A DNA stretch of 64,000 bases from Brachionus plicatilis (lineage: Eukaryota > Rotifera > Eurotatoria > Ploima > Brachionidae). Position numbers and translations under genes: made by a program. The notes under the pieces were generated by a model. The model had not been told where the DNA came from and made no database searches. It worked only from the letters and a program-made list of their open reading frames with translations. The DNA is taken from contig QEOQ01000573.1 of the NCBI GenBank assembly GCA_010279815.1, positions 202,145 to 266,144 on the forward strand, given 5' to 3'. This document shows positions 1 through 64,000 of the stretch, piece after piece; the stretch's first letter is position 1; each line of letters starts with the position of its first letter.

Positions 1-93
1 TTACTCTAAAATAATAGTAAATTTTAATACTATTTTTAAATTTTAATTTTTGAGTAAAAAATTTTCCAGATGGATTTAAAAATAAAAAAAAAC

Positions 94-1132
94 CTTTTAT
101 AATTTCATCTGAGTCGACTGAAGCTAAAAATTTTGAATCATGGGATATTTTGATTAAAACAATGGCAGACTTGTGCTCGTTCAAATCCTCTTGATTAAGT
201 GTAACATAGGGTTGACTAATTGCTTTAGATGGGTCCCCTTCCTGCACAATCTCCGGTTTAATCACAAGCTTTTCATAACTATTATCAACATTCGAATCAT
301 CATTAATTATTTCATTAGCTATGGCGTTTAAATTTTTTGTATCTCTACTTTTAGAAAGTTTATTATTTTTTAAATGTTTAAAAAGTCCAATCAATCCACC
401 GCTTGATTTTGTAGCTACAGTCTGATTTTTGAACTCGAATTCGTCGTTTAGCTCCGTTTGTAAATAGTCACGTGAGAACGAGTCATAATCAGTGGGAACA
501 TCCTGATTAAGCGAACACTTGGACCAAAATGCATCCTCGTCATAGTTTAGCAAACGAGGCAGCTGAATTGACTGGAAAATAATTGCCAAAAAATTTTGCA
601 ATGAAACCATGAATGTGTCAATCCAATTTTTGCTAAAATAAATGCTGAACTGGGCTGAATCCTCGGGATTTTTTGTAAATGGCAAACAAAACCATTCTTT
701 CCACTCATTCTGGCACTGAAGTTTAGAAACGTAATTTTCAAAAAATTCAACAACTTTATCTAGCTTGTTTGTTTGAGCAGCGTGAACAAGATAATAGCGT
801 AGCAGGAATAGTTCGTATTTACGCGATATGGCATGAGCAGTGCCGATTTTTAATGAAATCCGAGTGAAATATTTCTGGTCTAGAAAGGTCCACAAATCAA
901 GTAGATTTGCCAGATCGTATTGATAAATAAAAGACAGCAACAGTTCAGTTATTTTTTCCGGGCGGAATGATTTTTCTTTGTCCGATTTTAGGTCGTATTC
1001 AAAGGTTTTAAGTGACGAGCTAAAGCCTCGGAATAAAAGATACTCTTTGACTAGGTCGTCCAAAAAGCCGATCGAACATGGACTGTTCGATCCGGATAAA
1101 GAAGAATTTTGAAAAAAAATTTGACTCTCCAT
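94..1132 (-). CDS. WDR91: WDR91, first coding exon (partial; continues off the left edge)
   Basis: WDR91 works with WDR81 and RAB7 on endosomes, where it limits PI3-kinase activity during early-to-late endosome conversion. The minus-strand frame opens at the ATG at 1130-1132 and runs 346 codons without a stop. The N-terminal part matches the family closely: a LisH-like stretch (DDLVKEYLLFRGF), then DKEKSFRPEKI, a run reading YDLANLLDLW, EWKEWFCLPF, and WIDTFMVSLQNFL, followed by a low-complexity linker and the start of the first WD blade (SVDSDEIIK). A splice donor (G|GT) at 93-92 falls exactly where the family continues with Val-Trp, so the exon should end at 94 in phase 1. The WD40 propeller exons lie outside the window. 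The frame stays open to base 1 only because of an AT-rich read-through into the intron. Identification is by remembered family similarity; I am confident. Confidence 0.9.
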
Positions 1133-2484
1133 TATTTTGAAAATTTAATTTAAATTTATCTCTATATGAAGGCATTTTAGGCAAAAACAACAAAAAAGGT
1201 TCACGTGATCTTCTAAAAGATAAAATTTTGTCAATGAAGAAAAATCTCACTAGAATACTTTTTTGGTTTAAATAAATAAATAAATTTTTTTTTGAAGATG
1301 GTCAAAATTGTCAATTTGGGCAATTTGGAATAAAAAGTCAAAGGATTATTATTAAATGGGCATTTATATTAATTATTTGGGTGTAAAAATAAATATTTTT
1401 TGGGTATTTATTTTTTGTAAAAATTATTGAAAAAGAAATTAAAACTGTGTACATAAAAATTATTGTCGAGTATTATAGAAATGATTATTGAGTTGTTAAA
1501 AAATTATTATAGGGTATAAGAAAAATTCGAACTCTTGAAAATAAAAATCCAAAATCCTCGGTTTTTTAATTTGAACTTACTACTAATCCAAAACGATGGA
1601 AAACTCTATCTTTATCAATAGTTCCTACAATTAGTATAGGGAGCCCTTACCAAGCTATGAAAATAAGTAGACATCGAATTATTATTTAATAATAATAATA
1701 TTCAATAATCAAATATAAAAATATCAAAGTCAATTTATCACATTTTTTTAGAAATATTTTCTATCTATATTTAAATTTTTAACTATATTTTCTGTAAATT
1801 ATTTTCTATTTATCTTATTCTTTACCTATTATGTTCTTTATAATCTTATGTAATATCTGTAATGTCTCGATAAATTCTTTTTTTTAAATCAATTTTATTA
1901 TGTACCTATATATGTAATTACTCATCTCTTCTTAGTTTTTTATACTTTTGTACCATTATATAATTTATTTTTAATTTATTTCATATTAATGACAAATTTT
2001 TTGAATTACTATAAATCTTCTTAACAAATCAATCTGTATAATCTCTCTTATTCGTCTTGTACCTCAGTTTCGCCTCTGTAACTTTCATTTTAGTTTCTTA
2101 ATTTATCTCTCGATTTTTGCGCGATTAGCTATCATAGATGGCCTCCGGGTAAGCCATCTCCGCAAGCTCGCTTGCTGTAGCTTTTTATTATTATTATTTT
2201 TATTTATATTTTTTAGCTCTAATTAAAATATTAATTTATTTTTCATTCAATTTAAAAATTAAAATTTTTTTAAATTTTTTTTAGCATTTAAAGGCCCATT
2301 TTTTTTAAACGTTAAAGACCAAAGAGATACAAAAAAAATACCCTAAAATAAGATTAAGATTATTAAATTAAGCTTTTTAAATTAAGATTATTTTATCAAG
2401 AAAAAAAAATTTGTAATTTTTATCTAATTTTTTTTAAAATTAATAGCACACAATCAAATGTGTGTTTCTAAGGGTTAATATTGT
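1133..2484. other. AT-rich non-coding stretch, upstream of WDR91
   Basis: No supportable gene. It should contain the WDR91 promoter, but I see no clear core element. From about 1560 it looks like the decayed 3-prime end of a retroelement: pyrimidine-rich sequence ending at 2162-2175 in a GCAAGC/GCTTGC stem, followed by a (TTA)n/(TTTA)n tail. Confidence 0.4.
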
Positions 2485-2504
2485 GGGTTAGGGTTAGGGT
2501 TAGG
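2485..2504 (+). repeat. Interstitial TTAGGG telomere-type repeat, about 3.3 units
   Basis: The tract reads GGG followed by TTAGGG units without interruption and is preceded by TTGT. It sits next to the 71-nt direct repeat that flanks the LINE fragment. It is far too short to be a telomere; a repaired break or a retroelement junction is more likely. Confidence 0.8.
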
Positions 2505-2511
2505 TAAATTA

Positions 2512-2582
2512 ATTTAAGTAGAATTTGAAATGTAAATGTTTTGGTGGCTTCGAATAAAAGCTCTGGCGTTTTTTGAATTTTT
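2512..2582 (+). repeat. Left copy of a 71-nt direct repeat flanking a LINE fragment
   Basis: The segment containing TTTTGGTGGCTTCGAATAAA recurs at 4652-4722 with a single difference that I can see. It is itself a piece of the dispersed repeat that ends in GTACCAAAATTCACAA. The two copies bracket the LINE fragment, so this may be a long target-site duplication. Confidence 0.75.
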
Positions 2583-2596
2583 TTTTTGTTTTACTA

Positions 2597-4210
2597 TTTA
2601 TTTATTTATTTATTTAATTCAAATTAACCTCCATTAGGAGAAGTAAAATAAAAAATTAAAGTTTTGCATAAAAATAAAAAGAAAGTAAAATAAAATACAG
2701 ATAAAAGTAGAAAAAGAAAAAGATACAGTTATTTATAGAAATCCCCCTGGACCAGAAGGAGGGAACTGACTTAATTTGGTTTTATTAATTCATTAAGAAG
2801 TATTTGAAAAGATTTGAATCTTAAGTTATTCAAACAAAGCTCAATAGAGTCCGAGATTCCGTCATGTAAGTAAAAATGACGCTTAAGATCCAATTTAAGC
2901 TGACCAATACTATTTAGTATTGTATCGAGGTTTTTATTAGTGAACTGCATCAAACGCTTGAGATCATTACCAAAGGAGAGGGCAGAACAAATTTTGTTCA
3001 TTGAAATGTTATTACATAAGTATTTAAATATTTGTGAAGATAAGTGGTTAAATCCAATTGAACTGATAAAGGACATCTTAGAAAAAAGATAAAGTTGTTC
3101 AATCTTAAAGAGTCTAAGAACTTTTAGTATACCAGACATGTGACAATTAGATTTTAGCTTGAACATTTGTCTAACAAGATTGTTTTGATTTATGTTTAGA
3201 GTTTTGAGTGTTTTGTTGTCCAATGTTAAGTTTTCAAGACCATAAGTGAATTGTGAAAGGCAAAATGTTTTGTAAATAAAACTTTTTAAAGAAGGGGAAG
3301 CATGGCTCATCTTATTTAACAAAAAAGAGGTTGAGAAGAATGACTTTTGTACTTGAGTGAATTTGTCCAGTGCAAAAGAATTGAAGTTTATGTCTGAGTT
3401 GATAACAAATCCTAGATACTCAATGTTATCAACTTTACTCAGTTTTTTACCACTCAAAGTGAAGTCGCAGTTAAAGAGAATAGGACCAAATGTAATTATT
3501 TTAGATTTGATTGGGTTAAATTTAAGTCTCCATTTTAAACCATAGCTACTACAGATATCCAGTAAAATTTGGAGATGACTATCGACTGGGCTAATAAGAA
3601 TTATGTCATCTGCATAAACAATTATTGAAATATTTAGGTTATTAAAAATGCCGCCCAAGTTCTTTTCTAAGCATTCTTCGATTAGATCATTTATGAAGAT
3701 ATTAAACAGGAATGGGGATAAGATGCCACCCTGCTTTACCCCACATTCAATTTGGAAAACATCAGATAGATTAGCATCAAGACAGATTACAGCTTTGGCT
3801 GAATCATAGTATTTTTTTAAAAGTATCCAAAGACAAATGTCCATTTTTGGAAGCAGCTTAAAGAAAAGTCCATCTCTCCAAACCTTGTCGAAGGCCTTTT
3901 CAGCATCAAGAGAGGCAATCTTGACACCCGATCCTTTCGACACGTAATTCAGTATGGTTTCTTTAACCACAAAAAAGGCGTGATTACATTAGGTTTTCTT
4001 TCTAAAACCGAATTGGTTGTTACTAACTTTATAAAGCTCAGGTGAGTTGTAAAGGATTAATTTTTCTAAGATTTGGGCTAAACAGTTCGATATAGAAATT
4101 GGTCTAACATTATTCAGGTCAGAACTATTTTTTGAATGGTCTTTTAGGATTGGGCTAATCTTAGAGATGTTAAATCCGGATGGAATATAGTTAAGGTATT
4201 TATGTACCAA
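2597..4210 (-). pseudogene. Non-LTR retrotransposon (LINE) reverse transcriptase, 5-prime truncated and frameshifted
   Basis: Two minus-strand frames carry one reverse transcriptase. The upstream frame (4210-3989) has the fingers region with NNVRPISISNCLAQILEK and ends after FGFRKK. The downstream frame (3970-2771, 399 codons) has DAEKAFDKVW, GVKQGGILSPFLFNIFINDL and the catalytic YADDI, then a thumb and a C-terminal region. A frame change at about 3971-3988 separates the fingers from the palm, so no single product is encoded. No endonuclease domain is present, which indicates 5-prime truncation. The 3-prime end shows a small CTCC/GGAG hairpin (2629-2640) followed by an (AAAT)n tail at 2597-2617. 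The clade cannot be fixed by eye. The element is dead. Confidence 0.85.
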
Positions 4211-4211
4211 A

Positions 4212-4466
4212 CTATACTATATCAGTACAAAAAATGTATTTTGTCAGTCCCTGATCGTAACAATTTTTACAAATCGATTTGAAAACCTTCTTCCCTAGAC
4301 AAAGACCACATGTAAATAGATTGAATTTGTCACAAGGAAAGTTCAATTTTTTTCCATTATATAAAATAATTTGACACTTTTTTTTGCAGATGAATCCATG
4401 TCAAAGCTTTCTAACTGCTTTCTCATTTATCTGAGGTTCAGCAAAGCTTTTTAGTCCAACTTTCTC
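4212..4466 (-). pseudogene. Cysteine-rich coding remnant next to the LINE fragment
   Basis: The minus-strand frame ending in a stop at 4212-4214 reads a cysteine-rich segment with two CxxC pairs (CGLCLG and CKNC) and further single cysteines, resembling a zinc-binding fold. An in-frame stop lies upstream of it, after AVRKL, so the reading frame is broken. It lies just 5-prime of the LINE RT on the same strand. It could be part of a transposon protein or a captured host fragment. I do not recognise it. Confidence 0.35.
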
Positions 4467-4651
4467 TTAAAATAAATTTTGTTTCTAAGTCTTGTCTCTT
4501 CGATTTCATCTTCATAATCATTATCATCGCCATCAGAGACTACTGATTGGGGGTTTCATCCGCATTTTCAAGAAGTGTAAGGTCAACGGCTTATAAGACA
4601 GCTTTTCGTTGAGACATGGTTCATAAAATTGTGATTTATAAAGGGAATTAT

Positions 4652-4905
4652 TTAATTTAAGTAGGATTTGAAATGTAAATGTTTTGGTGGCTTCGAATAA
4701 AAGCTCTGGCGTTTTTTGAATTTTGTTTTTGCTTTTTGTACTAAAATTCACAATATAGTGAATTTTGCAGAATTCTGCAGAATCAGTATATTGGTGATAC
4801 AAAGAATGTATCAGTTGCTACAATTTGCAGAACTTGATTTGGTCCGTCAGAACTTAGGCTTTGGTTTTTTTAATATTTTTTATGTACCAAAATTCACAAT
4901 GCCAA
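4652..4905 (+). repeat. Right direct-repeat copy plus a full unit of the dispersed GTACCAAAATTCAC repeat
   Basis: 4652-4722 is the partner of 2512-2582. It continues into a roughly 150-bp unit that contains ATATTGGTGATAC, TATCAGTTGCTACAATTT and a GTACCAAAATTCACAATGCC end. Related units occur at 12405-12875. No coding capacity; likely a miniature or foldback element. Confidence 0.7.
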
Positions 4906-6322
4906 GAAAAGTGGATTTATTCGATCTGACTTAATTTTACCATAGACGGGAGCTCAGGTCGATTTTTTCTTATGGTGGCGACTTAAGTTGTCTTAAGTTT
5001 GATCAAAATTTGAACTTGTCTCAAAACCATCAATTGAACTTTTTTATGCAACAATTGATCAAAATCTCAAAAAAAATTTTTTTAAATTAAAAAATCTTGA
5101 TTGATTCTTCCAAAATCTTTAATTAAAATCCACATTTAGTTATCCAAATTCAGCTCAAAAAAAAACTTTAAATAATATCCAATGTTAAATTTTGAATTTT
5201 GAAACAAAGCTAAATTTTGAATTGCAAAATTTCAAAATATTAATTAATATTAATATTTAAAAAATTCATAAAAGTTTAGTCTTTTATTATTTAAAAATGA
5301 GATAAATGGTTCGCCACAAACCAAAAACTTTTTAACACAAATCACTACAAATCACAATTTTTTTGTGCCGAATTCAAAAAAAAAAAGAATTTTTACATAT
5401 TTAGCCAAATAACTGTTTAACAAAAATTTTTTCAAATAGTGTTTATAAAATTATATTTAAAAAAAATTAAATATTAATTTAACAAAATAATTAAATTGAA
5501 ATCTATTTTATGAAATGGAATTTTGATCTCCAAAAATTCGGAAATTTTTCTTTATTACGTAAAATCATAGGCATTTTATTATCTAAAATATTTAGTGGCA
5601 GTTTTAATAGATATTAAAAAAAAATTTTCTTAGAAGTTTTTTTTTTTTATTGTGTTGACCAGTTTTGAAAATTTATGAAAAAATTTGTGCTTCGAAGTTT
5701 TTTATTTGTGGAAAGAATTTTTTGTCTTAATCTAGTTATTTTTGTGCTGAAAATTTTTTCTTTGTGGCGAAAAGTTTTTGATTTGTGGGGACTAGGTAGG
5801 CCCTTAAAAAATTGATAAAAAATATTTTTTTTTTAATATAAATTTTAAAATTTTGATTAGAAATTTACATTTGATCACTAACTTCAATTTTCTTTTTTTA
5901 TTCATTTATTAAGTTATCAAATTTGTCAAAAAAAATGTAAAAAATAGTCAGAATTATGTTAAGAAAAATTTTAAAAATAACAAAAATGGCATTCTGATAA
6001 TTCGAGTGTTAAATGTTTAAAATTTAAAAATTTTTTTTTAGAGAACTAACACCACATCTTAAAATTAAAATAAAAAAAAATCAACAGATTAGATCGGAAT
6101 TTATTTTATTTGTATATCGAGAAAATTTTTGTTTCTTTAAATTAAAACAATATAATAATTAACAAATAATTAAAATGTTTAAAATTGTTTTTAAAGGCTT
6201 TAACATATTAAATAAAAAAAAATAATCATAATAATACTATATATACACACATACTCACACTGGTTGCAGTCACTCGGAAAGAAGTATTAATACTGTGAAG
6301 AAAAAAAAAAAAGAACTGACAA
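4906..6322. other. AT-rich repeat-derived spacer
   Basis: No gene seen. Much of 5040-5895 resembles 54860-55278, and its right end (near 5870-5895) carries the TTGATCA..AACTTCAATTT terminus of the miniature-element family described at 7083-7617. 6190-6310 would hold the 3-prime UTR of the DEAF1-like gene. Confidence 0.45.
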
Positions 6323-9300
6323 CTACTGACAACTGTTTGTTTTTTCTTTGAAAAAGTCATCGTCGTCGTCGTCGTCGTCATCATCGCGAACACAATGGGG
6401 CTCACCGTTAGCTTCGGACTCGTCAACCAGCTGCTCACCGTTCTCGTTCAAATCGGCCTCTTCGTCATCGTAGCACTCATCTACGAACTCGTTGTCGTAC
6501 TGGCAATCATAGCTCTCGCTGTACTGTTGTGTGCTGGACAATTTTCTCTTTCGACTCGAGTGTGTCATGGACGAGGACGAGGACGACGTCGACATGAACG
6601 AATCGGGCTGAGCGCTGCTCGACGTTTGCAGCAGCTTTTCGATCAACAATCTACGATTGACTTCGCTCTCTTTGCGCTGAATCTCAATCTGAGACTGTAA
6701 ATTTTTAGCTTGACTTATCATCTCTTGGGCCATCTTTTAAAACAAAATAATTCAATTTTTATTACAGCACTGCAGAGTTATTTAAAAGTCACAAGTCTCA
6801 AGTCAAGTCCAAGTCCGGACAATTTATATGCTCTTGGGTTGTCTAATGCAATGGATTTGCCATTTATCAGAATATTGTTGCAATTTTAGCATAAATTTCT
6901 TCTTCAGTATTCAAAATTTTAAAGCCTGGACTTGAAATTTTTTTTCGAAAAAAAAATTCAAGTCTTTGATCGGACTTTTGAAAAAAAAAAAAAAAGTCCG
7001 GACTTGAACTTTTTTTTTAATGACTTGGACTGCTATACAGCACTGCTATAATAACAGAATTTTACCATAATTAGTAAAAAAAGGGCAAATTGGAGTTTTA
7101 GATCAAGATCAAAAGATCAAAATATAAATTTTAATATTTTTTTTAAATAAATTTTTTAGAAAGCAATTACTTGACATGTCATGTAAAGTTTATTTCCATA
7201 TTTAAAATTTTAAAATATCTCTTTTTATTGAACTTAAATAGGTTTAAATTATTTAATTGATTTTAATGAAAACTTACTTATAAAGACAAAAAAATTTACT
7301 GTTTTAAAATTTAAAAATTTATTTAAGTTGAAAAATAAAATTATTTCAGTTTGAATGAATGGATATAAAAGTTATAAATTTGAATTTGTGAATTAAACTT
7401 AACCTGAATTATTTAAATTATTGATTGTTTTTGTTAAATTAATTAGAGATCAATCATTTTTATGTTAATTTGATAATGAAACATTATTAGACATAATATG
7501 TGTAGTAATGTTTAGTATTTATTTCTTGAAAATTATTAAAATCATTAGATTAATTAAGTTTTAAAATTTTAAATGATCGTTTTGATCTTAAAATTTTATC
7601 TGAAACTTCAATTTGTCAAAAAAAGAGCCAAATTTTGAGAACATTTATTTTTCAAGAAAATTTTTTTTTTAAATTTGTTAAATTAAGTTTATTGATTTCT
7701 ATAATGGTCGACCCTCCATATGAAATCTTCTAAATGACGAATAAGGACCGATTCTTTATAAAGGAAAATGATTGCTAATTTTCTCTGATATAATGAACCC
7801 TTTTATAACGAAATTTCGACTAGTAAAACTAATAAAAATCGAGTAATATTTTTCTTAAGAAAAAAGCCTTTATTTAACGAATTAAAATTAGTAAATCTTC
7901 ATGTAACCATGCTGTCTTTGCTCTAAAAGAAACAATATTAAATAGAATACAAAAAAAAAAAACAAAGCAGTTTATGCTGTAGCAATAGATGCTAGTAAAG
8001 CTTTCGACAAAATAAATAGAAAAAATCTATTCCTTACGATTATTGGAAAAATCAAACCGCTAATATGGGTAAGTCTAAAAAATCATTATAGGTGTTCGCT
8101 GGCATTCGTAGAAAAAGAAGGTAAAATATTAAAAATCTTTGAGACAACAATTGGTGTAAGGCAAAATGGTGTCACCTAAACTTTTTGCAATTTAAATTGA
8201 AGAACCGGTTGAGTTAGTAGAAAAAGAAGACCTTGGAATCAAAATTCAAGATCTCCAAATTGGAATAATCCATGACAGAATTCTCAAAACCAAAATTAAA
8301 ATCCAGCTTTACAAAACATACTGTCGACCTATCTTATTCTACGGTTGTGAAGCTCTAAAAATTAATCAAATAGACGAAAGAAAGCTAAAAACAACTAAAG
8401 GAATCAAAATAAAAAGAATTATGGGTCTTGGAAAGAGAGCCAAAACATCCAAACTAATGCATGCCCTAGAAATAGAAACAACCGAAATGATGCTACTAAA
8501 AAGAAAACTACATTTTGTGAAAAGGCTGTTGGTCAATAAATTTAAAAGAGAACTTGTCGGTTGTCTATTACAAGCATCAAGACAAAACGGGAAAATTACT
8601 AGTAAGAAATCGGTCCTAAGTGAACTAAACGAAATACTTGGAAGTGAAAATAAAGTCATAGAAAACTTAGAAGATAGTGAAAAAAAAATAAATGATAAAA
8701 TCAAAGAAATTTCCTTGAAGAACCAAATTAAAGCTAAGTAAAATAATTTTTTTTTAATTTAATAATAAACTGATAATTTTGAAAAATTAGAAAATTTTTA
8801 ACATAAAAATCAAATAAAAGTTTAATTAGTTCAAAACAATGTTTAAAAAACTTAACATTTAGTGCTGTTTCTATCAATATTCGATCTATCCTGCAAAATA
8901 TAAGATTTTTTAAATATTTTGCTTTTGTTTAGGTTTAACAAGTCTTGTTGAAAAATGTATAACATTTATTTTTTAAACTGTAAATAATAACTGTAATAAA
9001 TTCATATAAAAAGTGGTTTTCTAAATAATAAAACATATTTTGCAACAGTTTTTGCTCTAAACTTCACCACTGCAATAAAGCCACGACGTATTGACCGAGT
9101 GTCCCAAATTAAACTGAGTTTAAAAAAAAAGGAGCTTCGGATTGAACCGCTAATTTAGTTTATTTCAATTTTCAAGTGTAAATATAAAAAAAACTTTAAA
9201 ATAAAAATAAACTTAAATAATGGCAAAATGAAAATAATTTTACATTTTTACATTTTCATATTTTTAGATTTTTTGTGCAATATTTCAGAAAATAAAAAAA

Positions 9301-11716
9301 ACTCTTCCAATTTATTTAGTTACCAAAATTAAAAATTAAAATTAAATGAAATTTTGCACAAAAAATCTAAAAATATGAAAATGTAAAAATGACAACTCGA
9401 AAAGCAACTAAACGTTTCCTTAAGAAAACTTTTGTAAGAGCTATAGCTGTCCAGTAAATTTAAAAATCGAAAAAAAAAATATAAAATTAGCGAAAAAAAC
9501 ATGCGTAAAAAACGCCGAAGATGGTGATAATTTGTGCAAATTTTACGAAAAAACTTGTTGAAAATTTTTATTTTTTTTTACAAGGTTAATCAGCAGGCTA
9601 GTCCCTTTTCGCAGTCGACTAATTAATGCTTCATTTATTTAATTTAAATAAAATTTTTAAAATTAAGATTTTTTTTAAATAAAAAAACGATACAATTAAT
9701 TGTTATATATGTTACCGTAAATTTCTTAAACACGTAAATTTGTGAATTTACTGGTCTTTCAGTAAAAATGTAAAACATAAAAAAATAAATAAATTTTAGA
9801 TATTTACTGATTTTTTATTTATTTAAGTAATTTACTGAAACCAGTTTAGTAAATTACTGAAACGAAACGTATATTTTCAAAATAAAAAAAAAAACAAATA
9901 TTTTTCTCTTTAAATTTTAGTAATTTACTGGAATATTTTTAGTAAATTACTCAAAAAGGGTAATTAGAAAAAGTTTTTTGTTTTTGCAGCTTGATTTGCC
10001 TCCATGACATCTTGAGTTACACAACAACTGGGATTTTTTGCAACTACATCATACATTGACCATTACAGTTGTATTTTACCATACCCTGACCACCACCAAT
10101 TGATAATTCAGTTACTGCTTGCCTCACACTTAAAGCTTTATCTAGGTTTAAGTTATTTATTTTCTCGCTTCAAAGTAGCCAGCGTTTTTTTTATGAGAGA
10201 ATTAGTTTCGGTAAATTACTTAAACTACAAAAATTGTTTTACATAATTACTGACTGAAAAGTAAGTTAACAAAATTACTAGTAAAAAAACAAAACATAAT
10301 TTTTTTCCTATTTGTTTTAGATTTTTACTGGTAGACCAGTAAATTTATAAATTTACGTGTTATAGATATTTACTATTACATATATGTAAAAAAACATTGA
10401 TAAAATTTTTTTTATTTTTTTGCTGGTCGTGGTTTGACATATTTTAATCTAATTGTAAGACCGACTAAATGTTTGCACATGTAATGCTTGAAAAAGGTTG
10501 GACAAGTGCATTTACCTTGATTCCAATTGACTGACAAAAAGAAACAACTAGTGTACAGCAAATTCAATAAACACCAAAGAAACGGGGTAGAAAAAGGCTA
10601 CCTCGGGACGAAAATGGTAAAATTATTAGGAAAAATAATCAATAAATGTTTTTGTACAGTTTTTTAGGGCTATTAAATCGATTTTTTTTATTTAACTTTT
10701 ACTCTTAGAATAAAGGTTAATGTTTAATTTTTTAAATTTCGAATTTAACTCCACAATTTTCTTGAAAAAAATCATTTTTGTTGCAACAAAAAAAAATTAA
10801 AATTTTTCAAATATTTTTATCCTTTTATCCAAGCAGCAAAAAAAAATAAAAAAAAAAAAAAAAAATTTCCTACTTGCTCCAACACGTTCCATTTGTTGTC
10901 ATCATTTTCCTGCACTTTGTTAATGAACCTAACAAGATCATCGGTCGAATTCAACTGAGTGTTTATGGACAACGGCGGATTGTTCAACTTTGGCATGTTG
11001 TTGAGAATTTTTTGCATGGGCGAACTTGAATTTTGAGGCGAATGAAAGGCCAAGTCGGTGATGAGAGTGGGCGGCTTGAGACTGAGAAATTTTTTGAACG
11101 CATTTTGAGCAACTATCTCGTCTTTTTTGCGTCGCCGATAGCGCATAAACGGCTTGATGGGCCCCACCAGCGACTCGTTCTGATTGCAGACGGCGCACGA
11201 GCACGAGACCGCATGGCAAGTCAAAATACCCGCGTCCAATATGGCCAATATCTGCTGCCCGCCGGCCTTGAGCGTGCGCTTCCAGTCCCTGCAGTTTCCC
11301 TTGCCGCAATAGGTCTCGAACTCAATGGGAGTCATCCATTTGTCGGCGCCCTCGGCCGACACCCTGATGCACCGGCCTTTGCCGCCCGAGCCGAACTTTT
11401 TCTTGTGCAGCTCGGCCACCACCGAATTGCAGTTGACCTGGATGACGTCATCGTAGAGTATTTTCTGATCGAAGTTGAAGTGTTTGGTGGGGTTTTTGCG
11501 CGTCGAATAAGTGACCGTGGGGCTGTTTGTGTCGTCGCGGTCAAGGTCGTCGACAGGCGCCGACTCCTCACGCTCGTTCTCGTGGTCGGGCTCGGCCGAG
11601 GCCAGTACGCTCGAGTCGACCACCAAGTTGTTGTAGCTTATTTGATTGAGAGGCAACTGCAGCAGCGTCTCGAGCTTGGTCCTAAGCTTCGAGTTCGAGT
11701 TGAACGTAGTCACCAT
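6323..11716 (-). CDS. DEAF1: DEAF1-like SAND-domain transcription factor (two coding exons)
   Basis: This is a sequence-specific nuclear transcription factor. Exon 1 is 11716-10874 (281 codons) and ends CAA|GTAGG. Exon 2 is 6733-6323 and begins after TTTTAAAAG. The phase-0 junction joins KWNVLEQ to MAQEM, which matches the DEAF1 coiled-coil start, so the ATG at 6733 is internal and not a start codon. The product is 417 aa. The SAND domain is at about residues 92-165 (KFGSGGKGRCIRV, MTPIEFE, the DNA-binding RDWK at 143-146), followed by a CHAVSCSCAVC cysteine cluster and a basic NLS (RYRRRKK). Exon 2 gives a Gln/Arg/Glu helix, a Ser-rich stretch and an acidic tail with ten Asp in a row, then a stop. 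The C-terminal MYND zinc finger of vertebrate and fly DEAF1 is absent. Exon 1 is strikingly GC-rich against its surroundings. The 4.1 kb intron carries a LINE remnant and foldbacks. Confidence 0.87.
6772..7040. repeat. Foldback repeat rich in AAGTCCAAGTC, in the DEAF1 intron
   Basis: Both ends carry CACTGC and AAGTC/GACTT-rich arms in opposite orientation (about 6772-6830 and 6975-7040). Related arms occur at 25490-25610, 33630-33670 and, as a clean short element, at 34081-34226. Confidence 0.55.
7083..7617. repeat. Miniature inverted-repeat element, GGCAAATTGAAGTT family
   Basis: The left end reads GGCAAATTGGAGTTTTAGAT and the right end reads ATCTGAAACTTCAATTTGTC, an imperfect terminal inverted repeat. 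The internal sequence is about 85-90 percent like 45545-45917, and 21308-21545 is a reversed partial copy. No ORF, so it is non-autonomous. Confidence 0.65.
7953..8741 (+). pseudogene. Internally deleted LINE reverse transcriptase in the DEAF1 intron
   Basis: The plus-strand frame from about 7953 reads AVAIDASKAFDKINRKNLF, a classic RT palm motif, then a frame-broken GVRQNGVT that corresponds to the family's GVRQGDPLS region. The catalytic YADD block is missing. After about 8215 the frame resumes with thumb-like sequence (KIKIQLYKTYCRPILFYGCE) and a long Lys-rich C-terminus ending at a TAA at 8739-8741. The deletion and stops make it non-functional. It lies antisense to DEAF1 within its intron. 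Confidence 0.75.
9242..9391. repeat. 44-bp near-perfect inverted repeat (hairpin), 61-nt loop
   Basis: The left arm 9242-9286 and right arm 9348-9391 are almost exact reverse complements, sharing TTTTAGATTTTTTGTGCAA. Part of the arm and loop resembles 49368-49470. A foldback or miniature element. Confidence 0.75.
9581..9645 (+). repeat. Dispersed CAAGGTTAATCA hairpin repeat, copy A
   Basis: Begins CAAGGTTAATCAGCAGGCTA and ends with CTTCATTTATTTAATTT. Copies occur at 15392-15458 and 60827-60890 (plus) and 46165-46230 (minus). GTTAATCA near the start pairs with TGATTAAC further in the better-preserved copies. The ATTT tail suggests the 3-prime end of a retroposon. Confidence 0.65.
9702..10388. 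repeat. Foldback element with about 78-bp terminal inverted repeats
   Basis: The left arm 9702-9781 and right arm 10310-10388 are about 80 percent reverse complementary; both include AACACGTAAATTT, AATTTACTGGTC and CAGTAAAAAT. The interior is full of AGTAATTTACTGAAA motifs and has no ORF. Motif content resembles 18061-18742. Confidence 0.65.
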
Positions 11717-11780
11717 TTAGCAAAGTGTTGAATAAATATGGCGTTGTTAGACTTCAAATCGACTGTTCAAGCACAAAATG

Positions 11781-11829
11781 CTGTGTATGTGTGTGAGGCT
11801 ATGTGAGTGTGTGTGTGTGTGTGTGTGTA
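11781..11829. repeat. (GT)n microsatellite upstream of DEAF1
   Basis: A broken, then perfect GT run about 50-100 bases upstream of the DEAF1 start codon. It may lie in the promoter or 5-prime UTR. Confidence 0.8.
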
Positions 11830-12404
11830 GAGCAAAATCGCTTGCAAATAATTAAACGTTAAGAGCGAAAATTTTTTATGTTGCTAGTTGTGTTCTCTGT
11901 GTTCTCTCTCTCGTTGTGTGTTGTTGTTTTCGAACGCTTTTTGTTGAATTTAATTGCAAGTCATGTGACTGTGAGGTGTTGGTCGTGTGCGCTCCGACTC
12001 GAGCAATTATTTTAGGCTGCCAAGACCACTCGTTTTGTCGAGCGCTGTGCTTGTCGTTTTTGGTATCCAAGCGGTGGTGTCTCTTTGCCTAGCACCAAGC
12101 ACCTGTTGATTGGTATTTTCGTGTCACATTATCATAATTAATTTTTGGGCGAATTATTTATATAGTGTGTGCGCTGGTGCTTGGTTAAGACATATCCACA
12201 AGATGGTTTTTTTTCCTGCCCATTTTAGTGCGTACCTTTTTTCTTCTATTCAAATTCAAAGTTGGAAAAATCACATTTTTTTTTTAACCATATTGACTGA
12301 ATAAAGAAAATATTCTCATTTTTTTCCATGTATTGTTAAATAATTTATTAAAATTTCGATTGAGAAAAACTTGACATATTTTTTTGTAGTGTGATTGTAA
12401 GGGA

Positions 12405-12875
12405 TTGTGAATTTTGGTACAAAAAACAAAAACAAAATAAATAAATGCCAAAGTGTAAGTTCTGAAGGACCAAAACATGTTCTGTAAATTGTAGCAACTG
12501 ATACATCCTTTTTACCACCAATATACTAATTCTGCAAAATTCTGCAAAATTGAGAAAAATGTGAATTTTAGTACATGAAAAACAAAAAAAAAAGTAAAAA
12601 ACGCCAGAGCTTTAATTCAGACTGAGCAAAACGTGTTTTGTAAATTGTAGCAACTGATACATTTTCTGTACCACAACTTAAAGTTGAGTTGGATTTTTTT
12701 AATATCACAAATTCTCAATATTAGAATTTTGCAGAGTTTTCAGAATCGGTATATTGGTGATACAGAGGATGTAACAGCTGCTACAATTTACAGAACATGT
12801 TTTGGTCCTTCAGAACTTACACTTTGGCATTTTTTATATTTTGTTTTTGTTTTTTGTACCAAAATTCACAATGCC
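12405..12875. repeat. Array of three units of the GTACCAAAATTCAC repeat, outer two inverted
   Basis: Units at 12405-12560 and 12561-12676 run on the minus strand and the unit at 12725-12875 on the plus strand. All share TATCAGTTGCTACAATTT-type and GTACCAAAATTCACAA-type blocks. The outer pair forms an inverted repeat with arms of about 150 bp. Confidence 0.75.
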
Positions 12876-13363
12876 ATTGTAAGGCTGGTGCGAAAGTTTT
12901 TGGTGCAAGTGCAAGTATTACAAGTGTTATATGGTATCTTGGATATTGAATTCATATTAAAAAGAGAAATTTACATACAAAAAAAGTGAAACAAAGATGA
13001 TTTAACTGAAAAAGAAGACTACTTGAATTTATAATGTAAAAAATAAAATGTATAAATCATTCAAACATTACCAGCATAGAAAGGATTTAATAAACGAGGA
13101 CAAACTTTTTAAAAGAGGTTGAAATAAAAAACTTTATAAATATTCGATTCTATTCTTTTTAATCCAAAAATATAGCAGTAAAAGGAAAAAATACCTAAAA
13201 GAAAAATTGCTTAAATTGTGTATAATTCTTTCTCTTTTTTATTTTGGTTTTTTAAATATTTCCTTTTCTCTCTTATTTTTTTTTTTTAAATGTAAAAAAG
13301 TATTTTTTTTAAATTATGAACGTATATAATAATAATATATATATTTTTTTTGGGACAGTTTTT

Positions 13364-13420
13364 CTTCAGCTTGGCAAAGGAGCGAAAGCTCGAGCCATTA
13401 TTTATTTATTTATATACTTA
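13364..13420 (+). repeat. LINE-type 3-prime tail: GAGC-GAAA-GCTC hairpin plus (ATTT)n
   Basis: The perfect 4-bp stem with a GAAA loop at 13380-13391 is followed at once by an ATTTATTTATTT tail. The same plan occurs at 44952-44963 and, on the minus strand, at 2629-2640. Confidence 0.5.
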
Positions 13421-15391
13421 TTTAAATAAAGACGTTTATAATCATCAGCATAGAAACAATCAATAATATTCAATTTTGCAAATTAAAATATTCAACTGCA
13501 AAAAATTTTTAATGGCATCAAGTATTCCAGAGAATGCGTCAGATGATGAGGTTGGAACGGAAGATGAATCAGATTTCAAACTTTTTATTATTCTAAGTGA
13601 ATAGCTTGCTACTATCTTTTTTATATCATAAAAAACTATGGGGAATGGTAAAACCTACCATAAATCCTTGCAAATTTCCTCGAGGTTCTGGTGTATAGAT
13701 AACAATAAGCCTAAGACACCTAGGACTCGGTTAAAAGTCCAACTATTTTAAATTTCATTTTCATTTCCATGGTTTTAAAAAAATTAAAAACTAACTTTAT
13801 ATTTTCAACTATTATCTCGGTGTGTTTTTTTTTTAATTTATCATATAGTCTCAAAGGATGAAAATATTGAAAATGATATAAGCTTATACTATGTAAATTT
13901 TTTTTCACATTTTAATTCTTGTCAAAAAATGCTTTATTATCTATTTTAGATTTCATTTTTCTTTTAATTTTTTGTTTAATTTTAGAAATCCCATTCTAAA
14001 ATTGTCGATTTTTCTAGTAAAGCCCACTAAATAAAATAAATAATTTTGATTTTATTTTGATTTAAATTTTATTAATAAAAAAAATTAAAAATTATTTATT
14101 AACTTATTAACTCAACCATTTTACACTTAAACTGCATGGGTTAGTCTGCAAGGTTTAACGGAAATAAACAAAGAAATTTTACATTCTAAAATGAGGAAAA
14201 GGCAAAACATTTGATTTTTTGAGTTCATTCAACAAATTTAAATAAATTGAAGATCAGATTGAAAATAAAATGATACACGATACAACAATAAATAATTTAT
14301 TTTAAACAATTAAATTTTTTAAAAAATAGTTTATATTTATTTAATATTTTTTTAAAATTAAATAAAATGTTTTTTTTGTGTTTTTCTTTATTTTATCAAT
14401 AAATAGATTAAAAAAATTAAAATTAAACATTATTTTTTAATTCAGCAGAATTTTTATTAAATTAGTGGTAATATTTCAATAATTAACGGAAATTTTTATT
14501 AGATTTGTGGTTAGGCATCTTTAACGTCAGATCTTCAGATTTAAACCTCAAATAAATAAATTGATTTAGTTAAAAAATATTTTTAATCTATACTCAAAAT
14601 ATCAATAGTCAAAGACAAAAACCTAAATTTTTAAATCTAAATTAAGATCAAACTAAAATTATAAAGCAATGTATTGTTAGCGCCTTAATGAACTGTTTAG
14701 TTCGTAGCTAACATTACACTTCTTAGTAAATATTTATAATGTATTAATTATTTTAATCGGTGGCTTGGAGATATTATACTTAAGTATGTTTATAAAATGA
14801 AGATTTTCATTTTATTCGAATTGCTAATAAAAAGCTAGTTAGCCTACAGCATAAAGGCGCTGCGAACAGGATCAACTGTGGTTTATTTTTTTAAATTTTT
14901 AACACAATAAAAAGAATATAAAAAAAATATTTATTGTCACAACAAAGCTTTTTTTGCTTTTGGAATACGACCTTTTTTTATATTAGAATTTAAGGGAATA
15001 TTTTTAGCTTGAAGTGGTACATTACACAAATAATAAACTCTCTTGAAATTGCCCATTACTTAGCTTTATTGATTTTAGAATTTTTCTAAACTTATTTTCA
15101 TTTTCTTTATATGGTATTTAAGGCTTCTTAAAGCCTAATTTTCTAAAAAAAGAAAGAAATCTTCTTAGCTAAAAAGAGCACTAAATATATATATAAAAAA
15201 AATTTGACACTAAAAATGCCAATTTGATGTAAAATCAATTATTTTGTTAATAATTAAGATAATTTATTTAGTAAAAAGCATGTTCATAATTTTGTTATTT
15301 TTATTTTATTTTTGTTACAGAGTTAGATATTTTGGTTATTATATTAGATAATTTGTTTTATTAGTTTATTTTCGCGTTTTAATTTTAATAT

Positions 15392-15458
15392 CAAGGTTAA
15401 TCAACAGGATAGTAGTGCCCTTGTCATAAAAGACCGATTAACTATTCTTTCATTTTAT
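15392..15458 (+). repeat. Dispersed CAAGGTTAATCA hairpin repeat, copy B
   Basis: Reads CAAGGTTAATCAACAGGATA, then AGTGCCCTTGTC and GATTAAC, and ends in a CATTTTATTT tail. Homologous to 9581-9645, 46165-46230 and 60827-60890. Confidence 0.65.
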
Positions 15459-16184
15459 TTTAAAATCTTTTACAAATTATAAAAAAAATGTTGTTAATAA
15501 AATCATTTAAAAAAGTAAAAATCGAAATATGTTAATTTTTTTACAAAATATGTAAATATCAAATTAATATAATTGAATGATTGAATCTTAGTTGCAAACT
15601 TGGCAAAATGTTATTTATTGTACATTTTTATATTTTTAAAAAATTATCAGGCGAATAAAATTAAAAAAACATTTTAATATATTTAATAAATAAAATCAAA
15701 ATTTTTTTTATTTTTTTTCTATAAATTTTACACTTGTATAGAAAAAAAACTCCATATTTTGAACGTTGACCACTTTTCAAATTCAAATTCATATTCATTT
15801 AGAAAATTTCAATTTTATTAATCAATATTTTTTATTAAAGATAATTTTTTTTTCTCAATAAACATAAAGAATAAAAATTTTGTGCAAAATTATTCAACAA
15901 AAAGAAAAAAAATTGCAATTAAAAGACAAATTTAAGTGCACTTTACTAAAAAAAAAAATGAACAGTTAAAAACTCGCTCTCGAATTCAAATGACGTGAAA
16001 AAAAAAAAAATAAAAAAAATTCAACCAAAAATCCAATTTACCTTCATGTGATTTTTAATTACCCACAGAAGCTAAGATAATTTCTCGACAACAAAATCTT
16101 GTGACTTGTAAACGCTTTCAAACTTAATTATCATTTATAGACAAATTTTTAGAAGCAACAATAAAACTCTAGAAACAAAGCAAA

Positions 16185-19100
16185 ATGGCCTCGACACCGC
16201 CACCAGAAATCGACGAACCGCAAACAACCGAAATCGATCTCGGCACAAACATCGACTTGGACCAAGAGTCGTCACCAGAAAACCCAACTGCCCCGGACGA
16301 CATGTTCTATTCGACAATCAGCGACCCGGAGCCCAAGAAGCAGGAAGATATGGACGAGCTGTTCCGCTTGAACAAGCCCATGAACGAGGTGAACCTAAAC
16401 GAGCCCGCACAAGAAATTGACGACGACGACGACGACCCGTTTTCTTTCTCCAACAAAAACACGGTCCCTAAGCCACCCAACGATGTACACATCCAGCCGG
16501 GCCCAGAGACGCCGGCCGTCCCGACCCAACCAAACGCCCAGCTCAACCAAGAGTCCAAGAGCGACCCGAAGACCGAGTCGTTACAAAGGCCGCAGTTGTA
16601 CACGAGAAACATCGAGGAGGACGACGATGAAAAAGACAAGTATTTGGAGATAGGGCTGAGCGAGCCGCACAAGATTGGAGACGGCATGGGCTCGTACATG
16701 GTCTATAAAATCTCTGTTAAAACCAACATAGCTGTGTTCAAGAGTCAGGAGTTCGCGACCAATCGTCGTTTCAGCGACTTTTTGGCACTGTTCGAAAAAC
16801 TCAAGGAAAAACACTTGCCGGCGGGTCGGATTCTGCCGCCGGCGCCCGAAAAGGACATGATCGGCATGGCTAAAGTCAAAATGTCCAAAGACTCGGAGAC
16901 CACGCCGATTGACTTTTTGGAGAAGAGACGCGCTGCTTTGGAGCGCTTTTTGCAACGATTGGCCGCTCATAAGGCGTTCAGATACGATCCCGACTTTCGA
17001 GATTTTCTCGAGATATCTGACGAGTTGCCCAAAGCTAACAACACGTCGGCACTAAGTGGCGCTGGAATGCTCAAAATGTTCAAGAGTGTCACTGACAGTG
17101 TGACCAAAATAGCCGTCAAAATGGAAGAAACTGATCAGGTAAGTGACACATGCTGACAGTGGTCTAGCACCTGTTTTTCTAAATGAAGTGGCTCACAATT
17201 AAAGTTGGCATCCGGCCGTCCCCCTGTAAGACCGGTCTTTTTTGGACCGTTTCAAATGACCGGTTTTTTTGGGCCGCCGCCCAACACAACTCACAATAAA
17301 ATATTTTTATTTTTAAATTATACCATAACATTTTTGTGATAAGATAATTTATTAATAACATTTTGATAATGGATCAATTAAAGTCAAAATTGTCATAATA
17401 AAAGTCATGTATGCCAAATTTATTTTAACAAAGTGATAGCGATAATATTTTTAATGGTTATTTTTTTTGTAGAAATATGCTAGATATAAAATTTTAGTAA
17501 AAAAATCACAAGAAAAATATTAATTTAAGTCGAAATTAATTTAATTTTTTGTAAATAAATAAACAAGAAAAAAAATTAAGAGATTTGATGTTGAATTAAA
17601 AAATTTAACTCATCTCTAATTTTTTTTGATCAAAAATTATTTGTCCCGGATCAATATCCATTGCTAACCAAGTGCATCCAAGCCACAACTTATTGATCCA
17701 TTTTGTTTAGAAACTGGAATGTGATTAATTCTGATAAATCTCGCTCCATCATTAATTCTTTATAGTACATTTTTACCAATCTGATTTATTTTCATTTTTT
17801 TGGGAACAATGGTTATTTTAAATGATTTGTTTGCTTTTTGGATTAAGTTGGATTATTTCAGTTTTGGTTCCATCTTCAGTTTTGGTTACTTTTTTGTCGA
17901 GATTTTTAACGTATTTTTTTTAAAGTGAGTTGAGTATTTCACTCTTTTTCTCACTAAGGAGTAAATTTAAATTTGATTTTAAAAAGAATAAAAATAAAAA
18001 AATATAAATAAAAATAAATAGTGTTTGTAAACAATTTAAATAAAAAATAGAAAAATAATTTAGTAATTTACGATAATTTACATAAAAAATAGTAAATTTA
18101 CCAAATCTTTAGTAAAATATTGTAAATTTACGTAAATTTATTAGATTTTACACAAAATTTGGTAAATTTCGAACATTTTACGTAAATTTATGTAAAAAAA
18201 ATGCCTAAAAAATTGAAATAATTTGGCTTCTAATGAAATGAATTGAAATGATATTGAAATAAAATTGCACTTTTGGTGTTCAATTAAATTTCAATTTTTT
18301 TGGGCAATGTGAAATTTTAGTACAAAAATTACAGTACAAAAAGTAAAAACGCTATAATTTATTTTCTAATTGTGCAAAAATGGCTCTATAAAAAGTACAA
18401 TATTGTACAAATTTTGTGCAACCGAATTCCAGGCTCTGCAAAAACTGCAATTTATTGCATTTTTTAATCAAATATTTTTTAATGGTGTGCATTTTACAGA
18501 AAATTGCAGAGTTTTTGCAGAGCCTGGAATTCGGTTGCACAAAATTTGTACAATATTGTACTTTTTTTTTTTCACATTGCATTTTTTTGGACATTTTTTT
18601 TTACATAAATTTACGTAAAATGTTCGAAATTTACCTAATTTTACGTTAAATCTGATAAATTTACGTTTTTTTACTTTTGTAAATTTACAATATTTTACGA
18701 AAAATTTGGTAAATTTACTATTTTTTATGTAAATTACTAAATCCGGAACACCACTGTAGATTAGAAATCTACTATTTGTTTCATTTCTTTTGTATGTCAT
18801 TTATAAAAATACTAAAATGTAATGGACTAAGTACTGAGAATTAACTTGTTTAATTTTCGAATTTCAAAAAAATTATACAATTACTAAATGTAATAATAAT
18901 AATAATAATAATAGGGGGGGGGGGGATTTTAGACGGACTGGTTGGAAGAGAGCTACTTCCTTTCAGCCCCCTTTCGAGATTGTGTCTTTTTGATTAAATA
19001 GAATTAAATAAAACTAAAACAGAATAAAAATAATAACTAAAAAAAAAAAAATTAAATCTAAATGTTTTTATGAATTTAATTTTTAGTTTTCTTTTCATTT

Positions 19101-21075
19101 CTTCGCTCTCACTTTCTTTTTCGAACTAGTTTCTTACTTCATTCTTCCAAATCACTTTGTTAAAGCATTGTGAAGTTTTGTTCAATAAGTTCAAGAAAAA
19201 AGTTCTTAATTGAAATTTTTCGATGAATGAAAAAAATTTGCTCCTGTAAAATATGTAACAATGTGTAACAAAAGTTGTTACACCAAGTAGAAAATTCTGA
19301 AATTTTTCTTTCAATTAATCATCGACTTTTAAAATCAATCGAATTTAAGACCATTTATTTGTCTTTGTAAAAAAAGAAGTTTAAAATTTGAAAATTTTTG
19401 TTTGTGTTCAATTTTAAATTTCGAAATATTAATTTCATAACAAAACTTAACATTCATTCAGTTTTTATGGAAAATCAATAATTGGCTAATTATTTGAAAT
19501 TTTTTTTTGTTTTTTTTGATCAAGTTCTGTAACATTTTTTGTTACATCATGTGCTAAATTTTTATTTGATCACTTCATTCCATTCAAAATATAAACGAAT
19601 TTAAGATTTTGAACTGAACTTTTTGAACGAAACTTCACAATGCTTTTGTTAAACATAAAATGAGAGAGAATTAAATTACTAAATGTAATATTTAAATAAG
19701 TCAGTAAAAAAAAAATTAATTATTCTTAAAATTTAATAGATTAAATTTGTGTTATTTTTTTGTTTTACAGGTAATTGATATAGTGTTGGACAAAAATGGC
19801 GGATGGTCGGACTGTTTAGGAATTAGGAAAAATAAAAATTTCTTAATTTTCTTTCAAAAAATACTTTTTTTCAAAATTTATTAGAAAATAATAAAAAATT
19901 CAAAAAATTGAGCTTTTTGCTGGCCTTTTCATTTTTAACAATTTTTACGAAAAACTTGTCAAATCGGCACTGTATGTAATTGACAATACTTAAGATAATT
20001 TTTTCTACTTTTCTATGAGGCTTAATTAAATGAATAAATAAATAAATTATTAGAGGGAAGCGTGAAAATCATTACTGAGCCTTCATTTAGAAATCTGGTG
20101 GTACCACTGCATGCTAACAAAAATAACCATGTTGCGTATAATTGAAAATTTTCTTAGCTAAGCGAAAAACTATCGTTTTACTTACTTCAAACATTATGCG
20201 TATCGGGCATTGAATTTTTCGATGAGGAATGTGAGGTTAGAGTAAAGTCTATTAGTTAGAGAGAAAAAAGCCTCGAGTCAAAAAAGACTCGGACTTTGTT
20301 CTATTAAATGATGCATGGTTTTATGTTCACTCTTTAATCAAATTATCAGGAACTTTTAAATTTGTGTCTTTTAGTGGTTCGAGGAAAAGTCGCGTCAAAT
20401 TGAGAATTTGCATGTTCAGTACAAAAAGTTGCATTCAGTGGCCGAGTATTTGCACGCGTGGAGAAAAGACCTGGCCGCTTCTACCAAAGAGTTTTCCAAG
20501 ACCACGGCCATTTTGGCCAATGCCGAAGAGCAGCTGAATTTGTCGCGTGCTCTGTCACACTTGGGCGAAGCATACGAGAAAATTGACCAGATCTATCTGG
20601 ACCAGGCTAACTCAGATTACTTTTTGTTTGCAGAATTGATCAAGGACTATGTGTGTTTGTTTGACAACATAAAAGAGGTGTTTTTTCAGCGGATTAAGAC
20701 GTTTGGCAATTGGCAAAAAGCTGAAGAGACGCTCAAGGCCAAAAAGGAGAGCAAGACAAAACTAGAGGCCACTAACAAATTGGACAAGGTGCCGGCAGTT
20801 ATGGCTGAGATTAACGAATGGGAGAGCAAGACTGCCAAGGCCAAGCAGGACTTTGAACAAATTTCTAAGAACATAAAAGAAGAAATTAAGAATTTTGATT
20901 TGAACCGAGCCACCGAGTTCAAAACACAACTGACCAAATACTTGGAAGCTCTCTTGCTTAATCAAGAAACGGTATTTTATTCAAATCGATTGATTTAATT
21001 GTTGCTGATTTGAATTTTTTTTTTCAGATTGTCAAAGTTTGGGAACAATATTTGCCAGAAGTAAAAGCTATTTAA
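16185..21075 (+). CDS. SNX2: Sorting nexin 1/2 (PX-BAR), three exons
   Basis: SNX1/SNX2 heterodimerises with SNX5/6 to form the membrane-tubulating sorting coat of endosome-to-Golgi recycling. Exon 1 is 16185-17138 (donor CAG|GTAAGT), exon 2 is 20375-20971 (acceptor TTTTAG, donor ACG|GTATTT) and exon 3 is 21028-21075 (acceptor TTTTCAG). All junctions are phase 0 and give 532 aa, close to the 519-522 aa of the vertebrate proteins. An acidic disordered N-terminus leads into a PX domain at about 152-278 with the phosphoinositide-binding RRFSDF (194-199) and LPPAPEK. An amphipathic linker (GAGMLKMFKSVTDSVTK) precedes the BAR domain (319-532), which ends in WEQYLPEVKAI as in the family. Exon 1 is notably GC-rich. 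The 3.2 kb first intron is packed with foldback repeats. Whether it is SNX1 or SNX2 cannot be decided; invertebrates usually have one gene. Confidence 0.93.
18061..18742. repeat. Foldback element with about 145-bp inverted arms, in the SNX intron
   Basis: The arms 18061-18202 and 18589-18742 are reverse complementary and rich in GTAAATTTACGTAAA. The right end reads CCGGAACACCACTGTAG. A related end, CAGTGGTGATTTC, opens an ACGTAAA-rich block at 45238-45400. No coding capacity. Confidence 0.7.
18391..18564. repeat. Near-perfect 63-bp palindrome inside the foldback element
   Basis: The left arm 18391-18453 and right arm 18500-18564 match except for a 2-nt indel; both contain ACAATATTGTACAAATTTTG and GAATTCCAGGCTCTGCAAAA in opposite orientation, around a 46-nt loop. 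Such identity implies a recent origin. Confidence 0.85.
18891..18925 (+). repeat. (TAA)n microsatellite ending in a run of 12 G
   Basis: About seven TAA units are followed directly by twelve consecutive G at 18914-18925, the longest G run in the window. Confidence 0.85.
19155..19656. repeat. About 500-bp element with 41-bp inverted ends, in the SNX intron
   Basis: 19155-19195 and 19609-19656 are reverse complementary, sharing AAAGCATTGTGAAGTTT and GTTCAA. Both halves also hold opposed TGTAACA/TGTTACA motifs. No ORF. Confidence 0.65.
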
Positions 21076-22061
21076 ATAGAAGTGTTTTTAAGTGTTTTTA
21101 ACCGTTAATTTATTGAAATGAAATATTAACATTTTACATTCAAATCATAGGATCTAAGAAATTAGATGTCAGTTGAAATTCGTTTTTTTTTTTGATGAGT
21201 AAAATTTGCTCAGATTTTTTAATTTTTCATCCTTTTTTTTCTAAACAAAATCAAATAAAAAAATTTAAAAAATTTATTTATTTTTTCATTCAGATCGAAT
21301 TAGTAAAGGCTAATTGAAGTTTGTCTTTACAAATTTTAAAATCAAAACGATCACTTGAAATTTTAAAACTATTGATTTTGATAATTAAAAAAAAATGCTT
21401 AACATTAATAGTTATGTTATGTCTGATAATGGTTCATTATCAAATTAACATTAAAATGATTTACTTCTAATTTATTTAACAAAAAAATCAAATCAATTAA
21501 ATAATTCAGATAAAGTTAATCCAGAACACAGTGATTCAGCTCAGCAAAAGTTATTGCCAAAATTCAATAACCACAAAAATTCATATAAATCATATAATCA
21601 AATGAATGTTAATTTTTTTTTTTTGAATTTTTCATAACATAAATTTTTGCAACCAAAATAGATTAAAATATTATTAAGAAAAATAAAGTTCACGAAATTC
21701 AAAACTTTAGTGCTATCTGAATTTCACATTTTTGACTCAAAATTCGTAATCTACGCCCTCGAAAACCCCAACAAAAAAAAATTTTATTGAAGGGGGCAAA
21801 AAAATCATGTAAACCCATTGGGTAAAGTTGGACATATTTAAAGAAAAAAATCACTGACATTTTAAAAATTTTGATTAATCTAAGCATAGTTTAACTTTTT
21901 TTTTTAAAATTCAGTATAAATCTTAATATTTCCCGATATTTTTCAAAATTAGCCAAAATAAAATCAAGTCAGTCTAAAAATTGCATTAAAAAAAACCAAG
22001 TTGAAATTTTAATAACTTTTATTTTTTTTTACTCAATTAAAGAAATAATTATTAATTAATT
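21076..22061. other. Spacer between SNX and POLR3B 3-prime ends
   Basis: Convergent gene ends. 21308-21545 is a reversed partial copy of the GGCAAATTGAAGTT miniature element (begins GGCTAATTGAAGTTTGTC). Otherwise nothing seen. Confidence 0.5.
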
Positions 22062-25000
22062 TTAATACTGCGATTTTAACTTTAATTTGGGAACAATGTT
22101 CATTGACTGCATTTCTTGGAATAACAATTTGCATGCGTATGGTATCTTCAGAGAGGACACATTAGATGAAGACTGACAATAGTGGCACCAGCCTGAGTAG
22201 CCCAATAGACCACAATTATTGCACAAATCAACCTCGAACTGATCACTCGAAATCATTAACCTTTCCATCAACAGCATACTTTTTATTTATTAAATTGTTT
22301 AATTAATAAAATATTAAAAAAAAAAAAAAATTTTGTTTACCTTGCACCATATCCTATCAAACAATCGCGTTCCATTTCGCCAAGTCTCAAGCCACCATCT
22401 CTAGATCTGCCCTCAGTAGGCTGTCGAGTCAACACAGCTCGTGGTCCCCTCGCCCTAGCATGCATCTTATCTTGTACCATATGCTTTAATTTTTGATAAA
22501 AAATAGGTCCAAAATAAATATAGGCACTGAGCGGTTCTCCTGTTATACCCGATGTTATAAAATCTTTGCCCAAATAATTAAACCCATTCTTAATCAATAT
22601 ATTTGATATGTCCTGAATTTTGTCTCCGCCAAAAGCAGTACCATAATGAAATTTTCCTTCCAGAACTCCTGCTTTTCCGCCTACTAGTTCCAACAATTTT
22701 CCCACAGTCATTCTAGATGGATAACCATGCGGATTCATGATTATATCCGGACATATCCCACTTTCCGTGAATGGCATATTTTCTTGGTCAACTATCAGAC
22801 CAACTACTCCCTTTTGACCATGACGACTGCTAAATTTGTCTCCTATTTCTGGTCTCCTTGTCTGTCTCATCAGCAATTTGATCAAAAAAGCATCATCATT
22901 ATTGCTGGTTATCATTACTTTTTCCACACTTGCTTCCACCGGGTTCCGGTAAATCAGCGGAGTTTCCCTCATTTCAGTCTTGTTTTCACTTTGACCTGGT
23001 GTTGTTTTTGTCATTGCTTCTGTAACAATTGGTGAGTATTTGTTCACCAATACTTGTTTGTTGTCAACTCGTTCGCCAGGACCAGCAATTCCATCTGAAT
23101 CCAGCAACTCATGTCTCCAAATTGGTTTCTTAGTTTTTGCATCCAACATGGGACCCATAACTTTGTCATACGACTGATTTGTGTATCTCTTTAGAGAAAT
23201 TACTTGTTTCTTATGAATTAGACATCGGCCAAAGCCTCGGTCAGTGGATGCCTTGTTTAGAATTAAAGCGTCTTCTATGTCATAGCCAGAATAGCTCATT
23301 ACGGCAACTATGGCATTTTGTCCAGCTGATAGCTTTTCAAAATTTATCAACTCAATTGTTCTGGTTTTGACCATTGGCTTTTGAGGATATGCCAACGAAT
23401 ACAAGAGTGTGTCAATGCGATTTTGCTGGTTGAAACCAGTGGTACCCATTGCTTGCTTGCCCATGGCACATTGATATGTATTTCGTGGAGATTGGTTGTG
23501 GTGTGGATAAGGAATTAGGCCGGCACAAACTCCCAAAAGTGTAAATGGCTCAATTTCCAAATGAGTTGTCTTTAGGTTTATGTCTTTTTCGTACACAGCT
23601 ATTAGGGCATCGCTTTCCTCATTTACATCCAAATATTCAATGATTCCATTTTTGAGGAAATAGTCGAAATTTTTTGTTCCCAAATTGAGCTCATTTATGT
23701 GTTGCTGGGTGAGTTTGGCAAGTCCATTTTCGACTATTATATAAGGGCGACAAAGACGTCCTCCATCTGATGAAATGTATACGCATCGGTGCGTATGTGA
23801 CACAAAAACTGAGACAAATTCGCTTACATAGCGTTTGCGGCGCAGCAACTTGAGTGTTTTGGTAAAATTTTCTTGGTCTTTTATCATGCCTATGATGTTG
23901 CCATTTATAAAAACAATGTAGTTTTGTCTATTGCTTATCTCTAGACCAGATAATGAGTGGCAATCTTCGACACCCAAGTTGAAAACTAGACGAATCAATT
24001 GCTTTTCTTCAGCATCAGTGGTTATGTGTGTCATTAGAGCCAGATTTTTTACCAAACCACAAGCTTCACCTTCTGGTGTGTCCGAGGGACAGAGCATACC
24101 CCATTGAGATGGCTGGAGAGAACGTGGACCTGATACTTTACGAGTTTTTTCAAACTTAAAATTAAAAAAGATTTACATAAAAAATTTTGTTTCATTTTGG
24201 TAAAAATCCACAAAATTCTACCAAGAATTATTGCAGATAGAAGAATTATTTTCTATTCACACTAGAACACTGATGCTTATAATGATTTATTAAAATTATA
24301 AAAAAACTATATAAAAATTTCAGAAAATTTTTTTAGAAAGTTCAAATAATTAAAACAACAATTAATTGATTAAATTCGCTTAAATTTGAATAAAAGATAA
24401 TTATTTGTATTTCTTAAATCAAGTCTTCCACCCTTTTTCAAATTTTACCGTAAATTTTTTTCAATTTTTTAAAATTTTCTGTAGAATAAATTCAATTTTT
24501 GTTAATCAATTACAATTAATAATTTTAAAAGAATTTTAGACAAATTTTAAGCAGAGTATCTTTATAAAATTGCAGTTTATTGTGTAAAATTTTAAATAAA
24601 AAAAATGAAAAAAATTTAATAATTCAAATAAATATTTGATTAAATTATGAAATAAGCTATTAATTTTATTTTTTTTATTTAAAAATTAAATTTTTAATCT
24701 GTAAATAAAAAAAACAAATCTTAATTTTATTCTAATCGATATTAAAATGATTATATCTAAAAATATTTATTCTAAAGCTTTGAAGACTAAATAAAAATCA
24801 ACAATAACACGGTTTTAAAAAAAAATCAGAAAACTTGCAAGAAAACCAATAAATGACTCTAAGAATAAACATTTAAAAATTAAATTTTAATTTTAATTTA
24901 AGTAATTTACAGCGAATCTAAGTTAATTTTGCTTTGTAAATAACATAATATTGATTGATATTAAATTTTTACTTTAGTTTAAAACTTACGCTATTTTTTC

Positions 25001-27186
25001 TAATTATGCAACTAAAAAAATAGTGTTGAATAATTCCAAATTTTTTATTATATAAAAATCCATTAAAAAATATTTTACTTAAATTTATAACTTCAAAATT
25101 TGATTTATAATGAGCATTTGATCATGAACTTCAATATGCTTAAAATAAAAGGAATTTTTGAGCAAAAAATATTTACAAGAATTAATTTTTTTTTATAATT
25201 CTTAAAGATAAGTTATGCAAGTCTACCAAGGTACAGAAACCATTTTTGTATTAATTGGCACAACCTGCAATTGTGGTTAATAACTTGGATTTTTTTTTTT
25301 AATTTTTAAATATGATGGACAGATCCAAAAATAAAATTTTTTTAAAAAATCAAATAATTGGCAAATTAAAGTTTAAGATTAAATTTTAAGATGAAAACGA
25401 TCTTTTAAAATTAAAACCTCTATTAATCTGATATAATGATATTTTTATTTTTTATTTTTTTTGATCCGAATCAAAAAATTCTAAAAAATGCAGACTTGTT
25501 TTTAAGTCAAAGTCATTGAATTAAAGTCAATACTTAAATGAAAAAAAGAAATCCTAAAGTCTTTGACTTTTCCTTGATCTAAAAACAACTCTGGAAAAAT
25601 GCATGGAAATTTCATTGCTAAGTATTGTCAGAAGCTAAATTCAGCTGATACAATTTACAAAACCAATTTTACTCGCTTAGAAAAAAAAGTAATCAAGTTT
25701 TATGTTCTAAAATTCACAGTGCCCATAAAAAATCAAAGTCAATTTTTAGTTACCTGACTGCTTATCCTTGTCATCATGCCAAGACAAGCTATATATGACA
25801 ATCTAGACAAAACATGGGTGATGCCCTGACGTTCCATTTTAAAACGTTTAATTATCCAATTTCCGGTTGAGATGGCATTTACAAGTCCATTGGTGATCAA
25901 ATCTTGTCTAATGTGTTTGACAATGTCGAATTGAGCAGCTCGTTGTTTGGGTATTGTTTTTTCAGCAATGTTCTGAAGTTCTGAGTTAAATCTTTTGAAC
26001 AAATCTTCGAACAAAAGTGAAATCAATTGACCAGCTAGCTCAAGTCTCTTATTTCCGTAATAATCTCTGTCATCAACACTTATTTTTCCCAATTTGGCCA
26101 AAATGGTGCGTCTAATCATCACAGCTATGTAAATGGCCTTCATTTTAAGATTGCTTTCCATCACTGGCACATGGGCCACTATGATCTTGGTTAATAGATC
26201 GCGTCCCTCTTGAGCTTTGCTCTTTTTAAAGGACTCGTCATTTTTTTTCGCTGACATTGACTTTACTTTGGCGCCAATGTAGCTGAACGCTTGTTGCTGT
26301 GTAAACACCTGTAAAGAATGAGCTTCATAAATACATGGCGTCAGCGCCTCGACTACATACTCCTCTAGGCCAACTAGCTGAATTATTTCCTGGTCCGAGG
26401 TGATTCCCAATGCTTTGAAGACAATTACCAATGGAATATCTTCGCTTAAACTGTTGTGCTTGAGGTAGTACTTTCCGTGTTTTTCGCATATGATTGTTTT
26501 TGTTTTGGTTGCATGGGTCGAACTGGTCACGTGACAAGTCATTAGGCCATTTTTGTCGGTCTCAACCAGCATGCGATTTTTGGACAATTGTTCTTGGATG
26601 AGAATTACTTTTTCAGTGCCACGAGTGATGAAATATCCGCCCGGATCAAGCGGACACTCGTTCATTTTGGCCAATTCAGGCTCGCTTTTGTCATACAAAT
26701 TGCACCTGTTTGATCTCAGCATTATGGGAAGTCGGCCTATGACCAAATTGTTACGGATGACTCTTTGACTGCCACGAGTATATTCAATGTCCACGATTAT
26801 TTTGGCCGAGTAAGTGAGGTCTCTTAGTCGACATTCTTGCGGGGTGATTGGTTTCGAAACGCCAAAGCCTTCCTCTACATCCGGAAAACCTACGTTTATA
26901 TTCAAATATTTAATGTAAAAATTTGGATCCGCTTGGCATGTTATCTTTTCATTTGCTTTAACAATATTTTTTATCTAAATAAATAATTAATAGTTTATTA
27001 AAAATGCTTATTTTATTGTATTTTTATTAATTTTACTTCAATGTTTGTGAAATAATTAAATGAATCCAAATGCTGCTTGATCAGACCTTTGACTTTGAGG
27101 TAGGCAGGTACCAATTTCCATTTTTCTTCTATTTTTTTGACCGGTTCGGCTAATTTATTCAAGTCCTCTAAACCATCTATTTCCAT
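22062..27186 (-). CDS. POLR3B: RNA polymerase III second-largest subunit RPC2 (four exons)
   Basis: This is the Pol III catalytic-core subunit that transcribes tRNA, 5S and U6 genes. Exons (minus): 27186-27037, 26974-25754, 24154-22341 and 22278-22062. The junctions are phase 0, 0 and 2, and the last splits the Ser codon of GYGAS. The spliced protein is 1133 aa by count, the same length I recall for human RPC2. Hallmarks in order: [10 protein letters not shown] at the N-terminus, [56 protein letters not shown], the metal-site region [27 protein letters not shown], the switch-loop region [17 protein letters not shown] and the C-terminal zinc ribbon [16 protein letters not shown]. No residue is visibly broken. 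The intron at 24155-25753 (1.6 kb) is repeat-rich; the other two are about 62 nt. Confidence 0.97.
24155..25753. other. Large POLR3B intron, repeat-bearing
   Basis: No gene. It contains a terminus of the GGCAAATTGAAGTT family at about 25112-25140 (TTTGATCATGAACTTCAATA), another at 25359-25430, and AAGTC-rich foldback pieces at 25490-25610. Confidence 0.5.
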
Positions 27187-28334
27187 TTTTTATTGAGAAA
27201 AAAAAAGTTTGAAATTTTTTATTTTAAATAAGAAATTTCAAAAGTTTTTTTTGTACATGAATGGTGACAATGAAATGTCTGAATTTTTTAAATAAAAAAA
27301 TTTCTAAATAATATTGAATTAAATTTTTTCAAACTTCAATTTATCTGATTTCGACTTAATTTTTTTATTTAGATAAAAATCTTTACATTATATACAAAAA
27401 TTATGAAAGGATACTCTAAATTTAAAAAAGTGGATATAATTTCTATCAAATATTTTTCAAAAAATTAAGTTTTAATTATAATTAATATTTATTAGATTTC
27501 GAATCGATTTTAGTTTCTAATTTTAAGCCTTAAGTTTGTCATTTGATTTCACATAAAATAACTCAAATTTTAAAATATGAATATTTATCGACGTAAAAAA
27601 TCTTTTTAAAAATCATATTAAAAATAAAATGTTTAAATTTTCCTAATCAAAAATAAATACAATCTCTGAAAAATTTAATTGAATGGCTGTTTAAAATTAT
27701 TTAATTATTGGTTCCAAAAAATAAAATTCCAAATAAAATTATAAATTATTGATAAAATTGATTAATAGAAAAAATCACATGATAAGTTTTTTGGGAAAAA
27801 ATTCCTCTTCCAAAGGGATACTTAGTCAAAGATTAAAATAATTTAATAATTAAAAAAATCGAATATAATAAAAGATTTTTTATTCATAAGTTTTTTTATT
27901 TTTTGGTGATTAAAAAAGAGAAAAAATCCAAAATTTGCTGGAACAGATCTGTTTTCTGTGATTAAGTCTAAATAATCAAAGAATCATTAAATTTTTAAAA
28001 AGATTTCCTGTCTAAAAAAATGGAAACTTATCAAAAATTTTAACTTAATAAAAAAAATACGAATTCAAACCTTAAGTTTATGATAAAGAAAAAAAAAGAA
28101 AAAAATTATTTTTTTTACCGCAAAAACAGCTAAAAAATGAAAAAATAACTTTTTTTGCAAAAAAAATGGCCAAGATTATCTAATGAATTTTTTCGTTCGC
28201 TTAATAAAATTTAAATTTACACACTGTTCAAAAGTAAAATTAAAACTGATTCAAAATAAAGCAAATTTCAAATTCATGAACATTTATAAAAAGCTTTTTA
28301 TTTAAAAATTAAATTTTTATCCATTTAAAATAAA
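27187..28334. other. Divergent intergenic region, POLR3B / porcupine
   Basis: AT-rich with no ORF of note. It must hold the start regions of the two divergent genes, but no TATA or other element stands out from the AT background. Confidence 0.4.
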
Positions 28335-29968
28335 ATGGATTTTTCAGGAGATTGGAGTTCGCTGGACACCTACTACTATGACCCTTATGACTCAGAAATT
28401 GATGATTTTATCCATTCGGACGATTATGATATGTAAATTAACAATTAAATTAGCTTTTTCGAATTATTTTTTTTAGTTTAAAGACTTATGAAACAGAATC
28501 TGAATGGATTTTCAATATAAAAAATATGTTTTTTCACTGTATGATGCCATCAGTAATCCAAACCCTGAGCCGATTTAGCCCCATTATACTAAATTGCATA
28601 CTCTTTCAATTATTATGCTTAAAAAGTAAACTTATAAAGAATTAATATTTAATTTTATTATTTTTTTAAATAGCGAATATATCAACCAAAAATTTAATTC
28701 ATGTAAATTTGGCAACTAGTTTGGGTCTTTTAATTAATTATTTTGGCACATGGGTCACATTCTATCTCACAATTATAGCTCTAGTCAGCTTTCTTCTTTT
28801 AAATTTGAACAAATTTAAAAAAATTTTAATTCCTCTGGCTTGTCTTGTGCATTTATTCTACGGGTATTAATTTTAATTTTAATTTTTTTAACAAATGCAA
28901 ATTTTTTTAAGGCAACTTAGATTGGAACGTGATGTATGGATGTCGTTTCGAGGCGCAGAAATGATCTTGATCATGAAAATAGTCTCAACAAGCTTCGATT
29001 TCGAATCAACCAACATACCTGATCTCTTTTCCTATTTATCTTATTTATTTTCAATAAATACCAGTGTAATTGGGCCCTGGATAAGTTACGAAAATTTTTC
29101 AAACCAAATTACAATGAAATCAGGTACATCTTTATCAAAGCTAAAAAACACTATCAGCTATCTGGGATACGCAATGATAACCTTGGTTTGTTCAAATTGC
29201 TTGCTCAGTTCAATCGAGGGCTACGTTCAAAATGTACCTTTTGTGGAAATGTATTTTCAAGCTTTATCATTCAGACAAAGCAACTATTTTATTTGTTATC
29301 TTTCACAATTTATTTTCAATCTAAGCCAAATGGACGATTCGTTGGTTGTCAGACAAATTCCGATTGAACTACCACGTTCTATGGTAAATGTAGTCACAAA
29401 TTGGAATTTACCAATGCATTTTTGGCTAAAAAAATGTAATTTTTAAAAAAATAAAATTATGTATTTATTCTAAAAAAAATTTAAGATGTTTTCCAAAATT
29501 TAAAAAAAAAATTTGGAATTTTTATTTCACTTTTTGTGACTTATTTTGTATCTTCGGCAATTCACGGATTTGATCCGAATATAATTCTAGTCTTGTTCTC
29601 AATAGGATGGTTTGCTTATGTAGAATTCGGTAATTTAATAAAAAAAAAATAAAATTTATTAATTTAAATTTAACTTATTAAAAGAATTTCGCGCCAAAAT
29701 AAGTGATAAACTTAGCAGTTGTATCGGTTCAAGAGAATGCAAAGATAAATGTTCACACTTTAATAAAAAAACCCGTTTTCCAGTCAAAACTATGAACTCA
29801 TATTTTTACCTTTTGAACATATACCACCTTGCTTATTTAGGACAAATATTTTACTTTGAAAATGGTCAAGACACTGATTTTTGGCATGGCTTAAACAAAT
29901 GGTCCCAAACATATTTCTCTAGTCACATAATCTCATTAATAATGTTCTTAAGCTCTAAACTAATGTAA
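28335..29968 (+). CDS. PORCN: Porcupine, Wnt protein O-acyltransferase (six exons)
   Basis: Porcupine is the ER membrane O-acyltransferase that adds palmitoleate to a Wnt serine, needed for Wnt secretion. Exons: 28335-28432, 28477-28625, 28674-28863, 28912-29435, 29486-29629 and 29685-29968. Four of the five introns are 44-50 nt and the last is 55 nt; every junction is in frame. The product is 462 aa (human about 461). An acidic N-terminus precedes multiple hydrophobic membrane segments. Conserved MBOAT motifs are FRGAEMILIMK, GPWISYENF, IELPRSMVNVVTNWNLPM (active-site Asn region) and SSAIHGF (catalytic His), followed by the Cys-rich cytosolic loop and LNIYHLAYLG. Only the fourth exon forms a long open frame by itself. 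It is followed after about 50 nt by PPIL3 on the same strand. Confidence 0.93.
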
Positions 29969-30019
29969 TTGTACATTTATTTTTAAATAAATTTTTTATA
30001 AAATTAATAATTTTATCAA

Positions 30020-30584
30020 ATGTCCAGTACTGATAATCTGGACTGGAAAAAATAAAAAAAAATCCATTTTTTTTTAAATTAACAATTAAGTGTCGGTGAG
30101 TTTGCATACAGATATAGGTGACATAAAACTAGAGTTATATTGTGAAGCAGCACCAAAAGCTTGTAAAAATTTTCTAGCATTATGTGCCAGTGGTTACTAC
30201 GATGGATGTGTCTTTCACCGTAATATTAAAGGCTTTATAGTTCAAACTGGGGATCCTAGTAATACAGGAAAGGGTGGTAAAAGTATTTGGGGAGACTTTT
30301 TTGAGGATGAATTCGATGAGCATCTAAAGCATAGTAAACGAGGTGTTGTGTCCATGGCAAACAAGGGTTCCAATACCAATGGAAGTCAATTTTTTATTAG
30401 TTATTCAAAACAATCTAATTTAGATATGAAGTACACAATTTTTGCTCATGTAATCGATGGTTTTGAAACACTGGACGAGTTGGAAAAAATTCCAGTCAAT
30501 GAAAAAAATTATCGCCCAAATTATGACATCAAAATAAAAAATATGACCATACATGCAAATCCCATAGCTGAACTAGAAAGTTGA
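30020..30584 (+). CDS. PPIL3: PPIL3, cyclophilin-type peptidyl-prolyl isomerase
   Basis: A nuclear, spliceosome-associated cyclophilin. The body, 30091-30584, matches PPIL3 almost throughout: LHTDIGDIKLELYCE, NFLALCASGYYDGCVFHRN, the active-site GFIVQTGDPSNTGKGGKSIW and MANKGSNTNGSQFFISY, then DELEKIPVNEKNYRP and a short tail. There is no ATG immediately upstream in this frame. A 7-nt coding exon at 30020-30026 (ATGTCCA) with donor GTACTG, and an acceptor ATTAAG at 30089-30090, would supply the start. Joining them gives A|TG for the conserved MSVSLH start and also leaves an earlier in-frame ATG two codons upstream. Trans-splicing is an alternative. Catalytic Arg, Phe and Gln positions look intact. 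Confidence 0.9.
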
Positions 30585-30716
30585 ATTTTTAATTTTTTTT
30601 AATCTTTGTCTATAATAAACTGTTTATTTGTATTTTTATTTATATTTTTAATTTATGCTTTTAACAAAGTATTTTAATTTTCAAGAAAAAAAATTCTTAA
30701 ATTTATTTCTTTTAGA

Positions 30717-31482
30717 ATGCTGAATTCGGGTCTGCTTAGCTTGGAAAGAAAATTTTTGTCAAATTTTTTCCGAGGTTACTCTCAAAATACGGCACAAAGA
30801 CCGATAATTGACAAAAGTGAATTGGACAGTATTAAATCAGACGATTTACGTCATTATCAAGTTGTAGAAGCTCCTGATGGATATGAATCAAATGCCATGT
30901 CATATGACCCACGCATGCAGTTAGTTTAATTATAAAAAAATTAAATTTTTTTTTAGTTAATTAATAATTAAGTAAATTTATTAAAATTTTGATGAAAAAT
31001 GGAAATTCGTATTTGGCACGAAATCTTGTTGACAAAGCGTTGTATAACATTAAGTTAAAACAAGTGGAAAGATACAATAAAACTGAAGATGAAAACAAAC
31101 GAAAAGAAATAGAGACTAATCCGATGAGGATATTTTTAAATGCAATGGACAATACAAAACCGATACTTAAAGTAATAGGATTGATCAAAAGTGGTATTAG
31201 TTACCAAGTGCCAGTGCCAATGAGCGAAAAAGAAAGAGAATTCAAAGCGACTAGATTTATTTTAACAAGTAGCCGTGAGAAGGATAAAAGTGTAAGGTTT
31301 TATGACAAATTAGCCGATGAACTAATAGAGGCGTTCAATAATCAGGTAATTTTTTATTTTTTTTCTTAATTATTTTTTTTAATTAAATTTTAAAGGGCAA
31401 GAGTATTAAGAAAAAAGTTGATATGCACAAATTAGCCGAAGCCAATAGAGCTTATGCTCATTTTAGATGGGCCAAAAAATAA
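30717..31482 (+). CDS. MRPS7: Mitochondrial ribosomal protein uS7m (three exons)
   Basis: A small-subunit mitoribosomal protein that binds the 3-prime domain of 12S rRNA. Exons: 30717-30919 (donor CA|GTTAGT), 30973-31345 (acceptor ATTAAG, donor CAG|GTAATT) and 31396-31482. The phase-2 first junction gives His followed by [19 protein letters not shown], which matches the family. The product is 220 aa. The first 30 or so residues are basic and hydroxylated ([16 protein letters not shown]), like a mitochondrial presequence. The S7 core shows [19 protein letters not shown] and [14 protein letters not shown], and the end reads [17 protein letters not shown]. The ATG is preceded directly by TTTATTTCTTTTAG|A, a strong 3-prime splice site, so either a 5-prime UTR intron or a trans-spliced leader site. 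Confidence 0.95.
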
Positions 31483-31718
31483 TTACAATTTTTCAAAATT
31501 TAATTTAAACATTTTAAATAAATTTATCTACATGCAAAAAAATTGTTTCTATGACAACCAAATTTTTTTTGTTAAACAAGACAAATTTTTATCATCATTA
31601 AAATTTGAATATTTTTAAGCCTTAGTTTCCATGGTAACCGATGGGGCCAATTTTAAAAAATTCCTTTCAGAAATAAAATGCTCAAAACATTAAATAAAAC
31701 AAAGTATCGAACATCGAT

Positions 31719-34700
31719 ATGTCAGATAAGGTAATCAAACATTTAAAAAAAAATTATCAAATTCATTTTTGTTGTTAAGAAGAACCGAAAGTACAAATCG
31801 GATTTCGGTCTGTCCGAAACAAAGCGCAATGATGATGACGAAAAGCCACGCTCAAAAAAGTCGGATAAATACGATGAGGACAGAAAATCTCGCTCCAAAG
31901 ACGAGTCAAAAAAACGTCACGATGAAGACAGTCACGAAAAGTCAAGACATAGATCCAAAGCCAAAGAAGAGCGTCATCGCTCATCCAAATACGAAGATGA
32001 TGACTATGAAAAGAGTAAATCAAAGCATAGATCAAAAAATAGTGAAGATTATGATGACAGAAAAAAATCCCATTCCAAATCATCGAAATACGACGAGCCA
32101 GACAAAAAAGACTCACGGCACAGGACCAAAGATGACGAAAAATCACGGTCTAAGCATAGATCCAAACACAGGGATGAAGAATACAAAAAAGATGAGAAAG
32201 ATGACAGAAAAAAGAAGTTAGAAGAAGAGGAAGTGGTCGAAGAGTACAATTATGATGATGATTTTGATGATGACTTTGAGAACGATAGCGAAGAAGAGGT
32301 AAAGCAAAATGACAAAGAGGCGGATGAGAGAAAGAGTTCATCCAAGTCGAATGATTCGAAACAATCGAGGAATGAAGAAAAAAGATCCATGGTTAAGTAC
32401 GAGGATTATGATGACTATAGGGACATAAAGGGACGAGTGGTTAAGGCCAATGCTGTGGTCAGAATTCCTACCGATTCTGTGGAGGTGTTTTCTAGCAAAA
32501 TTTATTTTAATCATGATTCTGGTGACAGACAGCGGCGCAGAGCCAAGGATTTGTTCAAGAATTTAATTGAATTGGACAGAAAAAATTTTAGTCTTTTGGA
32601 CATAAATCCGATAGAGATGCGCACGGCCTACTCGGCTCACTTGAGACATGAAAAAATTCAGACTAATGATGACAATGTTGAAATTGATTGTCAAACTGAT
32701 GACATCGATTATGTAACTAGATGGACCCAAAACCCGCCTGATGACTCCAAAGGATACGGAACTGGTAAATTAAAAATTTATTTACATTTGTATCATTTTA
32801 TTATTTATAAAGTTAAAATAATCGAAACAAAAATAATTTTAAAAAGAAAATTTATTTGGATATTTTTTTTTGGTGAGTTCTAGAAATGTTTAAATGGTCG
32901 GAATAAGAATGTAAATAATGAAAAAAAATTAAGTTTAAAATAAACAAAAATTAATTTAATTTCATAAAATTATTAGACTGATTTTGAAAATTAAAAAACT
33001 CAAATTTAATCTTTTAAGATTTACTGAAAAATTAAACATGATTTGATTATTGGAACTCTTTTATTTTAAATTCTGACTGATTTTGCCAAGACTTTGAATT
33101 AAATATTTAAGTTATTTTTTTTATCAGTTTGTAGTCGAGCTATCTGATTTTTTTCTCAGACTAAAATTAGAATTATTAAAATATTGGAAAACTTTTGGAA
33201 AGTTTTAAATTAAAAAATTTGAATCAAAATTGATTTGTAATATTTCTTTTAATTTTCTTTTAATAAGAAAAAAATTTAAAAGCATCATTTCCCAAATTTT
33301 TATTTAAAAAAATCACTGCATTTTGCATTTTGTTAGTCCAAATTTTCCACTCAATAGTAAATAAAGTTCAAAAAGTTTCAAGCATATTTTCAATTTATTT
33401 TTAAAATTTAAATTTTTTCATGTTAAAAAATATTATCAAAAATTTTTTAGATCAATTTTCACATTAATTTGTTAAGATTTTATTTACCTTACAAGTCTAA
33501 GATCTCAATAATTTCTAATTTTTGTCTGGAAACTAAAATAATTAGATAGCTGAACTATGAAATGGTAAAAAAATATTTGAAAATTTAATTCAAATGCTTG
33601 ACATCCAAAGGTTAAAAAAAATAATTTCCAGACTTGTACCTCAAGTCACAAAGTCAAGTCACGTAAAAAAAAGTACCAAAATTCTTTAAAATAAATGGTT
33701 TTTCTTGACAAATTTAAATTTTTTTAAAAATTTTTTAAAGCTTAAATTTTATGAAATATTGGATTCATTTTGGCAAATTTTAGTAAATTTTCGTAAAAAT
33801 GGTTATTTTATAGTAAAAAATGAAATTTGAAAAAATAAACTTATTAAGTCACCTAATTTTTGACTAACGCACAAGTCTTAACATTTTTTTACTAAAATAA
33901 ATTACCATAAAAGGTTTTAATAATTGTTTAATTATGAAATAAAATGTAGATTGATTCTTTTCCTGAAAAATTTTGCCAAATTCTATTTGAATCTGTTTAT
34001 GGCAAAGGGAGAGTGAAGTTGGGAACATTTTTTCAAAGCAGAAAAATTTGGTTCAGATAAAACATTTGTAACATTTTAAAAACGAATATTCCAGAGTTGT
34101 TTAAAAGTCACAAAAAAAAGTCCAAGTCATTAAAAAAAATTAAAGTCTTTGCTTGGACTTTTGAAAAAAAAAAAGTCTGGACATGGACTTGACTTGGGAC
34201 TTTTAAACAACTCTGGAATATTCGTTAAATTTAAATTTTCAAAAATTTCGTTAAGTTATCATATTTTAATCTACTCCAAATAAAAAATTACTTCCAACTT
34301 CACTGCCCCTATGGCAAATATGAAAAAGATAGAATAAAATTTTAAATAAATTTTAGAATAATATTAATAAATATTTTCGAATTACAATTACTTTTTTTAA
34401 TGAATATCTAAGTAATTTAAGCCTAAAATAAAAAATAATCAAATAATTTAAAATGGAAAAAGAAATTATTTTCTAATGTTTCGTTTTTTTTTTTAATAAT
34501 AAATCATAACTACAATGCATTTCAAATATCCAAGTAATGTTCATTCCAGAACTTTTATTTTTCAAAGATTTTAGACTCAAAATAAAGGATTAAAAATATG
34601 ACTAGAAATTTTAGATGGGAAAAAAAAATAATATAATTAACAAAAAATATTTTTTTTTCTCATCTTCTATTTGTATTCTATACGCATTATCGAATTGATA

Positions 34701-37670
34701 GTAAAAAAAAATTTCAATCAAAGAATCCGAAAATACACTTTAAATTTAAAAATAAAAATTATATATTTTTTTTTAATTCTAATGTTATTTCTATTAAATC
34801 AATTTTTTTAATTTAAATATCAAAATCCTTATAAAAATAAAAAAACTAAACTAAAATTTCTAAAAAAGAAAATGAAAAATTTAGGCAAGAAAATTCAGAC
34901 GATATATTACAAAAATTCCGTGTGAGTATTGACACAGATAATTTGCTGAAATTTTTGGAAAAATCTTCCAAAGTAATCGAAAAACTAATCAAAAACGATT
35001 CAGAGTCAAGCTCTTTTAAAATTGAGAGCACAAAATCCGACTTGGAAATGTCACAAGGCTTTACCTCATTCGAAATACCGAAAAAAATAGCAAAATTTTT
35101 CAAACACTACCGTATTTCAAACTGTACTTTTAACCAAGAAGACCCAAACTACATTGTTTGTTCATACAATTTGCCTGATGAAAATTCCCAATCAAGTCTA
35201 CTGCTAGTTTGGAATTTAAACGAGCCAAAAACCCCTCACCGGATCCTGACCTGTGAAACAATCTCGACCTGTCTGAACTATGTTTCTTTTATGGCGCTGT
35301 CCGGAAATTTAGATGGCTCAATATGTCTGTGGGATTTACGCGAGTCAAATTCAATGCATTCGTTCAGCAGCAAGAGTAACCAAATGGAAGAAGGTAATAC
35401 GGTGCGTTTGCCAACTTATACAACTGCTGGCGTGTTTATAAACGAGAATCATATGAGTGAAGTGCGGACTATCATCAATCTACAAAATCAAAGTGACAAA
35501 AATGTGTTCATGCAAATAGCTTCTCTTGAAATCGAAGCTAGACTCATTATATGGACTGTAATTGAGATTAAAAACAGTGACCTTACTGTGTTCGAAACTG
35601 ATCTCGGTTTGTTGCCTGGTGGAAAATTAAAACTAGTCAAAAGCTCCCAAATAGCCCTTAATAGCATAATATGGAGTCCGTACGGCAAAACAGAGTATCA
35701 AACTTTGAACATGACCAACTCTTTACTTCAACCAAATCACTTTTTTATTGCAACTAATATTGTAAGTTAAAATTTGAAAATAATCTGAATTTTGCCGAAT
35801 AATTCCGCAAAATTATGTTGTGGAATTTAGTACAAATTGAACAAAAATATTTACTTTTTTTGAAAAATTAAATTTTTTTAAAATAAAAAAAAGTGTAGCA
35901 TATTGTTACATCCTATGTTGCACATTTTTTCCTGAAACAATTTTGTGAAAGGATTAAAAACGAACAAAAAAGTGAAGCTAAAAAAACATATTGTTAAACA
36001 TGTCAAAAAATTTTTTAAACTTTTTTTGAATAAAAAAATTAGAATTAAAATCAAGAAGATGAAAAAAAAGACAGAAAGAGACGTTAATTAATAATATTTG
36101 ACAATTTCTTATTGAAATTTTAAAATTAAAAAAAATTTACCCCAAAAAATATTGACATAATATTTTTGGGTTTATAACTATTTTATTAGTTAATTTTAGA
36201 TATAAAAAAATATTTAATGTGATAAATACATTTCACTGAATTTATATTATGCGTTTTGCATCTTTTTTAATGTGTAAATCATCATTTTTATACATTTAAT
36301 CATTTTTATTTGTTTTTAATCCTCATTAAAAAAAGTTTTAAAATAGACCAAATAGACCTTTCGTATACCCTCGTTCGATTATGCTGCACTTCAAGCTAAA
36401 ACATGCATATTGAAACTGGTGCATGGTCCAAAAGTAGCTTAATAGTGGTAGCTTAGCTTATGATGCATCATAATCAATCAATAAATTATTTTATTTTGTT
36501 GTTAATTTGTTGATTTAGGCACTATTTTACGAAATTTTATCTAAAATAATGTAATTTAAAAACAAACGGTAAAAAAAAACTGTAAAAAATATTATTGTAG
36601 TAATTTTATATCGATATTTATTTTTCAAAAAATAATGTTAACTTTTCTGTTTTGATCTATCAATTTTTTTTAGCTGTTTGTGGCATTTAACCAAGCTTTA
36701 TTTTAAAAGGGACTAACTTTTTCAAAAAAGCATAAGAAATAGAATAGGATAATTCATTCGAAATGAAAATGAAATTAATTTTTCGCATAAAGAATGACTG
36801 ATTTTTCGTAGGGTAAAAAAATTTTTAAAAAAGTAATTTTACGTAAATTTAGATAAAATTTCATCAATCAAACTATAAAATTTGATTTTACCATGCTTCT
36901 ATTTATTGAGACATTTTTTTCTTAAATTTTAATTTTTCAATAAATTTAAAAATTTTTTTGATAATTTGTTACTATTAAATTTCACAACGCCAGCAAAATT
37001 CTGAAATTTATAAATAAAAATCTTAAAAATCACAAAGGGTCAAATAATTCACATAAATCGAAAAGGAGGTGAATTTTCTTCTTCAGTGATGAGATCAAAC
37101 TTTGCTGATAGTTTATTGACGGTGACTGACGTAGCTTTTCACCATGAAATGTCCGACTTGGTTCTATCATGTTATGGAAACGGTGAAATAAGGCTCTATC
37201 ACACAAATTATAGTAAATTTAAAAATTTTAAAATCTAAAATAAAATAAATTTATTTTCTGAATAGTGATGCCGATTAAAACATGGAATTTGGGATGTTTG
37301 GGAAAGAGAATAAAAGAAATTAAATGGATTGAAAGTCGCAGCAGTTGTTTTTCGGTGATTGATGAACAAGATTGTTTTTATTTATGGGATCTGTTGGAAG
37401 ATGACACACAACCAGTCTTGGGCAAAGATTTAAATGAGTATTTTTTAAATGAATTTTTTGTTTAGCATTAATTTAATTGAAAAAATTAGTTTTGGTGGAA
37501 TTACTTATTCTAAAGCTAGCAAAGAAGAATCAAATGTACCATTTGCATATTTTAAGCGAGATTCTAAATCTGTTGAAATACATCTTTTTGGAAAAGATTG
37601 GATCAGAAAGTCCGAAAAAGAATTCAAAAAATTCTCAAAATTAATTAAAAATTATTTAATAAGCTTTTAA
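31719..37670 (+). CDS. DYNC2I1: Dynein-2 intermediate chain 1 (WDR60), six exons
   Basis: Intermediate chain of the ciliary dynein-2 motor for retrograde intraflagellar transport. Exons: 31719-31730 (only MSDK), 31780-32764, 34869-35761, 37038-37212, 37266-37437 and 37466-37670; 813 aa predicted (human 1066). The N-terminus is long, charged and repetitive (KSRHRSK-type), then an acidic DDFDDDFENDSEE stretch like the family. Next come NDDNVEIDCQTDDIDY and WTQNP, which match WDR60 before the propeller. WD blades include GSICLWDLRES, the DLGLLPGGKLKLV segment, TLNMTN with NHFFIATN, and DVAFHHEMSDLVLSCYGNGEIRLY. The exon 3 start (34869) is the phase-consistent acceptor but is weak; the true boundary may differ or a small exon may be missed. 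The intron 37438-37465 is only 28 nt. Large introns at 32765-34868 and 35762-37037 contain no other gene. Confidence 0.88.
34081..34226. repeat. 146-bp miniature element with perfect 29-bp inverted ends
   Basis: 34081-34109 and 34198-34226 are exact reverse complements (AACGAATATTCCAGAGTTGT and onward). The interior is made of AAGTCC/GGACTT blocks. It lies in the large second intron of DYNC2I1. Related AAGTC-rich sequence occurs at 6772-7040, 25490-25610 and 33630-33670. Confidence 0.85.
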
Positions 37671-38727
37671 TCTTTTATTTACTTTATATCTATTAATAAA
37701 TTTTAAAGAGTATTTTTTTAACTTTATTAAGGTTTTGAGAAATTTGATTCAAAGAACATAAAAAAATGCCAACAAATCTTTGAGTCTATTTTAATTTTTG
37801 TTCTGATTAAAATCCTTAGTCCTGCGCCTAAAAATTGTGCGTCTAATTCGACTCCATTTAAAAATATAAAACAAACTAAATTAAATCAATTTTATAGATG
37901 CTGATACATTTAAAATAAAATTTCTCTTTTATTTGTGTATTTATTTTATGTCAAACTTTGGTGTCAACTAAACTTTAAAAAAAATTTAATAATATTCTAA
38001 GTTTGATCTAAAAAAATGTTTTTAAATTAATTATAGAAAGCATAAAAAATATTTATATAATAGCTTAAACTCTATAAAAGTAAAATAACACAACGAGTTA
38101 TAACAACGGTATCATCATAATATTTATTTGATTTTTAATTTGAATCCTATAAATTAGAATATCATCATCAGTTGATTGTAAATAATATAGTTTTAAGATA
38201 CTTAGCCATACATTTTCAAATGGGGACTCAAAGTTGAAAAATTTTTTTAATAAAATTAGAGGGTATTAGAATGAATAAAAAAATGTATATAAAAAAAATT
38301 AACTAAGAAAATCTTAATTTTTTCTGAGAATTTATAATTTATCTAAAAAATTATAACTTTTTTTGATAATTAGAACTTTTTTAAGGGTGCTTAGTCCCTT
38401 TAAAAATTTTTGGCTAGGGGAGCTTTAGCAATCCTCAGTCCTTCTCTGGCTACGCTACTAATAGATTTAATTAAAACATTTAAGCCTCTAAATTGCTCAA
38501 AATATTATTATTTTTAGGTATCCTTTATTTGGTATATACTTTATTTGGTACATATGTATATCCTTTATTATTTATTTTAATGATTTTCTAACATATTTTT
38601 TATTTTATTTTTTTCCCTTTCCTTTAAAAAGTAGAGATAGAAGCTTTGAATAGAAAAGCTTTGAAGTTCTTAATCTTAAATTATTTAAAAAAAGACTACT
38701 GCTATTTAATATTTATTTAGATTTGTT
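37671..38727. other. Convergent intergenic region
   Basis: No gene. Near 38395-38460 a GGGAGCTTTAGCAATCC segment resembles the LINE-tail hairpin region at 44945-44975. The rest is AT-rich spacer with the two 3-prime UTRs. Confidence 0.4.
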
Positions 38728-39432
38728 TTAAAAATAAACTGGATTTGTGATTCCACAAGGTCCATTAACGTTCCTTCTAAAATTGCATATTTTCAACTCA
38801 GGGTCAAAAACCAAATCATTGGGACAAGTCAATATGATAATTTTGCCATTGGCGCACATTTTAAACTTTTGGCAATCGTATTCCACTACACTCAAATGAT
38901 CAGAATCATCACATTCATCCATAGACTGCTTTTTGTACATATCTGCATTTGTAGGCACATATAGATTGACAGCCATATCTTCATGTGCAGGTTCATACTG
39001 GATAGCCATTTCTTCATGTGAAGGCTCATACTGGACAGCCATTTCATCATGTTCAGGCTCATACTGGACAGCCATTTCTTCATGTTCAGGCTCATACTGG
39101 ACAGCCATTTCTTCATGTTCAGGCTCATATTGGACAGCCATTTCTTCATGTTCAGGCTCATATTGGACAGCAGGACTTGGTTCTTGTACATGCTCTGGTG
39201 TGTATTCAGTCTCTTGATTTTGATTTTCTTCAACTGGATAATAGGTTATATTGGTTATTTTGGTGTTAATGATACTGCTTGAAATTGTCTTGCTCTGGAC
39301 TGGAATTTTATTCAGAGGTGTTTTTTCTTCATACATTTCACCGTTTTCAGGCATTCCGTGTCTATACACACTACCAGCATTGATTACCAAAGCCATGGAT
39401 AAAATTTGCAAAAAAACTAATTTTTTAATCAT
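38728..39432 (-). CDS. Secreted chitin-binding (peritrophin-A type) protein with 11-residue repeats
   Basis: 234 aa, intronless. A signal peptide (about 1-20, MIKKLVFLQILSMALVINAG) is followed by a linker and six 11-residue repeats of the form VQYEPEHEEMA (about 88-154). The C-terminal chitin-binding type-2 domain has six cysteines at 174, 187, 193, 203, 216 and 226 with the expected FDPELKICNF spacing. The product is therefore likely extracellular, in a cuticle, lorica or gut matrix. The acidic Tyr/Glu/His repeat could serve metal binding or cross-linking; that is a guess. The gene lies 118 nt downstream of the carboxypeptidase gene on the same strand. Its 5-prime half is duplicated at 44280-44414 with a different repeat. 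Confidence 0.88.
   Translation of the reverse strand: MIKKLVFLQILSMALVINAGSVYRHGMPENGEMYEEKTPLNKIPVQSKTISSSIINTKITNITYYPVEENQNQETEYTPEHVQEPSPAVQYEPEHEEMAVQYEPEHEEMAVQYEPEHEEMAVQYEPEHDEMAVQYEPSHEEMAIQYEPAHEDMAVNLYVPTNADMYKKQSMDECDDSDHLSVVEYDCQKFKMCANGKIIILTCPNDLVFDPELKICNFRRNVNGPCGITNPVYF
38971..39168. repeat. 33-bp tandem repeat, six units, coding
   Basis: In-frame 33-bp units encode the 11-residue repeats of the chitin-binding protein. Neighbouring middle units are nearly identical at DNA level, so recent unit turnover is likely. Confidence 0.9.
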
Positions 39433-39810
39433 TTTATTTAATTTTTTATTTTCTGTTTTAGTTAATTTAATTTAAGAAAACAAAAAAATCTAGTTGAAAA
39501 ATTTATAGTAAAAAAAATTAAACTTTTAAAGAATAAAACAACTTTTAAATTAGATATATCGTTTGAAATCAAAATGTTCCTTAAGAATAGAACTAGCCGA
39601 TTGTATTGTATAAATGACAATCGAAACTTGAAGCTTAATAACTTCTAATAAGTTATTGTCATCAGGAGCTTTTTTGTAATTGTAAATGGCATCAGTAACT
39701 GATGGAAAAACGTCTCCACCGTAAGCATCTGATATACTTGGCGCATAAATCATATGACTTTAATATAATTTAAAAAAAATAAAATTTTATTCTTAAATTA
39801 ATTTTTTTTT
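39298..39810 (-). repeat. Segmental duplication, copy 1 (partner 44280-44793)
   Basis: About 513 bp covering the 5-prime end of the chitin-binding gene, the short spacer and the last exon of the carboxypeptidase. It recurs about 4,982 bases to the right with only a handful of differences. Weaker homology extends left to about 39172, with 39208-39297 missing from the other copy. Confidence 0.93.
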
Positions 39811-42091
39811 TAAAAATTACTAATAAGCATTTCGATCTCGACCAGAAGAGTCCAAAAAAGATCTCTCAAAATTCCTCAACTGATCATTGTACATTCTAAC
39901 TAGATGATACTTGGACCGGTCAATTGATTCCAATCGTTTGGTAAACTTTTGGGCAGCATAAGTTAAATTGCTGATTGAATTTTCCAGCAAGTCCAAATGT
40001 ATGTCTAAGCCTGCTAGGAAATCTTTGTGATCGCTGCGGAATGATTCGTATTCTTTTTGTAGTTGGGTGGAAAATCTAGTCACATTGAAAGGCAGAATAA
40101 GTTGTTCGCTCAATCTTCTCAGTAGCTCGCCAACAATAATGGCCAAAATTCTGAAAGTCTCAAATTTAGGGTCTAAAATTTCATCCACAAGTCTAAAAGT
40201 TTCATAGGCCGAGTGATAGGTCGGGTAGCTTGACGAGTCCATGTTGGTAAAATACTGATTTTTTTTGTCTCTGGCAAAGTATTGTTCTACACAGGGTATT
40301 CCGACTTTTTGCAAAAATGACATGTGATCACTACCTGAGCCAAGGTACGGGCTTATTTCGGGTTCACTTTTTTCCAGATTGGGGTCATTTTTTAGCCATC
40401 GATCGAACACAGTCTCATCACTTGTTTGCTGTACACTTTTGGTCACATCAAAAATCAAATCATACAAAATTGGTGATGCATAAGCTCTGTATGAATAGTT
40501 TCCTTTGATCATAGTGTCTATGTTTAGATAAGTGATTGAGTTTGCCTGTAATTTTTTCAAGTATTCCTCGACCCATTCAACAGAGCCGATAAGACCGTAT
40601 TCTTCGGCACCCCAGCTCAGAAACATCACTGATCGTTTCGGCGACCATTTGTTTTCTTTTTTTAGTTTCATCAACACCCGAGCTAGCTCTAGCATCACGG
40701 CTGTACCACTTGATGGATCCAGCGAACCCAATGTCCATGAGTCCCGGTGATTACCAATCATTACATAGCGATCTAGGAATAAATTTTCAAATTTTTTTTA
40801 TTTTTACTTTTTTTTGACAGAAAATTAGATTTTAGAGATCAAAAATAAAAAAAAAAATTTTTTAGAAATTTTTCTTAATTTTTTTGTTGTCTACCTGGTT
40901 CATCAGAGCCTTCGATGAATCCCATAACATTATAAGTTTTCCTTCTTTGTCTCTGGTTAAATACATTGAGTGTAATTTTTTTGCCATTTTCTAATTTACC
41001 ACCATAGCTATACGTCATATTTAATTCACCTTTCCATTCATTTTCAACTGGTGCATTTTTTTCAATCAACTTAAACAATTCATAAGCCACAGAGTATCCT
41101 ACCACTTGAGCCGGAATTTTCGGTAACAAATCATCAAGTTTTCGATCCGGAATTCTGTAGCCATATTCATTTGAAGGATAAAAAGGAGTTAGTGGATCAC
41201 CATCAGTCACCATGACGCTACCGCGTTGAGTTCCTTGATTTGGCAAAAACTCTCCAGTTGGATAAATTAAACCAGTTGCAATAGATGGCGCAGCTCGAAA
41301 TGGATCATCATATAAGATTAGTCCTTTCACACCGTAGTTTTGAGCTATCAATACTTTATTACCACGAAAAATTTTGCCATATCGACAAATGACCAATTTG
41401 TCTTTAACATTATATCCTTGGTTCACTAAAATTTTAAAATCCTCTTCCATACAAAAATTTGCGTAATATAATTCATCCTAGACAAGATTACAAAAAAAAA
41501 TAAAAAAAAAATTATATTTTATTAAATTTACTGAAGAAATAGAGCCACTTTTGGCATAGGCCAAAAATGGTTTTGACACCGGGTTAATTCCGGGATCGTA
41601 TGTTGGTTCATCAATTTCATAAGTTTTTTCCAATATTGATGATGAATCGTTAACTTGAATACTTGAAAATTTTAGATATAATTAATGAATAAAAAAATTA
41701 ATAAAAAAAAAATTTACTTGTTAAATTTTTTCTCATCAGGATAATCAAGAAGTACATCGTACTCAAAAATTTCGTGATGGTCTAAGCCAAACTCTTTGAA
41801 CGAGTCAATGATGTAATCAGCAGACTTTTTGTCCATTTCAGTGCCTCCTTGATGCGGCAAAAAAGTAATGTTCTTCAAATAGCTTCGGATTGATTCTGCA
41901 TTTACCTCATTGATTAAATGTTCAAGTCCCTTCGGATCATAATCCCGAATCAATTTACTATAATAATCAGCCACAGTTTGGTCTATTTTTTTGGCATCTT
42001 TGGAAAAAAAACCGATCAAAAAGCCCAAACCTATGGATACTATCACACCCAAGCTTAAAAGTAAGAAGAAATTTTTTGAAGAAAAATTCAT
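39550..42091 (-). CDS. FOLH1: Glutamate carboxypeptidase II / NAALADase family (five exons)
   Basis: A type II membrane zinc peptidase of the M28B family (PSMA, NAALAD2, transferrin-receptor-like) that cleaves C-terminal glutamate from peptides. Exons (minus): 42091-41718, 41661-41532, 41477-40895, 40772-39821 and 39757-39550. Phases are consistent, giving 748 aa (human 750). A short cytosolic N-terminus precedes one membrane segment (residues about 8-29). The PA domain shows YGKIFRGNKV and DPLTPFYPSNEYGYR. All five zinc ligands and the catalytic Glu appear kept: GNHRDSW (His), LDPSSGTAV (Asp), GAEEYGL (Glu-Glu), NIDTMI (Asp) and YHSAYETF (His). The dimerisation domain ends in IYAPSISDAYGGD and FPSVTDAI. 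The two signature halves make an active enzyme likely; the exact paralogue cannot be set. Confidence 0.95.
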
Positions 42092-44051
42092 TTTTTCCTG
42101 AAATAGCTTTCAGCTCTCAATTTAAGTATTTTTTATCAAGTTAATTATTACAGTACGATAATGGTTGTTTATTAAAGATAAAAAATTGAAAATAATAATT
42201 TTAAAGTCATAGATTATTGACGGTAAAATAAATAAAATCAACAAAAATTTATTTTTTTAATTAAATTTGGCTAAAAGAATTTTATTCATGTTTTATTCTT
42301 TCAAGATTTATTAAGTTAATTGTGAAATTTTTTGATTAAATTTTATTATCACAGATAAAATGCTTTTCTTTTAAAATAATTTTCAAGTTGATTTATATGT
42401 TGGGAGAACTTATTGTAGAAACAATTTAAATCATTTGAAGTAATCTGAATTTAATTTTGAGAAAAGATCTTTTTTTAAAAGAATTCCATTTCATTTTTAA
42501 TAAAATAAGAAACATAATATTTAATTAATAACACAAAAAAGTGATTCACTTTTTCAAATCCAATTTTTCTTTTTGTTTAAATTTAGTCGTGTTCCAGATT
42601 TATTAATTTACGTTAATAATAACAATATATTTTTTTAATTTTAAAATCTCATTTCAATTTTTAAATTCTAGCTAAAATATCCTCAATCTCAGCTCTAAAC
42701 ATTGTTATTTAATTCTTTTTTTAATTAAATTAGATACTTTATTTGTATAATTTAATTTTAATTACTTATTCTATTTAATTTTTATTTTCATCTTAATTTT
42801 TATTTTTCATCCTGAAGGGCCGAAAGACCAAAGGTTGTATCATTAAAAAAATTTATTTATGTTTTAGCGTTAGTGAAGTTTGCAGCAAAAACTGTTGCAA
42901 AATATGTTTTATTAAATTGAATACCAGTTTTTTTTCATTTATTAGCAATTATTTTAAAAATAAATGTTAAACATTTTAAACATATAGTCAATCGGGGTAT
43001 AACCGAGAATTCTTTTATTTGATGTCAATTTAAACAAAATAAATCAAAACAAAATTAATCTATTTAGAACACTTTTTTGAACAAAAAAAATTCCATAGTT
43101 AAATCAAAACCTCTTGAAAGGCATTTTCACAAGACCAATTGTTATATTTCTCACAAGAAATCCATTTTTTCTGATTTGTTTTGACTTTTCCAAAAACTGT
43201 TTAACATTTGAAGCGTCTTTTTTGATCGTTCAGTTGAATTTCAGAATCTTCTTCACCCCTTCTTCATCACTGATTATTGTCACTTTTTTTCTCTTTTTGT
43301 TCAACTTTTCTTCCTCTTCATCTTCCAATTGTTTCAAAATTGGAACCGAGTCACAAAAAAAACGATGATTAATCGATGAAAATTGATAGATGAATCATTA
43401 ATGAGTTAGGAACCATTTCATCGTAATTAAGCGATGAAATAATATTCTAATACATCATAATTTATTTAATTTTAATATATATTTTTTTTAATTTTTCAAA
43501 TTATTTTTAAGAAGATAATAATTAGCAGAAATTTTAAAAATTTTACTTTTTTTTTACTTTTTTTTACTAAAAATTACAAAAATTTACCACTATTAAATAA
43601 AATTTCACGTAATTTTACGTGAAAAAAAGTAATTTTCTTTTTCAAATTCAGGACCAAAAAATTTCAAAAAAGTCAGAAAATGTCAAAAATCTCAAAAAAA
43701 GTAGTATTTTTTGGAATTTTTACTTTTTACGTAAAATTACTCATAATAGTGTTATTTGTTCAATTTTTTACCAATTATCAAAAATGTTTTTTTTGAGCAT
43801 CGGCATATTTTTAATCGTTTAAATGAAATAAAAAAAATCAATTCTTTTTTATTTGTTTTTTATTAACAAAGACGTTCTTTATTTGCTTTTTTTTAATTAA
43901 TAGAAAATTTTGTTTTCAGAAAAGTTATGATTAATCAAAGAAGAATTCACGGTTTCCTTACCCCATTAACGGTCAACCCTGAATTACTATAATTTATTAA
44001 GCGTGAAAAAAAACAAAAGATTAAAAAATCTATATATTTACGGTGGTGCCA
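42092..44051. other. Spacer upstream of the carboxypeptidase, with a decayed coding patch
   Basis: Mostly AT-rich. Minus-strand 43360-43090 reads charged, coding-like stretches (QLEDEEEEKLNKKRKK, then after a stop KQIRKNGFLVRNITIGLVK) broken by stops, probably an old transposon protein. A GGCC-GAAA-GACC hairpin lies at 42818-42829. Opposed ACGTAAAA motifs occur at 43600-43745. Confidence 0.4.
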
Positions 44052-44414
44052 TCAACTGTGTAACTTTTTGATATAAGTCTGAGGCTGAGGTGGAGGTGGA
44101 GGCTGAGGTTGAGGTGGAGGCTGAGGTTGAGGTGGAGGCTGAGGTTGAGGTGGAGGCTGAGGTTGAGGTGGAGGCTGAGGTTGAGGTGGAGGCTGAGGTT
44201 GAGGTGGAGGCTGAGGTTGAGGTGGAGGCTGTGGCTGAGGAGGAGGACTTGGTTCCTGTACAAGCTCTGGTGTGTTCTTGACTGGAATTTTATTCAGAGG
44301 TGTTTTTTCTTCATACATTTCACCGTTTTCAGGCATTCCGTGTCTATACACACTACCAGCATTGATTACCAAAGCCATGGATAAAATTTGCAAAAAAACT
44401 AATTTTTTAATCAT
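44052..44414 (-). CDS. Secreted proline-rich PPPQPQ-repeat protein, duplicated offshoot of the chitin-binding gene
   Basis: 120 aa. The first 45 residues (signal peptide and linker through LNKIPV) are identical to the chitin-binding protein at 38728-39432. After NTPELVQEPSP, homologous to its EHVQEPSP, the 11-residue repeats are replaced by about eight PPPQPQ hexapeptides, and the frame ends in a short YIKKLHS tail. The chitin-binding domain is lost. The start, signal peptide and upstream spacer are all intact, so it may be expressed as a new secreted Pro/Gln-rich protein. It may equally be a recent pseudogene, as no conserved tail exists to judge by. Confidence 0.7.
   Translation of the reverse strand: MIKKLVFLQILSMALVINAGSVYRHGMPENGEMYEEKTPLNKIPVKNTPELVQEPSPPPQPQPPPQPQPPPQPQPPPQPQPPPQPQPPPQPQPPPQPQPPPQPQPPPPPQPQTYIKKLHS
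44081..44248. repeat. 18-bp tandem repeat encoding PPPQPQ
   Basis: GGTGGAGGCTGAGGTTGA units repeat head to tail and are nearly uniform, with variant units at both ends. They make up most of the coding region of the small secreted protein. Confidence 0.9.
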
Positions 44415-44793
44415 TTTATTTAATTTTTTATTTTCTGTTTTAGTTAATTTAATTTAAGAAAACAAAAAAATCTAGTTGAAAAATTTATAGTAAAAAAAAT
44501 TAAACTTTTAAAGAATAAAACAACTTTTAAATTAGATATATCGTTTGAAATCAAAATGTTCCTTAAGAATAGAACTAGCCGATTGTATTGTATAAATGAC
44601 AATCGAAACTTGAAGCTTAATAACTTCTAACAAGTTATTGTCATCAGGAGCTTTTTTGTAATTGTAAATGGCATCAGTAACTGATGGAAAAACGTCTCCA
44701 CCGTAAGCATCTGATATACTTGGCGCATAAATCATATGACTTTAATATAATTTAAAAAAAAATAAAATTTTATTCTTAAATAAATTTTTTTTT
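44280..44793 (-). repeat. Segmental duplication, copy 2
   Basis: Partner of 39298-39810. Differences visible include one base within the last-exon copy (AACAAG versus AATAAG), one extra A near 44760 and divergence after about 44793, where the source sequence would enter the carboxypeptidase intron. Confidence 0.93.
44532..44735 (-). pseudogene. Orphan copy of the last carboxypeptidase II exon
   Basis: 68 codons identical in protein to the functional last exon (HMIYAPSISDAYGGD through HFDFKRYI). No upstream exon 4 or any other peptidase exon is found to its right, so it cannot make the enzyme. It still carries its 3-prime splice site context. It could be exonised by an upstream transcript, but is most likely a duplication relic. 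Confidence 0.85.
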
Positions 44794-45544
44794 CTTCTTT
44801 CTTTCTTGAACTTTTCAATACTTAAACACTTTGCTCGTGTCATCCCTTACAATTTATCAATTTTAATTGTCTTTTTATTACATTTAACTTATTTTAATTT
44901 TATCTTATTTTTTCTTAAGATTTTTATTTATTTTTTTTTTCTAATCTGAAGGAGCTTTAGCTCGGCACAGATAAAATAAATAAATAAATAATAAATTGAT
45001 TACCAGCAAACAACAACAACAAATCAGACTCCATATTATTTTGTTCCAATCTAAAAAATTCAACTACTTTAGGTACTGTTAAATTATGCCTTAGATCTGG
45101 TTTTATTCGTGCAAGACTGATTTAAGAGCATTTATGGCAGCCAATTCAATATCACAATTCATTGATCCTGGCTTAGTTGAAATCAACTAATTAATCTGAA
45201 AAGCTTCTTCTTATATTCTGAAAAGCTTCTTCTTTATACAGTGGTGATTTCATAACAGTATTTTACGAAAAATTACGTAAAATACCGTAAATTAACCAAA
45301 TTTTACCACATTTTACGTAAATTAACGTAGAATCCGAAAAGTGAAAAAGAAGTATTTTACGAAAAATTACGTAAATTTTCGGGATTTTGAGATAATTTTG
45401 GTAAAATTAAAAACGGCCAATTCAAAATTCTAAATTTTTTGAAAAGATGTCTTTTTTTTCCGAAAATCGAAAATTAAAGACAGTTTTTTTTTTCATAAAT
45501 TGGTCAAAAAAATAATTTTTTTTAAATTTTTTTAAAAAAAGCTT

Positions 45545-45917
45545 TCTTAAATTTTCGAATATTTAATTGATTTTAATGAAAACTTACTTATAAAGACAAA
45601 AAAATATTTTTAAAATTTAAAAATTTATTTAAGTTGAAAAATAAAATTATTTCAGTTCGAATGAATGGATATAAAAGTTAAAAATTTGAATTTGTGAATT
45701 AACTTAACGTGAATTATTTAAATTGTTGTCTTTTTTTGTTAAATAAATGCGAGATCAATCATTTTGATGTTAATTTGATAATGAACCATTATTAAACATA
45801 ACATGTCTAGTAATGTATTTATTTTTTATAAATTATCAAAATCATTAGATTTATTAAGTTTTAAAATTTTAAATGATCTTTTTTATCTTAAAAATTGATC
45901 TGAAACTTCAATTTGCC
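45545..45917. repeat. Miniature element, GGCAAATTGAAGTT family (right-end copy)
   Basis: Closely similar over about 370 bp to 7245-7617 in the same orientation and ends in CTGAAACTTCAATTTGCC. The left terminus is not clear. Confidence 0.7.
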
Positions 45918-46164
45918 TTTGTTGAGCTTTATTTTTATTTATTAATATTTTAAAATAAAAAATGATTAAATTCAATCAAACGATCAATGCTGAAATTTGC
46001 AACATTCAAGCTATCAATTTATAATAATATCAATTTGATCTTTATTGACTTGGTAAAAAAATTTAAAAAATTTGATATGAATTTATCAATATTTTTTTGT
46101 TTTCAAAATAACAGATAATTCTATTTTTATAAAATTATAATTTTAATTATTAAAAATTTTATTA

Positions 46165-46230
46165 AATTAAATAAATGAAGTGTTAATCAGTCGACTACGA
46201 TAAGGGCACTAGCCTGTTGATTAACCTTGA
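46165..46230 (-). repeat. Dispersed CAAGGTTAATCA hairpin repeat, copy C
   Basis: Reverse complement reads CAAGGTTAATCAACAGGCTA, then GTGCCCTTATCG, GTCGACTGATTAAC and a CTTCATTTATTT tail. The best preserved copy; GTTAATCA and TGATTAAC can pair. Confidence 0.7.
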
Positions 46231-46376
46231 AAATGAAAAAATGAATTTGCCTTTGTTGAGCTTTATTTTTATTTATCAATGTTTTAAAATAAAAAATGAT
46301 TAAATTCAATTAAAGTAATAAAAAAACAATTAAAACATTTTTTTTATTACAAATTTCAAGTAAAACTTTAAGTAAA

Positions 46377-48095
46377 TCAACAAGAGTCTAAAATTTCATA
46401 AATTTTTCTGATGTCAAATTGACAGTAACCAAGTGCATTCCATTCAAAATTTTTGGTTTGATGATAAAATTGGTATTTGTACAAAAATCCATTTTTGGTT
46501 TTAAAATTAATCTCTATTTCATAACTATTTCGTTCAAAATATTTAGACGAAAAATGAATTGCTGGACTTTTTAGAAATTTTTGTTCAAAATTCACAGTTG
46601 AACTTCCATTTAAAAAACCACTTTCAATTTTCAGCAAGTCTAAAGATAGGAAAAAATCTTCATTTTCCATTAATTTGTCCAATTTAGCTTTACACTCAAG
46701 CATCTCGCTATTCAATTGAGTCAATTGATTATTTTTCTCTTGCACATGAACTCTTTTGAGAAAATAAACTCGCTTAAATGGAGCATCATACAGGTACTTT
46801 TTAATTCTGGAAAATCTCAGAGTTTTCATAAAATTTGCCCGTGCCAATTTTGACGCCTTGATACTTTTTGGTATTATAGTATTTCCTTTGCGACTCCACT
46901 GTATTTCATTTTCCAAATTGGAATTCAAGGCATTTAAAGCATCACTTACGGAACTAAAGCCTGAAATGGTTCCATCAGAGTCAGCATAACCAGCATTAAA
47001 GTTAACCCTTGGCAACGCTTTGATATTTGCGAACATATTTACTTTTAGACCAAACGCAGAGCTATCTCCGTTATTTTCTAGCTTAGCTTTGTTCAGCACT
47101 AGTTTTTCCTGGGAGTTAATTTTATCAATAGTGAACACACGGCTCAATTCTTCAGTAATGACATCAGGCTGAATATCCTCTTTTAATTCATAGGGAGAAA
47201 GGTTTTCTAGAACTTTTTCAATCGGTTCATATTGATCGATCAGCTCTGCAGTCTGAGCGATCAAATCTTGGACAAATTTGCTGCTGAACTCCCGCTCTGG
47301 CAACCGGTACTCCTCAATTATGTCAAGTTGCTGGTACAAGCTGTGCGCAAGAGACGACATTTGCTTCCTTGTCACATACACACTGTCCTTAGGACCGAAC
47401 ACTTCTTCTACTAAATGCAGCTGGTTTATTTGCTTTGCTGAAAGTATCAGCGAGTTTTGTTGGAATCCTCTGCCCTGTGCGCTAATCTCGCATTGAAGAC
47501 TAATGCCCATTTCTTCATAAATGTTCGAAGTTTTGTCAATGCTGAATTCGGCATGGAGAATTTCTTCCAGAGCCACTCTTTCCATTGATCCAGCGGGAGC
47601 TTCGAAAAAAACATCTATGGGAAATTTGGATAAATGATTTGCTTTTCCATTAAGCAAATATTTGTCGCCATTTTTATCATAAAACCTCAGGCCACACTCA
47701 AATCTGTCTGGTTTAAGAAAAATTATTTGTTTCAAATCTACTTGGATGCTGTACTTTCTCTTGGCCACTTGGACAAACAAATTTCGAATTGTATCAGTAA
47801 GCAGTTCTATGTTAATGCTGAATCCTTCATTGTTGAATATAAATATGTGTGATTGATTGATGTAAACTAGCCTTGGTATGCCAACAGAAACCCATGTTAG
47901 TCTAGAGTACTTTTCTGTGTCCTCGCTTTGGATTATTTTGTCGTTTATCGATGTTTTAAAGGCTTCCAAGAACACGCTTTCGTCGTCTATTTCGTAATCT
48001 ACGGTCAAATCGGCCAAGTCGAAAATTATGTTTTTTTTTTCCTGTTTTGACCAAGTGACAATACTTAGGAAACATAGCAAAATTAATATTTTCAT
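46377..48095 (-). CDS. Secreted lectin-like protein, cluster member 1
   Basis: 572 aa, intronless, not recognised by name. A signal peptide (about 1-17, MKILILLCFLSIVTWSK) is followed by the family signature DLADLTVDYE, EAFKTSINDKIIQS and RLTWVSVGIP. An N-terminal domain carries two conserved Cys (FECGLRFYD, LQCEIS). The central block reads VYVTRKQMSSLAHSLYQQL, EEYRLPEREFSSKFV and QPDVITEELS. A variable Gly/Ser-rich segment is followed by IQWSRKGNTIIPKSI and LRFSRIKK. The C-terminal 70 or so residues (VNFEQKFLKSPAIHF to FEWNALG) look like an H-type lectin fold, and a 14-residue extension ends in Cys. Extracellular location follows from the signal peptide; the carbohydrate-binding role is inference from the C-terminal pattern alone. 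Confidence 0.85.
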   Translation of the reverse strand: MKILILLCFLSIVTWSKQEKKNIIFDLADLTVDYEIDDESVFLEAFKTSINDKIIQSEDTEKYSRLTWVSVGIPRLVYINQSHIFIFNNEGFSINIELLTDTIRNLFVQVAKRKYSIQVDLKQIIFLKPDRFECGLRFYDKNGDKYLLNGKANHLSKFPIDVFFEAPAGSMERVALEEILHAEFSIDKTSNIYEEMGISLQCEISAQGRGFQQNSLILSAKQINQLHLVEEVFGPKDSVYVTRKQMSSLAHSLYQQLDIIEEYRLPEREFSSKFVQDLIAQTAELIDQYEPIEKVLENLSPYELKEDIQPDVITEELSRVFTIDKINSQEKLVLNKAKLENNGDSSAFGLKVNMFANIKALPRVNFNAGYADSDGTISGFSSVSDALNALNSNLENEIQWSRKGNTIIPKSIKASKLARANFMKTLRFSRIKKYLYDAPFKRVYFLKRVHVQEKNNQLTQLNSEMLECKAKLDKLMENEDFFLSLDLLKIESGFLNGSSTVNFEQKFLKSPAIHFSSKYFERNSYEIEINFKTKNGFLYKYQFYHQTKNFEWNALGYCQFDIRKIYEILDSC

Positions 48096-49617
48096 TTTTT
48101 TTTTAAATTTGGATTTTTGGTAGTATTTTAAAAAAGAAAAAAAAATATAGTAAAATTCAAAGTCTGCCTTGAATTAAACTCTTTGGTTTAAATTAGATGA
48201 TTTTTTTAAATTTAAAATTTAATTTAAAAAATGCTCTTTGTTCCATCTCAAATAAGTGTTTTTGAATGTAATTAATTTAAATAGGAAGATTTGTTTTTAT
48301 CATGAAAACACTGATAACTTTTGTAATCATTTTTTATTGAATCGATTAAAACATATTATCAAATTTTATATCAATTTGAAGATTTTTTCATTTTTGAAAT
48401 ATTTAAAAAAAATATATTTTTTACATAGATGCAATTTTTGAATTTTGAATTTTTTTATTTTATTGATTATAAATATATTTTAAATAAATTAAAATTAAAA
48501 ATTTACTAAATAACTTAATAAGTTTCCGATTATTAAAAAAATTCTAAATTGTTTTTAGAGCTAAAAAATGTTGCCAATTATTTTAGAAATTTATATCAAT
48601 CAATATTTTCTTTATCATTTAAAACAAAAAATCAATATAATTTTAAATTTTAAAATTTTCTAAAATAGATTAGAAAAATTTATTTTATAAAAATGGCATA
48701 TAATGGTATCTAAAAAATCAAACTTGGGTTACCATTTTTTTCAAATAACTTCAGTATTCCTGATATTGCTCGATATGATGTATTAGTAGGACTCATTTAG
48801 ACATACTTCACTTATTAATTGCATTCGAAAATTTAAACAAAAAATAATCAACTTAAGAAAATCATTACTTCCAGGTATAAATTACAAGACTTTTCTCTAA
48901 ATTAAATTCTAAGAAATTATAGACAGTCTTGTTAAAGAATGAACACCAAAATAACTATGAATTGAAGGATTACGGGGAAAGGATTAATTAACTCAACTTA
49001 AAAATTATACATAATAGTAGTAATAATTAAACATAATAGAAAAAAATTGTTTTTCCTCAAAAACAAGAGGATCAGAGGTTCATAAAAATTCGGAGATATA
49101 CCAAGAAAATTATTTATTTTTCTATGTAAAAATATTGAACAGACTTAAATTTCTTTTTATTGAAATCTACATTTTTATTTATTCTTGATATTTTCTCTCA
49201 CACTTATCGTTTATAAATTTTGTAGATACAGTTTAATTTTATTTTATTTTAAATTCTTTAGGCTGACAAAAAGTTACCCTCAAACTATTTAACTATATTA
49301 ATCAAATTAGAAGCAATTAAAATTATATTATATATTATTTCTAATATATTTTCTAATATTTATTGTGTAATATTTCAGAAAAATTAAAAAAAAAACTTAT
49401 GAATATCCAAGATAAAAATTATCGGGAATATTGTTAAAAAAAAATAGAAAATTTAAAAATGAAAATGTAAAAACTTTAAAACTTTTTTTTCTTTTTTTCA
49501 TTATTTCTTTTAAAATATGATTACTATGCTAATCTTTAAAATTAATTGTAGACAGACCGATAAATTTGAAGTTGAAACTTCATCGAATATGAAATAACTA
49601 CCAATAGGGTATTAAAA
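48096..49617. other. Spacer between member 1 and the LTR element
   Basis: AT-rich with no supportable gene. 49368-49470 resembles the hairpin repeat at 9242-9391. Confidence 0.4.
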
Positions 49618-49950
49618 TGTCAAATAAACTATTATATTTAATAAGCTTTTATTCTATACAAATAAATGAAAGTGGCCACTCTAAGTAACCACGCTAATTA
49701 GAGAACAAAATAGAGAGAAGAAGAGAGAGAGAGAGAAATATAATAAAAATAAAATAATGTTTTTTCTTTCATTAGCTGGTAGCTAGTTTATAAATAAATT
49801 AATTATAGTGCCGTGTGCAAACTTATAAAACTACAAACAACTTCCAAAGGATTGCCAGTTGTTTGTTGTTTGATGATACATTTGTTTAATGATGTAAGTA
49901 CGACGTTGCTGATGTAAGCTCCATGTTGTTGTTGATCTTATATCACGACA
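49618..49950 (-). repeat. 3-prime LTR of the Ty3/gypsy-like element
   Basis: 333 bp beginning TGTCAAATAAAC and ending ATCACGACA, so it has TG..CA ends and a short TGTC/GACA inverted terminus. A purine-rich tract (AAGGGGAAGATGAAG on the minus strand) abuts it internally, as a polypurine tract should. It contains an AG-rich microsatellite near 49711-49738. I found no second copy at the other end of the element. Confidence 0.65.
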
Positions 49951-50094
49951 CTTCATCTTCCCCTTGCTTAATTTGGAACCATACGAGATTCAAATCACAA
50001 TTGATTAATTAGATCAAAAAAATAACATTTGAGTATATAAATTATTATTTACAAAATTTGATTAAATAAATTTCAATGATCTCAATATTCCCAT

Positions 50095-50472
50095 TTATCC
50101 ATGCGAAACCGGTTTTCCAAAGAAATCAGGTTTACGCCTAATCCTCTTTGCTCTATCATTCCTTTTCTCATTGCCATCTTCATCTCCTTTACATTCACCC
50201 TCTTCTTCTTTTGTACTTCCACTATCTTCCTCTTCATTACTTAAACCGTTTTCACCTCTAGTATTCATGTCCTCGCTCTCTTCAGGACTTGCTTTTCTAT
50301 CAATTCCAGTACCTTCGTCCCGTGTTTCATAGTCCCCGCTACTACCATCACTCACTGTAACTTCAGTTGTCTCCATTTTAGTATTAGTATCTTTTTCCTT
50401 TACTTCTGTCGACTCAACTGGTTCTGTGTCAGCATGGCTTTGGATTTGTTGATCTGGGACCTGCTCAGGAAT
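50095..50472 (-). pseudogene. Acidic C-terminal tail of pol beyond a stop codon
   Basis: The same frame as the integrase ORF continues past the TAA at 50473 for about 125 codons: a Glu/Asp/Ser-rich stretch, then a basic AKRIRRKPDFFG end, typical of the C-terminus of Ty3/gypsy pol. The internal Met at 50376 is probably not a true start. Confidence 0.6.
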
Positions 50473-52566
50473 TTAGCTTCTAGCAAATTTTCTGAGTATT
50501 GGCTTAGGACTCTGGTCACTAAATGATACCTCTTGAGTAAAATACCTTTTATAAAATGACGAGTTTCTTACGATTTGATGACCCTCTCTTTGAGCAGTCA
50601 CCATTGAACCATTAATTCCCACTATCTTATATGGTTTCGGATCAAAAATTGGATCAGATTTATACGCTCTTCTCCACTTGACTAAAACTAAATCATTTGT
50701 TTTAAAGTTAGAGACACACGACTTATCTCTTTTATCATTGTAGCGCTTAATTTTTGCCTTTGACTCAGCGTCTTTTCTTCTTGCTTTTAAATGATTAAAA
50801 TCTTTTTGGCTTGAATCAGTTTTTGAAGGATATAATGGTAACTTTGAGGTAGTAACATCGGCTTGGAATATCAGTTTCATTGGTGCTACCCCTGTAGAAG
50901 AATGTGGAGTTGCTCTGTAGTTCCGTAGAAACTCTGTAAGCTCAACCTCACATTCTTTTTGACTCAATGCAGAACTACGTATCACCTTACCAAGGTTTTT
51001 CATAAACCGCTCCGCCATACCATTCGCTCTTGGCCTTAGTGGTGTAATTTTTCGATGCTTAAAACCGAGTTGCTTAGCAAAATTATTGAATTTATTGGAA
51101 TTAAAAGGAGGTCCATTGTCTGTTTTTACCATGTCTGGTATGCCAAAAGTTGAGAACACATCATTTAACCCCGATGTAACTATCTGAGCTGATGTACTAG
51201 ATATTACCTTTACCAAAGGGTACCTTGAGTACTCACAAATAATTACCATCAAATACTTTCCACATCTGAGTGGACCGTAAAAATCTACGCTCACAACTTT
51301 CCATGGACCACTTGGTATTTCCGTATCAGCCTGTGGTTCAAATTTTTTCAAGTTAGTGTTTATCTGGCATTTGTGGCAACACTTAACCAAAGTCTCAACC
51401 TGGCTGTCAATGCCTGGAAACCAAACATGGCTTCTTAATAGTTGCTTAGTTTTCACTACACCCAAATGACCACCATGGGCAATTTGAATAACATGCTTTT
51501 GAAATTTAAATGGAACCACTATTCTGCTACCCTTTAATACCAGACCATCTCCTGTAACAGATAGTTCATCTTTAATCTTATCAAAACCTCCAATTTTCCC
51601 TTGAGCCCTACCTTGAATTGATTTGACCAGTTCTATTAAAATAGGATCTTCTTTGGTTGCTCGAACCAGCTGATCTTTACTAATTGCCTGTGGAACTGCC
51701 ATATCAGTTACCATATTAATATAAGCTTCTGTTAATCGTTCATATTGCATATCAGCAGGTTCAATTGGGTTTCTTGAAATATATTCAGCAATATTGTATG
51801 CGCCTGGTTGATGCTTCACTTTGAATTTATATGGTAGGAGTCTTAAACACCATCTTTCTATACGAGCCTTTGGACGTGATCTTACATTGCCAAATATCAA
51901 CTCTACAGCTTTATTGTCTGTGATGATGTCAAATTCCTTACCATAAATATACAGATGAAATTTTTCGCATGCCCATACTACAGCCAATGCTTCTCGTTCA
52001 ACTTGAGAATATCTTTGCTCAACCTGTGATAGACAACGGCTGGCATACATAATTATTTTCTTGACAGCTGGATTTTTAACATCATACTGGGCCATTACTG
52101 CTCCTACACCAAAAGGACTTGCATCTACTGTAAGTTCAGTGCGACGCTCTGGATCGAAATAACTTAAAGCTTTGTCACAAATAGACTTTTTAAGGTTTGC
52201 CAACGCTTCTTGATGCTTCGGCAGCCATTTCCACTCAGCTTTCTTTTTGACCAGCTCTCTTAGTGGCTCTGTGATTGTGGAAAAATTAGGTATAAATCGA
52301 GCACAATAATTGGCTGAACCAAGCAAACTCCTCACCTCCTCAACTGTTGAAGGTGATTTAGCATTGACCAACGCCTCATACTTCTTAACATCAATTGCTA
52401 TCCCTTTGTCCGAAAAATTTAGTCCAAAGAACTTTAGACTAGTTTTACAAAACTCGCATTTTTTTTTATTGACAGTCAGTCCTGATTGCTCTAGTCTCCT
52501 GAAAACAGCTTCCAGTCTATCATCATGCTCTTTTTTAGTGGTACCAAATAACAATAATGTCATCAC
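50473..52566 (-). pseudogene. Ty3/gypsy pol: end of RT, RNase H and integrase
   Basis: About 697 codons. RT thumb and connection come first, then RNase H with VDASPFGVG (Asp about 148), EREALAVVWA and ITDNKA. The integrase zinc finger reads HGGHLGV..CCHKC (about 364-400), and the catalytic triad is visible as SVDFYGP, KTDNGPPF and ANGMAERF (Asp, Asp, Glu about 428, 483, 519). It starts in a different frame from gag-pro-RT with a short overlap, so it is the downstream half of a broken reading frame. Confidence 0.88.
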
Positions 52567-54316
52567 TGAAGTTTAAAGCTCCATCGATTCCAGCAAGTAC
52601 CAACTCAATTGTTTTTTGAAATATTTCCGAAGCCGCATTAATACCGAAATTTAATCTTTTATAACGAAATACCCCCATATGAGTAGCAAAGGCAGTGATA
52701 TACCTTGAACTCACATCCAAAAGTAGCTGGTGGTATCCAGAACGAAGATCAAATTTAGATATAAATTTAGCTCCATTAAGTCTAACTGCTAAGTCTTCAA
52801 CGGTTGGACACGAATGTCTAGACCGTAAGATAGCTTTTTTAGCTTCTCGCGCATCTGTGCAAATTCTTATTTCACCAGGCCTTTCCGGTTTAGGAACTGG
52901 AACTATGGGCGAAATCCATGGAGTTTGACCTTCTACTGGCTCAATGACATCTTCGTCAAGCAATTTTTTGATTTCCGATTCTACAAGAGGTCTTAAATGA
53001 AATGGCACAGGTCGTAATCTCTGTTGGATAGGTTTTATAGACTCATCAATGTGAAGCTTAATCTCATGGTTCTTTAGTAATCCAACCTTATCTGAAAATA
53101 AAGATGGATACTTCCTTACATAAGAGTCATATACTGGGTCTCTTTTTGGACTAGAAATGTTTACTTGATTAATTACATTCACGATTCCCAGCTCCACTGA
53201 CGTACGGTAGCTTAACAAGTTACCAAAATGTCCACCAGTTACAACAAACTCTATAGACTTGTAAACTCCATTACATTTTATCCTTGTATGAAACTTGCCC
53301 AGAACCTGAATACATTGCTCTTGTCCATAACCATAAATTTTAAGGCTCGACATATCAAGTCTTTGCTTCATTTTCAATTTCTTGAAAGTACTCTCGTCCA
53401 TTATGTTAACAGCTGAGCCAGTGTCAACTGTAAACCTAACATCTAACCCACATACCATCAAGGTTATCATAGGCATGAACCAATTTTTTAAAAACTTGGA
53501 AACATTTTTTACCATGACTCTCCAAACATTACTTGATTCTTCATCTGAATCTTCTTCATGGACTTGGTAAACATGTCTTCTACCTTTACCTTTAGATTTA
53601 CAACATTTTGCAAAGTGGTTGAGTTGTCCACACTTCCGGCACTCTTCTCCTTTTGCAGGACATTTTGAATCATGTGGATATTTTCCACCACAATAGAAAC
53701 ATGTTTTCTTCCTTTCCAATGACTTTTTATTGGGGTAACTTGCTCTCCCATTTTCACTTCTATTGTTACTCGTGCTAGGTCCTGCTTTGACTTGATTAAC
53801 TTCTGTTTTCAAAACGGTTTGCTCATTGAACTTTTTGAATTCTTGTAGCTGAAGGTTCACTGTCTCTTCAAGCTTTCCAAGTTTAATCAACTCTTCTAAA
53901 GAGCATAAAATATCTTTCTCTAGACATTTTCTTTTAAGTGAATCCGATGAACATCTATGCAAAATCTGAGTAGCGATTTCATTGCTCTCTGACTCACCAA
54001 AAGCACAGCTTTTTGCCTTATCCTTTAACCTTGTCACAAACTCTTCAAATGGTTCTCCCGGGAACTGGTACAAATCCCGAAAATGAAGAACATTTACTTT
54101 TGTATTAAACTTTGGTTTGAAATGGTTAGTAAGCTTCTTTTTGACACCCTCATAGTCGTCTTTGTCGTTTTTATAGTCTTTATAAATACGCCCTAAACCA
54201 GTACCACCAAAGAATGTTAAATAATCAATCTTAACCTTATCTTCTTTAACACCTTTGATTGACAACAACATGTCTAACCTTTCCTCTAACTTCAGAATAC
54301 AAGCTCTAAAAACCAT
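52535..54316 (-). pseudogene. Ty3/gypsy gag, protease and first part of RT
   Basis: About 593 codons. Gag capsid-like region, then two zinc knuckles at about 206-239 (CFYCGGKYPHDSKC and CRKCGQLNHFAKCC), the protease with DTGS at 298-301, and RT with FDLRSGYHQ (522-530) and the catalytic FSDD (583-586), where the frame is lost. Gag and pol are fused in one frame. The N-terminus looks truncated. Confidence 0.85.
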
Positions 54317-55913
54317 AACTTAAGAGATATATGAAAAAAATGAAAAATGTCACTTATAAATATTTTTCAATAAATAATTATATTTTCTCAATTAACACAC
54401 CTTAAATTTATTTTTAATTATTATTTTTTTTAATTTGAAGTCCATCTAATGTTACCTTTGTCCAGGTAATTTCCAGGCATGGTACAAGACTCAAACATGA
54501 ATATTATTTAACATCTGGTTTAATTTTTTGTGTTTGAATTACAAAATGTATTGAATGTAGAAATAAAATTGAAAAAGTGCGATGTTACAAATAAAAGAAT
54601 AATTTTAAGTTTATTTCAAGCATTTTAATATTTGAAATTAAACTTTTTAGTAAAATAGAGCGAGTTTAATTTTAATTTGAAAAGCTGGAAAAAAAATATT
54701 GAAATTTCTTTTATCTAATTAATTTAACTAAATAAATCAATTATTATTAATAAATGTGATTTCGGCAACTTGAACTTCATGATCATGATCAAATGATCAA
54801 AATTTAATATTTTATAATCTTAAAAAAAATTGTTCAAATTAGCTTTTTTAATATTTTTTTAATTAAACATAAGATGTTTAGTATTTTAATTGAAAAAAAA
54901 AACAAATCTTTTATCTCTGATTGATTTTTAATTGATTTTTCTAAAATCTTTATTTGAAAAAATTAAAGACAAATTTAAAATCCATATCTAAGTATCCAAA
55001 TTATGGCTTTAAATGATATTTTAATACTAATAAAAATATATTACGTCGAAAAAAAGTTTTATTTTGTCTTGCAAAATTTCAAAATATCGATTAAGATTTT
55101 AATTTACTTTAGATAAAAATTCAAATAATTTTCCATCTAAGCATAGATTAAACAAATCATGTTTAATAAAGTTTAGTAATTTTTTATTAAAAAATTGAAA
55201 AAAAATACTATTTTATTTAAATCAAAAACTAAAAATTTTGATTTGAAATTTAAATTTGATCATGAACTTCAATTTGCCTGTGATTTCCTAATACTGTTTT
55301 TTGTTTCAAATATTTTTTCGCAAACATTTTGATATCGAAAACTTAGTTTAGATTTTGGACAGATACTGCAGCCTATTCAATTTTTTACATCAATCAATTT
55401 CAATTAATTTAAAAACTTTTTTATTTTGAATAAATATTAACTCTTCAAACAAGTGTTTCTCATTTATAATTTTTTTTAATTAAGATGAACTATATTGATA
55501 GTTTGGAAATTTTTTAATACTTTTAAAGATGACGAATTACTTCTTCCCAAAAAAAGGTCAATGTGAGATGATAATACGACTCAAACATTAATTCTCAATT
55601 TTTTGATAAAAAATCACAAAATATTTAAAAAATATTTGAAACATCGCGTTTTTTGATGTTTTTTCAACATTGGATACATTTTGTAATTCAAACACTAAAA
55701 TTAAGCCATCTATAGATACATTTGTTTTGTGAGTCAAATTGTTATTTAAAATTTTTATGATTCACAAGATTTTAATTTTGTAATAAAAATATAAATAAAT
55801 TAATTTAAATAAATAAATTTAATTTTTTTGGACCAGTAAAAATATTTTTTTTTAAATTATTTTATTGAAATAACAATTTTAATTTTTAGTTTAAAAGAAA
55901 AAAAGAGAAGTTT
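54317..55913. other. Spacer with nested inverted-repeat elements
   Basis: No gene. 54518-54558 and 55668-55708 are inverted copies sharing TGTTTGAATTACAAAATGTA, bounding about 1.2 kb. Inside lies a miniature element (54764-55278). Confidence 0.55.
54764..55278. repeat. Miniature inverted-repeat element, GGCAAATTGAAGTT family
   Basis: The left end is GGCAACTTGAACTTCATGAT and the right end is TGATCATGAACTTCAATTTG followed by CC, a clear terminal inverted repeat. The interior resembles 5040-5895. No ORF. Confidence 0.7.
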
Positions 55914-57707
55914 TTAAACACCGATGGCTAGCCAATTTACTTTAGCTTTTATTATTGAATCTTCTATAAAGCGAAAGAAGCGATAATTATACACACCAGC
56001 ATAGTGATAATCATACTTACTAGCAAATTCTACTAGTTTAACAATTTTTAGAACTGGATAAATTTGTATGCGTGCAACAGGATGTTCGAACAACATGAAC
56101 GATTGAAAATTTAATATTACAATAGGTTCTTGACTAAACGACTGATCAAATTTTCTAACATATATAAGCGACTGATTAAATCTTTTAGCATCTAAATTTT
56201 GATCATACATTCTTTGATCTTCATATTCCGAATTAGAGATTAAATCGAAGTTGCCTTCTTCATAGAAAATTTTAGCAGTTTTATTTCTATTTTGTTCAGG
56301 CCATTCAACAATTGTATCCAATATTGAATTATAACTTTGAATCAGCCGTAAGGAATTTCTTAAATCCATTAATTTACTATTTGACTTTTTATCCAAGGCA
56401 ACTTGTTTGACTTTCAATGAAAAATTTCGTCTAAAAGACGCTTCGCTCACTATTTTTTTGATGCGAGAAAACTTGAGGTCTTTTTGAAAATTGGCTTTCT
56501 CTAATTTAGAAGCTCTGATACTTTTTGGCACAATCATGTCACCTTTGCGCATCCATTCAATCTCATTTTTGTCATCATTGTTTATTTGATTCAGAGTGTC
56601 GGACAATTTGGAGCCGAACTCTTCATCTCCATTGTTTGACTTTGATCCATATTTGGCATTTAAAGACGCTGGAATTTTATATAACGAGAAACTAATACCT
56701 CCTCCTATGCTAAAGTCCGATGAATTGGTCATTTTTGAGTATTGGTCGTTGTTTAGTTTTATTTTTTCTGTCTTTCCGTCCGAAACAACTTCCATAAGCT
56801 TGCTTAGCTCTTCTTTTATTTGATCTGGCTTTAAATCTTGGCCAATGTCATAGCTGGACATGTGCTTAAGAGCTTCATCAATAGGCACATGCTCAAAATT
56901 GGACATTATGGCTAAATTTTCCACAAACTTGCTGCTGAACTCTTTTTCTGGCATCTGGTATTCTTCAAATACGTTCATGTGCATAAACAATTCGTGGGAC
57001 AGTGATGCAAGCTGGTGTCTGGTCACATATACTTTATCGCCTGAACCAAATATTGAATCGATTAGATTCAAATTGCTTATTTGTCTCCCGGTAACAGTGA
57101 ACACATTTTCTTTGCTAGAATAACCTCTGGATTTAATTTCGCAGTGTATTTCTAGATCCTGATCGGATAAGAATCTTTGCTCTATTAGCTCTCTTTCAAT
57201 TGATTTTACTGGTGCCTCAAAAGATACGTACAAAGGAAACTTAAAGAGATTCAAAGATTTGCCTTTAATTGTGTATATTTGATAGTTTTGGTCATACAAG
57301 TTGATTTCACACTCAAAACTTTTGGGTACCAAAGTAACTATTTGAGCAGGTTCAACTTTGATTTTGTATTTTTGAAGTATCATTTGACAAAAATTATCTC
57401 TTAGTTCACCATTCAATAATTCTACTTTTATAAAAAAGCCATTCCAGTTGAATATGGAGGAATTTCTGGTGAAATCGACAATTTTTGGATAGCCCATTGA
57501 CACCCATGTAAGCCGACCATACTTGTCCGAATCACCACTTTGAATAATGGCGTCATTGCTTGATGTTTTAAATGCTTCTATCTGAACTATTTGGTCATCT
57601 GTTTCAAAATCAATGGTCAAATCGGCCAAATCAAACACAATATTCTCGTTTTTGCTAATGCTGTGAGTGACAGTCATACAAAAGCTTAGGAAGAGGAAAA
57701 ATTTCAT
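55914..57707 (-). CDS. Secreted lectin-like protein, cluster member 2
   Basis: 597 aa from the ATG at 57707. I chose this start over the upstream in-frame ATG at 57869 because it gives a signal peptide (MKFFLFLSFCMTVTHS) aligned with the other members. Family features: FDLADLTIDFE, EAFKTSSNDAIIQS, RLTWVSMGYP, the two Cys (FECEINLYD, IHCEIKS), VYVTRHQLASLSHELF, EEYQMPEKEFSSKFV, KPDQIKEELSK, a Ser/Gly/Asn-rich segment, IEWMRKGDMIVPKSI and LKFSRIKK. The last 90 or so residues (RKFDQSFSQEPIVIL to VNWLAIGV) fit an H-type lectin pattern. It is closest to member 4 in the N-terminal half. Confidence 0.85.
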   Translation of the reverse strand: MKFFLFLSFCMTVTHSISKNENIVFDLADLTIDFETDDQIVQIEAFKTSSNDAIIQSGDSDKYGRLTWVSMGYPKIVDFTRNSSIFNWNGFFIKVELLNGELRDNFCQMILQKYKIKVEPAQIVTLVPKSFECEINLYDQNYQIYTIKGKSLNLFKFPLYVSFEAPVKSIERELIEQRFLSDQDLEIHCEIKSRGYSSKENVFTVTGRQISNLNLIDSIFGSGDKVYVTRHQLASLSHELFMHMNVFEEYQMPEKEFSSKFVENLAIMSNFEHVPIDEALKHMSSYDIGQDLKPDQIKEELSKLMEVVSDGKTEKIKLNNDQYSKMTNSSDFSIGGGISFSLYKIPASLNAKYGSKSNNGDEEFGSKLSDTLNQINNDDKNEIEWMRKGDMIVPKSIRASKLEKANFQKDLKFSRIKKIVSEASFRRNFSLKVKQVALDKKSNSKLMDLRNSLRLIQSYNSILDTIVEWPEQNRNKTAKIFYEEGNFDLISNSEYEDQRMYDQNLDAKRFNQSLIYVRKFDQSFSQEPIVILNFQSFMLFEHPVARIQIYPVLKIVKLVEFASKYDYHYAGVYNYRFFRFIEDSIIKAKVNWLAIGV

Positions 57708-58022
57708 TTTGAAAATTGTAAAAAGTGAATAGATAATGATTTTTAAGAATTGTAAATAAAATTTTTCAATTAAATCTGAAAAAATGTTTTGAATTTTGTT
57801 ATCTAATTTTTTTCTTTTCTGGTTTTGTTTAAGGAAATACATAATTTTTTTTAGAATAAAAGTCCTCAAAGAATTAGAGGTAAATTAATTTTCTTTTTTT
57901 TAAAAAGCAAAAAAATTTATTCAGTTATAAATTAATCACTAATTTTTTGATAGTTCAATTTTAGTGAGACAATTTAATATCAAAATTTTTTAAAATCTTT
58001 TTTAAACTAATTTTTGAATAGA

Positions 58023-58094
58023 TCCGTGATAGTATAGTGGTGAGTATCCCCGCCTGTCACGCGGGAGACCGGGGTTCAATTCCCCGTCACGGAG
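58023..58094 (+). tRNA. tRNA-Asp (anticodon GTC)
   Basis: 72 nt with a complete cloverleaf: acceptor TCCGTGA/TCACGGA (58023-58029 and 58087-58093), discriminator G at 58094, anticodon stem CCCGC/GCGGG (58049-58053 and 58061-58065), loop CTGTCAC with GTC at 58056-58058, and a T arm with GGTTCAATTCC. No intron. A TTTTTT run follows shortly as a Pol III terminator. It lies between cluster members 2 and 3. Confidence 0.97.
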
Positions 58095-58631
58095 TTCTTT
58101 TTTGACCAAAAAAAAAAATTTTTGACTAAAAAATTTATAGATTAAAAAATTTAAATATTTTTTTGAAAAAATCTTATTTCATGAAAAATTTTAAAATCAA
58201 AAAATTAAAAATTTTACATTACAATTTTTGAGAAAAAAACAATTTTTATTATTTTTATAGGTCAAAATAAAAAAAAATAAAATTTAAAAATTGATTTTTT
58301 GTATTAGAATTTAAATGTACCAAAATAATAAAAAAATATTGAAAAGATAAAACAATTATCACACAAGAAATAATTAAGAATTGATAAATATAAATAAAAA
58401 AAAATTCAAAAATAAAAATTTTAAACGCACAAATAACTTTTTTAATCTTAAACTTTTTCAATTGATTTTTGTGGTTGTTGTAAATAATATTAAAGTTAAT
58501 TTACTTTTTATTAGTTATTTAAATTGTCAATTTTTAAGTAATAAAAAAAAAAAAATTTTTATTTTTTATTTTTTTTCTAATTAAAATTAATTTCAAAAAA
58601 ATTTAATCTCTTTTTTTCAACTGATCTGGAG

Positions 58632-60347
58632 CTAAGAGCCAAGAGCGAACCATTCAATCTCAAGATAATTTTTAATATCATAATTTTCCTCACTTTCCAC
58701 TTCATAAATGCTCAAATCCAATTTGCACTCAATTGAGATATTGGTAATTATTTCATCCAAAATTTCATAAGATTCAACCGGTCCTACCATTCCAACCGAG
58801 TACAAAATTTTTGGTTTATTTTTAAACCCAGTCAACTTTGCTGTCAAAGGAATGCTTCTGTTGGCAAAAGTGACAAACCATTTTCCATTTTGAATGTTTA
58901 AAACTGAATCAAAATCGTTTTCAATAATTGATTTAGCTTTTTCTAAATAAATGTCTTTTAAAATAAGAGTTCTTTCAAGCAGATTTCTGTCATTGGCACT
59001 AATTTCATCAAATAATTTTGTTCTGAATGAAAAAACGCGACTAAAAGGAGCATCATAATATTCGCGTCTAATGCGAGAAAACTTTAGGTCATTGTTCAAC
59101 TCAGACTTGACCAATTTGGAGACTTTTATTCTTCGCGGCACAATCATTCTACCTTTTTTCACCCATTCTACATCATTTTGATCATAATTGTTGAGCTCAT
59201 TCAATTGTTCCGAATAGCTTGAGTTCGAGTCTTCCCAATCTTTGGCCTTGGATTTAGCAAAGTCTCTAGTAGAACCTACTTTGATGAAGGGAATTTTAAC
59301 AGAGCCTGATGAACCTATATTCATTGAAGAATTGGCGTAGGATTTATTGGACAAACTGTCATTTAGTGCTAAAAAATCTTTTGTGCCTCGTTTTTTCAAG
59401 ACAAAAGTTTTGCTCAATTCCTCTTTGATTACATCAGGCTTCAGATCTTCGGCTAAACTAAATGAAGACAACTGAGACAAAGCTTTGTCAAAAGAAGTAT
59501 ACTGATTTATGTACACAGCTGTTTGTTTTAAAAATTCTGTGATAAAACTTTGCTCAAATTCTTTCTCTGCTATTTGATATTCTTCAATGATATTTAATTT
59601 TTGATAAAGTTCCTGTGAAAGTCTATTTAGTTGGTTTCTGGTGACGAACACTTCCGATTCAGGACCAAATATATCATCGGCTAAATTGAGCTGATTCATT
59701 TGCTTTGATGATAAGATGAGTGTGTTTTCGCGATAAGCTTGGCCTTGGGAATAAGCCTCACACTTTATTTCCAAATCTGGATCATTATTATCTTTTACTA
59801 GTCTTTTTTCCAAAGCTTTGCGTCCAGTTGACAAATTGTTGTCTGGATAAGGAAATGATACTCGGATAGGAAAGGTGTTCAAATCCCTTGCTTTGCCATT
59901 TAAAAAGAATTTATTTCCATCATCGTACAATTCAATTTGGCATTCAAATCTACCTGGCTTTAGAGTTAATACTTGATCTACAGATACAGATATGTTATAT
60001 TTTTTTTTGATGGCATCTACCAATCTTTTCTTATTTTCCTGGTTTAAAAGCTCAACAAAAATATCAAATCCATCTGGTCTAAAATTGAATATTTCTGCTT
60101 GAGGTAAAATTTTTGAAATAGTCGGATTTCCAATTGAGACCCAGTTCAATTGAGAGTATTTTTCATTGTCTTTGCTTTCTATTATTCGATCATTGCTAGC
60201 TGTTTTGTAAGCTTCCAACAAGACAACTTTTTTTCCCTCTTCATATTCAAGAGTTATATCAGCTAAATCAAAGACTACATCGTTTGTAGCCAATGTGTGA
60301 CAATTTGTCAAAATCAGAAACAAAAAAGTCAATATTAAATTTTTCAT
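58632..60347 (-). CDS. Secreted lectin-like protein, cluster member 3
   Basis: 571 aa, intronless. Signal peptide (about 1-21, MKNLILTFLFLILTNCHTLA), then FDLADITLEYE, EAYKTASNDRIIES and QLNWVSIGNP. The paired Cys (FECQIELYD, IKCEAYS), VFVTRNQLNRLSQELYQKL, EEYQIAEKEFEQSFI, KPDVIKEELSK, a Ser-rich variable segment, VEWVKKGRMIVPRRI and LKFSRIRR follow. The C-terminal 88 residues end in LEIEWFALGS, the H-type-lectin-like tail. All motifs line up with members 1 and 2, so it is presumably functional. Confidence 0.85.
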   Translation of the reverse strand: MKNLILTFLFLILTNCHTLATNDVVFDLADITLEYEEGKKVVLLEAYKTASNDRIIESKDNEKYSQLNWVSIGNPTISKILPQAEIFNFRPDGFDIFVELLNQENKKRLVDAIKKKYNISVSVDQVLTLKPGRFECQIELYDDGNKFFLNGKARDLNTFPIRVSFPYPDNNLSTGRKALEKRLVKDNNDPDLEIKCEAYSQGQAYRENTLILSSKQMNQLNLADDIFGPESEVFVTRNQLNRLSQELYQKLNIIEEYQIAEKEFEQSFITEFLKQTAVYINQYTSFDKALSQLSSFSLAEDLKPDVIKEELSKTFVLKKRGTKDFLALNDSLSNKSYANSSMNIGSSGSVKIPFIKVGSTRDFAKSKAKDWEDSNSSYSEQLNELNNYDQNDVEWVKKGRMIVPRRIKVSKLVKSELNNDLKFSRIRREYYDAPFSRVFSFRTKLFDEISANDRNLLERTLILKDIYLEKAKSIIENDFDSVLNIQNGKWFVTFANRSIPLTAKLTGFKNKPKILYSVGMVGPVESYEILDEIITNISIECKLDLSIYEVESEENYDIKNYLEIEWFALGS

Positions 60348-61954
60348 TGTTTAAACTTTTAAGAAAAAAATAAATAACATTTTTATTCTAATATTTAAAA
60401 GAATTTTTTAATTAAATCTAATTCATTCCGTATGATTCGAGAAAATAAAATGAATTTTTGTTTTTTTTTAATTAAGCTTGTGATGAGAGATAATTTAAAA
60501 TAATTATAGTAATTTTTTGATATTTATCTTAAATTTTAATAATTTTAATATGTTTTAATATGGTTTAGCTTCTATTGTATTTATTAACTGCTTGCCAGTT
60601 CTTTCTTTTTGGAAACATACTTTTGAATTTCAAAAAATTTACATGATTTTTTATTATATTTAAACTTGTTTCTGCTTCTCCTAAAATATTTCTTAATTTG
60701 ATTTTAAAAAATATTATTTCCTCATTGTCAAAGCATCGGTCTAATAATCGAAAGGAACTAGAAATGGTGGCATTCCAATGACGACAAACATTTTAAAATG
60801 AAAAAAAAAAGAATTTTAAAGTCTTTCAAGGATAATTAACAAGCTAGTGCCACTATATAAGACTGATTAACACTTTATTTATTTAAATTCTTTATTAAAG
60901 TATTCATTCAAATTTTAAATTATTATAAAATTAAAAAATATTTATATAAAAATTTGAATCCAAAATTATTTGAAAAAATTTAACAGCAAAATATTCAAGT
61001 AAAAAATTATTGTAAAAATTCTAAAAAAATCAAATAAATGTTATTTAAAATTGACAGTTTAAATGTTGGAAAATTCAAAATTGATTTATTAATGATAAAG
61101 CAGTTTATAAGTAGAAATATTCAAATTTTTTTTTCACCATCTTTCGATTTTGCCATCGGTTCATATAAATTATTGCTAGTCCTTAATATTTCAATTTTCT
61201 TGAGTCATTTTTATCAGTATTTCTTTTAAATTTAAAGGTGAGTTATAATAAAACAAACTTTTAAAAGCTAATATAATCATTCTTTCAAATATTCTATGCT
61301 GAAACGAATAAAAACCATACTTTTCTAAAATTTTTTTTATTTATTATCAAGTCAAACCAGACTTTGACTAAATGACTCATGTACAACACTGAAAAAAAAT
61401 CTAAAAATTATTAGTTCCGCATGTTTTATTTAGAATTTTTTTGGTTGCATTTTTAAGACCCTAATCTTTTCATCAAGCTTCATTTTCTCTTCTCTCAATT
61501 AGCTTATCTTTAGCCAAAGAACAAGTTTTGGATATCATTGAAACCATTAACTTTTTGTGAAACTTTGGATTCGATTTAATAAACTTTAAAACTTTATTTA
61601 ACTGTTTTATTTCTAAAAAAGCTTAAAGTCCAAAAGCTAAAACTTTAAACCATTATTACCTTAATATATCCAAGCTTAATGTACTCCGAAGATTTTTAAC
61701 ATCTTTTACAGACTGAATGATTTGTTGCTTTTAAAACTGATATCAAAAATGGTTGATGAATAAAAATATTCTATTTTTTTATCAATCAGAATTTGAATTT
61801 TTTTGAATTTAGAAAAATTTTTTTTAGTTAAAAAAGAAAGTAATTTTTGGCAGTCTTTAGATATTTTCTTTAAATTTGCTAAAAAAAGGGTAAAAGCAAT
61901 TTAAAAATTCAGTTTTTAAATTTTTATTTAAAATTAAGAAAATTAAAGATTTAT
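60348..61954. other. Spacer between cluster members 3 and 4
   Basis: AT-rich with no gene. Carries the hairpin-repeat copy at 60827-60890. Confidence 0.45.
60827..60890 (+). repeat. Dispersed CAAGGTTAATCA hairpin repeat, copy D
   Basis: Reads CAAGGATAATTAACAAGCTA, then GTGCC and GACTGATTAACACTTT with an ATTTATTTAAATT tail. The most diverged of the four copies. Confidence 0.6.
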
Positions 61955-63136
61955 TTAATAGCCAATTGCAAACCAACGAATTTCAAGAGTGTCAAAAAGA
62001 TAAGCTTCTGGACCAAGTGGGCCACAAGCAAACAGAACAAAATTTTGCCAAAAATAAAAAGGAACGAAAAACTCAACTTGTAAATCCATACTGAAGTAGT
62101 CGGGAGAAATTATTTCAGTTAAAACATCATATCGAAATGAAAGACGTCTAGTGTCAAAATTTATTTTTTTAATAGAATAAAATAATTTAGGAGGCTCATA
62201 AAATGATTGTGAAAAATTTACTCTGTAATTTCCCAATTTTTTTACATGACTTGCAAAATAGTTGTAATGTTCGATTTCAAATGTCATCTTAATAACACCA
62301 GATGAAAATTTAATAGTTCTATCAGAAAGTCTGGTATAATCTGAGACATCAAAATTTGAATTTAACCTTCCATTCATTTGTTCAATAGAACCAATAACTT
62401 TATTTATATTCTTAGAATGAAATAAATCCTTCACATTTAAAGGGTTTAAAAATCGAAAATATTTAATCTTAACAAAATATTTTCTCTTTAAAATATCAGT
62501 AACAGATAAAAAAAAGTCATTCTTTGAAAACTCTAATTCGACGGACTCAGCCTCAAGATAACATTGAATAATTAAATCTTGATTTGAATAAAAATATCTT
62601 TCAAACAAAATTCTTTTGGTTGTATTTAGTGGAACATCAAAATTGACTAAAAATGGTGATTTTCTCATTTTAAAACCAGATCCTTCAATTGTATGAATTT
62701 TGTTTTTATGATCCAACAAGTTAATTTCACATTTAAATCTATGAGGGACCACATCAACTATTTGTGAAGGTTCAACTTTAATTTTGTATCTTTGAAGAAT
62801 CATTTGGCAAATTTTATCTCTAATCTGATTGTTTAAAAATTCAACGTTTATATTAAAACCAAAACGATTAAATATGGAAGAATTTCTGTGGAAATCAACA
62901 AGTTTTGGATAACCCAATGAAAACCATGTCAAAATATCATAAAAATGGAAATCAGCACTTTGTATAATTTGGTCATTGCTTGAAGCCTTAAATACTTCTA
63001 TTTGGACTATTTGGTCATCTATTTCATAATCGATGACAAAATCGACACGATTAAACACAACTTTTTCATTTCTGCTAGAACTAAGATTTTGTAATAAAAA
63101 AGTTAAATAAAAAATAAATATTAGGAAAAATTTCAT
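61955..63136 (-). CDS. Secreted lectin-like protein, cluster member 4 (short form)
   Basis: 393 aa, intronless. Signal peptide (MKFFLIFIFYLTFLLQNLSS), then the N-terminal domain closely matching member 2: DDQIVQIEVFKASSNDQIIQS, QMILQRYKIKVEPSQIV and FKCEINLLD. The DLADLT motif is altered to NRVDFVIDYE. The whole central block (VYVTR..EELSK..KFSRIKK, over 200 residues) is absent. After a unique middle, the H-type-lectin-like C-terminus is kept (VNFSQSFYEPPKLFY to LEIRWFAIGY). The frame is intact, so it is probably a genuine shortened paralogue rather than a pseudogene. Confidence 0.8.
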   Translation of the reverse strand: MKFFLIFIFYLTFLLQNLSSSRNEKVVFNRVDFVIDYEIDDQIVQIEVFKASSNDQIIQSADFHFYDILTWFSLGYPKLVDFHRNSSIFNRFGFNINVEFLNNQIRDKICQMILQRYKIKVEPSQIVDVVPHRFKCEINLLDHKNKIHTIEGSGFKMRKSPFLVNFDVPLNTTKRILFERYFYSNQDLIIQCYLEAESVELEFSKNDFFLSVTDILKRKYFVKIKYFRFLNPLNVKDLFHSKNINKVIGSIEQMNGRLNSNFDVSDYTRLSDRTIKFSSGVIKMTFEIEHYNYFASHVKKLGNYRVNFSQSFYEPPKLFYSIKKINFDTRRLSFRYDVLTEIISPDYFSMDLQVEFFVPFYFWQNFVLFACGPLGPEAYLFDTLEIRWFAIGY

Positions 63137-64000
63137 TTTCTAAAATGAAATTTTAAAAATTTATGAATTTACCAGAATTTGTATCTTTATTAAAAGCAAC
63201 AGAATTTTTAAAATATTATTAATGTAGTTTTATGTAATATAGCGATATTCTTTTTCTGAACCAAGTATTAAAAAAAACAGCAAAAATTTTTTTTAATAAA
63301 AAATATTTTGATAAAAGCATTTAAAAAATGAAAAGAGACCAGTTCAAAACTCATTTGTTTAAAAACAGATCTGATAATATAGAAAATTTTAATTTTTCTG
63401 TGTTGAACTTATGTTAAAAATTAAATTAATTTTGTATGTGTTTGATTCATCTTTTTTAATTAATTTTTAAACAAAATCATAATAATCATCGAAAAAATGA
63501 ATTCCAATTTCAAATTATTTAAAAAAATTTTTCAAACAAAATTTCAAAATTCAATAATTTTTAATTTATTTAAATAGCACTTTTTGCAAATAAAATTTAT
63601 ACATTTTATCCAAAAAATTTTTTTAATACTATTAATACTTCTAAGCTTTTTTATAATTATTAAGCATTTAATTTAAAAAGGTTCTATGCCTTTTTAACCA
63701 TTTTAATCTTTCAACTCAATCACCAAATTGTTTACCTGGGCCTAAATGAACAACATTCACAGAAATCTCCTCATCATCCTTGAAATTATTTTCAGTATAG
63801 CCAATTCAACAGTTTCTTTTCAACATACTAAATGCTGATAATCATATATATTCTAAAGCCTACAAAATTCTTATTTTTTCTTAGTTCAATAATTCAGAAA
63901 TTTTCTATCAAAATTTTAATTTAAAAATAAAGTATTAAAATTATGTTTATTAAAATCAACAACTTCTTTTAAATTAAATATAATATTCCCTCATTTGACT
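63137..64000. other. AT-rich right-edge spacer
   Basis: No feature supportable. It may include the promoter of member 4. Confidence 0.4.

Follow-up and report, generated by a model that had tools for sequence, protein, structure and literature searches.

The 64,000-nucleotide stretch of Brachionus plicatilis DNA analyzed here (the window) carries four genes that a preliminary description had read as a tandem cluster of secreted proteins, each with an unnamed N-terminal domain and a lectin-like C-terminus. What these proteins are, and how their two parts have evolved, was examined by searching the genome (102.9 Mb in 173 contigs, the window sitting on contig C32), sequence databases and structure models. 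The explanation that we consider probable is a rotifer family of likely secreted two-part recognition proteins, in which a common base carries varied tips and the bases are kept alike by conversion.

All features of the window named here lie on the minus strand. Gene A (46377-48095, from the ORF list and Pfam) encodes 572 amino acids with a hydrophobic start, the N-terminal module (N-module) and a weak H-type-lectin-like tip at 46428-46601 (about residues 499-556, from Pfam and the tip alignment). Gene B (55914-57869) is an ORF of 651 amino acids, for which the likely ATG at 57707 gives a protein of 597 amino acids, matching its paralogue J. Pair comparison with J places the N-module of B at 56250-57635 (about codons 25-486) and its tip at 55917-56249, from the break at codon 487. 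Gene C (58632-60347) encodes 571 amino acids and is the orthologue of BpHYR1_039935, a hypothetical protein of Brachionus plicatilis (98% identity over 94% of length). Its N-module (59004-60287, residues 21-448) was examined by structure models, and its H-type-lectin-like tip (58635-58898, residues 484-571) has six strands in the model. Gene D (61955-63136) is a short form of 393 amino acids. It joins the N-terminal part of the N-module (62306-63055, from alignment and pair comparison) to an H-type lectin tip (61958-62305, residues 278-393), within which Pfam matches residues 305-353 at 25.8 bits.

Judged from the ORFs alone, each of the four genes runs from a hydrophobic N-terminus to its stop codon in one frame without needing an intron, as the preliminary description had it. 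The cluster is not an unbroken tandem run, however. A Ty3/gypsy-like element outside the family (50473-54316), with long open frames in two overlapping ORFs (aspartyl protease/RT and RNase H/integrase), sits between A and B. The two conserved cysteines were borne out by the alignment: Cys136 (C numbering) is found in 20 of 22 rows and Cys196 in 21, and the remaining rows are gapped. The VYVTR, ELSK and W..KG blocks had been assigned to all four genes; they are present in A, B and C, but absent from D. Likewise, WxAxG forms the C-terminal end of B, C and D, whereas in A it begins (as WNALG) at residue 552 of 572 and 16 residues follow.

The gene C query gave 15 matches in the genome, C itself counted, and at least 19 database proteins at E <= 0.001. 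Further genome queries returned 13 (K), 12 (G), 9 (second half of the C27 copy) and 14 (P0003) matches. The local expansion that had been proposed was confirmed, with nine loci on C32 (A-D, E, F, G, H and J) in a cluster reaching about 42 kb beyond the window. These are E (L022 988-2718, plus strand), F (L022 4927 onward, 5' truncated), G (L023 401-1522), H (L023 7167-8375, likely start 8324) and J (L026 281-2098, plus strand). The common strand noted for the four genes thus holds inside the window, but not for E and J beyond it. A short subfamily comprises D, F, G and H, all of which lack the part from VYVTR to W..KG. The N-terminal part of G is 53% identical to B and J, against 27-35% to A, C, E, K and C27. 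A signal peptide is absent from F, in which homology begins at codon 38, behind in-frame stops. Small N-module fragments lie at L023 1827-1962, 2388-2576 and 8963-9205. Contig C9 holds a weak family match containing a stop, and other fragments have stops too. The tip frame, by comparison, is open through to the stop in all nine C32 loci.

Elsewhere in the genome we found locus K on contig C40 (L027 2701-4764), a divergent 539-amino-acid ORF on contig C2 (L029) and a split copy on contig C27 (L028 2998-3867 and 5631-6740). About 1.76 kb separates the two parts of the C27 member, and a GT donor is absent where the break is expected; the interruption may be an insertion or an unusual intron. K shares 97% identity with a protein of B. 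plicatilis that NCBI labels 'tail fiber'. Its HYR1 orthologue is P0021, the model of which lacks the hydrophobic start. Among the 21 database relatives listed, all three that carry an organism name (P0001, P0002 and P0021) are from Brachionus, and the database name of P0002, from B. calyciflorus, already cites an H-type lectin domain.

The N-module measures about 420 amino acids in the long forms and contains the two near-invariant cysteines. Pfam yielded no family over its cut-off, so that the domain is rightly called unnamed. Gene C had no match among PDB sequences at E <= 1, the N-module had none among 50,697 phage records at E <= 1e-5, and its structure models, of moderate confidence, gave no convincing fold. 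We regard it as an unnamed, well-bounded family. One database protein, P0016 (407 amino acids), combines the N-module with a cysteine-rich C-terminus that is unlike the lectin and collar tips and lacks a Pfam match; it may represent a third class of tip or an end that was annotated wrongly.

The identity of the lectin-like tip was addressed by Pfam and by structure. Within this genome, the H_lectin model (PF09458, curated cut-off 24 bits) is exceeded by D, F, G, H and C27. A (13.4 bits, residues 499-548) and E (20.1 bits) stay below the cut-off, and B, C, J, K and C2 have no H_lectin row. Inside the window, the PF09458 hit suggested earlier was therefore obtained for D, but not for A, B or C. 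Compared by structure, the modelled tip of C matches Helix pomatia agglutinin (HPA) best, and the model has the HPA-like beta-sandwich, a fold of six strands. Further structural matches include pyocin fibre and tailspike ends. Searches of PDB sequences were weak: the tip profile found SLL-2 at E 0.011 with unrelated proteins already at 0.03, and the four D-type tips (D, F, G and H) found discoidin II only at E 0.5, outranked by an unrelated protein at 0.25. Five residues (F27, P31, W85, A87 and G89) are invariant in ten of ten tips. The Arg of the FRY motif, which we take to be a sugar-contact residue, aligns with Arg in both SLL-2 and discoidin II and is the sole candidate contact that could be aligned. 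It is invariant in the four D-type tips and is not at the aligned position in A, C, E and C27; in B and J an Arg lies close by, but the alignment is ambiguous there. A heptad test supported a coiled-coil neck in three of seven segments, and not in C, P0003, P0004 or P0007.

Not all tips are of the lectin type. P0006 combines the N-module with a Collar domain (PF07484) over its cut-off at 37.0 bits, and the CDGR motif of the collar-like tip occurs in 7 of 33 family proteins (K, P0006, P0010, P0012, P0013, P0017 and P0021). K itself reaches the cut-off of no Pfam collar or Gp10_C model (Gp10_C 18.2 bits, cut-off 27). Its C-terminal 224 amino acids matched 26 of the 50,697 phage records; the 12 of these that were listed are mostly tail fibres by annotation, at 27-34% identity and with a lowest listed E of 2e-11. 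K also matches two solved chains, 6ov6 and 9qgo. A Collar search of the genome gave four places, all on contig C95 (L031-L034) and apart from the N-module family; K was not among them. Since lectin and collar tips both occur on the N-module, one base has taken at least two tip classes. Both classes are related to domains with which phage or pyocin fibres end. The preliminary description had overlooked the collar-like tips, the continuation of the cluster outside the window, the shortened architecture of D and the sudden change between near-identical base and divergent tip.

The duplicate pairs offer a clean natural comparison of base and tip evolution. In B/J the N-module is 98% identical at the amino acid level with a dS of 0.025, against 51% and 0.585 for the tip (N-module counted over codons 1-481, tip from codon 482). 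The corresponding values for D/F are 96% and 0.045 against 48% and 0.605. For G/H they are 87% and 0.059 against 43% and 0.422, with an N-module stretch (to D codon 277) that extends past the break; in 40-codon steps this pair is 95-100% identical through codon 200 and drops to 85% over codons 201-240. The switch in identity is abrupt. In a breakpoint scan it fell near codon 281 in D, codon 251 in G and codon 487 in B; for D and G this is just ahead of the lectin match in Pfam, which starts at residues 305 and 294, respectively. Divergence had been attributed to a Gly/Ser-rich middle; it is not confined there, and recent duplicates differ mostly towards the C-terminal tip. In a permutation test, 0 of 2000 permutations reached the observed statistic in each of eight pairs, older pairs (C/E, D/G, D/H, F/G and F/H) passing as well. 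The test demonstrates uneven divergence, the cause of which could be recombination or uneven constraint.

Further comparisons bear on the cause. High DNA identity reaches into the 5' flank for about 400 bp in B/J and 260 bp in G/H, and in D/F begins at codon 38, where F starts. On the 3' side it tails off within roughly 100 bp of the stop codon. The six pairwise comparisons of D, F, G and H give about equal tip distances (dN 0.43-0.49, dS 0.35-0.61); the N-modules of the same pairs are either near-identical or clearly different. Because dS jumps too, the step cannot be due to selection on amino acids alone and must involve recombination or a mutation rate that is raised locally. Between this genome and HYR1, the tips kept 80 of 83 residues in C (the last 18 residues of C being unaligned) and 186 of 187 in K; the N-modules kept 445 of 455 and 462 of 480, respectively. 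Thus the observed diversity lies between paralogues and not between assemblies, and a raised mutation rate is disfavoured at C and K. Searching 114 kb of C32 by tblastn (E <= 0.001), a search that very divergent tips could escape, gave no tip-only stretch, and the extra fragments there are N-module pieces. Since tip-only donors were not found in these 114 kb, conversion of the base fits best.

We thus observe a two-part architecture, related tips and a sharp contrast in divergence between base and tip. In the explanation that we favour, the conserved N-module would be a common base or handle, and the C-terminal tip, usually an H-type lectin and sometimes collar-like, would recognize its targets. 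Local duplication would have produced the nine loci on one contig. Recombination, from which we infer gene conversion as the most likely mechanism, would keep the N-modules alike in recent pairs, together with the 5' flank in two of the three, while the tips stay different from gene to gene as the bases are homogenized. The germline would then encode a set of soluble lectins that combine one base with many tips and probably bind microbial or other surface glycans. Secretion is suggested by the hydrophobic N-termini and glycan binding, the most likely activity of the tips, by lectin and fibre-tip folds; the proteins may act in defence or surface recognition. By analogy with HPA, trimeric or hexameric assembly may be expected. 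More doubtful is the broader reading of a phage-tail-fibre-like animal recognition system, with a base kept uniform by concerted evolution and diversifying tips of two fibre types (H-type lectin and phage-like collar), that serves as a germline repertoire for immunity or mate recognition.

Breakpoints and dS contrast would be equally expected if the tip of a diverged paralogue had recombined onto a recently duplicated base without conversion of that base, and two tip classes on one base imply that tips were exchanged at least once in the history of the family. Even so, we regard this course of events as unlikely, given the lack of tip-only stretches in the 114 kb searched, 3' flanks that are unrelated past about 100 bp and the star-like tip distances, which are expected for old genes with homogenized bases.

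Base conversion must also be weighed against an expanding, decaying lectin family under weak constraint, the tips of which drift neutrally and have no repertoire function. Tip dN/dS is 0.71-1.27 with intervals that include 1 in all seven pairs, as drift would predict, and the truncated F and the fragments with stops point the same way. These values neither show nor exclude positive selection, so that the fast-evolving recognition system proposed earlier stays plausible while its fast evolution is not borne out by dN/dS. We hold neutral drift to be rather improbable: the open tip frames, the five invariant residues and the conservation of the C and K tips between assemblies argue against it, and drift alone leaves the dS step near the tip unexplained.

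The proteins could instead be structural components of cuticle, lorica or egg coat, their C-terminal domains serving assembly and not recognition. Collar domains of phage fibres form trimers, which would suit such a role. HPA forms trimers as well, according to the available portion of PMC5793061. Divergence concentrated in the tip would be unusual for an assembly domain, and we consider the structural reading improbable. Least probable are mating or gamete recognition lectins, such as the male receptor of the female mate recognition glycoprotein, which lies on the surface, a receptor that the accessible text of PMC3495898 leaves unnamed and predicts to be under strong positive selection in Brachionus, as we noticed no membrane anchor by eye and the C and K tips are stable between assemblies.

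Among the papers listed by literature searches, none dealt with this family, and comparison was made with four known systems. The rotifer tips resemble H-type lectins (HPA, SLL-2 and the discoidin C-terminal domain; PF09458) in fold and family match. Unlike these, the rotifer domain follows a long N-module that is unrelated to it and exists as a set of diverged paralogous tips, and the FRY Arg aligns clearly with SLL-2 and discoidin II only in D-type tips. Gastropod HREPs and FREPs likewise join a constant region to a recognition domain, namely Ig domains to an H-type lectin or fibrinogen, as described in excerpts of PMC8878817. The rotifer ORFs differ in being single-exon, and Pfam gave no Ig match for the N-module. 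Phage tail fibres (PF07484, Gp10_C) are like the collar-like tip of K and its database relatives, and pyocin fibre and tailspike ends resemble the modelled lectin tip; however, the N-module has no match in the phage records searched, and the genes lie in an animal genome and encode hydrophobic N-termini. MMR-A and MMR-B, of Brachionus mate recognition, share a signal peptide, a lack of detected introns and reported concerted evolution, going by partial texts of PMC2746195 and PMC3495898. MMR proteins have tandem repeats of 87-92 amino acids, predicted to be helical, after the signal peptide (PMC2746195, same portion), whereas none of nine lectin-family proteins tested gave an off-diagonal self match at E <= 10.

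Regarding the H-type lectins of other invertebrates, a function in defence is proposed in the consulted sections of PMC11377244 and PMC8878817. The latter, as far as its text was available, reports no H-type lectin in three Monogononta among six rotifer genomes surveyed and suspects missing gene models. Contrary to that survey, the present loci show that H-type lectin domains do exist in monogononts: within this family, five H-type lectins of the genome exceed the Pfam cut-off, four of which belong to a single array, and a further one lies on contig C20.

The C20 gene (L030, C20:409000-416500, minus strand) lies in several pieces, with a PG_binding_1 match and the motif HELGHALGLDHS in frame. 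It looks like a matrix metalloproteinase and appears to end in an H-type lectin domain (44.6 bits). Within the window, a separate ORF of 234 amino acids at 38728-39432 (minus strand) combines a hydrophobic N-terminus with 'EEMAVQYEPEH' repeats in tandem and a C-terminus rich in cysteine, which by eye looks like a chitin-binding domain.
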